64,000 nt of DNA from Candidatus Nitrosopelagicus sp. (GTDB lineage: Archaea > Thermoproteota > Nitrososphaeria > Nitrososphaerales > Nitrosopumilaceae): assembly GCA_028345195.1 (NCBI GenBank), contig JAOMCX010000002.1, forward strand, positions 62,001-126,000, read 5' to 3'. The notes beneath the pieces were generated by a model that worked only from the letters and a program-made list of their open reading frames with translations, was not told the origin of the DNA and searched no databases. Each line of letters opens with the position of its first letter. The stretch's first letter is position 1. The position numbers and the translations under genes were made by a program. Below are positions 1 through 64,000 of this stretch, in pieces.

Positions 1-283
1 AAGGATACAAAATATTACAAGAATCATGAATTACAGGTCGCTCTAGATGAGGAATATTTGTAATGTAGTTTCTAGATTCAGCCATTTTTTCTTCACCACG
101 ATGAACGTAACCAGGATCAGGATCTGCATCGACTATGTAATCACCATCAATCTTTACAATAATTCTCATGTGTCCAGAACCAGGATGTTGTGGACCGACA
201 TTTAGTGTCATAATTCTATCGTCTATATTTTCTACCTGTAGACCAGGAGGCATTTTTTTAGTTGGAATTACTTGTTCAGCCAT
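1..283 (-). CDS. nuoD: NADH dehydrogenase-like complex I subunit D (NuoD), partial
   Basis: The N-terminal 94 residues of the 49-kDa subunit of respiratory complex I are present; the rest lies beyond the left edge. The start of the chain contains [14 protein letters not shown] and [16 protein letters not shown], the segments conserved at the N-terminus of NuoD/[NiFe]-hydrogenase large subunits. The ATG lies one base after the nuoC stop region, so the gene is the fourth of an A-B-C-D operon. In the family this subunit, with NuoB, forms the quinone site at the base of the peripheral arm. Function is clear; the length cannot be judged. Confidence 0.93.
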
Positions 284-284
284 T

Positions 285-1073
285 TTATCTTCCTTTATTC
301 CTAAAGTCCTTTCTTAGTGGAGGTAGATCTGCCCAATCTTCAGGCAATAGTAAACGTCGATTATCAGGATGACTTTCAAAGTAAACTCCAAGCATTTCAA
401 ATATTTCACGTTCATGAAACTCAACACTGTAAAACATATCTCTCAAACTTGGTAATTTTGTAGAATCATTTCCAGGATTGGGATTTTCCTCACGTGGAAC
501 TCTGGTTGCAAGTGCTAAGACTTGTTTTGAATAGGTAGGATCTGTGTAGGAACCCAAGTGGTATACAACGCCAATTTCCTTATCTTCAGGGAAATCAACC
601 CCAGTAACAGATTCTGCATGATCGAAAGGTAAGTTATCTTTGATAAATTGTGCAACTTCGAGAATTTTCTCTTTTTTTACATTTACTCTAGTTCTATTTT
701 CTTTGATATATCCAACTTCTACATCGCCAGTAAATTGACTTGAAATCTTATCAACGAAAGATTTTTCAAATTCAGGTAGAGATTCTTTTTCAGTATCTGT
801 TTTTGAAGGAGGTGCTGCTTTAGGTTTTTCTTCTTTAGGTTTTGATTCCTTTGGTTTTTCTTCTTTAGGTTTTGATTCCTTTGGTTTTTCTTCTTTAGAT
901 TTTTCTTTAACCACTTTTGGTAAAGTTTTGTTAGAACGTGTTGCTAAAGCTTCTTTTGCAAGTTCTTCTCGTCTTGCATTTGCTGCTGCAATAATTGCAT
1001 CACCAATAGCTTTTTCTTCAGATTTTTTCTTATCTTCATCTTTTGAAGTTACTTTTTTTTCAGACTTACTCAT
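285..1073 (-). CDS. nuoC: Complex I subunit C (NuoC) with Lys/Glu-rich N-terminal extension
   Basis: A 262-residue protein. The C-terminal ~160 residues are the 30-kDa subunit of complex I, with the signature [18 protein letters not shown] followed by RRLLLPEDW and PLRKDF. It helps NuoB and NuoD build the peripheral arm. The first ~100 residues are not part of the usual family: they are low-complexity and highly charged, with tandem [12 protein letters not shown]-like units encoded by an exact 30-bp DNA repeat. The extension is probably disordered and cytoplasmic. The ATG start sits about ten bases after nuoB. The core call is certain; the role of the extension is unknown. Confidence 0.93.
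823..898 (-). repeat. 30-bp tandem repeat in nuoC 5' coding region
   Basis: Two identical 30-bp units (823-852 and 853-882) are followed by a partial third (883 to about 898). Each unit keeps the reading frame and encodes ten residues of Lys, Glu, Pro and Ser. Perfect identity of the units points to recent expansion or active slippage, so copy number may differ between strains. Confidence 0.85.
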
Positions 1074-1083
1074 AATTTTTTAC

Positions 1084-1599
1084 CTATCTAGCCTTCATCC
1101 TTTTGATTTTCTCTTGCAACAACATGCATCCTTGAATCAAGGTTTCAGGTCTAGGAGGGCAACCAGGAACATAGACATCAACTGGAAGAATTCCGTCGAT
1201 GCCAGGCAACACATTGTATGAATCAAAGTACAGACCGCCAGTAATTGCGCATGCACCCATGGCAATTACATATTTTGGTTCTGGCATTTGATCATAGACT
1301 AATCTAAGTCTTGGTGCCATTTTTCTTGTGATTGTTCCTTGTACTACGACAAGATCACACTGTCGTAATGATCCAAAAGCTTCGATGATACCGAATCTTT
1401 CTACGTCGTATCTTGGACTCGATGCTGCTCCAAACTCAACACTACAACATGCTGTTTCAATGTGTACTGGCCATAAAGACCACATTCTTCCCCAGTTGAT
1501 TGCCATACCTAATGGTTGATCAACTGCTTTGTACAAAATGTCGCCAAGTTTTCCAACAAACACATTTGCATTTTGTGGTGTAACGAGTTCTTTTAGCAA
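1084..1599 (-). CDS. nuoB: Complex I subunit B (NuoB), Fe-S cluster N2 subunit
   Basis: A 171-residue protein that carries the terminal [4Fe-4S] cluster N2, which passes electrons to quinone. The ligand pattern is visible: the double Cys in ETACCSVEFGA, the Cys in MGACAITGG and the Cys in VPGCPPRPE. Length is normal for the family. The longest frame starts with TTG (L-K-E-L follows). No better ATG precedes the conserved core, so TTG is likely correct, with no obvious ribosome binding site. It lies between nuoA and nuoC in the same orientation. Confidence 0.94.
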   Translation of the reverse strand: MLKELVTPQNANVFVGKLGDILYKAVDQPLGMAINWGRMWSLWPVHIETACCSVEFGAASSPRYDVERFGIIEAFGSLRQCDLVVVQGTITRKMAPRLRLVYDQMPEPKYVIAMGACAITGGLYFDSYNVLPGIDGILPVDVYVPGCPPRPETLIQGCMLLQEKIKRMKAR

Positions 1600-1639
1600 C
1601 TTAGTCCCTCACCTTGATAGTTGTAACTAGTATATAGAA

Positions 1640-2044
1640 TTACCATATGTCTTTCCTCTTTGATTGGTATAACGCGTATGCCATTGCGGCAAACATAATT
1701 CCTAAGAAGGCAATAATTGGTAAAGTTGCAGTTCGTGGAAGGTCTAAAAGAGAGCTACCCCAAGCATACAGGAAAATTGCCATGACATCAAAAATAACGA
1801 ACATTAGAACATATGCATAATATTGCATCATGAAATGAGTTCGACCAGCACCAGATGGGACTTGACCACATTCCATAGGAAGTGTCTTTACAGGATTTGG
1901 TTGTTTCTTGTTTTCAGGAGATATCATTCTAGATACCAAAAGGGCAGGTGCCATTGCGGCACATGCAAAGCCAAACATGAGTAATACATTACTGTATGAT
2001 GCTACACTCTCGCCAACCAAGTTAAACCGACTCCCTTCGGTCAA
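1640..2044 (-). CDS. nuoA: Complex I subunit A (NuoA), membrane
   Basis: A 134-residue protein with three predicted membrane segments (roughly residues 17-40, 75-98 and 104-124). It contains the NuoA hallmark PMECGQVPSGAGR (E-C-G in the loop after helix 1) and YYAYVLMFVIFDVMAIFLY. It links the membrane and peripheral arms of complex I. The frame opens with TTG at 2044-2042; an internal start is possible because the first ~12 residues are not conserved. It is the first gene of the nuo operon; upstream is a divergent peroxiredoxin gene. Confidence 0.92.
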   Translation of the reverse strand: MTEGSRFNLVGESVASYSNVLLMFGFACAAMAPALLVSRMISPENKKQPNPVKTLPMECGQVPSGAGRTHFMMQYYAYVLMFVIFDVMAIFLYAWGSSLLDLPRTATLPIIAFLGIMFAAMAYALYQSKRKDIW

Positions 2045-2132
2045 AATATAAAGCTATAGAGAATTTTTTCGATCAAAATTTGGTTTTTACAAAGTCCTCT
2101 AAATTGATATACGACAATAAATGAGGATTCCT

Positions 2133-2597
2133 ATGGCAGTCAATGTTGGAGATCAAGCACCAAAATTTGAACTAGTTGATGGAGATCTAAAATTTAGATC
2201 CCTAGATGAGTTTAAAGGCAAAAAAGTCGTTATCTCATTTTTCGTTGCAGCCAGTTCTCCAGTATGTGAAGTTGAACTTTGTAAATTCAGAGATTCATTA
2301 AATGATATTTCAGCGCTAGGAGCACAAGTAATTGCAATTAGTAATGACGGACCATTTGCAAATAAGGCATTTGCAGAAAAGAACAATTATAATTTTCCAG
2401 TACTAGGAGATTATACAAGTCAAACAATCAAAGACTATGATATTTTGTTAAAAGATTTGTTACACGTTAAAGATTACAATGCAGCAAAGCGTTCAGTTTT
2501 CATTTTAGATGAAGAACATAAAGTGATTTGGAAATGGGTTTCAGAAGATCCATTGAAAGAACCAGATTACAGTGAAATTATGAACGTTCTAAAATAA
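2133..2597 (+). CDS. Peroxiredoxin (AhpC/TSA family), altered active-site motif
   Basis: A thioredoxin-fold peroxidase of 154 residues from the ATG at 2133; an in-frame ATG four codons upstream (2121) is less like the family N-terminus. The sequence VNVGDQAPKFEL and the later NYNFPVLGDYT, AKRSVFILDEEHKV and WKWVSED are typical of Prx. The peroxidatic Cys is Cys45 in AASSPVC. The usual PxxxTxxC motif reads VxxxSxxC here: the Pro is Val38 and the Thr is Ser42. A second Cys (Cys50) lies five residues on and could be a resolving Cys. The substrate is inferred only as peroxide. It is transcribed divergently from nuoA and convergently to the carboxylase operon. Confidence 0.85.
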   Translation: MAVNVGDQAPKFELVDGDLKFRSLDEFKGKKVVISFFVAASSPVCEVELCKFRDSLNDISALGAQVIAISNDGPFANKAFAEKNNYNFPVLGDYTSQTIKDYDILLKDLLHVKDYNAAKRSVFILDEEHKVIWKWVSEDPLKEPDYSEIMNVLK

Positions 2598-2603
2598 AAC
2601 TAG

Positions 2604-3116
2604 TTATTCAATTTCAGCAATAATATCATTTTTGTTTACAGAATTACCTTCTTTAATTTTGATACCTTTGACTGTACCATCTTTTTGTGCTTTGACAGCA
2701 ACTTGCATCTTCATAGATTCTAAGGTACAAACTGTGTCACCTTTCTTGACTTCAGTACCTTCACCTGCATTTATTGATACAACTTTACCAGGGATTTGAC
2801 TACGCAAAGTAGATTGACCAGCACCAGAATCAGATCCACCGGAGTTTTTGTAAACAATATCATCAAGATGTGAATTCATGTTTACAGACATTGATGAACC
2901 GTCAACAATGAAATTCATCTCAGAAGTTTGACTATCAACATATCTAACTGAATGAAATTCATTATTCAAAACAAATTCCATAACATTTGAATCCATGTTA
3001 AGAATTTTTACAACATATTCATTATCTTTGATCTTAATTTTGTATTCATTCTGTGATAATTTCTCTAAGATTTCACCATCTACAATATCATCAGTATCTT
3101 GAACTTTGTATTTCAT
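2604..3116 (-). CDS. accB: Biotin carboxyl carrier subunit of acetyl-CoA/propionyl-CoA carboxylase
   Basis: A 170-residue biotin carrier. The C-terminal ~75 residues form the biotinyl/lipoyl domain, with QIPGKVVSINAGEGTEVKKG and the biotinylation loop ESMKMQ (modified Lys about 136). The loop has Ser where most carriers have Ala (AMKM). Residues 1-70 form a beta-rich linker domain like that seen in acyl-CoA carboxylase carriers. It is the last gene of a three-gene operon, two bases after the biotin carboxylase stop. In ammonia-oxidising archaea this enzyme carboxylates both acetyl-CoA and propionyl-CoA in the HP/HB cycle. Confidence 0.93.
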   Translation of the reverse strand: MKYKVQDTDDIVDGEILEKLSQNEYKIKIKDNEYVVKILNMDSNVMEFVLNNEFHSVRYVDSQTSEMNFIVDGSSMSVNMNSHLDDIVYKNSGGSDSGAGQSTLRSQIPGKVVSINAGEGTEVKKGDTVCTLESMKMQVAVKAQKDGTVKGIKIKEGNSVNKNDIIAEIE

Positions 3117-3118
3117 TT

Positions 3119-4612
3119 TTACACACTATCCATCTTATTTTTCCAGTTTTGATTTCTGGAATTTTGTGATTGTACTTTACTTTTATAAAATTCAGAATGC
3201 ATTATTGCAGAAGCAATAGCAGGAATTTGTTTGTCTTTTCTATCTTGAATTAGATCTTTTTCTAATTTTTCAATCATTTCAAATCTTTTCAAAAAGTCAG
3301 TTGATAAATTTCCAGTCTTGTATTCTTCAGAATTTAGAATGGTTTTGTATAAAGGAATTGAAGTTTCTACACCCTGAATATCAAAGTCATCTAATGCACT
3401 TAGCATTCTTAATCTAGATTCATCAAATGTTTTTCCCCAAGTACAGAGTTTTGCCATCAAAGAATCATAAAATGGAGATACAGTGCATCCAGGATATAGA
3501 TATGTGTCACATCTAACGCTCGGACCTGAAGGAATTGTAACGTAAGGGACAGGACCAGTTGATGGTGCAAAGTCTAAGAAAGTATCTTCAGCGTTGATTC
3601 TACATTCAATTGCATAACCATTCATTTTCAAATCAGATTGTTTGAATGGTAATGTTTCTCCATTTGCAATATCTAGTTGAAGTTTAACAAAATCTAATCC
3701 AGATACCATTTCAGAGATTGGGTGTTCTACTTGTAATCTTGCATTGATTTCAATGAAATAAAATTCACCAGAATCTGCTCTAAGAAATTCTGCAGTGCCC
3801 AAGTTAGTATAATCAACGGCTTTTGCTGCTTTAACAACTAATTCACCAATTTCTTCTCTTTTTGCATCATCGACTACAGGAGATGGAGTTTGTTCAATTA
3901 ATTTTTGATTTCGTCTCTGAATGGAACATTCTCTCTCAAAGAGATGTACAGTATTACCATGTTTGTCTCTACACATTTGATATTCAATGTGTCGCGTTTT
4001 CTCTAGGAATTTTTCAACAATAATTGCAGATTTTCCAACAGCAGCTATGGATTCAGATGTAACAGTTTCAAAACCTTCCTGTAATTCTTTATCATTAGTA
4101 ACTAATCTAATTCCACGACCTCCACCACCATAAACGGATTTCAAAAGTACAGGATAACCAATATCATTTGCAATTTTTTCTGCTTCATCTGCATCTTTTA
4201 CTAAACCTGGACTTCCAGGTACGGTTGGGACATTAGCATCAAGCATTGCTGCTTTACAACGCATCTTATCACCACAAAGATTCATTGAATCAGCAGAAGG
4301 ACCGATAAAGTTAATTTTATTTTTTTCACATAATCGTGCAAAGTCATCATTTTCTGAAAGAAAACCATAACCAGGATGTACAGCATCGGTACCAGACGAC
4401 AACATGACGTCAAGAATTTTTTCTTGATTAAGATAGCTCTTTGCAGGAGCAGCCTCACCAATGTAATATGACTCGTCAGCAGTTTTTACATGAAGGGAGT
4501 TAACATCTTCATCAGAATAAACTGCCACAGTCTTTATTCCTAAAGCCTTACAAGTTTTCATTACACGAAGGGCAATTTCTCCTCTGTTGGCTATCAGTAC
4601 TTTTTCAATCAT
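3119..4612 (-). CDS. accC: Biotin carboxylase subunit of acetyl-CoA/propionyl-CoA carboxylase
   Basis: A 497-residue ATP-grasp enzyme that carboxylates biotin with bicarbonate and ATP. Visible features are the N-terminal KVLIANRGEIALRV, the Gly-rich ATP loop KSVYGGGGRGIRLV, the catalytic segment EINARLQVEHPISEMVSG and the C-terminal biotin carboxylase domain with YDSLMAKL. Length is typical for a stand-alone subunit. The ORF begins six bases after the stop of the carboxyltransferase gene and is followed by the carrier gene, so the complex is encoded as one transcript. Confidence 0.96.
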   Translation of the reverse strand: MIEKVLIANRGEIALRVMKTCKALGIKTVAVYSDEDVNSLHVKTADESYYIGEAAPAKSYLNQEKILDVMLSSGTDAVHPGYGFLSENDDFARLCEKNKINFIGPSADSMNLCGDKMRCKAAMLDANVPTVPGSPGLVKDADEAEKIANDIGYPVLLKSVYGGGGRGIRLVTNDKELQEGFETVTSESIAAVGKSAIIVEKFLEKTRHIEYQMCRDKHGNTVHLFERECSIQRRNQKLIEQTPSPVVDDAKREEIGELVVKAAKAVDYTNLGTAEFLRADSGEFYFIEINARLQVEHPISEMVSGLDFVKLQLDIANGETLPFKQSDLKMNGYAIECRINAEDTFLDFAPSTGPVPYVTIPSGPSVRCDTYLYPGCTVSPFYDSLMAKLCTWGKTFDESRLRMLSALDDFDIQGVETSIPLYKTILNSEEYKTGNLSTDFLKRFEMIEKLEKDLIQDRKDKQIPAIASAIMHSEFYKSKVQSQNSRNQNWKNKMDSV

Positions 4613-4618
4613 ATCTAA

Positions 4619-6166
4619 TCACAGGTTGATATTTCCATGTTTTCTAGGAAGTTGTTTTTCACGTTTATTGCTGAGCATTTCGAGTGCTTTGATAAGCATT
4701 GGTCGAGTCTCTGCCGGATCAATAACGGTATCTACGGTTCCATTTGATGCTGCAACGTAAGGATTTGCAAATTTCTCGGTAAATTCATCAACTAATTTCT
4801 TTTTTAATTCATCAGGATTATCAGAACTTGCCAATTCTTTTCTATTCATAATTTTTACAGCGCCCTCAGATCCAAGTACAGCAATTTGTGCAGTTGGCCA
4901 TGCATAATTCACATCAGTTCCTAGATTTTTGCTTGACATTGCAATGTATGCACCACCGTATGCTTTTCCAATGACAACTGTAATTTTTGGAACAGTAGCT
5001 TCACAGTAAGAGTATAGTAATTTACTTCCATGACGAATTATTCCATTGTGTTCTTGATTTGAACCCGGCATGTATCCAGGAGTGTCAACTAAAGTAATTA
5101 GTGGAATACCATAACAATCACAGAAACGAATGAAACGTGATGCTTTGTTTGATGAATCAATATCTAATGCACCTGCCAAAAACATTGGTTGATTTGCTAC
5201 AATTCCAACAGTTTTACCATTCATTCTACCAAAACCAACAATAACATTTTGTGCAAATAGTTCATGGATTTCAAAGAATTTGTTATCATCTAAGATTGAA
5301 AGAATAATTTCTTTCATATCATAAGGTTGTAAAGCATCATCAGGTAGAATATTTATTAAATTATTATCTAATCTGTTAGGATCATCAGATGTTGTAACAG
5401 AAGGTGGAGTTTCAGCATTATTTTGTGGAATGTAGGAAAGTAATGTTTTGATATAGTCCATACATTCGTATTCATTTTTAGCTACAAAGTGAGCAACGCC
5501 ACTCTTTGTTCCATGAGTCATTGCACCACCTAATTCATCAAAGGATATTTCTTCTCCAAGAACTGTTTTTACAACATCAGGACCAGTTACAAACATAGTT
5601 CCAGCTTTTTCAACCATTATAACAAAATCAGTCATTGCAGGAGAGTAAACAGCACCACCAGCAGAAGGACCAATACTTGCAGTAATTTGTGGAACTACAC
5701 CAGATGCTAATTGGTTATGATAGAAAATATCTGCAAAACCATCGAGACTTAAGATTCCCTCTTGAATTCTTGCACCACCAGAATCAGCAATTCCAACTAT
5801 TGGACAACCATTTCTAGTTGCATGATCCATTAATTTAGTAATTTTTTTAGCTCCCATCTGACTTAAGGTTCCACCTAAAACAGTGAAATCATATGCAAAA
5901 ACATAGACTTGACGGCCATTGATTTTTCCATAACCACCAACTACACCATCAGTGAAAAATTTCTTTTTCTGCATATCGTAATCAAAATAATGATGTGTAG
6001 TCATTGCATCAAGTTCAACGAAAGTTCCATCATCACAGAGTAGATCAATACGTTCTCTAGCAGTCAGTTTACCCTTTTCATGTTGGGCCTTAATTCTATC
6101 CTGACCACCACCTTGAAGTGAGGTTTTTTTGTTATTCAGATATTCATTTAGTTTATCAGAATGCAT
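4619..6166 (-). CDS. pccB: Carboxyltransferase subunit of acetyl-CoA/propionyl-CoA carboxylase
   Basis: A 515-residue carboxyltransferase that moves CO2 from biotin to acetyl-CoA or propionyl-CoA. The two crotonase-like halves are seen: GKLTARERIDLLCDDGTF at the N-terminus, the oxyanion-hole glycines in GPSAGGAVYSPAM, and in the second half VDTPGYMPGSNQE and GKAYGGAYIAMSSK. It is first in the operon pccB-accC-accB. In organisms with HP/HB fixation the same enzyme makes malonyl-CoA and methylmalonyl-CoA, and these archaea lack fatty acids, which supports a role in carbon fixation. Substrate range is family knowledge, not readable from the sequence. Confidence 0.96.
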   Translation of the reverse strand: MHSDKLNEYLNNKKTSLQGGGQDRIKAQHEKGKLTARERIDLLCDDGTFVELDAMTTHHYFDYDMQKKKFFTDGVVGGYGKINGRQVYVFAYDFTVLGGTLSQMGAKKITKLMDHATRNGCPIVGIADSGGARIQEGILSLDGFADIFYHNQLASGVVPQITASIGPSAGGAVYSPAMTDFVIMVEKAGTMFVTGPDVVKTVLGEEISFDELGGAMTHGTKSGVAHFVAKNEYECMDYIKTLLSYIPQNNAETPPSVTTSDDPNRLDNNLINILPDDALQPYDMKEIILSILDDNKFFEIHELFAQNVIVGFGRMNGKTVGIVANQPMFLAGALDIDSSNKASRFIRFCDCYGIPLITLVDTPGYMPGSNQEHNGIIRHGSKLLYSYCEATVPKITVVIGKAYGGAYIAMSSKNLGTDVNYAWPTAQIAVLGSEGAVKIMNRKELASSDNPDELKKKLVDEFTEKFANPYVAASNGTVDTVIDPAETRPMLIKALEMLSNKREKQLPRKHGNINL

Positions 6167-6226
6167 GTCCGCGATTTCTCGCCCCAGATATCATATATTA
6201 ATTTAAGTTAAACAAAACAAAAATTG

Positions 6227-6544
6227 CTAATTTTTGAGATTTAATAACGAAAATTTCTTTTTAAGAGAGTTTTGATATGTTTCATAAGAATTTCCTAATC
6301 CTTCACATTTTTTACATATGCATAGTTGAGAAACAACTGAACGATCACAATCATCTTGAAATTCACACTGGGAGCACCCAGCAGAGCTATCACATATCAT
6401 ACATTTGAGATCTTCAGTTTCAACACATTTTTCATGTTTTACTCCTAAACCTTTTGACCATAGACCAATTTCATTTACATTGATTTTTTCATTACATACT
6501 ATGCATGTACCATCAAATTTCATTGTAATTTTTCGCCAGCTCAT
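6227..6544 (-). CDS. Small Cys-rich zinc-binding protein downstream of rfcL
   Basis: A 105-residue protein with at least thirteen Cys, many in CxxC pairs: CIVC near the N-terminus with a later HEKC, then CMIC, CSQC, and CICKKC near the C-terminus. The first half resembles a short treble-clef or PARP-type finger (CxxC, then H-x-x-C); the second half looks like another zinc or metal site. No family is recognised. Its ATG overlaps the rfcL stop as ATGA, so it is probably translated with the clamp loader subunit; a DNA-linked role is inference. Confidence 0.7.
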   Translation of the reverse strand: MSWRKITMKFDGTCIVCNEKINVNEIGLWSKGLGVKHEKCVETEDLKCMICDSSAGCSQCEFQDDCDRSVVSQLCICKKCEGLGNSYETYQNSLKKKFSLLNLKN

Positions 6545-7701
6545 TGTAAAAGTTCAATCTCCTTTTCAATTAATTCTTCATACGTTTCTTCAAATTCAAG
6601 TTCAATAGAATCATTTTTCTTCAATGATAAAATAAATGGAAAGAAAAATGTTGCAAAGGTACTATTTGATACATGAAGTTTTTTAGATAATGTTGAACCA
6701 ATAGCTTTGATTTTTGCACCATCCCATCGTAATCTATTCAACAATGGCCAAGAGAGATTATACTGAGTGTATCTAGCAGAAGAATCTTTTTCATAAAGTG
6801 ATAGTAAGATTGAATCAAGATAACGTAGTAATCTCCAATTTTGTGTTTTCATTATTTTTCCATAAAGTAAATCAGCTTCTGAAATAATTTCTAGTGCTTT
6901 AGACATTTTATCTGAAGATAGATTACTAGTAATAATACTTGAATAAAATGCATTAATTTTTTCTCTAGGATCAATTCTTAAAGAGAATAAAACAACTCTT
7001 GCTTCCTCAAGTGATTGTGATTTGAAAAATGCATTTAATCCATCTTCAATGTTTAGAGATTCAAATGATTTTTCAGTATTAGGTTCAAATCCAGTAACTA
7101 ATGCTTGTGCAGAGTTTATCATAGAACGAATATCACCTTTTGAATCAGTAATTAATTTTATCAGTCTTCCAGGATTAATTTTTGCTTTTTCTTTTTCTAA
7201 TATCATATCAAGATATAATTTAAGAAATCTAGGCGACAACGGACTAATCTGCAAAGTTTTTACAACTTTTTTTATTTTCTTCATTTTATCAGAAGAACCA
7301 TAATTGCCAGCAAGTACGATTGGAACGGTTGGTTCTTTTAAGATGTTAATGAGAGCTTCAACTCCTCCATAATCAGAACGCCCATGTATCCCATCTACTT
7401 CATCAATGAAAATCATAGGTTCACCAAGAACAGTTTGATTTCCAAGTACAGGGGTTAGTATTTCTTGAATATTTTTTTTGTTTCTAACATCACTTGCGTT
7501 AAGACTAATCATGTCATATCCAAATTGTTTTCCTGCGAGAAAACACATTGTTGTTTTTCCAATTCCAGGAGGGCCAATCAATAATAGTGGTTTTGTTCCT
7601 TTTTTCCATTTTCCAAACCATTCAACAAATTGTTTTCTAGCATCTTCATTTCCAACCATATCAAAAATATTTTGAGGTCGGTATTTTTCGGACCACATCA
7701 T
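6541..7701 (-). CDS. rfcL: Replication factor C large subunit (clamp loader)
   Basis: An AAA+ ATPase that, with four small RFC subunits, loads PCNA onto primer-template DNA. The protein starts MMWSEKYRPQNIFDM; Walker A is GPPGIGKTTM, Walker B is FIDEVDGI, followed by collar helices. At about 386 residues it is slightly short for archaeal RfcL and has no obvious C-terminal PIP box. A GTG at 7710 overlaps the preceding stop (GTGA) and would add three residues; I chose the ATG at 7701. The small subunit gene is about 33 kb away, unlike the adjacent rfcS-rfcL arrangement in many archaea. Confidence 0.92.
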   Translation of the reverse strand: MMWSEKYRPQNIFDMVGNEDARKQFVEWFGKWKKGTKPLLLIGPPGIGKTTMCFLAGKQFGYDMISLNASDVRNKKNIQEILTPVLGNQTVLGEPMIFIDEVDGIHGRSDYGGVEALINILKEPTVPIVLAGNYGSSDKMKKIKKVVKTLQISPLSPRFLKLYLDMILEKEKAKINPGRLIKLITDSKGDIRSMINSAQALVTGFEPNTEKSFESLNIEDGLNAFFKSQSLEEARVVLFSLRIDPREKINAFYSSIITSNLSSDKMSKALEIISEADLLYGKIMKTQNWRLLRYLDSILLSLYEKDSSARYTQYNLSWPLLNRLRWDGAKIKAIGSTLSKKLHVSNSTFATFFFPFILSLKKNDSIELEFEETYEELIEKEIELLQ

Positions 7702-7706
7702 TTGTA

Positions 7707-8825
7707 TCACTTAGGAAGGTTTTGAGTCAAATCTGACCAGATATTCGCTTCTTGGAGTTTTTTATACCAAAATAGATTATAGTGTTCGACAGTTAGGAAC
7801 AAAAATTCTAAGAATTTTCGATGTGAGAAACTATCTGGGAGTTTTTCAAGATCGGCTCTAGCATCATTAAGATAAGATTCACTGTGATTCATGGTTTCTT
7901 CAAATCCACTCTTTACATCATTCATTTTTAGAGAATAGAACAGTGGCCATGATGGTATTTTTGCAGCTTTATCTCTAATGCTATCTTCAATTTCATTTCC
8001 ACATCCTACAGATTCTGCGGCTTTTGCCATTCCAGTGTAAAAGATATCAGCTAACGGTGCACGATTTAATGCCATGTTTCGACCAGCTGTACCCATAACA
8101 GAACGATATTTCTTGTAACTCTCAACTAATTCTTCTTCGGTAATTGATGTAGGTTTATCTTTTAATTTTGTATCAAGGTATTGTCCAATTCTTGCCTGCT
8201 TGAATCCTTCTTCAAATTCTTTTAGCACATCCTCGCCACCTTTTGAAATTTTTTCTCTTGCGAGTTTTAGAATATATGGATTCATTAGTTTGTAATCATC
8301 AAGATATTCTAGATCCTCATCTTTGTCTACAATTCTATCCATTGGTTCACTAAGATCTATTGCAATTATGTGACCGTCTACAATATCCTCGCGCATGTTA
8401 GTACTTGGATCATCTTTAAAGTAATCAGTTGACGCATCAAAAAGACCATTGAATACAGGAAATGTCATTTTTACAAAATTTGAGTTTAGAATTCTAAGAA
8501 CTCGGTCGTGTAGAGTATCAAAATCAGATAGTTTCGATTTGATAGGGTCTATTTCAGAAGCATTAAGAATAATTTCCGTTGAACCAACTTCTTCTGCAAA
8601 TTTTTGTTGTGTAGTGTTAGGAGATTCATCAGAGTTTATTTGATCAAATAAATTTTTTGCAAATCTTTTAGCAAATTCTGGAAATGTATTTTCTGCTTCT
8701 TCTTTATAGTGATTAAATTGCTTGAAACCTTTTGATTTGAATAAACCTTGTTTTATGATTTGTTTTCCAGGTTTAGTTCCCATTAATGCACTTTTACTGA
8801 AAATTGATTCGTCTTTTCCACTCAC
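7707..8825 (-). CDS. Uncharacterised protein upstream of rfcL
   Basis: A 372-residue, mainly alpha-helical, soluble protein that I do not recognise. There is no signal peptide, membrane segment or metal motif. Notable segments are FPEFAKRFAKNLFDQIN near residue 50 and a C-terminal FSHRKFLEFLFLTVEHYNLFW. It opens with GTG. Its stop overlaps a possible rfcL GTG start (GTGA), so it is likely co-translated with the clamp loader large subunit. A function in replication or repair is suggested only by this coupling. Confidence 0.75.
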   Translation of the reverse strand: MSGKDESIFSKSALMGTKPGKQIIKQGLFKSKGFKQFNHYKEEAENTFPEFAKRFAKNLFDQINSDESPNTTQQKFAEEVGSTEIILNASEIDPIKSKLSDFDTLHDRVLRILNSNFVKMTFPVFNGLFDASTDYFKDDPSTNMREDIVDGHIIAIDLSEPMDRIVDKDEDLEYLDDYKLMNPYILKLAREKISKGGEDVLKEFEEGFKQARIGQYLDTKLKDKPTSITEEELVESYKKYRSVMGTAGRNMALNRAPLADIFYTGMAKAAESVGCGNEIEDSIRDKAAKIPSWPLFYSLKMNDVKSGFEETMNHSESYLNDARADLEKLPDSFSHRKFLEFLFLTVEHYNLFWYKKLQEANIWSDLTQNLPK

Positions 8826-8869
8826 AAAAGATTGTTAACAAATTGCTATTTATGCGTTCAAAGATCTAA

Positions 8870-9325
8870 TTACATTCGTCTAAACTCTGCAGCGCCTTTT
8901 TCTGTAATTTTTAGTTGTATCGATTTTCCAAATGGACCACTTTTTTCTACAGGTCTCATTAGACCTTTTTTCTCAAGATCTTGAAGAATGGTATCTAGAT
9001 TGTTTGTTGATATGTTTCCTTTCTTCTGAAGTTCTTCAAATTTTGATATGTTAGTCATCAATAAGCCAAGTACAATTTTTTCTTTAGGCCAGTTTTTTGT
9101 TGAAAATTCTTCTCGACGTGGAGATTCTTGAAAATTATCAGGTGATGATGATTCTCTAAAATTATCCGCAGGTGGTGATTCTTGGAAGAAATTTCCACGT
9201 GGGGTTTCAGGACGAGCAGATATGTCTTGTTTGAGACCAGCACGTCTCAATAATCTTGGGAGTATTCTAGCAAGTGGTATGATCATGAATATGAGCAAAT
9301 AGATCCAAGAGTAATTTTCTTCCAT
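8870..9325 (-). CDS. Membrane-anchored winged-helix protein
   Basis: A 151-residue protein in three parts. Residues 5-25 form one hydrophobic membrane segment (YSWIYLLIFMIIPLARIL). Residues 35-72 are a Pro/Ser/Glu-rich linker with imperfect repeats of the type NFxESPxxD. Residues ~78-151 look like a winged-helix domain: a helix, then ELQKKGNISTNNLDTILQDL and a wing ending in LKITEKGAAEFRRM. This resembles a DNA-binding domain tethered to the membrane; the DNA target is unknown. It is transcribed with its neighbours but separated by 44-45 bases on each side. Confidence 0.7.
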   Translation of the reverse strand: MEENYSWIYLLIFMIIPLARILPRLLRRAGLKQDISARPETPRGNFFQESPPADNFRESSSPDNFQESPRREEFSTKNWPKEKIVLGLLMTNISKFEELQKKGNISTNNLDTILQDLEKKGLMRPVEKSGPFGKSIQLKITEKGAAEFRRM

Positions 9326-9370
9326 GTTATATCATTATGATTCGAAATTAATAATGTATATGTTGGGTTT

Positions 9371-9691
9371 CTATTGTGGCTGTGAGAAAACACGATATTC
9401 GCCGATGGTAGAACTACATTTGTGACAGGTATACTGACCTCTCTCAATTAAGATTAATCCATTAGCAACCTCTTCGTTTGGTTTTTCTTCTATTTGAAAA
9501 CCAGTTGGTCCATCAAACTCAGAATTACATGCTTTGCAGAAATGTTTTAGCATTTTTGAAGGATCTAGTTTTTCAAGTGATGCTAGGAAGTGTTTGTCTA
9601 TGTTTGGTACAAGTTTTGATTTTTGGACTTCTTCATCAGTAAGTTCAGCATTAACCCATCCACCTGAGCCTTGTAATTCTGTTGCCGTCAT
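9371..9691 (-). CDS. Small zinc-finger protein, paralogue of the N-terminal domain at 56904
   Basis: A 106-residue protein with two CxxC knuckles: CKAC (with NSEF after it) and CHKC near the C-terminus, together a likely four-Cys zinc site. The segment between them contains KPNEEVANGLILIERGQYTC. The protein encoded at 56904-57692 has the same layout and very similar residues (NPNEEVAENLVLAERGKYLC), so the two are paralogues. N-terminal GSGGWVNAELTDEE also matches GSGGFVMARVTDEQ there. Function unknown. Confidence 0.75.
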   Translation of the reverse strand: MTATELQGSGGWVNAELTDEEVQKSKLVPNIDKHFLASLEKLDPSKMLKHFCKACNSEFDGPTGFQIEEKPNEEVANGLILIERGQYTCHKCSSTIGEYRVFSQPQ

Positions 9692-9780
9692 AATTGATTT
9701 ATTTCAAGCATGAATAAAGAGGTTTTCAAATTAAATGAAAAAATTATTCAATTAAATTATCCACAAATTTGAAAATCATA

Positions 9781-10578
9781 ATGGAAACTAATCAAGTTCT
9801 CAAAGAAGCATCAAGAAGAATTTATGAGGCGGTGAAAGACATGGCAGGAACAGAAAAAGCTGCGGGTGATTTTGGAAGAGGTGCAGGAGGAGATATTTCT
9901 AGAAATATCGATATTACTGCAGAAACCACTGTTTTAGATTATCTAAAAGAGATTAATTTTGAGTGTGTAGTTTTAGGAGAAGAATGTGGCCGAGTAGAAT
10001 TATCAGAAAATCCAAAAGGATTTGTCATCATGGATGCAATTGATGGTTCTGCAAATGCGGTTAGAGGAGTACCATTTTTTTGTTCATCATTAGCATTTGC
10101 AACAGAAAATAGGCTGAGTTCCATAACAGACGGAGTGATTACAAATCTTTCAACAGGTGAAATGTATTCTGCATCAGAAGGAAAAGGTGCATTTCTAGAT
10201 GACAAACAAATTTCAGTTTACAAAGGTACACCATTATACAAAATAGTTGGAGTCAATACGTCAGGTGCATCACAAGAAATAATGAAAAAATTGCAACCTG
10301 TTTTTGAACATCATAGTCATACCAGACATTTTGGTGCAAATGCATTAGAAATGGCAATGTTTGCACAAGGTTTGATGGATGTTTTTATTGATTTAAGAGA
10401 TAAAATTAGAATTCAAGATATTGCAGCAGGATACATAATTGTGAAAGAAGCAGGAGGTTTGCTTTTAGATTCAGAATTCAAACCTCTTGATGCAGATTTG
10501 AGTTATGATACAAGAGTTTCTTTTATTGCAGCTGCAAATCAGGAAATTTTAGACGAGATACTTACAAGAGAAAAATAA
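9781..10578 (+). CDS. suhB: Inositol monophosphatase / archaeal FBPase family phosphatase
   Basis: A Mg2+-dependent sugar phosphatase of 265 residues. Metal-binding motifs are complete: GEECG, DAIDGSANAVRGVPF and a C-terminal IQDIAAGYIIVKEAGG. Archaeal members often act on fructose-1,6-bisphosphate or inositol-1-phosphate; the substrate cannot be told here. The longest frame opens with TTG at 9769; the ATG at 9781 is preferred. It is convergent with the FNR gene that follows, their stops three bases apart. Confidence 0.85.
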   Translation: METNQVLKEASRRIYEAVKDMAGTEKAAGDFGRGAGGDISRNIDITAETTVLDYLKEINFECVVLGEECGRVELSENPKGFVIMDAIDGSANAVRGVPFFCSSLAFATENRLSSITDGVITNLSTGEMYSASEGKGAFLDDKQISVYKGTPLYKIVGVNTSGASQEIMKKLQPVFEHHSHTRHFGANALEMAMFAQGLMDVFIDLRDKIRIQDIAAGYIIVKEAGGLLLDSEFKPLDADLSYDTRVSFIAAANQEILDEILTREK

Positions 10579-10581
10579 ATT

Positions 10582-11418
10582 TTATCCGTATGATTCGTAT
10601 TTGACTTCAAAAGTTCCATCTTCATGTGGATTATCTCTATTGACAAATCCTCTATCATCAACATAATCCATTACTCCATCAATGGTTCCTTGATAACCAC
10701 AAATGTAAATTCTAGTATTCTCAGGAGTGACTTTTTCTCCAACTAATTCATCTAATGGAGAAACACCTTGTGCATTTGCTTTGAAAAATGATTCAACTCT
10801 TCCTACTTGACCATTCCATGATCTATTGTATTGTTCTTTTGGTCTACTAATTGCAGCTCTATAAAGAAAGTTCCATTCATCAGTTCCTCTTTCTTTACTT
10901 TCATTTTCAAAGTCAGTGAGAAGACGTTTGTAACTTAATTCATCGACATAACTTGCACCATGTAAAACTACAAGTTGTCTTTTATCATTAGTATCATGAA
11001 AGTGATGTGCAAATGCAATGAATGGTGCAAGACCAGTTCCGCCACCTACACAGACTACTCTTCTATTATCTGGTTCTCCATTTCGATATTTGTCTTCAAT
11101 TATCAAGTCGTCGCCAGTTGGATCACCAAGTAATACTTCATCACCAACACTAAGATAGAATAATTCAGTGGTTACACGACCAGGTAATGGTTTTCTTACC
11201 CATCTAATTACAAATTCAAAATAGTCTCTATTTTCAGCATGCGATGCAATCGAATATGCACGTTTCACAATTTTATTTTCTGCAGCTACCGGTAAACCAA
11301 TAGTTAGAAATTGTCCAGTTTTGTACTTTGGCATTCCAGTTATTGGAACTAGACGAATTACAACTAGATCTTCTTTTAATAATTCAGTATAGATGATCTT
11401 TGCTTTTGTATCTGCCAT
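10582..11418 (-). CDS. Ferredoxin-NADP reductase-like flavoprotein (copy 1)
   Basis: A 278-residue FAD/NAD(P)-binding oxidoreductase. The FAD motif is RAYSIASH (RxYS), the nucleotide-binding loop is GGGTGLAPF, and the C-terminus has ICGYQGT and ends in an aromatic-Gly pair (ESYG). The expected role is electron transfer between ferredoxin or another carrier and NAD(P)H. A second copy at 21522-22364 is clearly homologous over its whole length. Neither has an iron-sulfur domain. The electron partner is unknown; a separate ferredoxin is at 42335. Confidence 0.85.
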   Translation of the reverse strand: MADTKAKIIYTELLKEDLVVIRLVPITGMPKYKTGQFLTIGLPVAAENKIVKRAYSIASHAENRDYFEFVIRWVRKPLPGRVTTELFYLSVGDEVLLGDPTGDDLIIEDKYRNGEPDNRRVVCVGGGTGLAPFIAFAHHFHDTNDKRQLVVLHGASYVDELSYKRLLTDFENESKERGTDEWNFLYRAAISRPKEQYNRSWNGQVGRVESFFKANAQGVSPLDELVGEKVTPENTRIYICGYQGTIDGVMDYVDDRGFVNRDNPHEDGTFEVKYESYG

Positions 11419-11513
11419 GTGAGGAAAGTTTCTTGATTTGGATAAATGTATTTCTCTTCAAAATTTGACAGATTTACTTATATTTAGAAAATTAACCAGC
11501 CAAAATTAGTCAC

Positions 11514-11678
11514 ATGACAAAAATTACATGTAGAGATTACGGATTTGAATGCCAATACGAAATTGAAGGCGAAGTAGAAAATGTGATCGATGCGTATAGA
11601 AAACATAGTGATGAAGAACACGGAATAGAATATTCGGTAGAGACATTAACACAAGTAATTCTAAGACAACAAGGCTAA
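11514..11678 (+). CDS. DUF1059-like small protein
   Basis: A 54-residue ORF with an ATG start and TAA stop. It reads as the small DUF1059 family: an early CRDYGFEC (C-x2-D-x-G-x2-C type), then EGEVENVIDAYRKHSDEEHG and a short C-terminal helix. The frame is well separated from both neighbours and lies in a gap otherwise without a gene. No function is known for the family; the two Cys suggest metal or redox chemistry. Upstream at about 11478-11488 is a TATA-like AT-rich stretch. Confidence 0.72.
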   Translation: MTKITCRDYGFECQYEIEGEVENVIDAYRKHSDEEHGIEYSVETLTQVILRQQG

Positions 11679-11688
11679 TCGTAAAAAA

Positions 11689-12759
11689 TTAAACTCTTTT
11701 CATTGAAGCAGATAAGATTGGTAATTCCTTATCAATGATTTTCTCAACAGCAGGTACGATTCCAGCTCTTAATTTTGCATTTTCTTCATAAATTTCTGCA
11801 ACCTGATCTCTAAATAATAATTTGATTCTAGGCAACTCCATGATAGTTTCTTCTACAGCTCTTGGCTCAGATATATCTAAAATTAGAGTTCCTTTTTTCT
11901 TTTCTTTCATAACAAGTTTGATCCGTTCAAGATCAATCAAAAAGTAATCAGCAGTAGTAGCAACTATGATAATATCAAATTTATCAAATCCTGAAAGTGC
12001 ATCAACAAACTCCATTGGAGTACCACACAAAAGTTGTGAGAAATTGGTAGCACGTTGCATATCTTTGCTAGTAACTGTAAATGAAAGTTCTTTTTGTCCT
12101 AGTGTTTTTGCGACCATAGCTGCAGATTCACCGGTTCCAATGAGTAAGACCTTCTTTTTTGCATCCAACCCAACTTTTTCTTCTATCAAGTTTAATGCAA
12201 CATCTCCTAACGACAAAACTTCTTTACTAATTTCAGTTGAATCTCGGATTGAATTAGCAAGTCGTATTACACTATCAAATAATTTATTAAGAATTTTTCC
12301 AGAGGCACCAGATTTTTTTGCAATTTCTAGTGACTTTGTAATTTCATCATAAACTTCTTGTTTTCCAACAACTACAGAATCCAATCCACAAGCTAATCGT
12401 AAGAGGTGAAGGTAGACATCATCATCTTTGAAAACTTCTAAGGTTTGATCAAAATGATCAATATCAATTTGTTCTATGCTAGAATTTTTTTCCCAAGTTT
12501 CTTTCATTTGATTAATTACCAAACCTTTTCCTTCAGGTCTTCTTGCATCAGTAGAATCATCTGTTTCAAGATTACTAACAGTAAAAATTTCTACTCTACT
12601 AGAAGTTTGAATTATAATACATTCTTCAACACCAGGAATTTTTTTGAAGGCCTCTGTTGCAGCATTTACATCTTTGAATGCAAATCTAGCAAGAGAATGA
12701 AGAGGAACATTTTTGAAAGTTACTCTTGCATTTAAAACATCAAATTTTAGTTCGCTCAC
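11689..12759 (-). CDS. hemA: Glutamyl-tRNA reductase (HemA) with Ser at the catalytic Cys position
   Basis: A 356-residue enzyme of the C5 tetrapyrrole pathway that reduces glutamyl-tRNA to glutamate-1-semialdehyde. The middle third has the NADPH-binding fold (VLLIGTGESAAMVAKTL) and the C-terminal helices follow. The N-terminal catalytic domain has IQTSSRVEIF where the family signature is xTCNRxE: Ser53 replaces the nucleophilic Cys; the nearest Cys is Cys47. Segments LRLACGLDSVVVGKQEV and SILDISEP-like ILDISEP are conserved. The start is GTG. The missing Cys may be real biology or a lineage variant. It starts 20 bases after the stop of the upstream gene at 12780, so the two may be co-transcribed. 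Confidence 0.85.
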   Translation of the reverse strand: MSELKFDVLNARVTFKNVPLHSLARFAFKDVNAATEAFKKIPGVEECIIIQTSSRVEIFTVSNLETDDSTDARRPEGKGLVINQMKETWEKNSSIEQIDIDHFDQTLEVFKDDDVYLHLLRLACGLDSVVVGKQEVYDEITKSLEIAKKSGASGKILNKLFDSVIRLANSIRDSTEISKEVLSLGDVALNLIEEKVGLDAKKKVLLIGTGESAAMVAKTLGQKELSFTVTSKDMQRATNFSQLLCGTPMEFVDALSGFDKFDIIIVATTADYFLIDLERIKLVMKEKKKGTLILDISEPRAVEETIMELPRIKLLFRDQVAEIYEENAKLRAGIVPAVEKIIDKELPILSASMKRV

Positions 12760-12779
12760 ATCATATCACCAAAATTAAT

Positions 12780-13442
12780 TTAATCTTTTCTTCCACCTTT
12801 TGCAGTTCTGAAAACATTCATTCCAAGATAATAATTTTGATGTAATGAATCCAAATATGCAAGATTTTGTTCAACTTGCGCAATATCATCAGCAAGTGCT
12901 TCAGGATCATTTCTAAGACGATCGAGTTTTGCTTGTAATTCATCACCAAGAACAGTTATTCCAGTTTCATAATTTGAAGTTCCCCCAAAACGTTCGTCTA
13001 GAATATTTTGAGGATTGTATTCAGGAGTAGTATCTTCATAATTGAGAGCTTTACGTGTAATGTCATCTTTTTCATCTTCAGATAAAATAGGTTTTGGAAA
13101 TCTATCTACTTTATCTAAGAAAAATTCAGGTTCGCCCATCTCTCTTCTAAATATAATTTCATTTTTTCTTTTGTTAGTTACATCAGGTGCTTTTGGAGCA
13201 TCAGCTTTGATTTCTTCAGCAATTGCTTTGAACTCATCTTCTGATGCTTTTGATGCAGCTTGTTTCAATTCTTTGGCTTTTGCAATTGCAGCTTCTGCTG
13301 CAGCTTCTGCTTCTTCTGCTGCCTTCATTGCTTTTTCTGCATCTTTAGATGCCTTGATAGATTTTTGACCATCCTGTTTTTTTGATTCTACATCTGTTTT
13401 TGGAGCATCCTTTACTTCAGAATCTTTTTTGTCGTCAGACAT
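12780..13442 (-). CDS. Ala/Lys-rich coiled-coil protein, unknown
   Basis: A 220-residue protein. Residues ~5-75 are dominated by Lys, Ala, Asp and Glu (EKAMKAAEEAEAAAEAAI), giving a charged helix or coiled coil. The C-terminal half is more complex and carries REMGEPEFFLDKVDRFPKP and a last helical segment ending in GRKD. There is no signal peptide. The longest frame opens with TTG, but the next codon is ATG and is used here. Function unknown. It precedes hemA by 20 bases on the same strand. Confidence 0.65.
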   Translation of the reverse strand: MSDDKKDSEVKDAPKTDVESKKQDGQKSIKASKDAEKAMKAAEEAEAAAEAAIAKAKELKQAASKASEDEFKAIAEEIKADAPKAPDVTNKRKNEIIFRREMGEPEFFLDKVDRFPKPILSEDEKDDITRKALNYEDTTPEYNPQNILDERFGGTSNYETGITVLGDELQAKLDRLRNDPEALADDIAQVEQNLAYLDSLHQNYYLGMNVFRTAKGGRKD

Positions 13443-13537
13443 CAATTTTTCACTGAAATTGCCCGGATTTTAAGATTATTGTGACAAACAAGGTAGAACG
13501 TCATGCGATCAGATAATGTTAATTTGAAAAATAAAAG

Positions 13538-13612
13538 CGCCCTCGGCGGGATTTGAACCCGCGTCTCAGCCGTGACAGGGCCGAATTCTAGACCGGGCTA
13601 TACTACAAGGGC
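13538..13612 (-). tRNA. tRNA-Asp (GTC)
   Basis: A 75-nt cloverleaf on the minus strand. The acceptor stem pairs GCCCTTG with CGAGGGC, the discriminator is G, the anticodon loop is CTGTCAC (anticodon GTC) on a five-pair stem CGGCC/GGCTG, and the T arm has GGTTCAAATCC. No intron is seen and CCA is not encoded. Confidence 0.92.
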
Positions 13613-13709
13613 AGTATTTACAAGAAAAAGAAGTGCTGGTTTTAAAGTTTCCATTTTTAATTTTAGACTGGTAAAAGACTAAATTGTACAATAATGGAAA
13701 AACTCGCAT

Positions 13710-13783
13710 GGGTCTATAGCGCAGCCAGGTAGCGCACCGCCCTTTTAAGGCGGCTGTCGTGGGTTCGAATCCCACTAGACCCG
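13710..13783 (+). tRNA. tRNA-Lys (TTT)
   Basis: A 74-nt cloverleaf. The acceptor pairs GGGTCTA with TAGACCC, the discriminator is G, the anticodon stem is CCGCC/GGCGG with loop CTTTTAA (anticodon TTT), and the T arm has GGGTTCGAATCCC. No intron and no encoded CCA. It lies between tRNA-Asp (opposite strand) and the 3' end of argH, three bases away. Confidence 0.94.
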
Positions 13784-13786
13784 CAT

Positions 13787-15253
13787 CTATTTTGTAAGTG
13801 TTTTAACTCGTTTTTCCAATAATGTTAATGATTTTTTTACATTATCATTTTGAATCTTAATGGAATTTTTTAGAGTTACAATTTTTCTGTTTCTTTGTCC
13901 AATCATTCGTGTTTGTTCAGAGGTTCCAGAAGATCCTTTTGATGTTCGTTGCTTAATAGATGATGAGATAGTGGTTTTTTGAATTAATTCAAAAAGTTTT
14001 CTTGGTTTAATCTCTTTAATTTGAAGAGATTCAATGTCATCTAATTCCAGATCAGAGAGTAATTTTTTTGAATTATGTGATAATTGGACAAGGTTACCAA
14101 CAATGTTGTGTGCAGAACGGAATGGTATTTTTTCAAGAACTAAATTTTCTGCCAAATCTAAAGCAACTAGAAATCCTTCTTCTGTTGCTTTTTGCATTTT
14201 TTCCTGATTAACTGTAAGATCAGATAACATTGATTTTATAATAATTAATGCAGTGATTGATGTTTTTGATGTTGACCAGATTGAAGATTTTATTTGTTGT
14301 AAATCTCTACTATAACCAGAAGGTAAACCTTTGGTAGTAGTTAAGATAGATGTCAAATAGCCTATAACCTGAGAAGTTTTTCCTCGTGTCAGTTCTAAGA
14401 TATCAGGATTTTTCTTTTGTGGCATTACACTTGATGGGGATGTAAAATCATCAGAAAGTTCTATGAATGAAAATTCAGCTGAAGACCAAATGATAAAGTC
14501 TTCAGATAATCTACTTAGATTTGTCATCATGATTGCAGAGTTTGCAACATATTCTGCTACAAAGTCACGCGTACTTGTTGCATCAATTGAATTTTCTACA
14601 AGAGATGCAAATCCAAGCATTTTTGCAGTACTGTCTCTATCAATAGGAAGACTAGTTCCCCCTACAGGACCAGCACCTAATGGACTTTGATTAACTCGTG
14701 TATACAATGACATGAATCTATCTAAATCACGAAATAGTGAATCGGCGTATGACAACAAGTAATGTGAGAATACTCCAACTTGAGCTTGTTGAAGATGTGT
14801 ATAAAGTGGCATTATTGTTTTAGTATTTTCTTGTGCTGTTTTTAGTAAAGTGGAGATTGTTTCAATTAGACATTGTAATAATATGTTAATGTCATCACGG
14901 ATTTTTAGTCGAATATCAAGTGCCACTTGATCATTTCGTGAACGAGCTGTATGCATTTTTCCACCATTTTCAATTCCAGTTTTCTTTATAACAAGAGATT
15001 CTATTAATTCATGAATATCTTCAGGTTCAAAATCAGGCTGGGAGATGTTTCCACCCTTTAGTTCTTCTAATGCGGTTAGTATTTTTTTTACTTCAATTTT
15101 TGATAAGAGTTTATTTTCATATAACATGATGACGTGTGCTTCACTTCCGATGATATCATAAAATGCAATATCAGAATCATCTTTAATGGATGAGACATAG
15201 CTAAGTGTAATATCATCAAGATCTTTTCCTAATCGAGAACGATACATCAACAT
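13787..15253 (-). CDS. argH: Argininosuccinate lyase
   Basis: A 488-residue fumarase/aspartase-superfamily enzyme that releases arginine and fumarate from argininosuccinate. Visible signatures are the substrate loop SSVMPQKKNPD, the N-terminal SRLGKDLDDITLSYVSSIKDD, HTARSRNDQVA and PLYTHLQQAQ. Length is normal. The ATG two codons in (MYRSRLG) is an equally good start. It is not clustered with argG in this window. Confidence 0.95.
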   Translation of the reverse strand: MLMYRSRLGKDLDDITLSYVSSIKDDSDIAFYDIIGSEAHVIMLYENKLLSKIEVKKILTALEELKGGNISQPDFEPEDIHELIESLVIKKTGIENGGKMHTARSRNDQVALDIRLKIRDDINILLQCLIETISTLLKTAQENTKTIMPLYTHLQQAQVGVFSHYLLSYADSLFRDLDRFMSLYTRVNQSPLGAGPVGGTSLPIDRDSTAKMLGFASLVENSIDATSTRDFVAEYVANSAIMMTNLSRLSEDFIIWSSAEFSFIELSDDFTSPSSVMPQKKNPDILELTRGKTSQVIGYLTSILTTTKGLPSGYSRDLQQIKSSIWSTSKTSITALIIIKSMLSDLTVNQEKMQKATEEGFLVALDLAENLVLEKIPFRSAHNIVGNLVQLSHNSKKLLSDLELDDIESLQIKEIKPRKLFELIQKTTISSSIKQRTSKGSSGTSEQTRMIGQRNRKIVTLKNSIKIQNDNVKKSLTLLEKRVKTLTK

Positions 15254-15295
15254 GGATTCAAAATCGCTATATATAGCAACTACGGATTCAATTCA

Positions 15296-15697
15296 ATGAC
15301 ACAAGATGTGAAACAGCTACGAGTGAAAATTTTTGATGAATTATCACAAATTGTAGACCCTGAAATAAACACAACAATTACAGAATTAGAATTGATTGAT
15401 GAAGTAGACATCAGCGATGCAAATGTCAAAGTTGATTTACATCTAACAAGTCCATTTTGTCCAGCAGTTTTTGGATTTAAAATTTGTCAAGACATTCATG
15501 ATAATTTATTGAGTATACATGGAATTGATGATGTGAAGGTAAATGTCTCAAATCACTTTATGGCTGAACAGATTAACAATCAAGTAAATAACAGTCCAAA
15601 TCCTCACAAAAAGGAAGATACAGTATCACATGGAGATAACACAAGTGATGATTCCGTAAGTGACAAAAAAACTGAACCAGAAGAAAAGAAAGATTAA
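15296..15697 (+). CDS. DUF59/MIP18-family protein (iron-sulfur assembly-like) with acidic tail
   Basis: A 133-residue protein. Residues ~5-90 show the MIP18/PaaD fold: VDPEINTTITELELIDEVDI and LTSPFCPAVFGF with the conserved Cys. Family members help assemble or transfer Fe-S clusters. The last ~40 residues are acidic, Ser/Asn-rich and probably disordered, with a KKTEPEEKKD end. It lies divergent from argH and ends 4 bp inside the 3' end of sdhB, an Fe-S protein, on the other strand. A role for that enzyme is speculation. Confidence 0.78.
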   Translation: MTQDVKQLRVKIFDELSQIVDPEINTTITELELIDEVDISDANVKVDLHLTSPFCPAVFGFKICQDIHDNLLSIHGIDDVKVNVSNHFMAEQINNQVNNSPNPHKKEDTVSHGDNTSDDSVSDKKTEPEEKKD

Positions 15698-16470
15698 TCT
15701 CTAATTCCTAAAAGATATCCTCTCAAGAGCTGAATTCCCATTGCAGGATCAACTCCTTTTGGACATACTTGACTACATGAGCCAGCAAAATGACATCTCC
15801 AAATTCCATGAGATTCGTCTATAACTTTGAGTCGTTTGTTTTTGCCTTTATCACGGTCATCGGCAATGTATCTGTAGGCCTGTGCTAATGCTTGAGGACC
15901 AACAAATGTCTTATCCATTGACATAGTAGGACATGCAGAATTACATAAACCACATTTGATACAACTTGAAAATTGAATATATTTTTCAACATTTTCAGGG
16001 CTTTGTAAAAATTCTCTTATACCACTTTCAGCATCAATTTCAGAATCTTCTCTAATGACATATGGCATTACTTTTTTGTGATTGTTTATCATTCGATCCA
16101 TGTTGACAGCTAAATCTCGAACTACAGGATAGTTATCCATTGGTTCTACAGTTACAGTGTCAGAATCTAATTCAGATATTTTTGTGAAACATGCCAAACC
16201 AGGTTTACCATTAATTTTCATTCCACAAGAACCACATGATGCTTGTCTACACGAATAACGAACTCCAACAGAATGATCAAGATGTGATTTGACATCCAAT
16301 AAGACATCTAGAACAGTTGTCCATTTTTCAATTGGAACAACAAAGTCATCAAATTTCTGTTCAGAGTTTACATTCGGATTACTTCGTTTAATTTTTATTT
16401 TTACAGATTTTGTAGAAGAAACTACTGTTTGAGATAATTCATCTGATAATTTAGGATGTATTGTTGCCAT
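15694..16470 (-). CDS. sdhB: Succinate dehydrogenase iron-sulfur subunit (SdhB)
   Basis: A 258-residue subunit from the ATG at 16470, which overlaps the stop of sdhD (TAATG). A longer frame running through sdhD is not real. It carries the [2Fe-2S] domain (CRQASCGSCGMKING) and the two C-terminal cluster motifs CIKCGLCNSACP and CHFAGSCSQVCPKG, ligands for [4Fe-4S] and [3Fe-4S] or similar. It passes electrons from SdhA to quinone through the membrane subunits. Last gene of the sdhACDB operon. Confidence 0.94.
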   Translation of the reverse strand: MATIHPKLSDELSQTVVSSTKSVKIKIKRSNPNVNSEQKFDDFVVPIEKWTTVLDVLLDVKSHLDHSVGVRYSCRQASCGSCGMKINGKPGLACFTKISELDSDTVTVEPMDNYPVVRDLAVNMDRMINNHKKVMPYVIREDSEIDAESGIREFLQSPENVEKYIQFSSCIKCGLCNSACPTMSMDKTFVGPQALAQAYRYIADDRDKGKNKRLKVIDESHGIWRCHFAGSCSQVCPKGVDPAMGIQLLRGYLLGIRD

Positions 16471-16823
16471 TATAGCATCCCCATGTTTGTCATAATTATA
16501 GTTCGCGAACCATATGCAATTAATGCTGCCATTCCCGCAAGACATCCAATTGTTACAAGTTTTTCATATGTTGGACCTTGATTCATTTCTAACAGAATTA
16601 CTCTCAAGCCATTAAATCCATGAACAGAAATCAAAATTAGTAATAATCCAAGTAATATCGCATAACCTACACTTTCATAATTTGCAATTACGTTTTCATA
16701 TTCTAATGATTCGTGAAAGTCTTGAGTTAATCTCATCATTATGTGTATGACTGTTAAGAACAGTGCACCTAGGGCAGTGCCATAGTGTATCTTCATTATG
16801 ATACTTTCTCTTAATACCATCAT
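16470..16823 (-). CDS. sdhD: Succinate dehydrogenase membrane subunit D
   Basis: A 117-residue membrane protein beginning MMVLRESIIMK. Three hydrophobic segments are visible (about 12-30, 48-70 and 85-107), with a His in IHIMMRL and a VHGFNGLRVILLEM segment matching the heme/quinone-side His region of SdhD. The start ATG overlaps the sdhC stop (ATGA), and its stop shares one base with the sdhB ATG. A frame starting earlier (16889) lies inside sdhC and is rejected. Confidence 0.85.
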   Translation of the reverse strand: MMVLRESIIMKIHYGTALGALFLTVIHIMMRLTQDFHESLEYENVIANYESVGYAILLGLLLILISVHGFNGLRVILLEMNQGPTYEKLVTIGCLAGMAALIAYGSRTIIMTNMGML

Positions 16824-17260
16824 GCGAACATCACCGCCATTCCATACCACATTGCAAGAGCTGCCATACCTAATGTTGCATAGATACATGCTTTGCCTTT
16901 CATGTTAATTGATTGAGGTTTGTATGGATAATCAGGCCTCTCTGCTTTTCCGATACCATAACCCATTTGTGCAATCATCAATCGGATTCCATTTCCAGTG
17001 TGAAAAACACACATTCCAATTACTAACGCTAAGAATAGATGACCTTCAGTTGTTTGAGTCATTTCTAATGACTTGTCCCAAACTGCTTTTCCATCTAAGA
17101 TATGACTTGTTTCATAAATATGACCAATGAAATATGCCAGAAGACCGAGACCTGTTAATCGCATCAAAAGCCATGCTAATCTTTCGATACCAAATTTTCC
17201 AATTTTACTAGGATTTAGCCATCCCTTCAATCCTTCTCTTGCGCCAGTTTCTCTTTCCAT
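16820..17260 (-). CDS. sdhC: Succinate dehydrogenase membrane subunit C
   Basis: A 146-residue subunit with three hydrophobic helices; His residues occur in YFIGHIYETSHIL and in VFHTGNGIRLM, the latter like the heme-ligand segment HxxxGxR of SdhC. The protein starts immediately after sdhA: its ATG shares one base with the sdhA stop. It anchors the dehydrogenase and probably takes part in quinone reduction. Confidence 0.87.
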   Translation of the reverse strand: MERETGAREGLKGWLNPSKIGKFGIERLAWLLMRLTGLGLLAYFIGHIYETSHILDGKAVWDKSLEMTQTTEGHLFLALVIGMCVFHTGNGIRLMIAQMGYGIGKAERPDYPYKPQSINMKGKACIYATLGMAALAMWYGMAVMFA

Positions 17261-18972
17261 CAGTATTTTCTCTCCACAGGTTTGTATTTAGTTATAGTAA
17301 CTGGATGCTTCTTCATAATTGGTTCGTTTGGATCATAATAGGCCAGTGTGTGATGAAGGAAATTTGCATCATCACGTGTTGGGAAATCAGTTCTAGCATG
17401 AGCTCCGCGAGATTCTTTTCTGTTTATAGCACCAACTAACACTACTTCAGCCACGCGGAACATAGAATCTAGCTCCATTACATTTTGGAAATTAGTATTA
17501 TATTCTTTAGCAGAATCATCAACATGCTTCCAGGTTTTTTGTTTAAGTTCTCGCACCTTTTTTAGACCTTCGGCTAAATCATTATGATTTCTGTAGACGT
17601 ATGCTTTTGCATTGAGAATTTCTGCAACTTCTTGTTTTACTTCATATGGATTTACATCTCCACGTCCACGGAATATTCCATCAAAAATTCGAGTTTCTTC
17701 AGCAGCTACTAAATGAGTAGGAAATTGTGCAGAAGTATGTTCTTTTTCAATATAATCAACAGCCAATGAACCTGTAATTTTTCCCCAAACAATACATTCA
17801 GAAGTAGAGTTTGCTCCAAGACGATTTGCACCATGAACACTGTTACATGCAGCTTCTCCTGCAGCCCAAACACCTTGAAGTTCTGCTGCACCGTCAATGT
17901 TTGTATGAATTCCACCCATCATGTAATGACAAACAGGTCTAATGTCAATTGGTTCATCTTTAGGATCAATTCCGGAGAATTTAATTGAAATTTCTCTAAT
18001 ACCGCCTAGTTTAGCTTTAATTTTTTCATCACCTAAATGTCGTAAATCTAGTTTCATGCAATCTTCTCCAGTTTCATGTTTGAATCCACGACCTTCATTA
18101 ATTTCAGTCATAATAGAACGTGAGACAATATCACGTGGAGCTAATTCCATTTTTCCAGCTGCATAATTTTTCATAAATCGGTCACCGTCTTTGTTTAGTA
18201 AATAACCACCTTCACCTCGTGCACCTTCAGTAATTAAAATTCCAGAAGGTAGAATTCCAGTAGGATGAAATTGTACAAACTCCATATCTTTTAATCCCAT
18301 TCCAGCACGATAAGCCATATCCAAACCATCAGGAGTGGATGATAATGCATATGTAGAATAACTAAAAATTCTCCCTGCACCACCAGTTGCAATTATCAAC
18401 GCCTTACCTTTGATTGTATAAAATGATCCGGATGATGTCTCTATTGCAGTTATTCCACAAAATTGTTTTCCATCATGAACGATTGATGTGATGTACCATT
18501 CATTTAGGAATTCAATATTGTCAAATTTCTGACAAGTGTCGTATAAAGTCTGCATTTCAAAAAATCCGACTTTATCAATAGCATAAGTTGCACGTGGAAA
18601 ACTATATCCTCCAAAATTACGTTGATCTATTTTTCCGTTTTCTTGTCTGGACCATGGCATTCCCCAATGTTCTAATTGAAAAATTTCATTTGGCATCATA
18701 TGACATAATTTTTCAGCGGTATCTTGGTCTGCTAAAAAATCACTTCCTTTTACAGTATCATAAATATGAGATTCTATTGTATCACCTTTGTCTTCTTGTA
18801 TTACAGCAGCAGTTCCTCCTTCTGCAGATACAGAGTGAGAACGCATGACCTGTGTTTTTGCAATAACACCAATCTTGATTTTTTGATTCTTCTTTGCAGC
18901 CTCAATGGCAGCACGTAATCCTGCCAAACCAGAACCTGCAATGATTAGATCAAATTCAATAGAATCCGTCAT
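17260..18972 (-). CDS. sdhA: Succinate dehydrogenase flavoprotein subunit (SdhA)
   Basis: A 570-residue flavoprotein that oxidises succinate to fumarate. The FAD-binding Rossmann motif is GSGLAGLRAAIEAA. The His that holds FAD is in HSVSAEGGTAAV. The catalytic segment is HPTGILPSGILITEGARGEGG, and RPVCHYMMGGI and GANRLGANS follow. In these archaea it also serves the HP/HB cycle, where succinate is an intermediate. The gene starts at ATG 18972 and leads the sdhACDB operon; the intergenic region to the divergent PadR gene is about 90 bases. Confidence 0.96.
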   Translation of the reverse strand: MTDSIEFDLIIAGSGLAGLRAAIEAAKKNQKIKIGVIAKTQVMRSHSVSAEGGTAAVIQEDKGDTIESHIYDTVKGSDFLADQDTAEKLCHMMPNEIFQLEHWGMPWSRQENGKIDQRNFGGYSFPRATYAIDKVGFFEMQTLYDTCQKFDNIEFLNEWYITSIVHDGKQFCGITAIETSSGSFYTIKGKALIIATGGAGRIFSYSTYALSSTPDGLDMAYRAGMGLKDMEFVQFHPTGILPSGILITEGARGEGGYLLNKDGDRFMKNYAAGKMELAPRDIVSRSIMTEINEGRGFKHETGEDCMKLDLRHLGDEKIKAKLGGIREISIKFSGIDPKDEPIDIRPVCHYMMGGIHTNIDGAAELQGVWAAGEAACNSVHGANRLGANSTSECIVWGKITGSLAVDYIEKEHTSAQFPTHLVAAEETRIFDGIFRGRGDVNPYEVKQEVAEILNAKAYVYRNHNDLAEGLKKVRELKQKTWKHVDDSAKEYNTNFQNVMELDSMFRVAEVVLVGAINRKESRGAHARTDFPTRDDANFLHHTLAYYDPNEPIMKKHPVTITKYKPVERKY

Positions 18973-19033
18973 TAATGAATAAAATTAGAAGAGGTTACTT
19001 ATGTATTATAACAAAATATGACGGATCGAATGA

Positions 19034-19043
19034 TTAATATATA
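19034..19043 (+). promoter_or_regulatory. TATA-like box for the PadR gene
   Basis: AT-only stretch TTAATATATA about 25-31 bases upstream of the GTG/ATG start at 19062/19065. This spacing fits an archaeal box A with a leaderless or nearly leaderless transcript. Placement is by eye. Confidence 0.5.
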
Positions 19044-19065
19044 TCGCTAGCGATATCGCTAGTGA
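19042..19065 (+). promoter_or_regulatory. Palindromic operator-like element overlapping the PadR start
   Basis: A perfect 14-bp palindrome TATCGCTAGCGATA (19042-19055) overlaps a second, imperfect copy TATCGCTAGTGA (19054-19065) that runs into the start codon. The two half-site arrays touch the 3' side of the TATA-like box and end at the start. This is the layout expected for autorepression by a winged-helix dimer. The binding protein is inferred, not shown. Confidence 0.65.
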
Positions 19066-19550
19066 TGTTTAAGGAATGGACACAGCGTGTTGGAAGCATG
19101 GTTCCAAGAGGATTTTCTAGATATTACATCTTACAACAATTGATGGAAAACCCACATACAGGAAAAGAGATTATTGATTCTGCAGTTGAAGCAAGTGCTG
19201 GGAACTGGAAACCATCACCCGGACTAATTTACCCACTGCTTGGTAGATTACTAGATGAAGGTCTAATTGAAGAAAGTGAAAATGGAAAGTATCAGATTAC
19301 AGATAACGGGAAAACGATACTAATGGATCTGGAGAACTGGAAAATGAATATGCAGCAACAGATGAGTACAATGATGCGACTTATGGATATGGGAAAATTC
19401 ATGGGAATGGATATGTTAGAAAGAGTGACTATACTAGGTAATTTATTGAGTTCAAATGCAAGTAACATGACAAATCATGAAATTGAAAAATACAAGAAAT
19501 TTCTCCAAGATGAATTAGAAAAAATCAAAGAGATGGATTCTAAAAAATAG
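19065..19550 (+). CDS. PadR-family transcriptional regulator
   Basis: A 161-residue winged-helix regulator. The N-terminal domain has SRYYILQQLMENPHTGKEII, the wing turn SPGLIYPLLGRLLDEGLIEE and the C-terminal segment TDNGKTILMDLENWKMNM, all PadR-like. A Met-rich helix follows (MMRLMDMGKFMGMDM), probably for dimerisation or sensing. The GTG at 19062 overlaps the operator and is in frame; the ATG at 19065 is chosen. Ligand and targets are unknown; the palindrome overlapping its own start suggests autoregulation. The downstream ICL-family enzyme is 45 bases away and may be co-transcribed. Confidence 0.88.
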   Translation: MFKEWTQRVGSMVPRGFSRYYILQQLMENPHTGKEIIDSAVEASAGNWKPSPGLIYPLLGRLLDEGLIEESENGKYQITDNGKTILMDLENWKMNMQQQMSTMMRLMDMGKFMGMDMLERVTILGNLLSSNASNMTNHEIEKYKKFLQDELEKIKEMDSKK

Positions 19551-19595
19551 ACAATTATAGACTAATCATAAATAAAACAGGATTAGATAGATTTT

Positions 19596-20453
19596 ATGAA
19601 AAAACTTCGTAAACTAATTAATGATAAATCAAAACCATTGGTAGTTCCAGGAGTTTATGATGCAATAGGAGCAAAAATTGCTCAAAAAGTAGGTTTTGAT
19701 GCAATGTTTCAAACAGGTTATGGTACATCTGCCACATTGTTAGGAATGCCAGATTATGGATTCATTGGATTATCTGAAACGACAGATAATGCTAGACGTA
19801 TAGCAAATGCAATTTCAGTACCACTAATTGTAGATGTAGATACAGGTTATGGGAATGCATTAACTGTAAAAAAATTACTTCAGGATTTACAAGTTGCAGG
19901 AGTGTCAGGCATATTTCTTGAAGATCAAAAATGGCCAAAAAGATGTGGTCATATGAAAGGAAAGGAGGTGGTTCAAAAAGAAGAGTATGGAGAGAAATTA
20001 GCAGCCGCAGTAGATGCAAAAGAGGACAAAGATTTCATCATAGTAGCTAGAACAGATGCCAGAGCAACAGAGGGATTAGATGATGCAATCGAAAGAGGAA
20101 AATATTACAAAAAAATTGGAGCAGATTTGATTTTTGTTGAAGCCCCAAAATCAATAGAAGAGATGAAAAAAATTGGAAAATCAATAAACGCCCCATTAGT
20201 TGCAAATATGATTGAAGGAGGAGCAACTCCAATTAGTTCAACAACTACGTTGCATAAGATGGGGTATCAACTAATATTATATCCATTATCCATATTGTAT
20301 GCAAATACATTTGCAACAATGAAAATACTAAAAGAATTAAAAGATAAGGGCACCACTACAAGACTCAAAAAAGATTTGGTTGATTTTGATCAGTTTAATG
20401 ATATTGTTGAATTATCAAAATTTAGAAAATTGGAGAATAAATATTCAAAATAA
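19596..20453 (+). CDS. Isocitrate lyase / PEP mutase superfamily enzyme (PrpB-like)
   Basis: A 285-residue (alpha/beta)8-barrel enzyme. It has the superfamily signatures DVDTGYGNA and EDQKWPKRCGHMKGK, where the Cys and neighbouring residues form the catalytic loop of C-C bond lyases. Length matches methylisocitrate lyase and dimethylmalate lyase-like proteins, not the longer isocitrate lyase. Substrate cannot be decided; no malate synthase or methylcitrate synthase is near. Neighbours are a PadR regulator and Alba. Confidence 0.8.
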   Translation: MKKLRKLINDKSKPLVVPGVYDAIGAKIAQKVGFDAMFQTGYGTSATLLGMPDYGFIGLSETTDNARRIANAISVPLIVDVDTGYGNALTVKKLLQDLQVAGVSGIFLEDQKWPKRCGHMKGKEVVQKEEYGEKLAAAVDAKEDKDFIIVARTDARATEGLDDAIERGKYYKKIGADLIFVEAPKSIEEMKKIGKSINAPLVANMIEGGATPISSTTTLHKMGYQLILYPLSILYANTFATMKILKELKDKGTTTRLKKDLVDFDQFNDIVELSKFRKLENKYSK

Positions 20454-20475
20454 AAAAGAAAAACTAGTAAAGAGT

Positions 20476-20763
20476 TTATTGAGTAGTTCTCTTTACTTCA
20501 ATTTCTATTGTGGAAACATTTCTTGTCTTACCGTCTTGTGACTCTAAACTTTCAGAGCCTATGGATATATTTCCAATGCTATATCCGGAGTTCTCGGTCT
20601 TTCTTGAAATTATTTGTGCAACATCTACGGCTCTACCGATACTCATTCCTCGAGCTTTGATGTTGACAGAAGGCAAATTAGCCAATTGGATTAACGTTGA
20701 AGTAACGTATGCCATAATTGGTTTCTTACCTATGAATACAGTGTCTCGTTGTTCGGTTGACAT
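20476..20763 (-). CDS. alba: DNA/RNA-binding chromatin protein Alba
   Basis: A 95-residue archaeal chromatin protein that coats DNA and RNA. The conserved segment VFIGKKPIMAYVTSTLIQL contains the paired Lys that contact DNA and are targets of acetylation in relatives; ARGMSIGRAVDVAQII is also typical. The start codon ATG (20763-20761) overlaps by two bases the ATG of the divergent HEAT-repeat gene. A TATA-like box for this gene lies inside the neighbour's coding start. Confidence 0.94.
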   Translation of the reverse strand: MSTEQRDTVFIGKKPIMAYVTSTLIQLANLPSVNIKARGMSIGRAVDVAQIISRKTENSGYSIGNISIGSESLESQDGKTRNVSTIEIEVKRTTQ

Positions 20764-21337
20764 GCGAGTAAAATATTACGAGGATAATTTAAATCAAGAT
20801 AGGTTGGACAGAGAGGAAATTTTGGAATCATTCAAAAATGATGCTTCAAAGAAAAGTATTGTATCTAGATTAAGTCAGAATAAAGATCCAGAAATTATCC
20901 AAAAAATGATTGAATTATTTGACGATGATGATATTGAGATAAGAGGAGAAGTATTCAGTACTTTACTTCTTAATCAAAATGAAATTTTTGAGGAGTTGAT
21001 TTTAGGATTAGGACATGAAAGTAAAAATGTGCGAGCATATGTGACCTTAGTTTTAGCAAATAGAAATGAAAAAAGTGTAATTGCAAAAATTAGAAAATTA
21101 ACAAGTGATTCAAGTGGTTTAGTTAGAACTTGTGCATATGGAGCATTAGGACATTTAGAAGTAAAGGAATCTGCTAAGGAACTACACCAAGGTATTTTTG
21201 ATTCAAATTTAGAGGCTGTAAAAAGTGCAGCATACGCATTAGCAAGAATTGGTGAAAAAATTTCAGACAAAGAAATAGAAGAATTACATAGATTAGAGGA
21301 ATCAGAATTTAGAAAAATTTTAAAGTTTTTTAATTAA
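20762..21337 (+). CDS. HEAT-repeat protein
   Basis: A 191-residue, all-helical protein with about five HEAT/armadillo-type helix pairs: DPEIIQKMIELFDDDDIEIRGEV, SKNVRAYVTLVLANRN, SGLVRTCAYGALGHLEV and LEAVKSAAYALARIGE. Such proteins are scaffolds; lyase-type relatives bind bilins, but no ligand residues stand out here. The ATG at 20762 is the only upstream start not buried in alba; a longer reading runs antisense through alba and is rejected. Partner unknown. Confidence 0.8.
   Translation: MRVKYYEDNLNQDRLDREEILESFKNDASKKSIVSRLSQNKDPEIIQKMIELFDDDDIEIRGEVFSTLLLNQNEIFEELILGLGHESKNVRAYVTLVLANRNEKSVIAKIRKLTSDSSGLVRTCAYGALGHLEVKESAKELHQGIFDSNLEAVKSAAYALARIGEKISDKEIEELHRLEESEFRKILKFFN
20788..20793 (-). 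promoter_or_regulatory. TATA-like box for alba inside the HEAT gene
   Basis: TTTAAA (TTTAAAT in context) lies about 25-30 bases upstream of the alba ATG on the minus strand, inside codons 9-11 of the HEAT-repeat gene. The position matches a leaderless archaeal promoter. Confidence 0.45.
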
Positions 21338-21341
21338 ATGG

Positions 21342-21415
21342 TGGACCGAAAGGGATTTGAACCCTTGACCCCACGCATGCCATGCGCGTATTCTACCAGG
21401 CTGAACTATCGGCCC
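21342..21415 (-). tRNA. tRNA-Ala (GGC)
   Basis: A 74-nt cloverleaf on the minus strand. The acceptor pairs GGGCCGA with TCGGTCC and includes the G3:U70 pair that marks alanine; discriminator A. Anticodon loop ATGGCAT on stem CGCGC/GCGTG gives GGC. T arm GGGTTCAAATCCC. No intron. Confidence 0.93.
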
Positions 21416-21490
21416 ATGAACCTAATGATTCGTTTTCTTAAAAAATCACCAACATTTAACTTAATTTGACTTAGGCTAATCTAACAGAAG

Positions 21491-21500
21491 ATATTTAAAC
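21491..21500 (+). promoter_or_regulatory. TATA-like box of FNR paralogue 2
   Basis: ATATTTAAAC lies about 22-31 bases upstream of the ATG at 21522, spacing typical of an archaeal leaderless promoter. Confidence 0.5.
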
Positions 21501-21521
21501 ATAAATTCGTATTTTTAAGAA

Positions 21522-22364
21522 ATGGTTCAAGATAATAAAGCAAAATTAACTTATACACAATTACTAAAAGAAGACCTTGGCATATTTCGTCTTGTTCCAG
21601 AAGATGGAGTTATTCCAGATTTCAAAGCAGGTCAATTTTTAACACTTGGAATGCCGGTACCTGGAGAAGATAATAAAATTGTTCGACGTGCATATTCAAT
21701 TGCATCACATCCAGAAAATAAAAAATTTTTTGAGTTTGTAATTAGATGGGTAAGAAAACCATTTCCAGGAAGATTGACAACTGAATTATTTAATGCAAAA
21801 GAAGGTGCAGATGTAAGTTGGGTTAAACCATTAGGTCACCTAACAATTAATGATGAATTACCAAACGGTGATCCGGATACTAGAAGAATTGTTTGTATCG
21901 GAGGAGGAACAGGCTTAGCACCATTTGTGAGTTTTGCTCAGCATCTTCATGACATAGGAGATAAAAGAGAAATTGTTGTTTTGCATGGAGCCAGTTATGT
22001 GGACGAATTAAGTTATAAACAATTACTTACAGATTTAGAAAATGAAAGTTTGGATAGAGGTACAGACAAATGGAATTTCAAATATAGAGCAGCAATTAGT
22101 AGACCACAAGAATGGTTTAATCGTGCATGGACGGGTCAAACAGGAAGAGTAGAACAATTCCTGAGAACAAAATCTGGAGAAAAATCACCATTAGAAGAAT
22201 TAGTTGGAGAAAAAATTACAAAAGATAACACCATGTTTTACATCTGTGGATGGCAAGGAACAATTGATGGTACATTAGATTATCTTGGAAATAATGAGTT
22301 CGTAACAGAGAGAAATAAACGAGAAGATGGTAGTTATGAAGTCAAATTCGAATCATATGGATAA
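21522..22364 (+). CDS. Ferredoxin-NADP reductase-like flavoprotein (copy 2)
   Basis: A 280-residue paralogue of the protein at 10582-11418; both share RAYSIASH, FVIRWVRKP, GGGTGLAPF, LHGASYVDELSYK and an ICGxQGTIDG segment, and end in ESYG. It has the FAD (RxYS) and NADP (GGGTGLAP) motifs. The two copies differ most in residues 95-115 after the FAD domain, where this copy has VKPLGHLTINDELPNGD. Having two paralogues suggests different electron partners; this is not shown by the sequence. Confidence 0.85.
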   Translation: MVQDNKAKLTYTQLLKEDLGIFRLVPEDGVIPDFKAGQFLTLGMPVPGEDNKIVRRAYSIASHPENKKFFEFVIRWVRKPFPGRLTTELFNAKEGADVSWVKPLGHLTINDELPNGDPDTRRIVCIGGGTGLAPFVSFAQHLHDIGDKREIVVLHGASYVDELSYKQLLTDLENESLDRGTDKWNFKYRAAISRPQEWFNRAWTGQTGRVEQFLRTKSGEKSPLEELVGEKITKDNTMFYICGWQGTIDGTLDYLGNNEFVTERNKREDGSYEVKFESYG

Positions 22365-22420
22365 GAAAAGATCGGTAGAGCAGCTCAGTTATTAAAATAC
22401 AAGATAAACAGCAAATTATT

Positions 22421-23017
22421 ATGACAATTGCAATTTACTTGGCACATTTGAATCCAGTTACGAATGCACATGCAGAAATTATTAGAGATTTATCAAAAAC
22501 AGATAAGGTAGTTGTTATGCCGGTTAGATTTCTAAATGAGGAGAAAGAAATTAACAGTAAAAGCTTTCCATTTAGCTTTGAACTTAGAAAAGAAATGTTA
22601 GAATCAGTTTTTGGAGAATCAATCACAGTTTCATCAAATTATACATTTCATGCACCTTTCAAGAAATATTTTCCACCACTTGTTTCCAAAGGTTCATGGA
22701 AATTAAGGAAAGAAATTCTCAGTGAAATTGAAGGAAAATACTACACATACACAGGTGATAAAGCAGAGGGAATAATGTTGAAATTATACAGATTAAAACC
22801 AAAAATTGGTCAAAGAAAAGAACTCTCTGCAACATCGGTAAAAAATGAAATGTATGAATCAGTTACAGGAGGAAAAAAAGAGTGGGAAAAACAAGTTCCA
22901 GAATCGGTGGCAGAAATTATCAACAAAAATTGGGATATTGTCGAAAAATTTGCATCATCAGAAGATAATACAACGAGAGTGCTAGGTATGAAGTTCCCAA
23001 GAGAAGGATATACCTAG
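22421..23017 (+). CDS. Cytidylyltransferase-like nucleotidyltransferase
   Basis: A 198-residue Rossmann-fold nucleotidyltransferase. Its N-terminus MTIAIYLAHLNPVTNAHAEII matches the T/HxxH-type loop, here TNAH. ELSATSVKNEM near residue 135 is the ISxTxIR-type motif. These features are shared by NMN adenylyltransferase and phosphopantetheine or glycerol-3-phosphate transferases; the substrate is undecided. The C-terminus includes WDIVEKFASSEDNTTRV. It is followed by ilvE. Confidence 0.7.
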   Translation: MTIAIYLAHLNPVTNAHAEIIRDLSKTDKVVVMPVRFLNEEKEINSKSFPFSFELRKEMLESVFGESITVSSNYTFHAPFKKYFPPLVSKGSWKLRKEILSEIEGKYYTYTGDKAEGIMLKLYRLKPKIGQRKELSATSVKNEMYESVTGGKKEWEKQVPESVAEIINKNWDIVEKFASSEDNTTRVLGMKFPREGYT

Positions 23018-23052
23018 TTATAAAATAAATATACAAAATTCTAGAATTTTTT

Positions 23053-23967
23053 GTGAGTTCCATATCTGAATTAATTTGGTTTGATGGGAAATTTGTAAAA
23101 CATAGCAATGCAAAGATTCCAGTAACAACTCATGCAATTCATTACGGCACATCAATTTTTGAAGGAATTAGAGCATATTGGAATGGAGAAAAATTAAACA
23201 TATTCAGATTAGATGAACATGTTACAAGATTCAGAAATTCAGGAAAATTTTATGATATCACATTAAGATTTACTAACAAAGAAATTAAAGAAGCAATAAT
23301 TAATTTATGTAAAAAAAATAAAATTAAAACTTCATGTTATATCAGACCATTTTATTTTGTTGGACAATACGGAATTAACCTACACGTAACAAAAAAAGCA
23401 CCAACACATGCAGTTATTTTTTGTTTTCCATTTGGAGATTTATTTAATAAAAATGGAATTACGGCATGTATTTCAAAATGGAGGAAGTTTAATGATAGTT
23501 CAACTCCCACACAAGCAAAAATGGGTGGAAATTATCTAAATTCAATTTTAGCTACACAGGATGCAAAAAAAAGAAAATTCGATGAAGCGATTCTATTAGA
23601 TAAAAATAATAAAGTTAGTGAAGCACCTGGAGAAAATATCTTTATTGTAAAAAATAATACATTGATCACACCACCACTTTCATCATCAGCGTTAGATGGT
23701 ATAACAAGAAAATCAATTTTAGAATTTGCAAAGAATATGAAAGTCAAAACAAAGATTAAAGAAATTACAAAAGATGAACTAAAAAAAGCAGACGAAGTGT
23801 TCCTAACTGGAACTGCAGCAGAAATAACACCTGTAATTAAAATCGAATCTAAAAAAATTGGAGAAGGTAAAGTTGGAAATGTGACAAAACAGGTTATGGA
23901 TACATACACCGAGATAGTAATGAATAATAACAAAAAATTTTCTAAATGGTTAACAAACGTGTATTAA
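23053..23967 (+). CDS. ilvE: Branched-chain amino acid aminotransferase
   Basis: A 304-residue fold-type IV PLP aminotransferase, using a GTG start. It transfers amino groups in leucine, isoleucine and valine synthesis. The catalytic Lys is in QAKMGGNYLNSILATQ, followed by VSEAPGENIFIVKN and the C-terminal EVFLTGTAAEITPV. N-terminal HYGTSIFEGIRAYW is also diagnostic. The start follows the previous gene by about 35 bases and its stop precedes the Gfo/Idh gene by two bases, so co-transcription is likely. Confidence 0.93.
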   Translation: MSSISELIWFDGKFVKHSNAKIPVTTHAIHYGTSIFEGIRAYWNGEKLNIFRLDEHVTRFRNSGKFYDITLRFTNKEIKEAIINLCKKNKIKTSCYIRPFYFVGQYGINLHVTKKAPTHAVIFCFPFGDLFNKNGITACISKWRKFNDSSTPTQAKMGGNYLNSILATQDAKKRKFDEAILLDKNNKVSEAPGENIFIVKNNTLITPPLSSSALDGITRKSILEFAKNMKVKTKIKEITKDELKKADEVFLTGTAAEITPVIKIESKKIGEGKVGNVTKQVMDTYTEIVMNNNKKFSKWLTNVY

Positions 23968-23969
23968 AA

Positions 23970-24905
23970 ATGAAAGTAATTCAAATTGGAACAGGTGGAT
24001 GGGGTAAAAATCACAGTAGAGTTTTATCAGAATTTGGTGTGTTATCAGCTATTTGTGATATGAATTATGAAAGAGCAAAGGAGTTTGGAGAAAAATATAA
24101 CGTCAATTATTATAAAACACTAGAAGAGTTGTTTGAAAATGAAGAATTTGATGCAGCATTCATTTGTACACCTACATCAACTCATTCAGAATTAGCATTA
24201 CAATTAATTGAAAAAAAGAAACATGTTTTTGTAGAAAAACCAATGACATATCTTTCAGAAGATGGTGAAAAATTAGTAGAAAAGGCTAGAAAAAATAAAG
24301 TTATTTTGACATGTGGATATATTGAGAGATTTAATCCCGCAGTAGCTCATGTCAAAGAATATCTAAAATCAAAGAAATTTGGAGATTTGATTAGATTAGA
24401 ATTTTATCGGGAGCACCGAATGCCACTACACATCAAAGACGTTGGAATAATTTATGATACAAGCGTTCATGATATAGATACAGCAATGTGGCTTTTTGAT
24501 GAAACACCACAAGTTGTGTTTGCAAAGTCAGGACAAATTAATCATGAACACGAAGATTTTGCAACAATAATGCTTGGTTTCAAAGATAATAGAATAGCCA
24601 CCATTTCTTCAAATTGGATTACCCCAACCAGAGTGAGAAACTTTAACGCAGTATGTACTGATGGGCGAATTTTTTCAGATTTCATAACACAAGAAATAAG
24701 AATTGAGACCGATAAAGGAACAGAAACACCATCAAAACAAAAAGAGGAACCATTATCATTAGAGATTAGAAACTTTCTTGATGCAATTGAGAGTAAAAAT
24801 GAGTTAAGAGTAAAGCCCGAACATGCAGTAAATGTGACAAGAATTGCAGAAGCAGCTCTTTTATCTAGTCAAAAAGGGATTCCAATTTATCTGGATATAA
24901 AATGA
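23970..24905 (+). CDS. Gfo/Idh/MocA-family oxidoreductase
   Basis: A 311-residue NAD(P)-dependent sugar-type dehydrogenase from the ATG at 23970 (an in-frame earlier start overlaps ilvE). N-terminal Rossmann motif is VIQIGTGGWGKNHSRVL; conserved EKPMTY with the catalytic Lys follows at about residue 93; a C-terminal domain contains GIIYDTSVHDIDTAMWL with the His. It resembles the dehydrogenase step of UDP-sugar modification (WbpB-like), consistent with the acetyltransferase two genes on. Substrate not proven. Confidence 0.85.
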   Translation: MKVIQIGTGGWGKNHSRVLSEFGVLSAICDMNYERAKEFGEKYNVNYYKTLEELFENEEFDAAFICTPTSTHSELALQLIEKKKHVFVEKPMTYLSEDGEKLVEKARKNKVILTCGYIERFNPAVAHVKEYLKSKKFGDLIRLEFYREHRMPLHIKDVGIIYDTSVHDIDTAMWLFDETPQVVFAKSGQINHEHEDFATIMLGFKDNRIATISSNWITPTRVRNFNAVCTDGRIFSDFITQEIRIETDKGTETPSKQKEEPLSLEIRNFLDAIESKNELRVKPEHAVNVTRIAEAALLSSQKGIPIYLDIK

Positions 24906-25171
24906 AGAGAAAACTATTAGATATTTTGGCATGTCCAATGTGTAAAAAGCATCCTTTGGAATTAATAGAAATTAAAACAAAAAATGATGAGATAGTAGAA
25001 GGAGCAATTTATTGTGATACGTGTGAAAGATATTTCCTCATCATTGAGGAGATTCCTGTAATGTTACCAGATGAATTAAGAGATAAAAAACAAGAAAATG
25101 AATTTCTTCAAAAAAACAAAGATTCTCTTCCTGAAAAAATTATCAAGCAAGGAAAACCTTGGCATTTGTGA
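24902..25171 (+). CDS. Trm112-like zinc protein
   Basis: An 89-residue protein with the Trm112/UPF0434 pattern: KLLDILACPMCKKHPLEL (CxxC) and IYCDTCERYFLIIEEIPVMLP (CxxC), then a charged tail. Family members are zinc-bound activators of methyltransferases. The ATG overlaps the stop of the Gfo/Idh gene (ATGA). Why it lies between two sugar-type genes is unclear. Confidence 0.82.
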   Translation: MKRKLLDILACPMCKKHPLELIEIKTKNDEIVEGAIYCDTCERYFLIIEEIPVMLPDELRDKKQENEFLQKNKDSLPEKIIKQGKPWHL

Positions 25172-25176
25172 TAAGA

Positions 25177-25656
25177 ATGGTTGAAAATTTTATTTCTGAA
25201 AAAGCAAAGATTGGAGAAAATGTCAAGATTTGGCATTTTGCATATGTTGGAGATCATACAGAGATTGGAGAAAATGTCAAGATTGGTTCACTTGCTCACG
25301 TAGATTATGATGTGAAAATTGGAAATAATACAATGATTGAGGGACTAGTTTACATTCCACCATTATCAAGAATTGGGAATAATGTTTTCATTGGACCATC
25401 AGCATCATTAACAAACGATCCATTCCCACCAAGTGAAAAATTAATTGGAGTTACAATAAAAGATAATGCAATAATTGGTAGTCGAGCAGTAATCAAAGCA
25501 GGTGTAACCATTGGGGAAAACAGTGTAGTTGCAATGGGATCTGTCGTAACTAAAAATGTACCAGCAAATACAGTTGTTGGTGGCGTTCCTGCAAAAGAAA
25601 TGTATTCAAAAGAAGAATATGATAAAAAACAACTAGATTGGAAAAATTCTAATTAA
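25177..25656 (+). CDS. Left-handed beta-helix acyl/acetyltransferase (hexapeptide repeats)
   Basis: A 159-residue hexapeptide-repeat transferase with repeats such as KIGENVKIWHFAYV, IGENVKIGSLAHV and NNTMIEGLVYIPPLSRIGNNV, plus the C-terminal VVGGVPAKEM. It is close to WbpD/PglD-type N-acetyltransferases that acetylate amino sugars. The frame also opens at TTG 25159, but the ATG at 25177 gives a normal N-terminus (VENFISEKAKIG). It overlaps the ferritin gene by 4 bases at the 3' ends. Confidence 0.83.
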   Translation: MVENFISEKAKIGENVKIWHFAYVGDHTEIGENVKIGSLAHVDYDVKIGNNTMIEGLVYIPPLSRIGNNVFIGPSASLTNDPFPPSEKLIGVTIKDNAIIGSRAVIKAGVTIGENSVVAMGSVVTKNVPANTVVGGVPAKEMYSKEEYDKKQLDWKNSN

Positions 25657-26171
25657 TTTTGTACGTCACTTGCAGGAGTGTTTGCTAGTCCACCAAGTAA
25701 TTTATCAATTTCATAGATTGCAAGTTTATCACGACCTATGAGATTGAATTTTTGAAGTATATCTTCAAATTGTTGCTCTTCTTCTATCTGTTCATTGACA
25801 AAGTACTGTAAGAATGTAATTGTGTTGTGATCTTTGTCTTTTTGAGCCAAGTCAACCATATGGTTTATTGATTTTGTAACTGCTTGCTCATTTGATAGTG
25901 CAGTCTTGCATATTGATTCTAAAGATTTGTAAGTTTTTGGTGGTTGTTTGACTCCAGGAATTATTGCGCCGAGACATTGACCATTAACAAAATTTACAAA
26001 TTTTAGCATGTGTTGGTGCTCTTCTTGTGCTTGGGAATGGAAAAATTTTGCGGCTCCATCGTAACCAGTAATGTCACACCATGATGCTGCAGAAAGGTAT
26101 GCGTTAGCAGCGTTTGCTTCCATTGCAATTTGGTTATTTAGTGCTTTGACTAAAGGTCCAGATATTTTCAT
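25653..26171 (-). CDS. ftn: Ferritin
   Basis: A 172-residue four-helix iron-storage protein. The ferroxidase-centre segments are seen: QIAMEANAANAYLSAASWCD (Glu in helix A), QEEHQHMLKFVNF (Glu/His in helix B) and NEQIEEEQQFEDIL (helix D). Length and order of helices match bacterial/archaeal ferritin. It stores iron for an iron-rich physiology and protects against oxidative stress. The gene is convergent with the transferase before it; upstream is the divergent PLP enzyme. Confidence 0.92.
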   Translation of the reverse strand: MKISGPLVKALNNQIAMEANAANAYLSAASWCDITGYDGAAKFFHSQAQEEHQHMLKFVNFVNGQCLGAIIPGVKQPPKTYKSLESICKTALSNEQAVTKSINHMVDLAQKDKDHNTITFLQYFVNEQIEEEQQFEDILQKFNLIGRDKLAIYEIDKLLGGLANTPASDVQN

Positions 26172-26278
26172 AGTATAACTTAGTGTCTGGAGTTAAAATA
26201 CTTCTCGAAAATTACCCTTACCTAATTACGCTAAGCTAATTGCAAAAGTTCTAAATTGAACCTCAATTATGAAATCAT

Positions 26279-27820
26279 ATGTCAGACAATGCATTAATGG
26301 AAAAATTTGAACAAGAAATATGGTCCAAAGTTCCCCATAGAGAAGAAAAGAATGGAAAAGTGGAGATTGTTAATGCAACACCGCTAACTGATCTTACTGA
26401 AGATTTGAAAGAATGTGCAAAGACAGTCTATGATGTGGATATTAGTGGAAAAGATTTCAAAGTTTATGGTAAATTTGATGGAACATTACTAACAGGTTCA
26501 ATCAAGGTAAGACCCGCAGTTAACATTATTCATGATGCAATAACTACAGGCAAAATTACTTCAGGAACAACTGTAATTGAAGCAACATCAGGAAACTTTG
26601 GAATTGCATTAGGATTATTATCAAAAATTGGTGTAACTGCAATTGCACTTGTTTCAAGAAAACTTCAGGAAGGAGTTTTCAAAGAATTAAGAAACGGAAA
26701 TATTCGAATAATGGATTTAGATATGGATATTTGTCCTGCACCTGGAATGGAAAGTAAACAAGATGAGTTAGTTGCAAAAGCTACCGCAGCAAATGTTCGT
26801 TCACAGATGATTGAGCTTGGATTTGAAGCTGAAACTTTTGATAACAATATTGTAGACATTGAAGCATTTTTAGCTAAAAAAGACATAATCAATCTAGCAA
26901 AATTCCTTGCAAAAATTTACAATTTATTCTGTCCAGAACAATATGATAATGATCTAAATGTTGACGCACATAGAACTGTAACAGGCGTTGAAATTGATCA
27001 ACAATTACATGAAAATGGTGAATCATTAGAAAATTTCAATATTGTCTGTACTTTTGGAACTGGCGGTACGTCTGGCGGATTAAGCAGATACTTTGATGAG
27101 ACATATAGTAGAAAAGGAGTTCATGTTATATTTCCACCAGACCAACAAGATGTTGCAGGAATAAGAACAGTTGGTAACGCAGATGGTCTAAAATATTATG
27201 ATCCAGAGAAATATGCAGGTAAACATCAAATTGACTTTGAGCAAGCAAAACCATTACTCAAATTTTTTGTTGATAAAGGACATGATATAGGAGAAAGTAG
27301 TGCACTTGAGCTTTATGCAGCATTACAAATGATATACAAAGATGGAGGAAATTATGTAGTTATGATTTGTGATGGAATTGGAAAATATAGAAAGAATTTT
27401 GAAAAGATTGGAAATAGCATAACACCTAATCAAGTTTCACAACAAGATGTTTCATCAAATGCAAATGACTATGATAGAGTGATTTGGATTCATACTCAAT
27501 ATACTCCACGTGAAGAAGGAATTGAATTACTTGCAAAATCATTAGGAATTGATAAGAGTAAGATTGTGGTGCCAAACGCCAGAACTGCACAAGAATTGCT
27601 TTCAGGCCAGCAAGTTCCAGAAGAAATTGATAAGGCATTACAAGAATCTGACGGAAAATCATTAATGGTGTGTATGGCCGGAAGAACATCTTTAATGGCA
27701 GCTAACGTTTTAGCTGAAAAGGGGGTTCAAACGGATAGTTTAACTGGAGGGATTACCGGTCTTCCTGAAAGCCAAACAAAAGATCTATCAACAATAATTG
27801 AACAAGCATCACAGTTTTGA
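26279..27820 (+). CDS. PLP-dependent enzyme (cysteine-synthase-like) fused to a rhodanese-like domain
   Basis: A 513-residue fusion. Residues ~30-390 are a beta-family PLP enzyme: GTLLTGSIKVRPA holds the likely Schiff-base Lys76, EATSGNFGIALGL the substrate loop and TFGTGGTSGGLSRYF the phosphate-binding glycine loop. Residues ~400-513 form a rhodanese-like domain with SLMVCMAGRTSLMAANVL, the Cys about 465. A sulfur-carrying partner on a cysteine synthase- or cystathionine synthase-type enzyme would make chemical sense, but the substrate is unknown. Helices around 205-235 are unusual for O-acetylserine sulfhydrylase. The gene is monocistronic-looking. Confidence 0.82.
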   Translation: MSDNALMEKFEQEIWSKVPHREEKNGKVEIVNATPLTDLTEDLKECAKTVYDVDISGKDFKVYGKFDGTLLTGSIKVRPAVNIIHDAITTGKITSGTTVIEATSGNFGIALGLLSKIGVTAIALVSRKLQEGVFKELRNGNIRIMDLDMDICPAPGMESKQDELVAKATAANVRSQMIELGFEAETFDNNIVDIEAFLAKKDIINLAKFLAKIYNLFCPEQYDNDLNVDAHRTVTGVEIDQQLHENGESLENFNIVCTFGTGGTSGGLSRYFDETYSRKGVHVIFPPDQQDVAGIRTVGNADGLKYYDPEKYAGKHQIDFEQAKPLLKFFVDKGHDIGESSALELYAALQMIYKDGGNYVVMICDGIGKYRKNFEKIGNSITPNQVSQQDVSSNANDYDRVIWIHTQYTPREEGIELLAKSLGIDKSKIVVPNARTAQELLSGQQVPEEIDKALQESDGKSLMVCMAGRTSLMAANVLAEKGVQTDSLTGGITGLPESQTKDLSTIIEQASQF

Positions 27821-27852
27821 TATTTATTAACAGTCTCAAGTAATACAAACTT

Positions 27853-28305
27853 ATGAAGTGTTTATCAGTTTGTCAGCCATTTGCCGAGTTAATTGTTAAA
27901 GGTAAAAAGACAATTGAATTAAGAAAATGGAATACAAAATTTCGAGGTGAATTTTTAGTTCATGCTGCAAAAAAGATTCTCACTGAAGATTGTAAACGAA
28001 TGAAAATATCACCATCAACAATTACAACCGGTTCAATAATAGGAAAAGTCAATTTGGTTGATGTGAAAAAATATGATTCAGATAAAGAACTCAGAGATGA
28101 TAGGAAAAAACATCATTCGACATCAGAGTATTCAAAAAACAAATATGGATTTATTTTAGAAAAACCAAAAAAATTGCGAGTACCTATTCCATATTTGGGA
28201 AAACTAAATTTCTTTGAATTCGAACCAGATGAAATAAAAAATAATGACGTTGAGTTAGATCTTTTTGAAGAAGAACATCGGTATATGTGGATTAACCGTC
28301 ATTAA
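27853..28305 (+). CDS. ASCH-domain protein
   Basis: A 150-residue protein with an N-terminal ASCH (PUA-like) fold: MKCLSVCQPFAELIVKGKKT, IELRKWNTKFRGEFLVHAAKK and TGSIIGKVNLVDV. Known ASCH proteins bind RNA or act as ribonucleases; the key Lys/Arg patch here is plausible. No second domain is evident. The gene is in the same orientation as TBP, 62 bases before its start, and probably has its own promoter. Confidence 0.8.
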   Translation: MKCLSVCQPFAELIVKGKKTIELRKWNTKFRGEFLVHAAKKILTEDCKRMKISPSTITTGSIIGKVNLVDVKKYDSDKELRDDRKKHHSTSEYSKNKYGFILEKPKKLRVPIPYLGKLNFFEFEPDEIKNNDVELDLFEEEHRYMWINRH

Positions 28306-28335
28306 TTGTAATATTTGATTGAAATCAAACCCATG

Positions 28336-28345
28336 TATATATAAA
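28336..28345 (+). promoter_or_regulatory. TATA box of the TBP gene
   Basis: TATATATAAA centred about 28 bases upstream of the ATG at 28368. This is the strongest TATA-like match in the window, and it lies in front of the TATA-binding protein gene itself, fitting possible feedback. A further TATTTAAAAG at 28351-28360 is too close to the start to be the box. Confidence 0.6.
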
Positions 28346-28367
28346 GGGAGTATTTAAAAGAGTAGAA

Positions 28368-28931
28368 ATGCCACAGACAAAACCAATAGTTAGTGTAGAG
28401 AACGTGGTGGCTTCAGCATCAGTTGATCAGAAAGTAGATCTTAATGATATTACCAAAAAATTTCCTGATACAGAATACCACCCAGATCAGTTTCCAGGTT
28501 TAGTATTCCGATTGGAAAGTCCAAGAACTGCTACACTAATCTTTAGAACAGGTAAAATGGTATGTACCGGCGCAAAGTCTGAAGAGATGGCAGTTAAAGC
28601 TGTCCAGACAGTTGTAAAACAATTACGTAAAGGAGGCATCAAAATTAAGAAAGATGCAGTCATTACAGTACAAAATATTGTTGCAGCAATCAATCTAGGT
28701 GGTAAAATCCATTTAGAGCAAGCAGCAAGAAAATTACCAAGAAGTATGTATGAACCTGAACAATTTCCAGGTTTGATTCACAGAATGCTTGATCCAAAAA
28801 CAGTAATTCTTTTGTTTGCATCAGGTAAGCTTGTATGCACAGGCGCCAAAAAGGAGGCGGACGTGTATAGATCTGTACATAACCTACATTCTACATTAGA
28901 AGAAAAAGAATTAATGATCTACGACGCGTAG
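28368..28931 (+). CDS. tbp: TATA-box binding protein (TBP)
   Basis: A 187-residue archaeal TBP made of two imperfect repeats of about 90 residues: SVENVVASASVDQKVDLNDI... and TVQNIVAAINLGGKIHLEQA... Each repeat has the Phe pair in QFPGLVFRL/QFPGLIHRM and the CTGAK loop. It binds TATA boxes and recruits TFB and RNA polymerase. Length is normal. N-terminal and C-terminal tails are short. Confidence 0.96.
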   Translation: MPQTKPIVSVENVVASASVDQKVDLNDITKKFPDTEYHPDQFPGLVFRLESPRTATLIFRTGKMVCTGAKSEEMAVKAVQTVVKQLRKGGIKIKKDAVITVQNIVAAINLGGKIHLEQAARKLPRSMYEPEQFPGLIHRMLDPKTVILLFASGKLVCTGAKKEADVYRSVHNLHSTLEEKELMIYDA

Positions 28932-28955
28932 ATTTTCCAATTCTATTTATTATTT

Positions 28956-29348
28956 TTAAATTTTCTTTAATTCATCTTCAATTTCAAGTAGAGATTTATT
29001 TTTTGGATCTAATTCTTTAATTTTGTCACAACATTCAATCACTTTATCTTTATTTTTTAAATTAAGATATACGCTTGCTTTAATTGCTAAAGCGTCAAGA
29101 TCAAATATACCAATTTCTAAAGTTTTATTCATGTATTCCAATGTTTTTTCAGAATCGCCTTTGATGTAATAGATGGTTCCAATAATGAATGCAATGTCAG
29201 GATCATGTTCGAGTTTTTTTTCAATTCCATGACCATATTCTAATGCTTCACCATATTTTTTCTCTCTTATACCAGGATCCTTTTCTTTTCTTGCTTGTTT
29301 GATAAGAGTTCTCAGATGACGTCGAGGATTATTAAAAAGACCGGTCAA
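28956..29348 (-). CDS. TPR-like helical-repeat protein
   Basis: A 130-residue protein with three to four tetratricopeptide-type helix pairs: REKKYGEALEYGHGIEKKLEHDPDI, AFIIGTIYYIKGDSEKTLEYMNKTLEIG and ALAIKASVYLNLKNKDKVIECCDKIKELDP. These usually serve protein contacts. The frame opens with TTG; no ATG is near. It is 15 bases downstream of the transaldolase gene, so it may be the last gene of the pentose-phosphate operon. Confidence 0.75.
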   Translation of the reverse strand: MTGLFNNPRRHLRTLIKQARKEKDPGIREKKYGEALEYGHGIEKKLEHDPDIAFIIGTIYYIKGDSEKTLEYMNKTLEIGIFDLDALAIKASVYLNLKNKDKVIECCDKIKELDPKNKSLLEIEDELKKI

Positions 29349-29363
29349 GTGTTATCAAAGATA

Positions 29364-30026
29364 TTATGTTTTATTTGAGAGCTCAGACTGTAATTTTTCC
29401 CAGTCAGCTAAGAATGCTTTAAGACCTTTATCAGTTAAGGAGTGACCAAGCATTTTTGCTAATACCCCAGCAGGTAAAGTGACAACATCAGCACCAATTT
29501 TTGCTGCATCTACAACATGTTGTGGATGTCTAACACTAGCAACAAGAATTTCTGTTTTAAAGTCATAATTTGAAAATACTTGTTTTATTTCTCGGATTAA
29601 ATCCATACCAGTGTGACCAATATCATCTAATCTTCCAATGAAAGGACTAACATATTTTGCTCCGGCTTTTGCTGCAAGAAGTGCTTGATTGGCTGAAAAA
29701 ACAAGTGTAACGTTTACAGGAATTCCTTGTTCTGAAAAACTCTTGCAGGCTTTTAGACCATCTCCGGTCATTGGACATTTAACAACAACATGGTCACCAT
29801 ACTCTCGAAGTTTTTTTCCTTCTTCCATCATTCCATCATAATCGGTGCTTACAACTTCTAAACTAACATCACCCTTGATAATTCTAGTAATTTCTTCCAT
29901 TGCAGTATGTGGATCACCACCTTCTTTTGCAAGTAACGAAGGGTTTGTTGTAATTCCATCTAACAAACCCATGTCATTATACTTTCGAATATCATCAAGG
30001 TTTGCGGTATCAAGGAAAATTTTCAT
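29364..30026 (-). CDS. tal: Transaldolase (short, fructose-6-phosphate aldolase-like type)
   Basis: A 220-residue class I aldolase of the small transaldolase family. N-terminal MKIFLDTANLDDIR and GITTNPSLLAKEGG, and VVVKCPMTGDGLKA with the Schiff-base Lys, are typical. It moves dihydroxyacetone units between sugar phosphates in the non-oxidative pentose phosphate pathway. Its ATG overlaps the stop of the transketolase C-terminal gene (ATGA). Confidence 0.93.
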   Translation of the reverse strand: MKIFLDTANLDDIRKYNDMGLLDGITTNPSLLAKEGGDPHTAMEEITRIIKGDVSLEVVSTDYDGMMEEGKKLREYGDHVVVKCPMTGDGLKACKSFSEQGIPVNVTLVFSANQALLAAKAGAKYVSPFIGRLDDIGHTGMDLIREIKQVFSNYDFKTEILVASVRHPQHVVDAAKIGADVVTLPAGVLAKMLGHSLTDKGLKAFLADWEKLQSELSNKT

Positions 30027-30991
30027 TGTTTACTCCGGATATCCTTGACAGTTTTTTCTATATTAATTGATGTGATACCATGTTTTTCCAATAATTGCGG
30101 AATTTCAGCATCACGAGCAGATTCACCAAACATATCTTGTGCACCAATTCTACGTATAGGAACAGGATATATCTCAGAGACTACCTCAGATACGGCTGAA
30201 CCAAATCCACCCATAATATTATGCTCTTCACAAGTAACAATTCCACCAGTCTCACGTGCAGCTTTTTCTAAAATATCTTTGTCAATTGGTTTTATTGTAA
30301 AACAATCAATTACTCTACATGAAATTCCATCTTGCTGAAGTTTGTCCGCAGCATCAAGAGCCATTTTTACTGTTATTCCAGTAGCAGCGATGGTGCAGTC
30401 ATTTCCATCTCGTAATGTGATACCTTTTCCAATTTCAAATTCTTGGGAATCAGAGTGAACATTAGGAACTTTAGATCTTGCCATTCTCATGTAAAATGGA
30501 CCATAAATTTGTGAAATATTTTTTGTTAATTTTGATACAGCGATAGCATCAGCAGGAATTATAACTTTCATGTTTGGAATAACACGCATTATTGCAATAT
30601 CTTCAATAGTTTGATGAGAGCCTCCATCAGGTCCAACTGATAATCCACCATGAGATGTTACAAGTTTAACATTCAGACCTTTTTTTTCGCCTCTGGATGG
30701 ATATGCGATCGAATTTCGTATTTGGTCAACACATCGTCCTGGCAAAAATATTGCATATGTACTTGCAAAGGATGTTTTTCCAGAATAAGCTAATCCTGCT
30801 GCAACAGATACTAAATTTGCTTCAGCTATACCTACGTTAAAGAATCTATCAGGAAAATTTTTTCCAAAGCCAGATGTTTTTAATGAATCAGTTGTATCAG
30901 CACCTAGAACAACAATATTTTTGTCTTGTTCACCTAATTCGATCAATGCACTCCCATACGCAGTTCTCATATCACCAAATTCGGCACTCAT
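30023..30991 (-). CDS. tktC: Transketolase C-terminal subunit
   Basis: A 322-residue protein with the pyrimidine-binding and C-terminal domains of transketolase: MRTAYGSALIELGEQDKNIVVLGAD, FNVGIAEANLVSVAAGLAYSG with the catalytic Glu of the cofactor site, and VTCEEHNIMGGFGSAV. It pairs with the N-terminal half encoded next door. The gene overlaps that half by ATGA. Split transketolase is common in archaea. Confidence 0.95.
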   Translation of the reverse strand: MSAEFGDMRTAYGSALIELGEQDKNIVVLGADTTDSLKTSGFGKNFPDRFFNVGIAEANLVSVAAGLAYSGKTSFASTYAIFLPGRCVDQIRNSIAYPSRGEKKGLNVKLVTSHGGLSVGPDGGSHQTIEDIAIMRVIPNMKVIIPADAIAVSKLTKNISQIYGPFYMRMARSKVPNVHSDSQEFEIGKGITLRDGNDCTIAATGITVKMALDAADKLQQDGISCRVIDCFTIKPIDKDILEKAARETGGIVTCEEHNIMGGFGSAVSEVVSEIYPVPIRRIGAQDMFGESARDAEIPQLLEKHGITSINIEKTVKDIRSKQ

Positions 30992-32655
30992 TGATATCCA
31001 AGCTCCATTGCTATTTGATGCAATTCATCTTTTTTCTTACCTATAACATGCAAATCAATCCATTTGTTAACTAATTCAGTTCCACCAAGTTCATTTGCTT
31101 TTTGAATTAATAATTTACGTCTAGTTCTTAATACTTGATTTCGGAATTCACGTATTACTAATCTTACATCAGTTTGACCAATAATTGCACTACCGCCAAC
31201 AAATGCACGTGCTCCATCTGTAAAACATTCACCAATATTATCTAGAGTGACGCCACCATCAGATTCTATGTAACCAGTGAAATCATTTTCTTTCAGATTT
31301 ATCATAAGATTTTTTGTTTTTTCATGCGTATTTTCAATATATTTTTGACCTGATTTTCCAGGTACAACAGACATTACTATAATTTGATCAAGTGTGGAAA
31401 TGAATTTTTTACTCCAATCAGGCATGGAAGTGTCAGGATTTATTGCTAAACCAACACTAACTTTGTTTGATTTGAGTAAATCATGGATTTCACCAAAACT
31501 TGATTCATCACATACTTCTGCATGAACGGTTATGATATCACTTCCAGCATCAATATAATTTTGAATTTGTTTTACAGGTTCATTAATCATAAGATGTGTA
31601 TCGAATGGAGTTACAGTCAGAGATCTTAATTCCTTAATTTTTGTATGATCAAAAGTAGAATTTGGAACAAATTGACCATCCATAACATCCAGATGTATGT
31701 AATCAGCTCGTCCATCATCACAACGTTTTACTTCATTTTCTAAGTTTCTCATATCACCTGCTATGATAGAAGGCGCAATCATAAATTGTGAATCTAATTC
31801 CTGATTAATTACAGGAACAAGGGATAATGCTGGCGCCTTGCCATGCCATTGTGGGTTATCTTCCATATGTTCAACTGCTTTTCCTTTGATTGTTCTAGCT
31901 ATGATAATTGACGGCATACCTTTAACAGATTTTGCTCTACTGATTGCATCAGATACTTGTTCAATTCTATGACCATCAACTTCTATTACATTCCATCCAA
32001 AGGAACGCCATTTGTCACCGGTTTTCCATCTACTAGCATCTTTCCACATTTCAGATAGTTCGTTATCATCAAGTGATTCGTCAAGTGGCATAATTTTTTC
32101 AGTGTAAGAATCTTGTTGTATAAAATTTCTATCTAGAATCAATGTAAGATTATCAACATTATATTTTGCAGCGGTCATTGCGGCTTCCCACACTTGACCT
32201 TCATCACTTTCACCATCACCCATTACTGTAAAGATGTGTGTGTCTTTTTGATCAAGTTTTGCAGCTAATGCATTTCCAATAGAGTAAGATAATCCAATTC
32301 CTAAAGAACCACCACAAAATTCAACACCGGGACATTTAAGATCAGGATGGCCTTGTAGCTTACTTCCAAATTGTCGTAGAGTGTCTAATTGTGATTCTTC
32401 AAAATATCCAGCTACTGCCATGTTTGAAAATAAGCCAGGTGATGCATGACCTTTTGATAAAATTAGCTTATCACGACCATCCCATTCAGGATTTTTTGGA
32501 TCATATTTCAAGTGATTATAAAAAATGCAACCCATGATTTCTGCCATGGAAAATGAACCTCCAGGATGACCAGAACCTGCAATTGAAGTTCCACGAATAA
32601 CTAATTTCCTGGCTTGAAGGACATTTTTTTTAATTTGATAGTAATTTAGGCCCAT
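30988..32655 (-). CDS. Transketolase N-terminal subunit fused to ribulose-phosphate 3-epimerase
   Basis: A 555-residue fusion. Residues 1-~285 are the thiamine diphosphate-binding half of transketolase (HPGGSFSMAEI, ILSKGHASPGLFSNM, GDGESDEGQVWEAAM and LILDRN). Residues ~292-500 (about 31156-31782) are ribulose-phosphate 3-epimerase: MIAPSIIAGDMRNLENEV, HLDVMDGQFVPNSTF, TVHAEV, VMSVVPGKSGQKYI and ESDGGVTLDNI contain the metal-binding His/Asp set. A ~50-residue helical tail follows. No stop or frameshift separates the parts. The next two genes complete transketolase and transaldolase, so one transcript gives most of the non-oxidative pentose pathway. Confidence 0.92.
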   Translation of the reverse strand: MGLNYYQIKKNVLQARKLVIRGTSIAGSGHPGGSFSMAEIMGCIFYNHLKYDPKNPEWDGRDKLILSKGHASPGLFSNMAVAGYFEESQLDTLRQFGSKLQGHPDLKCPGVEFCGGSLGIGLSYSIGNALAAKLDQKDTHIFTVMGDGESDEGQVWEAAMTAAKYNVDNLTLILDRNFIQQDSYTEKIMPLDESLDDNELSEMWKDASRWKTGDKWRSFGWNVIEVDGHRIEQVSDAISRAKSVKGMPSIIIARTIKGKAVEHMEDNPQWHGKAPALSLVPVINQELDSQFMIAPSIIAGDMRNLENEVKRCDDGRADYIHLDVMDGQFVPNSTFDHTKIKELRSLTVTPFDTHLMINEPVKQIQNYIDAGSDIITVHAEVCDESSFGEIHDLLKSNKVSVGLAINPDTSMPDWSKKFISTLDQIIVMSVVPGKSGQKYIENTHEKTKNLMINLKENDFTGYIESDGGVTLDNIGECFTDGARAFVGGSAIIGQTDVRLVIREFRNQVLRTRRKLLIQKANELGGTELVNKWIDLHVIGKKKDELHQIAMELGYQ

Positions 32656-32778
32656 TGTAGTTTATAGACCAAATTGATACTTTTAATTTTACACATGATC
32701 GTCCTCAAGAAAAAATACCAAGAATTACATAAATAGCTATTTCCGAAAATTTTAATCTTCAAAGATCTTACGATAAAT

Positions 32779-33165
32779 ATGGAATTTCGTGATGAGCTAC
32801 CACTCATGATTTATGATGACAAATGTTATGTTTGTATAAAATTTGCCAAGTTAATGAATTTCATAGCTAAAGGAAAATTACGTATGATCGGTCATTATAC
32901 AGAATTTGGAAAGACGATCAGAGAAGAAATTCTAGAAGAGGATGCATTGGAAATGTTTTGGTTTATCGATAAAGAAACAGCATATGGTGGAAGAGCTGCA
33001 ATATTTCCATTATTATCAGCAATTCTGAGAGTTCACGGTAGAAAGTTCAATGAAATGAGTATTCAAGAATCATGTGATATAGGATGTAAGGATTCCCTTG
33101 CGGTATTTTTCCGTTCTGCCAGTCTAATTACTCACAGTAGAAAGATCAAGATAAGTAATCTATAA
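32779..33165 (+). CDS. DCC-family thiol-disulfide oxidoreductase-like protein (DUF393)
   Basis: A 128-residue protein with the DCC signature near the N-terminus, YDDKCYVCIKFAKLMNF (DxxCxxC), and a later EMFWFIDKETAYGGRAAIFPLLSAI, both typical of DUF393. The C-terminal half also carries a CDIGC pair. A redox role is suggested by the CxxC, but no substrate is known. It starts with ATG and is followed at 25 bases by pepA. Confidence 0.8.
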   Translation: MEFRDELPLMIYDDKCYVCIKFAKLMNFIAKGKLRMIGHYTEFGKTIREEILEEDALEMFWFIDKETAYGGRAAIFPLLSAILRVHGRKFNEMSIQESCDIGCKDSLAVFFRSASLITHSRKIKISNL

Positions 33166-33189
33166 AAAAAGTATTTTTTAGAAAAAAGT

Positions 33190-34671
33190 ATGCGAATTAG
33201 AGCAGAATCAGTTCTTTCAGGAAAGAAAAAAACTGAGGTTTTATGTGCATTTTGTTTTGAAGATACAAACGCTCCAATTGGTCTAGAAAAATTAAATAAA
33301 AAAATAGACCAGACAATTTTACAATCAGTTAAAGAGATCAATGGAAAAAAAGGTAAAATTTCAATTATTCATTCGCATAAAGAAATTCTATCAGAAAGAA
33401 TTTTGATTGCAGGATTAGGTAAAAAAAGTAAACTAACCTCAGATGTAATTAGAGATGTTGCAGGTATTATCACAAAAAAAATTAATGAATTAAAAATAAA
33501 AGAATTTTCAATTATAATTCCTGATAAAACTCCAATTGATAATAATCTAATCATATCATCAATAGTAGAAGGTGCAAATCTTTCATTGTATGAGTTTGAT
33601 TTGTTCAAAAAAGAAAAATCTAACAATAAAAAACCTGATCTAACATTATTAACATCAGATAAAAATGCACAAAAAATAATCAAAGATTCAATTATAATTT
33701 CTGATGCAGTTAAATTTACAAGAGATGTTGCAAATCTTCCACCAAATGAATGTCCTCCAATGAAATTAGGTGAAATAGCAAAGAAGATAGCAAATGAAAA
33801 TAAAATAAAATGTACAGTATTTTCAAAAAATGAGATTAAATCGAAAGGATTAGGAGGAGTTACTGCAGTAGGTCAAGGAAGTAAGAATGAACCTAAATTC
33901 ATAATTTTAGAATATAGAAATGGGAAAAAGGAACAAAAACCAATCCTACTTGTTGGTAAAGCAGTAACATTTGACACAGGTGGAATTTCCTTAAAACCTG
34001 GAGAGAAAATGGATGAAATGAAGTTTGACAAATGCGGCGGGTGTACAGTATTAGGAATAATGAAAGCAATTTCAGAATTAAAACTTCCAGTTAATGTAGT
34101 TGCAATAATTCCATCCGTTGAAAATATGCCAAGTGGAGATGCATTTAGACCCGGAGATATTATAAAATTATTTAATGGTAAAACTGCCGAAATTTTAAAC
34201 ACAGATGCAGAAGGAAGATTAATTTTAGCAGATGGGCTTGCGTATGGAATAAAACACTATCAACCATCATCTGTGATGGATTTTGCAACCTTAACTGGTG
34301 CATGTATTGTTGCATTAGGAACTAATGTTGCAGGAATAGTAAGTAACAATGAAAAACTTGCATCAAGAATTAAAATTTCATCAGCAGAAACTTCAGAAGA
34401 AGTTTGGGAATTACCAATAAATGATGATTATATGGATATGGTGAAATCAAAGGTTGCAGACATCAAAAACCTTGGAATGGGAAGAGCAGCAGGAACGATT
34501 ACAGCTGCAGCATTTTTAGCAAATTCAGTAGGAAATGTACCTTGGGTACATTTTGATATTGCTGGAACTGCATGGATTCAACCATCCACTAAAAGTAAAT
34601 CATACAATTCACATGGTGCAACAGGATTTGGAGTCAGATTAGTCATAAATCATCTAATGAATCAAAAATAG
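33190..34671 (+). CDS. pepA: Leucyl aminopeptidase (M17 family)
   Basis: A 493-residue two-metal aminopeptidase. The catalytic C-terminal domain shows KAVTFDTGGISLKPGE (metal Lys and Asp), the central DKCGG and the signature NTDAEGRLILAD. It removes N-terminal residues from peptides in the cytoplasm. The N-terminal ~160 residues are the less conserved domain. Stop codon is three bases from the convergent membrane protein gene. Confidence 0.94.
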   Translation: MRIRAESVLSGKKKTEVLCAFCFEDTNAPIGLEKLNKKIDQTILQSVKEINGKKGKISIIHSHKEILSERILIAGLGKKSKLTSDVIRDVAGIITKKINELKIKEFSIIIPDKTPIDNNLIISSIVEGANLSLYEFDLFKKEKSNNKKPDLTLLTSDKNAQKIIKDSIIISDAVKFTRDVANLPPNECPPMKLGEIAKKIANENKIKCTVFSKNEIKSKGLGGVTAVGQGSKNEPKFIILEYRNGKKEQKPILLVGKAVTFDTGGISLKPGEKMDEMKFDKCGGCTVLGIMKAISELKLPVNVVAIIPSVENMPSGDAFRPGDIIKLFNGKTAEILNTDAEGRLILADGLAYGIKHYQPSSVMDFATLTGACIVALGTNVAGIVSNNEKLASRIKISSAETSEEVWELPINDDYMDMVKSKVADIKNLGMGRAAGTITAAAFLANSVGNVPWVHFDIAGTAWIQPSTKSKSYNSHGATGFGVRLVINHLMNQK

Positions 34672-34674
34672 ATT

Positions 34675-34905
34675 CTATTGATTTGTAATTTTTCTAAATA
34701 TCCAGTTTTTAATTTTCAATAGTGCAATTATCCAGATAAAAATTAGAATCATAGCAATTAGCACTTTTGCGCCAGAATTAATTAGAGGATCTAAGTTAGT
34801 ATCACCAGAAAATGATAGAGGTCCAACGAAAACTACCATCAATCCACCTCCAATTATAATTAAAACCCACATTACAAAAATAAATGAAAATATTGGTATA
34901 GACAT
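34675..34905 (-). CDS. Small two-helix membrane protein
   Basis: A 76-residue protein with two hydrophobic segments (residues ~5-28 and 47-65), the loop between them containing SFSGDTNLDPLINSGAK. It looks like a membrane accessory protein with no family match. Its ATG shares one base with the stop of the glycosyltransferase gene (TAATG), which suggests linked expression. Confidence 0.65.
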   Translation of the reverse strand: MSIPIFSFIFVMWVLIIIGGGLMVVFVGPLSFSGDTNLDPLINSGAKVLIAMILIFIWIIALLKIKNWIFRKITNQ

Positions 34906-35894
34906 TAGATAGTAACTCCCATCATAAATGCAGTAACTATAGCAAGTATTCCAGAAAATAGTGCTAATTTAAAAATTTCATATCCAATTTGCTTTTCACT
35001 AAGAGGTTTTTTTGCAATAAGTAATCTAACTAGAGTAATTGGAGCATGGTTTTCAGAAGTAGTTTGTAATTTCCAGTCATTAGTATGAGATGTGGGATTT
35101 TTTATTTCTCTATGTTCAACAATTTTCTTAACACTTGAAAGAAATAGGAAAGAATTAATTATTGCAGGAAGTATTGCTATGGCTGCAATTACTTCTACTC
35201 CACCAATTATTGCAATTCCACCATAAGCAGCACCAAAAGTTATTGCACCAGAATCACCAGGAAAAACTTTACTTGGGAATTTATGATATTTATAAAATGC
35301 AAGTGATGAAAATGCTAAACATAGTGAAATAATTCCTACTTCATAATTTTGTAATATGAATAAACATATTGATAATGCAAAAGTTGCAATTGTAATAAAT
35401 CCACTTGCAACTCCATTTAGAACATCAATTGAATTAATTGTATTACCCATAATTGGAATCATGAATACAACTAGTGCCATGTATAATAATGGAATTTGAA
35501 CTGTACCAAATAATGGGAAAGCGAGATTTGAATCATATGCACCAAGTAAAAGTATTGGAGCTGCACAAAATGCAAGAGCTAATGGTTTGAACCATCCACC
35601 CATAGTTTTTTTATCATCAATAAGTCCTACAATAAAAGCAAAAAAGGTTGTTAAGATAACAGCAAGTATTTCAGATATTGGGAAGAAGATATACAAAATA
35701 ATTAATGATGATTCAATTCCAACAATAATTGATAATCCACCAGGTCTTGCAACCATTGTTTTTTCTTTTTTATTTGCATCAACAACAGTAATGTTACGTT
35801 TTTCTAAAGCACGTATTACAAAAGGAGTCAACCCATATACTGAAAAAAATGCAATGGTAATTGCAATTATTGCTGGGATTATTAGTTGTTCCAA
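34905..35894 (-). CDS. Glycosyl transferase family 4 / GlcNAc-1-phosphate transferase (MraY/AglH-like)
   Basis: A 329-residue protein with about ten membrane segments. The family motifs are LIDDKKTMGGW (Asp pair), NSIDVLNGVASG and FPGDSGAITFGA, as in enzymes that place a sugar-1-phosphate on a polyprenyl phosphate lipid. In archaea this would start N-glycan or other lipid-linked sugar synthesis. The start is TTG, directly abutting the hel308 stop. Donor sugar is unknown. Confidence 0.85.
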   Translation of the reverse strand: MEQLIIPAIIAITIAFFSVYGLTPFVIRALEKRNITVVDANKKEKTMVARPGGLSIIVGIESSLIILYIFFPISEILAVILTTFFAFIVGLIDDKKTMGGWFKPLALAFCAAPILLLGAYDSNLAFPLFGTVQIPLLYMALVVFMIPIMGNTINSIDVLNGVASGFITIATFALSICLFILQNYEVGIISLCLAFSSLAFYKYHKFPSKVFPGDSGAITFGAAYGGIAIIGGVEVIAAIAILPAIINSFLFLSSVKKIVEHREIKNPTSHTNDWKLQTTSENHAPITLVRLLIAKKPLSEKQIGYEIFKLALFSGILAIVTAFMMGVTI

Positions 35895-38111
35895 TTATCT
35901 GACCTTTTCTACTTGAGACTTGATACTTTTTGCAAGAATTATACCAATTTTATCTATTGCTGCTAACTTCTCAAGTGGTGCTTTTTTGAGCAAAGTTTTG
36001 TTTTTGTAGCCATTTTTGTACAAAATTTGGGCACGAACTCGTCCAATTTGTTTAATTTTTACTAATTCAAGATATTTCTCTGGAACACCGTGAACTATTT
36101 GCATTCTAAGTAAATCTAATTCATCTATAAGATTCTGATATTCAGATACAATCTTTTTTTGCTCATTTTCTTTGGCATAATCTCTCCAAAATTTAACAAT
36201 CTCTGTAAATGTATAAGCCAAATCTTTTGCATTTTCTTTAATATAGAATATGTCACCAGGTTCAGCATCAAAATGTTCTGACATATCCTGATAAGTCATA
36301 GCATCAATCCATTTGTAAAGAATTAAGAGACTTTTGAAACAATCTTCACTTGAGAAATTTTGTTGCCTGTATAATTTTTCATTTTTATTAATTAGATCAT
36401 CCATAGATTCTTGATATTTATCAGGTACTGGATACTGTGAATAAAATTCAGGAAGATTTGTAATCATATGTAATATTCCAAATGTATGTTTTGTTCCTCT
36501 AACATAATCTTCAATATAATCAGTCATATCAAAAGCTGTTTTTGGATCAATTCTTAAATAAAAAACTCTAATACCAAATTTTGTAGGTTCAAAACCATTT
36601 TCATCTGTTATCATTCCATATTCTTTTAATTTTTCAAGCTGCTTTGTTACTTTTTTTTCTAATATAGAATCATCTGAAAGTTGATATGCAGCAAAAGTTT
36701 GTGAAAAGAATTTTATTATTTTTTCATATGATGTTGGATTAAATTTAGATGCAGTGTAAATAAATCCAAGTAAATTTATTCGCAAAGAACTATCTTCATC
36801 TAAAGTTTTTGATTCTAATGGTTCAGGTTCACCATCAACATAATGTTCTAATATTTCATCAGGATATCCTTTTGAGATAATTATTGATTCACCCATATCG
36901 TCATATTGTGGTCGTCCAGCTCTTCCACACATTTGTTTATATTCTAAAATACTAATTTTTTCTAAACCATTACTTGTATATCTCATAACACTTGGAATTA
37001 CAACTCTACGTGCAGGTAAATTTACACCCGCAGCTAAAGTAGGAGTTGCAGTTAAGAATTTTATGTGTCTATTTTTATATTCAGTTTCAATTATTGTACG
37101 ACATCTTTGATCAAGTCCTGCATGATGAAATGCTGTGCCATTTTTTACCATTTGTGCCAATTCAGTAGTTAATTTTGTATTATCATAACTATCTTTTGGA
37201 AGAATTTTCTTTGAAATTTTTTCTAATTCTTTTCTTTGATTTTCATTAAGCATTTTTACAACATCTCGTCCAGCCTCTTTTGCCCATGCTACAGCATTTT
37301 TTCTCGTCATTGCAAATATCAAGCACTGATCTCCATTGTCAACAGTATCCAATCCTAAACCAATCCAATCTTTTTGATGTCTAGATTCTTGACGGTCATT
37401 TGTGAGATTACCTTCAGTTTCGTCTCTATCTTGATTTGTTATGATATGCCGACTGTAAACGGCTTCAGATAATGGAACACGTCTAAATGTACTTTCAACT
37501 AATTCACAATCTAACCAGTCTGCAAGTTCATCACTGTTTGATATTGTTGCACTAAGTCCAATAATTCTAGGCGGATTTTTTCCAATAAAGCCAGATCTAA
37601 GTCGAGTTAGAACAATTTCTAGTGTCGGACCTCTTGTATCATCACCAATTAGATGAATCTCATCAGAAACTACCAAACCTATGTCATAAATCCAATCTTG
37701 TTGAAATGCCATATTTGCATCCATACTTTCGTTTGTAAGAAATATTACATCTGCATCTTCTAATTTTTCTTTTTTTTCTTTTGAATCTCCAGTAGATAAT
37801 GCAACTTTTATTTTTCTACCAAGACTTAATTTTTCAAGTTTTTTAAACTCTTCAAATTTTTCACTGGTTAATGCACGTAACGGAGTTAGATAGATAACTT
37901 TGGTTTTATGTTTTGAAAGATGTGATAAAATCGCCAACATAGCAATGAGTGTTTTTCCACTTGCAGTAGGTATTGTAATTAAAAAATTTTTTTTGTCATC
38001 AAATAGTCCTGCCTTTACAGATTGTTCTTGTGGTTCAAAAAGTTCTTTGTAACCTTCAGAGGTTAGAAAATCAATTACTTTAGGTTCTAAATCAAGTTTA
38101 CTTACTTTCAT
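35895..38111 (-). CDS. hel308: Hel308-type superfamily 2 DNA helicase
   Basis: A 738-residue helicase. Motif I is PTASGKTLIAM, motif II VSDEIHLIGD, then SATISNSDELADWL, TATPTLAAGVNLPARRVV and motif VI QMCGRAGRPQYDD. The C-terminal helix-hairpin-helix region (IKQIGRVRAQILYKNGYK and AIDKIGIILAKSI) matches Hel308 domain 5. It probably acts at stalled replication forks. It overlaps the MCM stop (ATGA), in one transcription unit with MCM and GINS. Confidence 0.93.
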   Translation of the reverse strand: MKVSKLDLEPKVIDFLTSEGYKELFEPQEQSVKAGLFDDKKNFLITIPTASGKTLIAMLAILSHLSKHKTKVIYLTPLRALTSEKFEEFKKLEKLSLGRKIKVALSTGDSKEKKEKLEDADVIFLTNESMDANMAFQQDWIYDIGLVVSDEIHLIGDDTRGPTLEIVLTRLRSGFIGKNPPRIIGLSATISNSDELADWLDCELVESTFRRVPLSEAVYSRHIITNQDRDETEGNLTNDRQESRHQKDWIGLGLDTVDNGDQCLIFAMTRKNAVAWAKEAGRDVVKMLNENQRKELEKISKKILPKDSYDNTKLTTELAQMVKNGTAFHHAGLDQRCRTIIETEYKNRHIKFLTATPTLAAGVNLPARRVVIPSVMRYTSNGLEKISILEYKQMCGRAGRPQYDDMGESIIISKGYPDEILEHYVDGEPEPLESKTLDEDSSLRINLLGFIYTASKFNPTSYEKIIKFFSQTFAAYQLSDDSILEKKVTKQLEKLKEYGMITDENGFEPTKFGIRVFYLRIDPKTAFDMTDYIEDYVRGTKHTFGILHMITNLPEFYSQYPVPDKYQESMDDLINKNEKLYRQQNFSSEDCFKSLLILYKWIDAMTYQDMSEHFDAEPGDIFYIKENAKDLAYTFTEIVKFWRDYAKENEQKKIVSEYQNLIDELDLLRMQIVHGVPEKYLELVKIKQIGRVRAQILYKNGYKNKTLLKKAPLEKLAAIDKIGIILAKSIKSQVEKVR

Positions 38112-40189
38112 ACTATGTTATAATGACCAGGTTTTGACTCATAAATAGATGAGTCTCTAGCCATCTTTCGAATAAAGTTTTTAGATTCTTCTTCAGTAAA
38201 CTTTTCAGTCTTTGTTAGTTCTTCTACAAGTTGTTTTTCATCAACAGGAGCCTTGTGTTCACCTTCTAGTGATTTCATTATATCCATAAATAACTGCATT
38301 TTTGATACTTCACTTCTAGGTCGTCCTTGTAGCACACCAAGATCCACTTTACCAGTATTGACATCAATCCCTGCTACCTCAAACATACCTTGTAATAGAT
38401 CAATTGCACGCTGAGCATCTTCAGCCTCAACCTGAGTTTTTAATAGTAGACGTGCACGTGCAGTTGCCAATCTAATCAAACCCTCCAATTGTCTAGGAGT
38501 AACAGTAATCATTTCTTCAGCCTCAACTGTTCTCATTTTCATATAATAATCAAGAATTATCTCTTCAGCCTCTTTTGTTAGGGTTGGATTAATTCTTTTT
38601 ACATATGCAAGATATTTCGTTAATGTTTCAGAATCAATTAGAGATTTTTTATCAATCCCGGTTGGTGTGTGTAAATTAATAATATGTTTAGCAATTTTTG
38701 TATCTTTTTCTTTTGATGGTTTGTCACGTACTACAAAAATTAAATCAAAACGAGTTAGTAATGGAACTGGGAGGTTAACATTTTCTGTGATATTTTTGAA
38801 GGGATCATATTTTCCATACATCGGGTTTGCAGCTGCAAGGATAGATGTTCGTGCGTTTAATGTCGCAACAATTCCACCTTTAGAAATACTTGCAGTTTGT
38901 TGTTCCATAACCTCATGCAATGCACTTCTATCTTCAGTTTTCATTTTATCAAATTCGTCAATACATACCAATCCTTGATCACCAAGTACGGTTGCACCTG
39001 CTTCTAGCATGAAAATTCCATTTGTATCTCTAACAACTGCAGCAGTTAAACCAGCAGCAGTAGAACCCCTTCCTGAAGTGTATAATCCCCGAGGAGCAAC
39101 TCTAACACAAAATTTTAACATCTCACTTTTTGCAGTACCAGGATCACCAACTAAGAATATGTTGATATCACCTCTAATCTTACTTCCATCCTCTAGTTCT
39201 CTTTGCGTAGAACCAGCCATGAGTAACAAAATAGATTCTTTGATCATTTCATGACCTGTAATGTGAGGTGCATACGAATCAATCAATTGTTGATACAAAT
39301 CAGGACTCTTGGATAATGATTTAATCATTTTTTCATCTTCGGATGAAATTTCTTCTCGTTGTATTTTTCTTGATTTTTTATCCTTTTTACCACCACCTAA
39401 GAATTCTACATTATTTCCATCTAATCGTAATCGGTACAATGGACTACTGTTTTTTGATACACCACTCATTTTCTCTTGTTCAATTCTTACTACTCCTGTA
39501 AGGACTACTCTATCACCAGGTCTAGCATTATCTACCAAATCTTGTTTTACAGTAACATCCAGATAATGAGGTAACTGACCAGGTGGAAGATCCTCAGGTA
39601 ATTCTTGCAGACGTACAAACTGTACATCAATAAAACGGCTAGATTCAGGCTCAACACCAAGTTCTCTATGAGCACACTTTGGATTTGAACATTGCACAGG
39701 GGAGTTTAGAGATAAACCATGTCCAAGAAGTACATCAGTTCTATGACCTTCCGGACAAACAAAGACTAATTCTTTCGCAAGAGGTTTTACTTCAGATGCT
39801 CGTAACACCATTCCAGAAACACTGGTTATTTTTCCAATAACTTCAGCATTGATTTGACGTAAACTTCGTTGTACAGGATAATTTGCAATTCGCGCTCTAA
39901 TTTCATGTTCGATTTTTTTCGCATATTTTGGAAAACGTTCTTGTAAGATCTCTTTGATCGCTCTTGAAAAGGCTTCTAGAATTGAATCAGGGTTTTCATG
40001 GAATACAGATTCAATGTCAGGATGCAATACAAGATCATTATAATCAACATTGATGAATTTTGATTTTGAGGGCATCATATTATCAATATCATCGACATAT
40101 CGGAAATTTCCTTTTTCATTCTTAAACTCTAGTAAAAATTTTTTTACATAGTCAGATAATGCAGATTCTGTTTGTGTTTCAAGCGTCAT
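38108..40189 (-). CDS. mcm: MCM replicative helicase
   Basis: A 693-residue hexameric helicase. The N-terminal domain has a zinc site around VCPEGHRTDVLLGHGLS and QCSNPKCAHREL; the first knuckle reads CxxxH instead of CxxC. The AAA+ core has GDPGTAKSEMLKF (Walker A), VCIDEFDKM (Walker B) and LTRFDLIFVV (Arg finger). A C-terminal winged helix is present. It forms the motor of the replisome with GINS. The ATG overlaps the GINS gene stop. Confidence 0.96.
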   Translation of the reverse strand: MTLETQTESALSDYVKKFLLEFKNEKGNFRYVDDIDNMMPSKSKFINVDYNDLVLHPDIESVFHENPDSILEAFSRAIKEILQERFPKYAKKIEHEIRARIANYPVQRSLRQINAEVIGKITSVSGMVLRASEVKPLAKELVFVCPEGHRTDVLLGHGLSLNSPVQCSNPKCAHRELGVEPESSRFIDVQFVRLQELPEDLPPGQLPHYLDVTVKQDLVDNARPGDRVVLTGVVRIEQEKMSGVSKNSSPLYRLRLDGNNVEFLGGGKKDKKSRKIQREEISSEDEKMIKSLSKSPDLYQQLIDSYAPHITGHEMIKESILLLMAGSTQRELEDGSKIRGDINIFLVGDPGTAKSEMLKFCVRVAPRGLYTSGRGSTAAGLTAAVVRDTNGIFMLEAGATVLGDQGLVCIDEFDKMKTEDRSALHEVMEQQTASISKGGIVATLNARTSILAAANPMYGKYDPFKNITENVNLPVPLLTRFDLIFVVRDKPSKEKDTKIAKHIINLHTPTGIDKKSLIDSETLTKYLAYVKRINPTLTKEAEEIILDYYMKMRTVEAEEMITVTPRQLEGLIRLATARARLLLKTQVEAEDAQRAIDLLQGMFEVAGIDVNTGKVDLGVLQGRPRSEVSKMQLFMDIMKSLEGEHKAPVDEKQLVEELTKTEKFTEEESKNFIRKMARDSSIYESKPGHYNIV

Positions 40190-40701
40190 TTCTTTTTACC
40201 CAATATTTGTTCTTTAAATGCAAGACTAGCATTATGTATCTGATTATAATATACTTCTTCTTCTACACTTAGTTTTGACGAAAGGTCAGAAGTGAGTTTA
40301 GACGAATCTGCTAATCTAACTATTTTACCTTGTCTGATTCTGACTAGTTGATTCAACATACTTTCTGCTTTATCAAAATCAACAGTTTCGAGTTTTTTGA
40401 GATATGCGTTAAGTTTTATGTAAAAATGTTTTTCTAATGTTGCAAGTGAATCTTCATCTGCAATATCTTCTTTGACCTTTGCTTGCTTTAGTTCTTTAAT
40501 CATATCCTGTTCATGTAAAATTACATGTTTATCAGATTCTAAGATATTAGCAACCCATCTAGGGATGTTCATCATTTCATTTTCTTTTCCTTCTATCTGT
40601 ACACCAGATACGTCCATCTTTAGGTCATGTTTGAATTCGACTTTAACGTCTTCCAGACCATATCCTATCGAATGAACTTTGATTACATCTTCTAATTCCA
40701 A
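40186..40701 (-). CDS. gins23: GINS complex subunit (Gins23-type)
   Basis: A 171-residue protein with a small beta-rich N-terminal part (LEDVIKVHSIGYGLEDVKVEFKHDL) followed by a helical part starting near MMNIPRWVANILESDKHVIL. This B-A domain order is the Psf2/Psf3-like (Gins23) layout rather than Gins51. GINS holds MCM at the fork. It is first in the gins23-mcm-hel308 operon; a similar gins23-mcm pairing is known in Sulfolobus. Low conservation leaves some doubt about the exact paralogue. Confidence 0.78.
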   Translation of the reverse strand: MELEDVIKVHSIGYGLEDVKVEFKHDLKMDVSGVQIEGKENEMMNIPRWVANILESDKHVILHEQDMIKELKQAKVKEDIADEDSLATLEKHFYIKLNAYLKKLETVDFDKAESMLNQLVRIRQGKIVRLADSSKLTSDLSSKLSVEEEVYYNQIHNASLAFKEQILGKKK

Positions 40702-40818
40702 TATTGATCACACACCTTTCAGGGATTTATGGACAGCGATCGATCAATTTTCTCGACAATTAGCTTTGATCATTTGATCCTTCTAGGCATTTATTAATAA
40801 CAAAATGAGTTTGCAACT
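40702..40818. promoter_or_regulatory. Divergent replication promoter region with five GATC sites
   Basis: The 117-bp spacer between gins23 (left) and rfcS (right) holds GATC at 40706, 40738, 40742, 40768 and 40776, including TGATCA palindromes at 40705-40710 and 40767-40772. An AT-rich TTATTAATAA lies at 40791-40800, about 19-28 bases before the rfcS start, a probable box A. A shared regulator is possible but not shown. Confidence 0.4.
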
Positions 40819-41775
40819 ATGACAATTTCAGATATTATGTGGGTAGAGAAGTATAGACCAAAGAAAATCTCAGAAATAGTTAATCAGAAAGATATCAAAG
40901 GTAGTCTATCTGCATTACTCAAAAATCAAGAAGAGATGCCACATTTACTATTTTCAGGTTCTGCAGGAGTTGGAAAGACTACCACGGCAATATGCATTTC
41001 TAAAGAAATTTTGGGAGATAAATGGAAAGACTACACATTAGAACTCAATGCATCGGATGAAAGAGGAATAAACATGGTAAGAGAACGTGTAAAGAAATTC
41101 TCAAGATTTGCAGGACTCGATACTGAAATTCCATTTAAGATAATAATTTTGGATGAAGCAGATGAGATGACATCAGATGCTCAAACAGCATTGAGAAGAA
41201 TAATAGAGGATACAGCAAAATTTTGTAGATTTATTTTGATTGCAAATAATATTTCAAAAATTATTAATCCAATTCAGAGTAGATGTGCAATTTTCAAATT
41301 CTCACAAATTGATGAAAAAGAGATTACTACACATCTAAAAGCTGTATTAAAAAAAGAGAAAGGAAAGGCTGATGAGAAAGGTCTAAAGGAAATTGCAGAA
41401 TATGCAGGGGGGGACCTAAGACATGCAATTAATTTGTTACAAACTGCTGCAAGTACAGGCGATATTTCTCAAGATAGTGTGAAGGCTGCGGCTGGATTAA
41501 CAAAAACAAATGATGTAGATGATGTTCTGAAGTTAGCAGTTTCGGGAAAGATTCAAGATTCTAGAAATAAAATGATTGAATTGGTAAAAGTTTATGGGAT
41601 GTCAGAATCTGATTTTCTAAAATATATCAATCAAGCATTATTTTCTGGAAAATACGAAAACCTAGAAGAATTATCACAAATTATAGCAAAATATGATTAT
41701 AGAATTTTGGTTGGTTCTAATCCAGAAATTCAATTGTCGGCAATGCTTGCAGAGTTAGGAAAATTTTCTAAATAA
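40819..41775 (+). CDS. rfcS: Replication factor C small subunit
   Basis: A 318-residue AAA+ clamp loader subunit. Walker A GSAGVGKTTTA, Walker B IILDEADEM, SRC box in IQSRCAIFKFSQ, and C-terminal collar helices are visible. It opens with ATG and MTISDIMWVEKYRPKKISEIV. With RfcL it loads PCNA. It is divergent from the gins23-mcm-hel308 operon, so the replication genes share a promoter region. Confidence 0.96.
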   Translation: MTISDIMWVEKYRPKKISEIVNQKDIKGSLSALLKNQEEMPHLLFSGSAGVGKTTTAICISKEILGDKWKDYTLELNASDERGINMVRERVKKFSRFAGLDTEIPFKIIILDEADEMTSDAQTALRRIIEDTAKFCRFILIANNISKIINPIQSRCAIFKFSQIDEKEITTHLKAVLKKEKGKADEKGLKEIAEYAGGDLRHAINLLQTAASTGDISQDSVKAAAGLTKTNDVDDVLKLAVSGKIQDSRNKMIELVKVYGMSESDFLKYINQALFSGKYENLEELSQIIAKYDYRILVGSNPEIQLSAMLAELGKFSK

Positions 41776-42066
41776 TTAAAAACCCTCAGGTGGTTTTTGG
41801 ACAAACACATTACAAACTAACGCATCAGTGTTCTCGTCCCTATACTGAACATTACAAGAAACAAATTTACCCTTTAATGCACGCTCTAAATCTTCAGGAG
41901 TTGTTTCCTTGTATTCAGGATTTTCAGGATTATCAATTTTAGATATTATAATTTTTTCAAGTTTACCATACTGTTCTTGATTATCTTTTCTATAATGAGT
42001 TACATCTAATTCAAATGCATTTCCAGAAATGCATCTTACAACCGGTCCTCCAATTCCATCACCCAT
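41776..42066 (-). CDS. Uncharacterised small protein
   Basis: A 96-residue acidic protein of mixed alpha/beta composition with three Cys (CISG, SCNV, VCNV). It begins MGDGIGGPVVRCISG and ends in FVQKPPEGF. No known motif. The gene is convergent with rfcS, the two stops being adjacent. Function unknown. Confidence 0.6.
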   Translation of the reverse strand: MGDGIGGPVVRCISGNAFELDVTHYRKDNQEQYGKLEKIIISKIDNPENPEYKETTPEDLERALKGKFVSCNVQYRDENTDALVCNVFVQKPPEGF

Positions 42067-42120
42067 GTATAATTACAGGATAATACTGGTATAAATTTCA
42101 AAATAAAATTAAAATTTAAA

Positions 42121-42204
42121 CGCCGAGAGAGGGATTTGAACCCCCGCGTTCTTGCGAACACAGGCTCTCAAGGCCCGCGCCCTACCAGGCTAGGCGACCT
42201 CGGC
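42121..42204 (-). tRNA. tRNA-Ser (TGA)
   Basis: An 84-nt class II tRNA on the minus strand. Acceptor GCCGAGG/TCTCGGC, discriminator G, anticodon loop CTTGAGA (anticodon TGA) on stem CGGGC/GCCTG, then a long variable arm (TGTTCGCAAGAACG). A leucine reading would need an unpaired stem, so Ser is preferred. No intron. Confidence 0.9.
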
Positions 42205-42334
42205 AAAAATTAGTGGTAAATACTGCTTAAAATTTGTAAGTATCTAAAAGAAGAATTGGAAATAAAGAATTTTACGATTATTTTTAATTGAGGATATGTA
42301 GATTCTAATAAGCAGATTGTAATTTTATAAAATT
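42205..42334. other. AT-rich spacer without a recognised gene
   Basis: 130 bases between tRNA-Ser and the ferredoxin stop. It is very AT-rich and shows no start-stop frame of note and no stable hairpin by eye. It may hold the tRNA promoter and the 3' end of the ferredoxin transcript. Confidence 0.4.
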
Positions 42335-42862
<528 letters not shown>

Positions 42863-42953
42863 TTAAAGCTAGACAAAATTAGTAGTGACTAAACATAATT
42901 TATCAAAATTTTGTAAATATCTACGTTCATATCTTTTCACATTAAATTACATC

Positions 42954-43619
42954 ATGGACATTATCAAATACGATATCTACAGTGGTCCAAATATTGGAAT
43001 TTACAGTACAGTGAATGATGAATTTGTATTTTTGCCAAGAGGATTTGCGGATGGAAAATCTGAAAAATTATCAGAATATCTAGAAGTAAAGCCATTAGAG
43101 ATATCAGTTGCAAACGCCAGAGTATTGGGAATTTTGATGGTAGTCAATAATCATGGAATAATTATACCAAGTACATGTTCAGAAGGAGAGTTTAATCACA
43201 TTAAGGAAAATACAAATCTCAATGTAGAAATTTTAGATGTAAAAAATAATGCACTTGGAAATATGATGAGTGTGAATGATAAAGGAGGGGTAGTTTCACC
43301 ATTAATCCCAAAAGAAGATTTACAGAAAATACAAGATGTGTTAGATATAGAAGTAATGCAGAGTAAAATTGCAGGATTTCAACAAGTAGGTGCAGTAATG
43401 GCAACATCAGAAAAAGGAACTATAGTACATCCAGAAACTGACGAGGAAGATATGAAAACCATTAATAATTTGCTAGGAGGAAATATTGAAGCTGCAACAA
43501 TTAATGGAGGAATACCGTTTGTGTCATCAGGAATATTAGCAAATAAGAATTCAGTAGTTGTTGGTTCATTAACAAACGGACCAGAAATAATGATGCTTAC
43601 CAGAGCGTTTCTACATTAA
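42954..43619 (+). CDS. eif6: Translation initiation factor aIF6
   Basis: A 221-residue ribosome anti-association factor (eIF6/aIF6) that blocks the large subunit. The five-fold pseudo-repeat is visible: repeats with NxxGxxxP-type endings such as MVVNNHGIIIPSTC, SVNDKGGVVSPLIP, ATSEKGTIVHPETD. A longer frame from 42885 is rejected because MDIIKYDIYSGPNIG is the usual N-terminus. The 3' end overlaps hisS by nine bases. Confidence 0.95.
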   Translation: MDIIKYDIYSGPNIGIYSTVNDEFVFLPRGFADGKSEKLSEYLEVKPLEISVANARVLGILMVVNNHGIIIPSTCSEGEFNHIKENTNLNVEILDVKNNALGNMMSVNDKGGVVSPLIPKEDLQKIQDVLDIEVMQSKIAGFQQVGAVMATSEKGTIVHPETDEEDMKTINNLLGGNIEAATINGGIPFVSSGILANKNSVVVGSLTNGPEIMMLTRAFLH

Positions 43620-44882
43620 AATATTTTTAATATGTTCTAATAATTCAGATATTGAAATTTGATTTTCAGTTCTATCAGACATATTTCTAACAACAACCAC
43701 ATTTTTTGAAAATTCATCGGGCCCTACAATAATAACAAATTTAGAATTTGTAGATTGTTCCATTTGTTTTTTTAATGCTCTACCAGAAAGATCAATATCA
43801 GTTGGTATAGAATTTTCTCTCAATAATGATGCAATTTTAATAGCATTTGGTTTCATTTCTTCATTTACATATAGCACAGATATTCTATCATCTTGTATTT
43901 TGAATGTAGAATTTTGATTTTCTAATGCCAACATAATTCGTTCAACACCCCCAGCAACTCCGGTTGCACCAAGATCATTTCTTCCAAAGACAGAGGGTAA
44001 ATTATCATATCTCCCACCACCAACTAAAGCACCTATATCAAAAGTTTTATCGAATGCTTCAAAGACTACTCCAGAATAATAATCAAGACCTCTAACAATT
44101 CCAAAATCAATTTGAATATTATTTACGTTACGATTTTTTAGAGATTCAAATAATATTGTTAATTCAGACCAATTCTCAAATTGAGTTACATCTAAAATTT
44201 TAGATATTTCTTTCGGAGTGCCTTTTAGTTTAGAAAATTCAATAATTTTTTCTAATTTTTCCTTAGCATAGCCTTTTTTCTCATATTCAGAAATAATTTC
44301 CTGTTTTGATTTTTTCTGTATTTTATCAATTGCACGAAAAATATCAGATATTAGTTCAGGTTTATCAGATTCAAAGATAGATGAGACGTATGATTGGACA
44401 ATTTTTCGGTGGGATATACTGATAATTAAGTTCTCAAGACCAAGATTTGTGAAAAATTTTGATGTGAATTCAATAATTTCTGCGTCAGTTTCAGTATTTT
44501 GTTTTCCAAAAATTTCGATATCCCATTGATGAAAGAATCTGTATCTCCCCTTTTGTGGTTCATCATATCTCCATACACCACCGAATGCAGATATTTTTGC
44601 TGGAAGTTTCATAGATTTTTGTCCAGCAGCATATCGCGTAAGACCAACAGTAAAATCAAATCTTAATGAAACTTCTCTTTCACCTTTATCATTAAAAAAA
44701 TAAACATCATCGCGTATTGTAGGTCCACTCTTTGCTTCAATAACTGACATTAGTTCAATTGGAGAAGGTTCCATTAATTGAAATCCAAATATTTTTGAAG
44801 TTGAAAGAAATTTTTCTCGAATATACTCAATTTTTTCTATTTCAATACTTTCGAAATCTTTCATTCCTCGTGGTAGATCCAT
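43611..44882 (-). CDS. hisS: Histidyl-tRNA synthetase
   Basis: A 423-residue class II synthetase. Motif 2 region FRYDEPQKG-like (WRYDEPQKGRYRFFHQWDIE), the histidine-binding GLDYYSGVVFEA and GGRYDNLPSVFG, and the C-terminal anticodon-binding domain are clear. It charges tRNA-His. Start ATG at 44882; the archease gene is divergent, 82 bases away. Confidence 0.95.
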   Translation of the reverse strand: MDLPRGMKDFESIEIEKIEYIREKFLSTSKIFGFQLMEPSPIELMSVIEAKSGPTIRDDVYFFNDKGEREVSLRFDFTVGLTRYAAGQKSMKLPAKISAFGGVWRYDEPQKGRYRFFHQWDIEIFGKQNTETDAEIIEFTSKFFTNLGLENLIISISHRKIVQSYVSSIFESDKPELISDIFRAIDKIQKKSKQEIISEYEKKGYAKEKLEKIIEFSKLKGTPKEISKILDVTQFENWSELTILFESLKNRNVNNIQIDFGIVRGLDYYSGVVFEAFDKTFDIGALVGGGRYDNLPSVFGRNDLGATGVAGGVERIMLALENQNSTFKIQDDRISVLYVNEEMKPNAIKIASLLRENSIPTDIDLSGRALKKQMEQSTNSKFVIIVGPDEFSKNVVVVRNMSDRTENQISISELLEHIKNILM

Positions 44883-44964
44883 TTACAAAAAAAATTGAAA
44901 CAAAGAATTTAGACTTTACTGTTGTAGTTGTAACTAATTAATAACAGAATATGAGGAATATGGA

Positions 44965-45381
44965 ATGAGTTACAAAACATTAGAACATGCAACTGATGCA
45001 ATAATTGAAGTGACAGCAGATAATTTTAAAGAAGCATTTCAAATAGCAGGAATTTCAGTTATAGACACAATTTTAGACAGTTCTAAAGTTGAAGAAAATC
45101 ATACTAAAAAGCTAATTGTAAAAGGAAAAGATTTGAAATACTTGTTATATAATTGGCTTGAAGAAATGATAATCTTAACTATAACAGATGGATTTGCTGG
45201 AAAAAGAATTCTATTAGATATAACAAAAAATGATGGATATCAAATTAATGCAGAAGTTTTTGGAGAGTTAATAGATTTGAAAAAACATGAATTCAAAGTT
45301 GAAATAAAATCACCTACATTTCATGAAATGGAGATTGAAAATAATGGTAAAGTTAGAATGAAGTATTTGCTTGATTTGTAA
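44965..45381 (+). CDS. Archease
   Basis: A 138-residue protein of the archease family, beginning MSYKTLEHATDAIIEVTADN, with LLYNWLEEMI in the middle and AVTFHE-like PTFHEMEI near the end. It helps the RNA ligase RtcB in tRNA splicing and repair in other organisms; rtcB is not in this window. The domain is compact and of normal length. Confidence 0.9.
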   Translation: MSYKTLEHATDAIIEVTADNFKEAFQIAGISVIDTILDSSKVEENHTKKLIVKGKDLKYLLYNWLEEMIILTITDGFAGKRILLDITKNDGYQINAEVFGELIDLKKHEFKVEIKSPTFHEMEIENNGKVRMKYLLDL

Positions 45382-45413
45382 TACAATAAATATTGTAATA
45401 AAAAGAAAATATT

Positions 45414-45824
45414 ATGGAAGATGATGAATTTGAGAAAATTCAGAAGAAACAATTAGAAGATTTAGTCAAACAACAAAATCTTAATAATATTTTAGATAAA
45501 ACGCCAGTGATGGAATTAACATCAGAAAATTTTAATCGAGAGATGGCAAATAATGATTTACTTTTGGTAGATTTTTGGGCAGAATGGTGTGGACCGTGTA
45601 AATCAATGCATCCAATATTTACCAGAATGGCAAAAAAATACAAGCGTGTTAGATTTGCAAGAGTGAATGTGGATAATGCACAAGACATTGCAAGTAAATA
45701 TGGAGTTCAATCAATTCCGACATTTATTATGTTCAAAAATGGGGAAATTGCAAATACAATGGTTGGAGCAGTAGGGGAACCAGGGATACATATGATTTGT
45801 AAAAAATTTGTAGATAATCAATAA
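45414..45824 (+). CDS. trx: Thioredoxin with N-terminal charged extension
   Basis: A 136-residue thioredoxin. The active site is FWAEWCGPCKSMHP, followed by VDNAQDIASKYGVQSIPTF and FKNGEIANTMVGAVGE. The first ~33 residues are a charged extension (EDDEFEKIQKKQLEDLV) absent from the second thioredoxin at 56473. It reduces disulfides in the cytoplasm. The 3' end overlaps aIF5B by seven bases. Confidence 0.9.
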   Translation: MEDDEFEKIQKKQLEDLVKQQNLNNILDKTPVMELTSENFNREMANNDLLLVDFWAEWCGPCKSMHPIFTRMAKKYKRVRFARVNVDNAQDIASKYGVQSIPTFIMFKNGEIANTMVGAVGEPGIHMICKKFVDNQ

Positions 45825-47599
45825 CCATAAACTGGATTGGTTTCTCTTTGTATACGAACAATTTCATTAAGTGTTTGTAGTTCTTCAGACGAAAGTTTAT
45901 GAGCATATTTTTTCAAGAGTTGTTTTGCTTCTGATGGAGATGGTAAAGTATAGAAAACATCTTCTTCATTTATCTGTCGTCCAATTGTAACATTTTGTAC
46001 CGAGCAGGCAACTTCTTCACCAGTTTTAACTTCTTTTACGGTTTTACCATCTGCCTCAAGAGAATGGATATTGCCAATTTTTTTACCAGTTTTATTTGTA
46101 AATGAAATTTTTTGCCGAAGTATACCAACATCCACACGTATACCAAATACAGCAGGATTGTTGTTACGAAAAGTATAACCTTTTAGAAAAGTAAATTTTG
46201 ATATCGGTGTGAATTCTTTAAAAATAGAGTTTTCTAGATCAGATTTGTCATCATCTACCCATTGAGAATAAGTATCAATTAGACTGTAGATTACTTTATC
46301 CTCAAATACTCGTATGTGACTTTCATCACATTCAATTTTTGCATCATCAAACACTTTTACATTAAATGCCAAGATAACTCCAAGGTGACGATCTTTGTCT
46401 TTGATAGCTTTTGCTTGCATTACATCTCTACGTGTAACAGGACCGATGTCTGCTTTTGCTATAGGAATTTGTTGTCTTCGAAGCATTTCAGTAATTGCTT
46501 CCAATGAACCAATTGTATCACATTTCAGAATCACTCCAGTTGTTTCAGTATCAATAAAAACAGATTCCATTTCAGATTCGAGTGTTTTTTTGAATTCTTC
46601 TGCAGATTCTTGATTTGGAGATGCATAAACAGTAGTTCCCGGAAGAACTCCTTCTAGATCAGGTGATGCAATTTTAATTCCTGCTGCTGCCTGTACTTCA
46701 TCTATTGGTTTGAATTTATCTCTTGGATCACGCATTTCGTCCAAGGCTTTTGGTAGTAAGAGAGCTTTTGGTTTTGTGATTATTACAGAATCTCTTTTTG
46801 CAACAACAATATTATCATCCTTCTTCAAATGGCCATCAATTAATATCATATTTGCAGTAGGACCTAATCCAACTTCATCATTTACTTCTAAAATAATTCC
46901 ACGTGTTTGTTTTTCTTCTTGTTCTAGTTTTTTACCTAAAAATTGTTGTGTTAAACCAACTAAAACTGCCAATAATTCAGGTATTCCAACACCAGATCTA
47001 GCACTTACAGGTACAATAGAGATCTCTTTTTTAAAATCTTGTACTCTGTAAAATGCTTCAGATTGATAACCCAATATTGATAATGCACCCACAACATTGT
47101 AGATCTGTTCATCGATGTTTGTCTGGATAGATGGAGGTTGTTTCTTTATTGCTTGAGATATGTATGCATCATCTGTTGTTTGCCAGCCAGATATCATATC
47201 GACCTTGTTTAATGCAACCACAAATGGAACTTTACGACTTTCAAGAATTTTCAAGCTTTCATTTGTTTGAGGTTGAAATCCTCGATTAATGTCAACAACC
47301 AAAATTGCAATATCGGCAGCAGAACCACCTCTAGCCCGGAGATTTGTGAATACTTCATGTCCAGGGGTATCAATTACTAAAAGTCCAGGAACTTTATTTT
47401 CTGCTTTTCCTAATTTTTCATAAAGTGAACCACATAATTTTTGAATAACTTCATCGGGTAAGAAACTCGCTCCAATATGTTGAGTTATGCCACCAGCTTC
47501 TCTACCTTGTACGCCAGTTCCACGAACTTTATCTAAAAGGGATGTTTTCCCTGAATCAACGTGACCTAATACAGCCACTATGGGTTGTCTTATACGCAA
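45818..47599 (-). CDS. infB: Translation initiation factor aIF5B
   Basis: A 593-residue GTPase that joins ribosomal subunits. G-motifs: GHVDSGKTSL, DTPGHEVF, NKVDMI and the switch I-like EAGGITQHIGA. Domains II to IV follow with IILEVNDEVGLGPTANMIL. No intein is seen in this copy. It is last in the L7Ae-S28e-L24e-Ndk-aIF5B operon, a well conserved archaeal set. Confidence 0.95.
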   Translation of the reverse strand: MRIRQPIVAVLGHVDSGKTSLLDKVRGTGVQGREAGGITQHIGASFLPDEVIQKLCGSLYEKLGKAENKVPGLLVIDTPGHEVFTNLRARGGSAADIAILVVDINRGFQPQTNESLKILESRKVPFVVALNKVDMISGWQTTDDAYISQAIKKQPPSIQTNIDEQIYNVVGALSILGYQSEAFYRVQDFKKEISIVPVSARSGVGIPELLAVLVGLTQQFLGKKLEQEEKQTRGIILEVNDEVGLGPTANMILIDGHLKKDDNIVVAKRDSVIITKPKALLLPKALDEMRDPRDKFKPIDEVQAAAGIKIASPDLEGVLPGTTVYASPNQESAEEFKKTLESEMESVFIDTETTGVILKCDTIGSLEAITEMLRRQQIPIAKADIGPVTRRDVMQAKAIKDKDRHLGVILAFNVKVFDDAKIECDESHIRVFEDKVIYSLIDTYSQWVDDDKSDLENSIFKEFTPISKFTFLKGYTFRNNNPAVFGIRVDVGILRQKISFTNKTGKKIGNIHSLEADGKTVKEVKTGEEVACSVQNVTIGRQINEEDVFYTLPSPSEAKQLLKKYAHKLSSEELQTLNEIVRIQRETNPVYGY

Positions 47600-47605
47600 T
47601 GTGAA

Positions 47606-48007
47606 TCACTTGAATACCACACTTACTTCTTTATCAAAGCTTTCTGTTGAATCAGATGCATGAATTATGTTTTCAGTGAAACCCAAACCAAAATCACCTC
47701 TAATTGAACCAGGTTCAGCTTCAAAGGATTTTGTTGCACCAACCATTTGTCTAGTTGTAGCAACTGCATTATTACCTTCTACAACTGTAACAACAACTGG
47801 GCCAGATGTCATATACTCTAACAGTTCACCAAAAAATGGTTTGTCTTTATGAACTGAATAGAACTCTGTTGCTAATTCTTTTGTAAATGTGAACATTTTT
47901 AATTTTAAGATGGTAAAGCCCCTTTTTTCAAATCTTGAAACTATTTCTCCAACTAATTTTCGTTGTACACCATCAGGTTTTACAATGAATAATGTTTGTT
48001 CAGACAA
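47606..48007 (-). CDS. ndk: Nucleoside diphosphate kinase
   Basis: A 133-residue enzyme that balances nucleoside triphosphates. The catalytic His lies in ENIIHASDSTESFDKE; N-terminal TLFIVKPDGVQRKLVGEIV and RGDFG are also typical. Located within the ribosomal operon between L24e and aIF5B. Confidence 0.95.
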   Translation of the reverse strand: MSEQTLFIVKPDGVQRKLVGEIVSRFEKRGFTILKLKMFTFTKELATEFYSVHKDKPFFGELLEYMTSGPVVVTVVEGNNAVATTRQMVGATKSFEAEPGSIRGDFGLGFTENIIHASDSTESFDKEVSVVFK

Positions 48008-48008
48008 T

Positions 48009-48212
48009 TTACTTCTTAACTTTAATTCCGCCTTTAACGAATTTTTTAGTCCATTTGAATTTTCTAGGATCCCGTTTTAGATCAATTGCGTTTTTTTTAC
48101 ATTTTGCAGAACAGAACCATCTTACAGTTCCATCATTTTTTACATTCATTGTTCCAGTACCTTTTGCTACAGGACGGTCACAAAAACTGCAAGGTTTTAC
48201 TAATAGACTCAT
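48009..48212 (-). CDS. rpl24e: Ribosomal protein L24e
   Basis: A 67-residue zinc-binding ribosomal protein with CSFCDRPVAKGTGTM and WFCSAKCKKNAIDLKRDPRKF, the four Cys and basic C-terminus typical of the family. ATG start at 48212; ndk begins one base after its stop codon. Confidence 0.93.
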   Translation of the reverse strand: MSLLVKPCSFCDRPVAKGTGTMNVKNDGTVRWFCSAKCKKNAIDLKRDPRKFKWTKKFVKGGIKVKK

Positions 48213-48221
48213 AATTTATCA

Positions 48222-48446
48222 CTAATGTAATTTCTTTGCCTCACGTTCTGTTTCACGTAGAATGAGAACTTCTCCAACTCTAGGAGAACCTTTTACATTT
48301 CTAGTGAGAACACGGCCTTTGTCTTTACCTTCACGAACTTTAACTCTAACTTGAATAACTTCTCCTGCAATACCAGTTCTTCCAACAATTTGAATAATAT
48401 CTGCAGGACTTAATTGATCAGATTCTGATTCTTTTTGCTGACTCAT
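48222..48446 (-). CDS. rps28e: Ribosomal protein S28e
   Basis: A 74-residue small-subunit protein. Conserved segments are [19 protein letters not shown] and [21 protein letters not shown]. The ATG overlaps the L7Ae stop (ATGA), so they are translated together. Confidence 0.94.
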
Positions 48447-48829
48447 TCTTCAGTCGAGCCACCTTTCAATTTAGCTAGTGATGCAACTACTTCATCAACA
48501 ATATGTGATGCATCTCCTGAATCTAATATAGCAGCGGCAGCTGATGTGACATCAATTCCAAGAGCCTTTCCTAGTTCTTGTTTACTTGGAACAAATGCAT
48601 AAGCTGCTTTTTGTTCTTCACAGATTAGTGGAAGATGGGCTACAACCTCTGGAGGTTCTACATCTTCTGCAATAATGATTAATTTGCTAATTCCACGTTC
48701 AATGGCTTTTGTTGCCTCATTTGTACCTCTAACAACTTTGCCAGATGTGGCAGATACTCTTAGTGCTTCAAGGATCGGACTAACAAGTTCTTCTGGTGTT
48801 TCAGTTTTTACGTAATACGGTTTAGCCAT
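48443..48829 (-). CDS. rpl7ae: Ribosomal protein L7Ae (K-turn binding)
   Basis: A 128-residue K-turn RNA-binding protein, also a subunit of archaeal box C/D and RNase P complexes. The RNA-binding segment is [34 protein letters not shown], and the later [19 protein letters not shown] is typical. I use the ATG at 48829 (MAKPYYV); an upstream ATG adds three residues. A TATA-like box 27 bases from 48829 supports this start. Confidence 0.94.
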
Positions 48830-48851
48830 TATGTGCATGCTCCAAAATGGT

Positions 48852-48861
48852 CTTAAATATG
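48852..48861 (-). promoter_or_regulatory. TATA-like box for the L7Ae operon
   Basis: On the minus strand CATATTTAAG lies about 27 bases upstream of the L7Ae ATG at 48829. It is the likely box A for the L7Ae-S28e-L24e-Ndk-aIF5B transcript, which would then be leaderless. Confidence 0.5.
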
Positions 48862-48864
48862 TTA

Positions 48865-50208
48865 TCAGGAGAGAATTGATTTAGTTTTTTCAACAAAATT
48901 AGAGATTAATGAATCAAGATTTTGTTGAGAGTTTGATTCTCCATAAATTCTGATAATTGGTTCTGTTCCACTGGGTCTAATCATGACCCAATTGTTTTCA
49001 TCCACTTGGATTTTGATTCCATCAGAGGTATTTGAATCAGGGAATTCTCTCAAAAGTTCTGAAATAACAGTTTTTGATTGTTCTAAAGAACAATCTATCT
49101 TTGTTTTAGTGGTAAAACTAGGTGGAAGATTTTTGATATTTTGACTAAGATTTGATTCTGATTTGGACAATAGATCTAACATTAATGCTAAAGTCATAGC
49201 ACCGTCTCGTACATGATTATGCTTTCCAAACATGAATCCTCCATTTTCTTCATAACCAATTAACGCATCATCAGTTACCATTCTTCTAGAAACTTCTACA
49301 CTACCCACTTTTGTTCGTACTACATGAGAATTACTCTTTTCAACAATAGTTTCAATAATGTTACCAGAGTTTAGACAAGTCACTACTTGTGATTTTGGGT
49401 ATTGTTGAAGTAGATAATCACAAAGAAGTAAAGCTGAGCTATCACCTGTTAAGATTTTTCCAGTTTCATCACAGAAAATACTCCTATCGCCATCACCATC
49501 AAATGCAATTCCAAAATTTGAATTTGTATCAGTAACTAAACTAGATAATTCGCCAAGATTTTGAGGAGTAGGTTCCGAACCACGACCTGGAAAATCACCG
49601 TCAATATTTTCATTTATAGTATAAACATCACATCCTAATTTTTCACATAATTGTTTAGCAGTGACAGATTGTGCACCATTTCCAAGATCCAGACAAACTT
49701 TGAATTTTTTTGTATTGATTGAATTAACATCCACTAGAGAAATTATTCCATCGATATATGTGGAAATGACATTTTTTTCTTCAAATGATTTGCCAAATGT
49801 ATTAGTTTTAATCCAATTTTTTTCATCAAAAATTTGCTCTATTTTTCGTTCATCCTCACGAGAGATTTCAACACCGTCAAATGCAACAGGTTTGATTCCA
49901 TTATATTTTGCAGGATTGTGTGATGCAGTAATCATCAATCCACCATCATATCCTAATTTTTTTGTCGCATATTCTAAGCAAGGAGTAGGCACAAGTCCAG
50001 CCATATAGCAATCTAAACCTGAATAATTTAATGCCGAAGAAACAATTTTTGCAACAATTGGACTAGAATGTCTTCCATCATACCCTACCAGAATTTTTCC
50101 TTTTTTGAAATATGCAGCCAGTGACATAACAAGATCATTAACAAACTCCAGTGTGAAGTCTTCAGAGAAAACACCACGAACCCCATTTGTACCAAACAAT
50201 TTTTTCAT
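48865..50208 (-). CDS. glmM: Phosphoglucosamine mutase / phosphomannomutase
   Basis: A 447-residue phosphohexomutase. The phosphoserine loop is MITASHNPAKYNGIK, metal loop FDGDGDRSIFC, sugar loop GYEENGGFMFG and phosphate loop RPSGTEPIIRIYGES. It makes GlcN-1-P or interconverts mannose or glucose phosphates for glycan synthesis; the exact sugar cannot be told from these motifs. Start ATG at 50208. Confidence 0.92.
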   Translation of the reverse strand: MKKLFGTNGVRGVFSEDFTLEFVNDLVMSLAAYFKKGKILVGYDGRHSSPIVAKIVSSALNYSGLDCYMAGLVPTPCLEYATKKLGYDGGLMITASHNPAKYNGIKPVAFDGVEISREDERKIEQIFDEKNWIKTNTFGKSFEEKNVISTYIDGIISLVDVNSINTKKFKVCLDLGNGAQSVTAKQLCEKLGCDVYTINENIDGDFPGRGSEPTPQNLGELSSLVTDTNSNFGIAFDGDGDRSIFCDETGKILTGDSSALLLCDYLLQQYPKSQVVTCLNSGNIIETIVEKSNSHVVRTKVGSVEVSRRMVTDDALIGYEENGGFMFGKHNHVRDGAMTLALMLDLLSKSESNLSQNIKNLPPSFTTKTKIDCSLEQSKTVISELLREFPDSNTSDGIKIQVDENNWVMIRPSGTEPIIRIYGESNSQQNLDSLISNFVEKTKSILS

Positions 50209-50255
50209 ATTCTCAATTCAATACCGATAAATTTGTCTGTTGTTGCACAATCCTT

Positions 50256-50340
50256 GCGGGTGTCGCCCAGCCTGGTCAAAGGCGCAGGGTTTAGGACCCT
50301 GTCTCTTAGGAGTTCGTGGGTTCGAATCCCACCACCCGCA
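50256..50340 (+). tRNA. tRNA-Leu (TAG)
   Basis: An 85-nt class II tRNA: acceptor GCGGGTG/CACCCGC, discriminator A, anticodon stem CAGGG/CCCTG with loop TTTAGGA (anticodon TAG), long variable arm TCTCTTAGGAG, T arm GGGTTCGAATCCC. No intron. An eight-T run follows at 50349-50356. Confidence 0.92.
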
Positions 50341-50348
50341 TTATTTGA

Positions 50349-50356
50349 TTTTTTTT
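50349..50356 (+). terminator. Oligo-T termination signal after tRNA-Leu
   Basis: Eight consecutive T on the coding strand, nine bases downstream of the tRNA 3' end; archaeal RNA polymerase often stops in T-runs without a hairpin. Confidence 0.4.
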
Positions 50357-50392
50357 ACAAGATACCTTAAGCATATATGAGATTAAACAGAA

Positions 50393-51244
50393 ATGTCGGC
50401 ATTGAAAAAAACATTAATCGGAATCACAGTTGTAGGAAAAGATAAAGAAGGAATTGTAGCTAATTTCACAAATTTTGTTTTTGAGCGAAAGGGTAACTTA
50501 GAGAGAGTTAATCAAAATGTCATCAAAGGTCTTTTTGGAATGTATTTGGAAGCATCATTCGGAAAAAAGATGGATATTAAGAGATTTGATTCTGATTTAG
50601 AAAAACTAGGTAAACAATTACACATGGAAGTTAATACACACCATGAATCAAATTTACAAAAAAATATTGCAGTCTTTGTTACAAAGGAACCACATTGTCT
50701 TCAAACATTAATTCGTGCACAAACAAAAAAAGAACTCAAAGGAAAGATTGCCGTAGTAATAGGTACAGAAAATACTCTTTCAGGAATGGCCAAAAAAGCA
50801 AAGTTACCGTTTGTATTAATTAATGAAAAAAGTCAAGATAAAGCTGAAGCTAAAATTATTCAAGTTTGTAAAAAATACGATATTGATTTGATCGCATTGG
50901 CAAGATATATGAGAATATTAACGCCAAATTTTGTTTGGAGATATCCAAATAGAATAATTAACATTCATCCATCATTACTACCAGCATTTCCAGGAGCTAT
51001 GGCTTACGCACAAGCTTTTGAAAGAGGAACCAAAATTATTGGAGTGACATCACATTATGTTACAGAGAATCTTGATCAAGGACCAATAATTTTCCAAGAT
51101 TCATTTGATGTTAAACCTGAACATACATTGGAATCAATAAAACGTGCAGGACAAAAACTTGAAGCAGAGGTTTTGTTAAAGGCAGTAAGAATGCATCTAG
51201 CAGACAAATTAGAAGTTAGATGGAGAAAAGTACATACAAAGTGA
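50393..51244 (+). CDS. purU: Formyltetrahydrofolate deformylase (PurU-like)
   Basis: A 283-residue protein with an N-terminal ACT domain (TLIGITVVGKDKEGIVANFT) and a C-terminal formyltransferase-type domain: NIHPSLLPAFPGAMAYAQAF, HYVTENLDQGPIIFQD. It would release formate from 10-formyl-tetrahydrofolate, possibly for purine synthesis; the ACT domain may sense an amino acid. The His and Asp of the active site are present. It starts about 50 bases after tRNA-Leu and is followed by a creatininase-family gene. Confidence 0.88.
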   Translation: MSALKKTLIGITVVGKDKEGIVANFTNFVFERKGNLERVNQNVIKGLFGMYLEASFGKKMDIKRFDSDLEKLGKQLHMEVNTHHESNLQKNIAVFVTKEPHCLQTLIRAQTKKELKGKIAVVIGTENTLSGMAKKAKLPFVLINEKSQDKAEAKIIQVCKKYDIDLIALARYMRILTPNFVWRYPNRIINIHPSLLPAFPGAMAYAQAFERGTKIIGVTSHYVTENLDQGPIIFQDSFDVKPEHTLESIKRAGQKLEAEVLLKAVRMHLADKLEVRWRKVHTK

Positions 51245-51248
51245 TTTG

Positions 51249-51941
51249 ATGATTATTCGTGATCAATTTGATCCTGATTTGAGAAAGCTAATCAAAAAAA
51301 AGAAACAGATTGCCATAATACCGATTGGCTCAATTGAACAACACGGCCCACATTTACCAATTTCAACAGATTCAGATATTGTAACAGAAATTTCATTACA
51401 ATTATCAAACAAGATAAATGGAGTTTTACTTCCTACAATCAATTATGGAATTTCGAATGAACATTTTCCATTCTTTAATCTGAGCATAAAAAAGTCTACA
51501 TTATCAAGAATTTTAGAAGATATTTGTGAGTCATTAATTAAAAATGGAATTTCCAGAATTCTAATAATTAATGGTCATTATGGAAATTTAGATTCCTTGA
51601 AAAGTTTTGAGAAAAAACAAAAGAATAATCGAAAGATCAAGGTTTTTTCATATTGGAAATATATGGACAGAGAGTTTGATCATGCAGGAAATGTAGAGAC
51701 TTCAATCATGCTAGCAATTTCAAAGAAGGTCAATATGAGAAAGGCAAAAAAAGGTTTTCAAACAGATGGAATGTCAAAAAAAGAAATTTCAAAAATTAAC
51801 AAATTGGCACAGAAATCATTTCCAAAAGTAACAGGAAATGGAGTTTGGGGCGATCCAACTAGATCATCAGCAACACTAGGAAGGAAAATCATTAAGGAAG
51901 TTGTGAATAATCTTGTAAAAGAGTCAAACTTGACTTACTGA
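51249..51941 (+). CDS. Creatininase-family amidohydrolase
   Basis: A 230-residue metal-dependent amidohydrolase. Metal-binding motifs are IEQHGPHLPISTDSDIV and INGHYGNLDSLKSFEKK. The chain resembles the small creatininase/FAPy deformylase family that in archaea opens cyclic amides, including flavin and F420 precursor ring products. The frame also opens at TTG 51246; the ATG at 51249 is chosen. It starts four bases after the stop of purU. Confidence 0.82.
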   Translation: MIIRDQFDPDLRKLIKKKKQIAIIPIGSIEQHGPHLPISTDSDIVTEISLQLSNKINGVLLPTINYGISNEHFPFFNLSIKKSTLSRILEDICESLIKNGISRILIINGHYGNLDSLKSFEKKQKNNRKIKVFSYWKYMDREFDHAGNVETSIMLAISKKVNMRKAKKGFQTDGMSKKEISKINKLAQKSFPKVTGNGVWGDPTRSSATLGRKIIKEVVNNLVKESNLTY

Positions 51942-52010
51942 AATAAAACCAAAAATTCACCAGTGAACGTTTAATATACTCCTCATTATGGAAGTCAATA
52001 AGTGAAATAA

Positions 52011-52241
52011 ATGTCCGTAGATATGGCTGTAAAAGTACTCGATGAAAGTATCAACAAGAACGTACTGATAAAGCTAAAAGGTGGAAAAACCATCACAGGT
52101 TTACTTCAAGGATTTGATCAACACATGAACCTGCTACTAGACCAATCAGAAGAAATCCCTTCTGAAGGTGAATCAAAAAGTCTCGGATCCATTGTAGTTC
52201 GTGGAGATAATGTAGTTATGATATCTCCTCCAGCAGAATAG
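52011..52241 (+). CDS. lsm: Sm-like (LSm) RNA-binding protein
   Basis: A 76-residue LSm protein with Sm1 [37 protein letters not shown] and Sm2 [16 protein letters not shown]. It forms a heptameric ring on U-rich RNA. It is followed 10 bases later by L37e, the usual archaeal arrangement. Confidence 0.95.
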
Positions 52242-52251
52242 GTGTTCTCTA

Positions 52252-52428
52252 ATGACTAGAGGCACACCATCAATGGGAAAGCACAACAAATCTCATACTC
52301 ATATCAGATGTAGAAGATGTGGAAAAAACTCATTTCATAGACGTCTAGATAGATGTGCAAGTTGTGGACATCCAGATGCAAAAAGACGAAAATATAATTG
52401 GATTAAACGCACCATACCTGCATTATAA
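52252..52428 (+). CDS. rpl37e: Ribosomal protein L37e
   Basis: A 58-residue ribosomal protein, short enough to be missed. It reads [20 protein letters not shown], then [20 protein letters not shown], with the CxxC...CxxC zinc knuckle. Start ATG ten bases after lsm, stop TAA two bases before the next ATG. Confidence 0.94.
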
Positions 52429-52430
52429 TC

Positions 52431-53270
52431 ATGTTGAAACAATTTTTCAAATCAAAGAATAAATTACAAACACCATCTATCGGTTCAAACTCACAAATTG
52501 TAAGTCAATTGCATGCATTAGAAATTGAAAAAGATATTCTAACGAAAACAATTGCTAGATTGTATCAAAATGAGACGGATTTAACAAAAATTCAAAAAGA
52601 TAGACTACTACTAAAATATCAACATCAGCTAGGCGTAGTTATCACCAGAATTGAAAAGCTGGAAAATGCAAGTAAACATCCAGATTTGGGGCCATTAGGC
52701 GATGGTTTGATTACATTAATGGATCAAAAATTATCACAGCTTGATCAAAGATTATACGAATTAACATCAAAGATACAAGTTGCACAAACAGAAAATGATG
52801 CTCATAATAAGAAAAAGAATAAAAAAATAAATGAAACAGAAGTAAAATCAAAACCAATCTTTGAAAAACCAATTGAAGAATATGCTAACAAAAGATCAGA
52901 TAAATTTGAAATTACAACTTTAACATCACTACCAAAATTAGATCCAGTGAAACAATCAAAATACGATGAAATGTTATCACAGCTAAGTAGTGATGTCATA
53001 ACACCACCACCAATGAAACCAAAAATCTATGAAGAACAAAAAACAGAGGTAATTGAAATTAAAGAACAGAACATAATACCAGTAATTGAAAATAAACCTG
53101 AACCAATTGTTCAACAAATTCCAGAACCAGTTATGCAACAAGTAACAAAACCAATTGTAGAATTACCAGAAGAAGAAGATTTGGATGATGATGACGATGA
53201 TGATCTAAACAAAATTAAAACAAAGATCATGGAAACTATGTCAAAAATCGAACAAGCAGAGGTTGATTAA
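52431..53270 (+). CDS. Coiled-coil protein with acidic tail, unknown
   Basis: A 279-residue protein. Residues ~28-125 are a long helical coiled coil (SQLHALEIEKDILTKTIARL, KLSQLDQRLYELTSKIQVAQ). The middle is Lys-rich, then a Pro/Gln/Val-rich stretch with VIENKPEPIVQQIPEPVMQQ repeats, and the tail is very acidic (EEEDLDDDDDDDL) followed by a last helix. No catalytic motif. Operon position between L37e and rpiA is odd. Function unknown; its stop shares one base with the rpiA ATG. Confidence 0.65.
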   Translation: MLKQFFKSKNKLQTPSIGSNSQIVSQLHALEIEKDILTKTIARLYQNETDLTKIQKDRLLLKYQHQLGVVITRIEKLENASKHPDLGPLGDGLITLMDQKLSQLDQRLYELTSKIQVAQTENDAHNKKKNKKINETEVKSKPIFEKPIEEYANKRSDKFEITTLTSLPKLDPVKQSKYDEMLSQLSSDVITPPPMKPKIYEEQKTEVIEIKEQNIIPVIENKPEPIVQQIPEPVMQQVTKPIVELPEEEDLDDDDDDDLNKIKTKIMETMSKIEQAEVD

Positions 53271-53947
53271 TGACATTTGATGGTGCCATCAAGGCATTAT
53301 CTTTAGATGCTTTAAAAAATGTAAAAGATGGACATGTTATAGGTTTAGGAAGTGGACGTGCTGCAACTGCATTAGTTAAATCATTATCAAAATATATCAA
53401 AACAAAAAAAATTTCTGTTAAATGTGTACCAACATCGATGCAAATAAAATTAATTGCAGAAAAAGGTGGGTTACAATTAATCGAACCAGATCAAATTGAT
53501 AAAATTGATTTGGTATTTGATGGTGCAGATCAAATTGATAAAAATAAATTTTTGATAAAAGGTGGAGGCGGTGCACTGTTGAAAGAAAACATACTGATTA
53601 GTGCTGCAAAAAAAGTTATCATCATGGCAGATAGTTCAAAATTTGTCAAAGATTTTAACAGAACAGTTCCAGTTGAAGTCCAACCTTTAGCAAGACAGAT
53701 TGTTTGGAAAAAAATTGAGAATATAGGTGGAAAACCAGAATTAAGAATACTTGATAGAGGATACCCGTTTGTTACTGAAAATGCAAATATTATACTAGAT
53801 TGTGATTTTGGAGTAATCAAGAGTCCAAAAATATTGCAACAGAAAATAATCAACGTCCCAGGAGTAATAGAAGCAGGTATTTTTACAAGGAAGCCAGATA
53901 TAATTTACAAAGCAAAAGCAAATGGTAAATTTGAAATTTTAACTTAA
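53270..53947 (+). CDS. rpiA: Ribose-5-phosphate isomerase A
   Basis: A 225-residue isomerase between ribose-5-P and ribulose-5-P. Signatures are GLGSGRAATALVKSL, FDGADQIDKNKFLIKGGGGALLKE (catalytic Asp and Lys) and ADSSKFV. It serves the same pathway as the transketolase-epimerase operon at 29364-32655, some 20 kb away. The ATG overlaps the previous stop (TAATG), and the 3' end overlaps the dihydroorotase by nine bases. Confidence 0.95.
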   Translation: MTFDGAIKALSLDALKNVKDGHVIGLGSGRAATALVKSLSKYIKTKKISVKCVPTSMQIKLIAEKGGLQLIEPDQIDKIDLVFDGADQIDKNKFLIKGGGGALLKENILISAAKKVIIMADSSKFVKDFNRTVPVEVQPLARQIVWKKIENIGGKPELRILDRGYPFVTENANIILDCDFGVIKSPKILQQKIINVPGVIEAGIFTRKPDIIYKAKANGKFEILT

Positions 53948-55327
53948 TACTCTCGGTACAAAATTACCATACCCAGGTTTTCCAATTACTTCAAAATCTT
54001 CAGCAACAACAGTACCTCTAACAATTGTTTTGACTGGCCAACCTTTCAAATTCCATCCATCATATACAAGATAATCAGAGAATCCACCAAAAAGTTCAGG
54101 AGAAACTTTTGCTTCTTTTTTTAGATCAATCATTGTAATGTCGGCGTCATATCCTACTTCCAAATGTCCTTTTCCAGATAAACCAAAAATTTTTGAGGCA
54201 TTTGCACTTGTTAGATTAACTAACTGATTCAGATTTATTTTATTTTTATTAATTCCTTCACTAAGTAAAATTGGTAATGATGTTCCTATTCCAGGAAATC
54301 CTGCTAAAGCACCCCAGACGTCATCGCCACCAAGTTTTAGCTTCAATTGATTAGCAACATGATCTGTTCCTATCGTATCAATTTCATTATTTTGTAAAGC
54401 AGTCCATACAGATTGTATATCATTTTTTGTTCTAATCGGAGGCATAACTTTTGCAAGATAGCCATCTTGAGTTTCATGTGATAATGTTAGATAATGAGGA
54501 CAGGTTTCAACGAAAATTTTTGTTCCTTTTTGTTTTTCTTCTTTAATTTTATCTAATGCCAATTTTGAACCAATGTGTACAAAGTAAATTTTACAGTCAT
54601 ACTTTCTTCCATATTCACAAATTGTTTGAATTGATTTTGCTTCGAAATCTGGAGAACGGCTTTCAGACCAAGCATTTAATCCATCATTATTTTTTTCTTT
54701 TTGTGTTTTCATACCACATGCACAGTCTTGATAATCTTCTGCATGCACTAAAACAGGACAATTAAGGGATGCAGCATTTTTTACAATTTTTTCAACTAAT
54801 TCATTTGTAACATTTACTTCAGCAGAGATTAACTTTTCTTCTCCAGGATTCATTTCCATGTATACATGGCCAACATCACCACCAAGATTCATGTATATTT
54901 TAAATGAAATAATTTTATTTTCTGTACAATATTGCATTTCATCAATCTGTGAATCATCAAAAATTGAGGCATGTAAGGTATAATCAATATAATGTGAATT
55001 TTGACTAGCCAAAAGATGTTTTTTAAGAGATTCTTTGTATGAACCCTTTAACCTGAACATTCTCATCATTGTTGTAACACCACCTATTGCAGCAGCGTGT
55101 GATTCACTTATTGCAGCTTGATCAATTGGAGAATAAACACCATAATGAACATGAGTGTCAATTAAACCCGGAATACTAACTAAACCAGAACCGTTAATTT
55201 TTTTATCACAATCAGGACTATCGTTAGTAATTAATTTGATTTTTCCATCTTCAATGACAAGATTTTTTTCAACCATACCATTTTGAGTCATTACATGTGA
55301 GTCAGTAATGAGTAAATCGTAAGTCAT
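53939..55327 (-). CDS. pyrC: Dihydroorotase / allantoinase-type amidohydrolase
   Basis: A 462-residue metallo-amidohydrolase. Metal residues are DTHVHYG (HxH), the carbamylated Lys in SFKIYMN, HAEDYQDC, YFVHIGSK and the catalytic Asp in TIGTDHVAN. The gene most resembles type I dihydroorotase (pyrimidine synthesis), but allantoinase or hydantoinase share the motifs. It is convergent with rpiA. The ATG lies about 70 bases before the tRNA-Ala on the other strand. Confidence 0.85.
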   Translation of the reverse strand: MTYDLLITDSHVMTQNGMVEKNLVIEDGKIKLITNDSPDCDKKINGSGLVSIPGLIDTHVHYGVYSPIDQAAISESHAAAIGGVTTMMRMFRLKGSYKESLKKHLLASQNSHYIDYTLHASIFDDSQIDEMQYCTENKIISFKIYMNLGGDVGHVYMEMNPGEEKLISAEVNVTNELVEKIVKNAASLNCPVLVHAEDYQDCACGMKTQKEKNNDGLNAWSESRSPDFEAKSIQTICEYGRKYDCKIYFVHIGSKLALDKIKEEKQKGTKIFVETCPHYLTLSHETQDGYLAKVMPPIRTKNDIQSVWTALQNNEIDTIGTDHVANQLKLKLGGDDVWGALAGFPGIGTSLPILLSEGINKNKINLNQLVNLTSANASKIFGLSGKGHLEVGYDADITMIDLKKEAKVSPELFGGFSDYLVYDGWNLKGWPVKTIVRGTVVAEDFEVIGKPGYGNFVPRVLS

Positions 55328-55399
55328 TTTGTTTGCCTAAATTTCATACACATTACTAGAGTAAAAATGAATATACATTGTAGAAAATTGCAATTACTA

Positions 55400-55471
55400 G
55401 GGCCGATGGCTTAGGGGTATAGCGCCACGTTCGCAACGTGGATGTCGAGGGTTCGATTCCCTCTCGGTCCA
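55400..55471 (+). tRNA. tRNA-Ala (CGC)
   Basis: A 72-nt cloverleaf: acceptor GGGCCGA/TCGGTCC with G3:U70, discriminator A, anticodon loop TTCGCAA (CGC) on stem CCACG/CGTGG, T arm GGGTTCGATTCCC. It is a second alanine isoacceptor beside the GGC one at 21342; no intron. Confidence 0.93.
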
Positions 55472-55512
55472 CTTCACGAAAACATTATACAGTGAAAAAT
55501 GATAATTTAATC

Positions 55513-55875
55513 ATGAAAGTATTCAATGGAAAACAGGCAGCAAATGATTACATGTCAGCACATACACTGGCATTTTCAACACCAGAGCTTACTTTGATGA
55601 GATTTTCGTTTTGGTTAGGAGACATGGTCCCAGACCCTACAGGAAAAGAAGAGAGTATTCCAAGATTATACACTTATGTTGAAGAACAGGACTTTGCACC
55701 AGTAGAAATTATTGATGATGATAAATATGTGCCAACAGGTGCTGTTTTAGGTTCTGGAATGTACGGAAGTGCAAATTCTGAATCATCAGGTGAAGAACAA
55801 TTTTGTGCAGATTGTGGAGCAAAAAATTCACCTTACGCAAAATTTTGTAGAGAATGTGGAACTAATATTACTTAG
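55513..55875 (+). CDS. Zinc-ribbon protein with N-terminal unknown domain
   Basis: A 120-residue protein. A frame from inside the tRNA gene is rejected; the ATG at 55513 (MKVFNGKQAANDYMSAHTLA) is the real start. Residues 1-75 contain FSTPELTLMRFSFWLGDMVPDP, with no known fold; residues ~95-118 form a zinc ribbon, CADCGAKNSPYAKFCRECG. The same ribbon ends the proteins at 55878 and 56904. Function unknown. Confidence 0.72.
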   Translation: MKVFNGKQAANDYMSAHTLAFSTPELTLMRFSFWLGDMVPDPTGKEESIPRLYTYVEEQDFAPVEIIDDDKYVPTGAVLGSGMYGSANSESSGEEQFCADCGAKNSPYAKFCRECGTNIT

Positions 55876-55877
55876 AA

Positions 55878-56411
55878 TTATTGTTTCGAGCCACACTTTG
55901 TGCAGAATTTAGCATTTGGTCTTAACTCTGCTCCACATGAAGTACAACTTCCGCCACTTTGTTTTCGTGGAAGTAATGCGGGATCAGGCGTTGGAAGTGT
56001 TCCAGGTTCATTAAATCCACTAGGTGCAGTACCCATTACAGAAGGTGGAGCACCAACAGGATTGTCAGGTCCACCTACTCGTGGACCTGCATTCATTCCA
56101 GGCATCACTCCAGGTTGTCCCATTCCAGGCATTAAACCAGGAGATTGTGTTCCGCCTGTTCCGACACCCTTTGAAACTTGATCTAGTGCTTTTTTCAATT
56201 CTGTTAATGAATTAACACCTAAAAATAATAAAGCAGAATAAGCAGCAGTGTAATCACCTAGTTTTTGAAAGAATTCTTTATCAGAAATTTTACCGGCTTT
56301 ATACAAATTATTAGAGTCTAGAAAAGATTCGTAATATCCTTGAGTTTCAGCAAATAATGTTTGTAACTTTTCAAAAGTAAGATTGTATGTATCAATTTCT
56401 CCTAGTGACAT
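55878..56411 (-). CDS. Zinc-ribbon protein with Gly/Pro-rich linker
   Basis: A 177-residue protein. Residues 1-75 are helical (NLTFEKLQTLFAETQGYYES and FFQKLGDYTAAYSALLFLG). Residues 80-150 are a flexible Gly/Pro/Met-rich linker (MPGMGQPGVMPGMNAGP). Residues ~153-177 form a zinc ribbon, CTSCGAELRPNAKFCTKCG. No transmembrane segment. It is convergent with the gene at 55513 and both end in a zinc ribbon. Confidence 0.7.
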   Translation of the reverse strand: MSLGEIDTYNLTFEKLQTLFAETQGYYESFLDSNNLYKAGKISDKEFFQKLGDYTAAYSALLFLGVNSLTELKKALDQVSKGVGTGGTQSPGLMPGMGQPGVMPGMNAGPRVGGPDNPVGAPPSVMGTAPSGFNEPGTLPTPDPALLPRKQSGGSCTSCGAELRPNAKFCTKCGSKQ

Positions 56412-56472
56412 AATTGAATGAGGAGGAATCTAATATTAATAGTTTAGAATAAAAAGAGAAAATTAGTAGAGC

Positions 56473-56805
56473 CTAAATTTTTTCGAGTGCTCTATCTATC
56501 ATATTTTGGTATACTTCTTTGGATCCTGCGCCTACTTGTTGAGCGATGATTTCACCTTTGTTCAAAAGCAATAATGTTGGAATACTAAACACATTATATT
56601 TTTGTGCTATTTCTTGTGCATTATCAACATTAACTTTTACAAAGTTAACTTTACCATCATAATCTCCAGCAAGTTCCTCTACAACAGGTCCTACCATTCT
56701 GCACGGTCCACACCATTGTGCCCAAAAGTCTACAAAGACTGGTTTGTCAGAACTAAGGACATCGGTTTCCCATGATTTTGGATCATCTATTTCTGTTATT
56801 GCCAT
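56473..56805 (-). CDS. trxA: Thioredoxin
   Basis: A 110-residue classical thioredoxin. Active site FWAQWCGPCRMVGPV, then VNVDNAQEIAQKYNVFSIPTLLL and a cis-Pro loop. The ATG at 56805 (MAITEID) is chosen; an ATG three codons upstream is in frame. It lacks the N-terminal extension of the copy at 45414. It lies among zinc-ribbon proteins, which could be substrates for redox control; that is inference. Confidence 0.9.
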   Translation of the reverse strand: MAITEIDDPKSWETDVLSSDKPVFVDFWAQWCGPCRMVGPVVEELAGDYDGKVNFVKVNVDNAQEIAQKYNVFSIPTLLLLNKGEIIAQQVGAGSKEVYQNMIDRALEKI

Positions 56806-56903
56806 GATTAACAAATTTTATCAAAAGTTCACATCTAAAAATGTATTTGTGATTATAACACCGTGTTGTTAAATCCTTTAAAAAATTTTCAAAATATACT
56901 TAA

Positions 56904-57692
56904 ATGACGTACTTCATGTATGAGAACATGAGCGCAGAACTTCGATTGAAAAAACTTAGAGGTTCAGGTGGATTTGTGATGGCACGAGTAACTGATGAAC
57001 AACAAAGTAAAGGTAATCTCGGAGGTCCAGATCTATTTTTAGCACCTATTGGAAGATTGGAATCAGAATTAATTTCTAAATATACATGTAATACATGTGA
57101 AAAAGAGTTTGAAGGTAGTCCAAAAATTGAATTTGAAAATCCAAATGAAGAAGTTGCCGAGAATTTAGTTTTAGCTGAGAGAGGAAAATATCTATGCAAT
57201 GGATGTGATTCAACAATTGCAGAATATAGGGAATTTAGAAAACCAAATGAAGCAATGAATGTAGGATTAGCAAATCCAATTGAGCAACAACAAGACACAG
57301 GTCTTTCAAGCTTTGATACACCAGTTCAATCAGAAAGTGTACAGCAAGAAGTTTCAGAACAACCTAGTCCTAGTGATGGAACATTTAGATCAATTTTCGG
57401 TATGGATGTTTTTGATGAAAGTGCAAAAAAAATTGGAAAGGCAAAACAAGTAGGTGTGAATTCAAATCAAGAATTAGTGTTACTTATTTCAGATGACGAG
57501 GGCAATGACATAAGCATTAGTTGGAGTAGGATTGGAACTGTAGGAGAAGTTATCTTTTTAGGTAAATCTGAAAAAACAGATGTGAAAGTAGAACAAACTG
57601 TTGCGGCAGGAAGCGGTTTAAGATGTCCTAGTTGTAATTTTGATAACAGACCAGACTCTAAATTTTGTGAGAGTTGTGGAGATAAATTATAG
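56904..57692 (+). CDS. Zinc-finger / PRC-barrel / zinc-ribbon protein
   Basis: A 262-residue protein in three parts. Residues ~10-115 match the paralogue at 9371 (CNTCEKEFEGSPKIEF, CNGCDSTIAEYREF). Residues ~155-215 are a PRC-barrel-like domain (IFGMDVFDESAKKIGKAKQ and GEVIFLG). Residues ~238-262 form a C-terminal zinc ribbon (CPSCNFDNRPDSKFCESCG). PRC barrels are used in RNA processing, photosynthesis and archaeal division proteins (CdvA-type). The first ATG at 56904 is taken; an ATG at 56928 (MSAELRLKK) would suit the upstream TATA-like stretch. Function unknown. Confidence 0.75.
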   Translation: MTYFMYENMSAELRLKKLRGSGGFVMARVTDEQQSKGNLGGPDLFLAPIGRLESELISKYTCNTCEKEFEGSPKIEFENPNEEVAENLVLAERGKYLCNGCDSTIAEYREFRKPNEAMNVGLANPIEQQQDTGLSSFDTPVQSESVQQEVSEQPSPSDGTFRSIFGMDVFDESAKKIGKAKQVGVNSNQELVLLISDDEGNDISISWSRIGTVGEVIFLGKSEKTDVKVEQTVAAGSGLRCPSCNFDNRPDSKFCESCGDKL

Positions 57693-57722
57693 ATAATCGA
57701 TAAGATTTATCTTAGTAATTTA

Positions 57723-58454
57723 GTGAGCAAACATAATTTGGCAAGTTCAACAAAGAGTCTAATCAAAGATGTAATAATTATTGTCGTAGCAATTGCCGTA
57801 ATTTGGATAGGACTACAAGCAGTTTTTGGAACCTCAAATCCATTTTATGTAGTTTCAAGTGGAAGTATGATCCCAGCATTAGAGGTTTACGATGTAATAG
57901 TTGTCGAAGGTAATACACCATTTGAAGATGTGGAGAAAGGTGACATTATTGTATTTTATTCGCCTAAATTATACGAGCAAGGAAAAGAAAGAGTGATTGT
58001 TCACAGAGTTAGTTTGGATATGTCTGTAGATGATCAAAAGATAGTAAGAACAAAGGGAGATGCTAATGCATCATCTATAGCGGGAACAGATTATCCAATA
58101 ACAGAAAAGGAATATCTAGGTCAAGTAGAGTATGTAATACCACAAGTAGGATACATAACACAGATTTTACAACCACCAATTAACTACATAATAATTGCAG
58201 TGATAATTGGCATCATGATTGTAAAGCATTTTGCATGTAAAGAAAAAAAGAAGGTTGAGTTTCAATATAGAAATGATGAATCAAAAGAGGAAGATACAGA
58301 AAATAGTTTTGAGAGCAAGAAAGACTCAGAGTATGTTAAATCTTCAGAAAAAGACGAAGATACAGAAAATAGTTTTGAGAGCAAGAAAGACTCAGAGTAT
58401 GTTAAATCTTCAGAAAAAGATGAATCAGTAAACGATGATAAGAAAGAACTTTAG
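57723..58454 (+). CDS. Type I signal peptidase (Sec11-like) with repeated acidic tail
   Basis: A 243-residue membrane peptidase. One membrane segment at ~14-36; catalytic Ser48 in SSGSMIPAL and His94 in VIVHRVSL form the archaeal/ER-type Ser-His pair rather than Ser-Lys; KGDIIVFY and a C-terminal membrane segment (~155-172) follow. It removes signal peptides on the outer face. The cytoplasmic or outside tail contains a 22-residue unit repeated twice, coded by a 66-bp duplication. Start codon is GTG. Confidence 0.9.
   Translation: MSKHNLASSTKSLIKDVIIIVVAIAVIWIGLQAVFGTSNPFYVVSSGSMIPALEVYDVIVVEGNTPFEDVEKGDIIVFYSPKLYEQGKERVIVHRVSLDMSVDDQKIVRTKGDANASSIAGTDYPITEKEYLGQVEYVIPQVGYITQILQPPINYIIIAVIIGIMIVKHFACKEKKKVEFQYRNDESKEEDTENSFESKKDSEYVKSSEKDEDTENSFESKKDSEYVKSSEKDESVNDDKKEL
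58290..58421 (+). repeat. 66-bp tandem duplication in the signal peptidase tail
   Basis: Two adjacent 66-bp units (58290-58355 and 58356-58421) are identical except for their last base (c versus t). Each codes for 22 residues beginning EDTENSFESK. In frame and without stops. Confidence 0.9.
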
Positions 58455-58456
58455 AA

Positions 58457-59980
58457 TTATTTCTTTTCTGGTATTTTGAATACACGTTTGAAGTATTCTG
58501 AATTCTCTTTCATTTCTTCAGGTTCTTCTTTGACTTTGGCCAAATTTTTTGCAAGTTGTTTTTTATAACCTAATTGCATTTGACGAGCGATTTGAATTCT
58601 TTGGGCTTGTGGTGAACCTGCACCATGCATTGATTCAGTTAGATAACCAACTGCATTTCGTCCCATTGTCATATTTTCAATTAATCTTAATATTCTCATT
58701 CTGTTTTCAACTTCAATTCCAGATTTACCTTTGAGATATTTTTCCAAGAGTGGTCCAGTTTCTGCACTTCTGAATTCTGCTTCAGATGGCAATGTGACTA
58801 GTATTCCACCAGCAACATCTTGAGCAAGTCTTGCTAATTCGTATGGTAATCTAGTAACATTATGTTTACAGACATTTGCAAGCATATCATCGTTAAGAAA
58901 TACACCAGATTTCATTTTATGACCTTGATATGATGCTGCAATTCCTGCAGCATAGATTGATTCGTTTAGATGTGTCATTTCAATTATTTTATCTTTAATG
59001 TGTGAAACTTTTGGAACTCCATTATATTCAGCAATGGCTGCTGCTGCACCAATTAAAACATCACCTAAACCGGTTTTACAAACATAGCTTCTTCTATGAT
59101 AACAGGTAAATCTTTCAACCAACATAGATGCAAATTCATATTCACCATCCATAAAGATCATTTCGTTTGGTATGAAAACACGGTCAAAGATTACCATAGT
59201 TTCTTGTCCACCAAATTCAGAGTTTCCAACATCAATGTCACCCGGTTCCATACTACGGGTATCACAAGATTGTCTTCCGTAGATGTAAGTTATTCCAGGT
59301 GCATCTACTGGAAGTGCCCCAACAATTGCGTAGTCTTTGTCATTTTCTAATAATCTCATGGTAGGCATTACAATCATCCAATGTGAGTTAATTGTACCAG
59401 TTTGATGTGCTTTGGCACCTGTGACGTAAACACCTTTGTCATCTCTATCGACAATATGTAAAAATAAATCGGGATCTTCTTGTTCACTAGGTGCAAGACT
59501 TCTGTCACCTTTAACGTCAGTCATTGCTCCACCGATTACCAAATTCTCATGTTGGACCATTTTGATAAATTCTAATAATCTCTGATGATATTTTGTGCCA
59601 TGTTTTTCATCAATTTCAAATGTTGTTGAATGAAGTGAGTTCATTGCATCCATACCAACACATCTTTGGAAACATGTACCAGTAAGTTGTCCTAATTTTC
59701 TCTGCATTTTATTTTGTAAAACTAAATCTTCTGCACTTTCAGCAATGTGCAAAAAACGATTTACTCTTTCGCCAGAAATTGAAGATTGGGGGAATGCAAG
59801 TTCTTCTTCTTCAACTGCAAGATCGTATGTTTTTGCTACTGCATTAATTGAAGGTCTAATCATTGGATGACTAACTGGTTCTTTTACCAATTCGCCAAAC
59901 AAGTAAATTTTGAGATCTCTACCTTTTAGACTCTCTATGTATTCCTCTCCGGTTCTAATTGGTTTTACTGTTTTTTGCAT
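58457..59980 (-). CDS. abfD: 4-hydroxybutyryl-CoA dehydratase
   Basis: A 507-residue flavin/[4Fe-4S] enzyme that converts 4-hydroxybutyryl-CoA to crotonyl-CoA, a key step of the HP/HB cycle. Two cluster Cys, C103 and C107, are in GTCFQRCVG; His295 and Cys301 are in CYHRRSYVCKTG, the spacing one residue shorter than I recall in the clostridial enzyme. Other conserved parts are GGAMTDVKGDRSLAP and ESMHGAGSPQAQR. The neighbour is an ADP-forming acyl-CoA synthetase; in Nitrosopumilus the two enzymes are likewise adjacent. 4-hydroxyphenylacetate hydroxylase relatives share the fold, but the Cys pair favours this call. Confidence 0.92.
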   Translation of the reverse strand: MQKTVKPIRTGEEYIESLKGRDLKIYLFGELVKEPVSHPMIRPSINAVAKTYDLAVEEEELAFPQSSISGERVNRFLHIAESAEDLVLQNKMQRKLGQLTGTCFQRCVGMDAMNSLHSTTFEIDEKHGTKYHQRLLEFIKMVQHENLVIGGAMTDVKGDRSLAPSEQEDPDLFLHIVDRDDKGVYVTGAKAHQTGTINSHWMIVMPTMRLLENDKDYAIVGALPVDAPGITYIYGRQSCDTRSMEPGDIDVGNSEFGGQETMVIFDRVFIPNEMIFMDGEYEFASMLVERFTCYHRRSYVCKTGLGDVLIGAAAAIAEYNGVPKVSHIKDKIIEMTHLNESIYAAGIAASYQGHKMKSGVFLNDDMLANVCKHNVTRLPYELARLAQDVAGGILVTLPSEAEFRSAETGPLLEKYLKGKSGIEVENRMRILRLIENMTMGRNAVGYLTESMHGAGSPQAQRIQIARQMQLGYKKQLAKNLAKVKEEPEEMKENSEYFKRVFKIPEKK

Positions 59981-60040
59981 GTCGCTACTACACTTAGTGA
60001 TTCAAATAATTAAAAAGTTTGCAATTAAAGCTGTGCCTAA

Positions 60041-62137
60041 CTATAGACCAATGCGTACATCTAGAACTTTACAACCCTTTTGTTTTTCCATAACCAAAAC
60101 AGGATTCATATCTAATTCTTTAATTTCATGGAAATCAGATACTAACTGAGATAGTCTTTGAATACATTCAGAGAGTTTTTTGATATCAGATGGTTTTTCC
60201 CCTCTAACACCTTCTAGAATTTTTTTAGTTTTAATTGAAGATATCATATCATCTGCTTCAATGTTTGTCATTGGTGCAAGTTTGAAGGTAACATCTTTTA
60301 GAACTTCAACATAAATTCCACCCATTCCAAGCATAACAACAGGTCCAAGTCCAGGTTCAAGTTTTGAACCAATGATCATTTCTTTTCCACCTTTTACCAT
60401 CTCAACAACTAAAACACCTTTGATGTCTGCATTCTTGTTGTATTTTTTTGCATTTTTCATGATAGTATCAAATGCAATTTCAACATCTTTTGCATTTTGA
60501 AGATTAACTTTTACTCCACCAGCGTCAGATTTATGAATAATTTGAGGTGATGCAATTTTTAAAACTACAGGATAACCGATTTTTTTAGAAGCAGTTACCG
60601 CTTCTTTTTTTGATTTTGCTAATTTACTAGCAGGTAATGGAAAACCGTATGCTCTAAGAATTTCTTGACCTTCTTCTTCTAGTAAGGCATCTCGTTTTTC
60701 TTTTTTTGCATTATCCAAGATTTTTTTTACTTTATCTTTTTTCACAGTGAATTTTGTAATTTTTCCAGATGGATTTTTTATCCAATTCGTAAAAGTGAGC
60801 ATTGCTTTTAATGCACGAATTGAGCCTTCTGCATAATTATAATATGGAACATCACCATTTGCCAAGATTTCACGATTAGTTATTCCTTCATCTAATCCCA
60901 TCAAACTGGCTAACATTGTTTTTTTGTATTTTTTTGACATAGAAACTATAACGTTTGCAAGTTTATCATAATCCAAAGTTGCAGATGGAGTACACATGGA
61001 TATTACTGAACCAACATTTTTGTGTTTTAATACTTCATTCAATACATTTTCAAATCTATTAAAATCTGCATCACCCACGATATCTACAGGATTACGTGAA
61101 CTTCCCCATGGAGGAATTACAGCATCAATTTTTTTTCTAATCTCTTCAATTTTTGCCATTTTTATTCCAAGTTTTGAGCATGCATCAGTTGAAATGATTG
61201 CAGGTCCACCTGCATTTGAAACAATTACCAAATCACCATTCATTGGAAGTGGTTGTTTTGAAAATGCGGTTGCATAATCAAATAACTCTTCCATAGTATC
61301 AACACGTATTGCACCTGATTGTTTTAACAGTGCATCGTAAATTTCATCAGAACCCATTAATGCACCAGTATGGGACATTGCAGCTTGTGCACCTTCTGGA
61401 CTTCTTCCAGATTTTAATACTAAAACAGGTTTTTTCTTTTTTCTTGTAATATCTTTACAAACTTTAAGAAATTCTTGACCGTTTCCCATGTCTTCAAGAT
61501 ACATAACAATAACTTTGGTTTGTTTATGTTCAGCAAGCATCTTGAGCATATCAATTTCACTCATGTCTGCTTTGTTTCCCATGCTAATTACAGCAGAAAA
61601 TCCAATTCCTTGTGCACTTGCATCTTCAACTAATGCAGCACATATTGCACCACTTTGCGAAATAAGAGCAATTTCTCCAGATTTAGGAGTAATTTTAAGA
61701 AATGTTGAATTCATCATTGTTTTTGGTTCAAGATTCATCACACCAAGACAGTTTGGACCAATAATTTGTAATTTGTATTTTTTTGCAATATCTTTTAATT
61801 TTTGTTCTAACTTTGCACCTTCTTCATCAACCTCTTTGAAACCTGCAGTGATTACAATTGCACCTCTAAGTTTCTTCTTTCCACATTCTTCTAACACTGC
61901 TGGAACGATAGTATTTTTTGTTACAACAACTGCTAGATCAATTTTTCCTGGAACATCTAGTACTGACTTGTATGCTTTTTTATCAAAAACAGTTTCACGT
62001 GTTGGACTAATTGGATAGATTGTTCCTTTGTAGCCTTTCATAATATTTGATGTAATTGCACGGCCTACACTACCTTCTTTATCAGAAGCCCCAATTATCG
62101 CAATGGATTTTGGAGATAGGAAAACAGAATCAGTCAT
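60041..62137 (-). CDS. ADP-forming acyl-CoA synthetase, probably 4-hydroxybutyrate-CoA ligase
   Basis: A 698-residue fused alpha-beta CoA synthetase. The CoA-binding domain is MTDSVFLSPKSIAIIGASDKEGSVGRA; the catalytic phospho-His is in KSGRSPEGAQAAMSHTGAL; the ATP-grasp part has PVVLKIASPQIIHKSDAGGVKV and KGGKEMIIG. It would make 4-hydroxybutyryl-CoA with ATP giving ADP, a low-energy variant of the HP/HB cycle. The call of 4-hydroxybutyrate rests on adjacency to abfD; 3-hydroxypropionate is the main alternative. Confidence 0.87.
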   Translation of the reverse strand: MTDSVFLSPKSIAIIGASDKEGSVGRAITSNIMKGYKGTIYPISPTRETVFDKKAYKSVLDVPGKIDLAVVVTKNTIVPAVLEECGKKKLRGAIVITAGFKEVDEEGAKLEQKLKDIAKKYKLQIIGPNCLGVMNLEPKTMMNSTFLKITPKSGEIALISQSGAICAALVEDASAQGIGFSAVISMGNKADMSEIDMLKMLAEHKQTKVIVMYLEDMGNGQEFLKVCKDITRKKKKPVLVLKSGRSPEGAQAAMSHTGALMGSDEIYDALLKQSGAIRVDTMEELFDYATAFSKQPLPMNGDLVIVSNAGGPAIISTDACSKLGIKMAKIEEIRKKIDAVIPPWGSSRNPVDIVGDADFNRFENVLNEVLKHKNVGSVISMCTPSATLDYDKLANVIVSMSKKYKKTMLASLMGLDEGITNREILANGDVPYYNYAEGSIRALKAMLTFTNWIKNPSGKITKFTVKKDKVKKILDNAKKEKRDALLEEEGQEILRAYGFPLPASKLAKSKKEAVTASKKIGYPVVLKIASPQIIHKSDAGGVKVNLQNAKDVEIAFDTIMKNAKKYNKNADIKGVLVVEMVKGGKEMIIGSKLEPGLGPVVMLGMGGIYVEVLKDVTFKLAPMTNIEADDMISSIKTKKILEGVRGEKPSDIKKLSECIQRLSQLVSDFHEIKELDMNPVLVMEKQKGCKVLDVRIGL

Positions 62138-62185
62138 TGTATGTTTTTTAATAAAAAATTTTTGTATAATTAAAGCTATTCCAAA

Positions 62186-62542
62186 TTAGCTTCCGAGCAT
62201 CTTTCCTGCTAAATTTTCCTTTCTTGGAATCCATATTATTTTTAATTCAGGAATTTTTGGTATTAATAACCAAGATTCTTGTGCCAGAATACGTAATTGT
62301 TCATTATTTATTGCAAATTCATGATTCAATTGATTAACAGTATTTTTCGAATCACTAAAAATTGTAATTTTATCAGTTGAATCTTGAAATTTTTTTAATG
62401 CTGCAATTATCGCGTGATATTCAGCCTGATTGTTTGTTAATCCAGATTTATTTTCATGGAAGGATTCACCAGTCTCTTTAATGAAAAATCCATAGCCAGA
62501 TTTTTCACCGCCTGCACCATCAACATAAACACTAATTTCCAT
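62186..62542 (-). CDS. rnhA: RNase HI-like protein, C-terminal Asp missing
   Basis: A 118-residue RNase H fold. Asp8 in VDGAGGEKSGYGFF, the Glu in NNQAEYHAIIAAL and the Asp in IFSDSKNTV are present. The C-terminal segment PRKENLAGKMLGS lacks the Asp of the usual NxxAD motif. It would cut RNA in RNA-DNA hybrids if active. The start overlaps the upstream gene by 11 bases. Confidence 0.78.
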   Translation of the reverse strand: MEISVYVDGAGGEKSGYGFFIKETGESFHENKSGLTNNQAEYHAIIAALKKFQDSTDKITIFSDSKNTVNQLNHEFAINNEQLRILAQESWLLIPKIPELKIIWIPRKENLAGKMLGS

Positions 62543-62984
62543 CTTTATACAATTTTGTAAATTTTACAGATAAATTTAATGTAATCATGTAAATCACTAA
62601 TGCGATAGATTGTGAAACGATTGATGCCATGTAAGGTTCATAGTCAATTTGTAACAAATAGTACTGTAAAATCCATCTAACAATGGTATAGACTATTTCA
62701 CCAATTCCTAGTGATGAAATAATTTTAATTAAATCAGATTTTAAGAGTGTATTATCTTTTTGACCATTATCTAAAACATACTTTTTTCGATTATCAAAAT
62801 AGTATAAGCCGCCAAAAACTGAAAAGAAAACAGCATAATCAATAATCAAAGTGAATGATGAATTGAGATAATCAGCTTGATCTCCAAAATAATCTGCTGC
62901 AATTGCAGAGATGACGATTGAAGCCAGGAAACCTAGAAAGACATTTTTGTTTAATTTCAAATATTCTTGATACTTTTGTTTCAT
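62532..62984 (-). CDS. Four-helix membrane protein, unknown
   Basis: A 150-residue protein with about four membrane segments (residues ~15-32, 42-60, 88-106 and 118-138). The N-terminus is charged (MKQKYQEYLKLNKN). No motif identifies it. Its 3' end overlaps the RNase H-like gene, suggesting shared transcription. Confidence 0.65.
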   Translation of the reverse strand: MKQKYQEYLKLNKNVFLGFLASIVISAIAADYFGDQADYLNSSFTLIIDYAVFFSVFGGLYYFDNRKKYVLDNGQKDNTLLKSDLIKIISSLGIGEIVYTIVRWILQYYLLQIDYEPYMASIVSQSIALVIYMITLNLSVKFTKLYKDGN

Positions 62985-63057
62985 ATTTTTTGATAAAATA
63001 TGTCATTTTTAGCGTTTCTAGGTAAACCCATTAATTGTATAATTTTTCAATACTAGT

Positions 63058-63381
63058 ATGGATTCAGATGAAAAACGATTGAAACAAGAAGATTGTAATG
63101 AAGATGAGATAGGAACAGGGGTTCTAACATTAACTAACAAACGTATTGCATTTGATAAAAGAAAAAGTAGAATCGCAGATTTTTCAACAAAAATGGGTGA
63201 AACTGTAATTGATGTTCCTTTAGATCAAGTAGATGTTTGGAAGGAAGGAAGATTTATCAAAAAAATCTGTTTCAAAGTTAAAACAGATACGGATGAAAAG
63301 TCATACAAATTTGGCGTTATGGGAACAGGCGGATGGTTAGAAGAAATTCAAGATGCCATAGAAGATTTTAAGAATCAATAA
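63058..63381 (+). CDS. Small PH/GRAM-like domain protein
   Basis: A 107-residue soluble protein. The sequence GTGVLTLTNKRIAFDKRKSR followed by IDVPLDQVDVWKEGRFIKKICFKVKT and WLEEIQDAIEDFKN has the alternating beta strands and final helix of a pleckstrin-homology-like (bPH/GRAM) domain. Ligand unknown. It overlaps tsaD by seven bases at the 3' ends. Confidence 0.65.
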   Translation: MDSDEKRLKQEDCNEDEIGTGVLTLTNKRIAFDKRKSRIADFSTKMGETVIDVPLDQVDVWKEGRFIKKICFKVKTDTDEKSYKFGVMGTGGWLEEIQDAIEDFKNQ

Positions 63382-64000
63382 AGAACATCTACACTATCCA
63401 ATCTCCAAGATTGTTTAACAAAAGTATCTTTCATTTTTGCACCAGGATATACACTAGATTCTCTTATACCAGTTATTGCAATTTGTGAACCACAATCACC
63501 TGCATAATTTAGAGGTACAACAAAGAATTTTGCTTTTTGTCTTTTACATACATCTTCTAACATAGAAGACAATCTTTTGTTTGCAGCAACCCCTCCAACT
63601 ATCATAATTTCATTTTTTCTAGTAAATGCAAGAGCTCTCTCAGTTGCTTCAGCAATCATAGCAAATGCAGTTTCTTGTAATGAATAACATGCATCCTCAA
63701 CTCCTTTTGATGTACTTTGTTTTGCTGCTGACAGTAAACCAGAAAATGATACATCATTTCCTTTTACTGCATATGGCAGATCAATGTAATTAGTCGACTT
63801 GTTTGCTAATTCTTCAATTTTTCTTCCACATGGTGAAGCAAATCCTAATGATCGTCCAAACTGATCTAAGAGTTGACCTAAAGTAATGTCTAGAGTTTCA
63901 CCAAAGACTCTCCATCTTCCAGCAGAGAATGCAAGAATCATAGTATGACCGCCTGAAACAAGAAGTACAAGTGGATTTTTTGCACCAGTTAGAAGTTTAC
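63375..64000 (-). CDS. kae1: tRNA N6-threonylcarbamoyladenosine synthase TsaD/Kae1, partial
   Basis: The C-terminal ~208 residues of the universal Kae1/TsaD protein; the 5' end is beyond the right edge. The frame reads back from 64000 through PLVLLVSGGHTMILAFSAG, then GRKIEELANKSTNYIDLPYAVKGNDVSFSGLL, IVGGVAANKRLSSML and YAGDCGSQIAITG, the ATPase/sugar kinase-fold motifs. It makes the t6A37 modification. No Bud32 kinase domain is fused at the end; the chain stops at WRLDSVDVLY. Confidence 0.94.
   Translation of the reverse strand, partial: KLLTGAKNPLVLLVSGGHTMILAFSAGRWRVFGETLDITLGQLLDQFGRSLGFASPCGRKIEELANKSTNYIDLPYAVKGNDVSFSGLLSAAKQSTSKGVEDACYSLQETAFAMIAEATERALAFTRKNEIMIVGGVAANKRLSSMLEDVCKRQKAKFFVVPLNYAGDCGSQIAITGIRESSVYPGAKMKDTFVKQSWRLDSVDVLY

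Follow-up and report, generated by a model that had tools for sequence, protein, structure and literature searches.

A HemA paralog without the catalytic cysteine

The window, by which we mean the whole 64,000-nucleotide stretch of DNA analyzed here (G000:C12:62001-126000, from a draft genome that is 85.5% complete), carries a gene for a paralog of glutamyl-tRNA reductase (GluTR, the hemA product), termed HemA2, together with genes for a coiled-coil protein (CC), a ferredoxin/flavodoxin-NADP(H) reductase-like protein (FNR2) and a Pfam-confirmed acyl-CoA carboxylase operon at 2604-6166 (Table 1). The HemA2 reading frame, whose translation includes ...EECIIIQTSSRVEIF..., reads C47-IIIQ-T52-S53-S54-R55-V56-E57 around the family signature. 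Ser53 and Cys47 are thus present as the preliminary description had reported, and the same TSSRVE recurs in independent assemblies of the genus.

Table 1. Features of the HemA2 locus, in window coordinates
Feature	Position	Strand	Remarks
Biotin carboxyl carrier protein	2604..3116	-	Pfam
Biotin carboxylase subunit	3119..4612	-	Pfam
Carboxyltransferase subunit of acetyl/propionyl-CoA carboxylase	4619..6166	-	Only PF01039 gene found in the draft genome
Slot between the carboxyltransferase and small Zn-protein genes	6167..6226	.	Holds short CC in other ammonia-oxidizing archaea; empty here
FNR2, ferredoxin/flavodoxin-NADP(H) reductase-like paralog	10582..11418	-	Co-occurs with HemA2
HemA2, HemA paralog with Ser53 for the catalytic Cys	11689..12759	-	356 aa, GTG start, no dimerization domain
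Degenerate GluTR signature TSSRVE (canonical TCNRVE)	12589..12606	-	Codons 52-57 from the GTG start
Long-form CC, with an Ala/Glu-rich coiled coil, a IFRREMGEPEFF motif and a C-terminal helical hairpin that ends in MNVFRTAKGGR	12780..13445	-	Upstream of HemA2, 20-nt gap

A Pfam scan of the window protein returned GlutR_N (100 bits) and a Rossmann domain (66 bits) and no GlutR dimerization domain (PF00745). Against the NCBIfam hemA equivalog TIGR01035, HemA2 scored 185.3 bits, below the cut-off of 209.55. The AlphaFold model (pLDDT 87.6) found its best PDB matches exclusively among GluTR structures, and the long C-terminal helix typical of GluTR is present. The protein had been thought intact apart from its signature, a view contradicted by the absent dimerization domain, the low equivalog score and changes at residues that are invariant in canonical HemA.

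Sequence divergence of the HemA2 family

GlutR_N genes were surveyed in 101 genomes (that of the window and 100 relatives), and 40 stretches with a second copy were read. The second gene recurred solely in the same family, Nitrosopumilaceae, and in a quick maximum-likelihood tree HemA2 formed one clade (SH-aLRT 100) nested among the canonical HemA proteins of that family. Alignment columns were numbered after a Methanopyrus kandleri (Mk) row carrying the catalytic residue as Cys48, a row that served for numbering only. The catalytic column is Cys in 31 of 31 canonical proteins and never Cys in the 39 readable HemA2 rows, which hold Ser (20), Ala (15) or, once each, Thr, Gln, Pro and Gly. While independent single-cell and metagenome assemblies of the window's genus share an identical TSSRVE, the catalytic column is occupied in other genera by Ala, Thr, Gln, Pro or Gly, and its residue requires eight changes across the tree. 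Since different genera and independent assemblies agree, the Ser53 state is no artifact, and neither a sequencing error nor a lone mutation accounts for it.

GluTR catalysis starts with attack of the Cys on Glu-tRNA and ends when NADPH donates a hydride to the resulting thioester (PMC6399207; PMC7242693); with its catalytic Cys lost, HemA2 cannot perform the first step in this Cys-dependent manner. HemA2 might nonetheless be a working glutamyl-tRNA reductase that uses Ser53, through an oxyester, or Cys47, both of which the preliminary description had raised; in favor of this, the protein retains the Arg and Glu of the signature as well as the general fold. However, the drift of the Ser column to Ala, Pro, Gly, Gln and Thr contradicts a catalytic serine. 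Cys47, the proposed substitute, occurs in both classes alike (26 of 31 canonical and 37 of 39 HemA2 proteins) and must therefore predate the loss of the catalytic Cys. A canonical HemA is present besides, and the dimerization domain is usually missing, so that we give this reading practically no credence. A Cys at Mk90 was likewise rejected as a replacement nucleophile, its column holding Cys (26), Ser (8), Thr (5), Val (1) and Ala (1). Taken together, HemA2 is almost certainly not a GluTR.

Beyond the catalytic column, the following residue is Asn in all canonical rows and Ser (34), Phe (4) or Thr (1) in HemA2. Counting this position, residues that are invariant in canonical HemA changed as Asn49 to Ser, Glu99 to Lys, Gly134 to Ala, Ser152 to Asp, Pro238 to Asp and Asn267 to Glu or Asp (Mk numbering), the paralog-specific Asp residues being found in 40 of 40 rows at Mk238 and in 36 of 41 at Mk152. 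On the other hand, Gln46, Arg50 and Glu52 (Mk numbering) are kept in all readable HemA2 rows, Mk Ser94 in 39 of 41 and Mk His84 in 31 of 41. The Rossmann glycine motif is retained. Mk Arg199 in the nucleotide-binding domain, which we take to face the 2'-phosphate of NADPH, is not conserved (Lys 18, Met 12, Arg 7 and Gln 3 of 40), making NADPH binding by HemA2 uncertain. The family has also acquired invariant residues of its own (window numbering), namely D71 and R73 in a HemA2-specific D-x-R insert after the signature, H102, D104 and Q105 in a new H-x-D-Q motif at 102-105, and D271; a further new conserved Asp is found at position 186.

Most HemA2 proteins are without the domain that builds the V-shaped GluTR dimer; the fold for nucleotide binding remains, as does part of the pocket for glutamate. 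Nine HemA2 rows retain the dimerization domain and the others are without it; in some other genera it is found with modest scores (L033, L047). Its state changes up to six times on the tree, one of these changes possibly reflecting a contig end, and the domain has been lost several times. Purifying selection on HemA2 is strong, with pairwise dN/dS of 0.04-0.09 for pairs from the same genus and values reaching 0.24 for more distant pairs, whose synonymous sites approach saturation; these values (0.04-0.24) rule out a pseudogene.

Canonical HemA in the same and related genomes

Apart from HemA2, the window's genome has one other GlutR_N gene (match at G000:C4:19238-19672, 140 bits), on a different contig, and it encodes a canonical HemA of 421 aa with the signature TCNRVE. 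The search for a second hemA that the preliminary description had recommended was therefore successful, and by the refuting criterion set there, its heading, which makes the protein a Ser-bearing glutamyl-tRNA reductase, does not hold as a statement of function; its other suggestion, that the protein does something else, gains support. Judging by its sequence, the upstream neighbor of the canonical gene looks like a precorrin-2 dehydrogenase/siroheme-synthase protein. Canonical HemA also accompanies HemA2 in 16 of 18 near-complete genomes.

In Nitrosopumilus maritimus, the hemA of the tetrapyrrole cluster is NMAR_0510 (PMC3004389), the only copy named in that paper, whose list, by its own footnote, leaves out copies located elsewhere. 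Within the open-licence literature, we found no report of a second thaumarchaeal HemA and no paper on Nmar_0261-0266, our guess at the N. maritimus locus tags.

As HemA2 and HemA share fold and descent, HemA2 could regulate the canonical enzyme or tetrapyrrole synthesis, for example by binding Glu-tRNA or HemL as a decoy or by entering a heterodimer, and inactive paralogs frequently control the active enzyme. Against such a role, most HemA2 proteins do not have the domain through which GluTR dimerizes, and the gene lies, in the window's genome, on another contig than canonical hemA, its ties being to CC, FNR2 and the carboxylase instead. This reading therefore appears quite improbable.

Long and short forms of the CC protein

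Wherever the contig reaches, the CC gene directly precedes HemA2 on the same strand, with close or overlapping frames. The C-terminal domain of CC has a homolog in a short protein whose gene, in other ammonia-oxidizing archaea, immediately precedes the operon for acetyl/propionyl-CoA carboxylase. A CC profile search recovered such short relatives, of about 70-198 aa and confined to the C-terminal part, in four families within the order; we take these to be the ammonia-oxidizing ones, and among 250 genomes of the phylum, the profile had no match outside them. Of 20 loci examined, 18 have the short-form gene immediately upstream of those for carboxyltransferase, biotin carboxylase and carrier protein, the other two loci being on short contigs. 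The short proteins of L153-L172 (e.g. L162:5536-5748 and L161:5972-6205) end in (M/L)N(V/Y)FRxAxGGR or a near variant and represent a candidate carboxylase accessory subunit.

The two forms differ in a GEPE motif, which is found in all 38 distinct HemA2-paired CC proteins and in none of the 20 unpaired ones. G047 has both forms, and its short copy is without GEPE. Nearly every genome with HemA2 is missing the short form. Two genomes that carry long CC and HemA2 retain what seem to be its remnants, a degraded copy with three stops in about 62 codons (G037:C14:15150-15335) and split fragments (G050:C18:16539-16813), which, as far as these sequences go, is consistent with replacement of the short form.

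CC had no Pfam match and no match to a PDB chain, carboxylase epsilon subunits included, and its predicted model was poor (pLDDT 63, pTM 0.29). By analogy, short CC may resemble the actinobacterial AccE/PccE epsilon subunits in being small, probably helical and encoded beside a carboxyltransferase gene, although no Pfam or PDB similarity between the two was detectable.

The conserved residues of HemA2 and the history of CC also bear on a reading of HemA2 as a dehydrogenase acting on a different small molecule, with a new Asp/His/Gln active site and with CC as a partner that has given up its carboxylase role. The newly conserved D71, R73, H102, D104, Q105 and the Asp residues at 186 and 271, along with the intact glycine motif, favor such an enzyme. 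Yet they suggest no substrate, and CC retains the C-terminal domain of a carboxylase-operon protein whose short form is lost where the long one is present; we thus regard this reading as unlikely, if the least so of the alternatives to the one that we prefer.

Co-inheritance of HemA2, long CC and FNR2

An FNR gene is found near HemA2 almost always, on either side and on either strand. In an FNR tree, from which the extreme outlier L180 was disregarded as a probably mispicked ORF, the HemA2-adjacent copies grouped together and apart from most other FNR copies, with two adjacent copies (that of L062 and the second one in L052) falling in the other group. The window holds a second FNR gene, of the FNR1 type, at 21519-22361 on the forward strand, about 9 kb from HemA2 and about 65% identical to FNR2.

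Near-complete genomes of the same family without HemA2 have at most one FNR, and most of those with HemA2 have two or three, the exceptions with a single FNR being G019, G026, G028 and the fragmented G049. A prediction set beforehand, that long CC would be accompanied by HemA2 and an extra FNR gene and short CC alone by neither, agreed with all 26 new near-complete genomes: a second HemA and at least two FNR genes were present in 20 of 20 genomes with long CC, and each of the 6 genomes with only the short form had one HemA and one FNR. The sample is dominated by one genus, and since the 26 genomes are related, they do not amount to 26 independent events. Four of the 26 belong to genus g18 and have neither HemA2 nor long CC nor an extra FNR, and their sister G047 has all three; this contrast within one genus, together with the position of the module elsewhere in the G047 chromosome, suggests that its genes can be acquired or lost together. 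HemA2, long CC and FNR2 thus very probably form a co-functional three-gene module.

Linkage to the acyl-CoA carboxylase

In 29 of the 33 genomes compared, all of them with a single carboxyltransferase gene, HemA2 lies less than 10 kb from that gene, the four exceptions being G019 and G028 (about 14 kb each), G026 (55 kb) and G047 (864 kb); the module as a whole is usually 2-8 kb from the carboxylase operon. At L033, L043 and L047, HemA2 is positioned between the CC and carboxylase genes, in the order RFC-Zn protein-CC-HemA2-(FNR)-carboxyltransferase, where neighbors were assigned by size and order and the carboxyltransferase positions were confirmed. We consider a physical or functional tie between the module and the carboxylase somewhat better than an even prospect. 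Alternatively, the linkage may be a relic of the place where CC originated, in line with the 864 kb that separate the two in G047.

The window also encodes, at 7707-8825 on the reverse strand, a 372-aa protein with no Pfam match; most of the ammonia-oxidizing archaea examined conserve it beside the carboxylase operon and the gene for the RFC large subunit.

A possible accessory role at the carboxylase

We propose that hemA was duplicated inside Nitrosopumilaceae and that the copy that became HemA2 has given up glutamate-1-semialdehyde synthesis. CC may have derived from the small carboxylase-operon protein; its C-terminal hairpin (ENYxxGMNVFRTAKGGR) would still dock on the carboxylase, and its GEPE/coiled-coil extension would bind HemA2. 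With bound NAD(P)H, HemA2 could then serve as a non-thioester accessory subunit that tunes carboxylase activity to the supply of reductant, with FNR2 as its putative partner on the reductant side. The chances seem about equal for and against the full proposal, namely a neofunctionalized, tRNA-independent HemA paralog that is tethered to the carboxylase by CC and is probably a nucleotide-binding regulator, the regulatory step being what we infer. On that narrower point, that HemA2 regulates rather than catalyzes, our support is tentative and falls short of even.

A bolder proposal is that HemA2, CC and FNR2 dock on the carboxylase as an assembly of a kind not described before, acting as a reductase or as a redox sensor; at its boldest, HemA2 is a Cys-free reductase of malonyl-CoA or another acyl-CoA, derived from GluTR and fed directly by the carboxylase. 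HemA2 would then be channeled with the carboxylase, for example converting malonyl-CoA to malonic semialdehyde, with NADPH supplied by FNR2 and the retained Arg as carboxylate anchor. A CoA thioester needs no enzyme Cys, so a Cys-free HemA2 could reduce acyl-CoA directly with NADPH. GluTR chemistry ends with just such a hydride transfer to a thioester, the signature Arg of HemA2 is invariant, and the gene lies near those of the carboxylase and FNR2. Moreover, N. maritimus genes for the reductases of malonyl-CoA and succinyl-CoA still appeared as unassigned in 2018 (PMC6038301).

By analogy, HemA2 would share the conversion of a thioester to an aldehyde with malonyl-CoA/succinyl-CoA reductases. 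The known archaeal and bacterial enzymes of this kind belong to protein families other than that of HemA2. What speaks against a reductase is that many ammonia oxidizers expected to run the same cycle have no HemA2 in their near-complete genomes. These HemA2-less genomes showed no compensating gene and no complementary pattern of PF02774 or of PF00171 aldehyde dehydrogenases, such as an essential malonyl-CoA reductase would predict: PF02774 numbers two almost everywhere, and some of the genomes are without any PF00171. In addition, conservation of the His84 equivalent is incomplete (31 of 41 HemA2 proteins). Both the docked reductase or redox-sensing assembly and the channeled acyl-CoA reductase strike us as improbable. 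The module is dispensable across ammonia-oxidizing archaea and the steps of the carbon cycle are expected not to be, which favors an accessory or regulatory role over an essential reductase. As a separate observation, G025, a single-contig 1.2-Mb genome of the window's genus, and several relatives have no PF00171 above threshold, from which it follows that their carbon-cycle acyl-CoA reductases would come from other families.

The preferred reading, a regulator tethered to the carboxylase, has a conceptual counterpart in bacteria, where GlnB acts on acetyl/propionyl-CoA carboxylase according to a passage of PMC8187598. HemA2 and CC may thus be likened to PII-type regulators of bacterial acetyl-CoA carboxylase in the concept of an accessory protein that sets carboxylase activity, although their fold is unrelated. 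Set beside the CO2-fixing enzyme of marine ammonia-oxidizing archaea, the strictly co-inherited trio built around the Cys-less HemA2 suggests that carbon fixation in these organisms has a further level of control or catalysis that had gone unrecognized.

In comparison with GluTR itself (M. kandleri, 1GPJ; Arabidopsis GluTR1, 4N7R), HemA2 shares descent, the catalytic and Rossmann folds, the glycine motif, the signature Arg and Glu and the C-terminal helix, but differs in the missing catalytic Cys and signature Asn, the usual absence of the dimerization domain, its newly conserved residues and its gene neighborhood. Automatic pipelines likely call such genes glutamyl-tRNA reductase; the annotation is corrected here to a HemA paralog that is not an enzyme of the heme pathway. 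Chain A of 1GPJ, as deposited, itself reads TSNR, with Ser at the catalytic position, so that a structure-based look-up could wrongly suggest a natural Ser variant.
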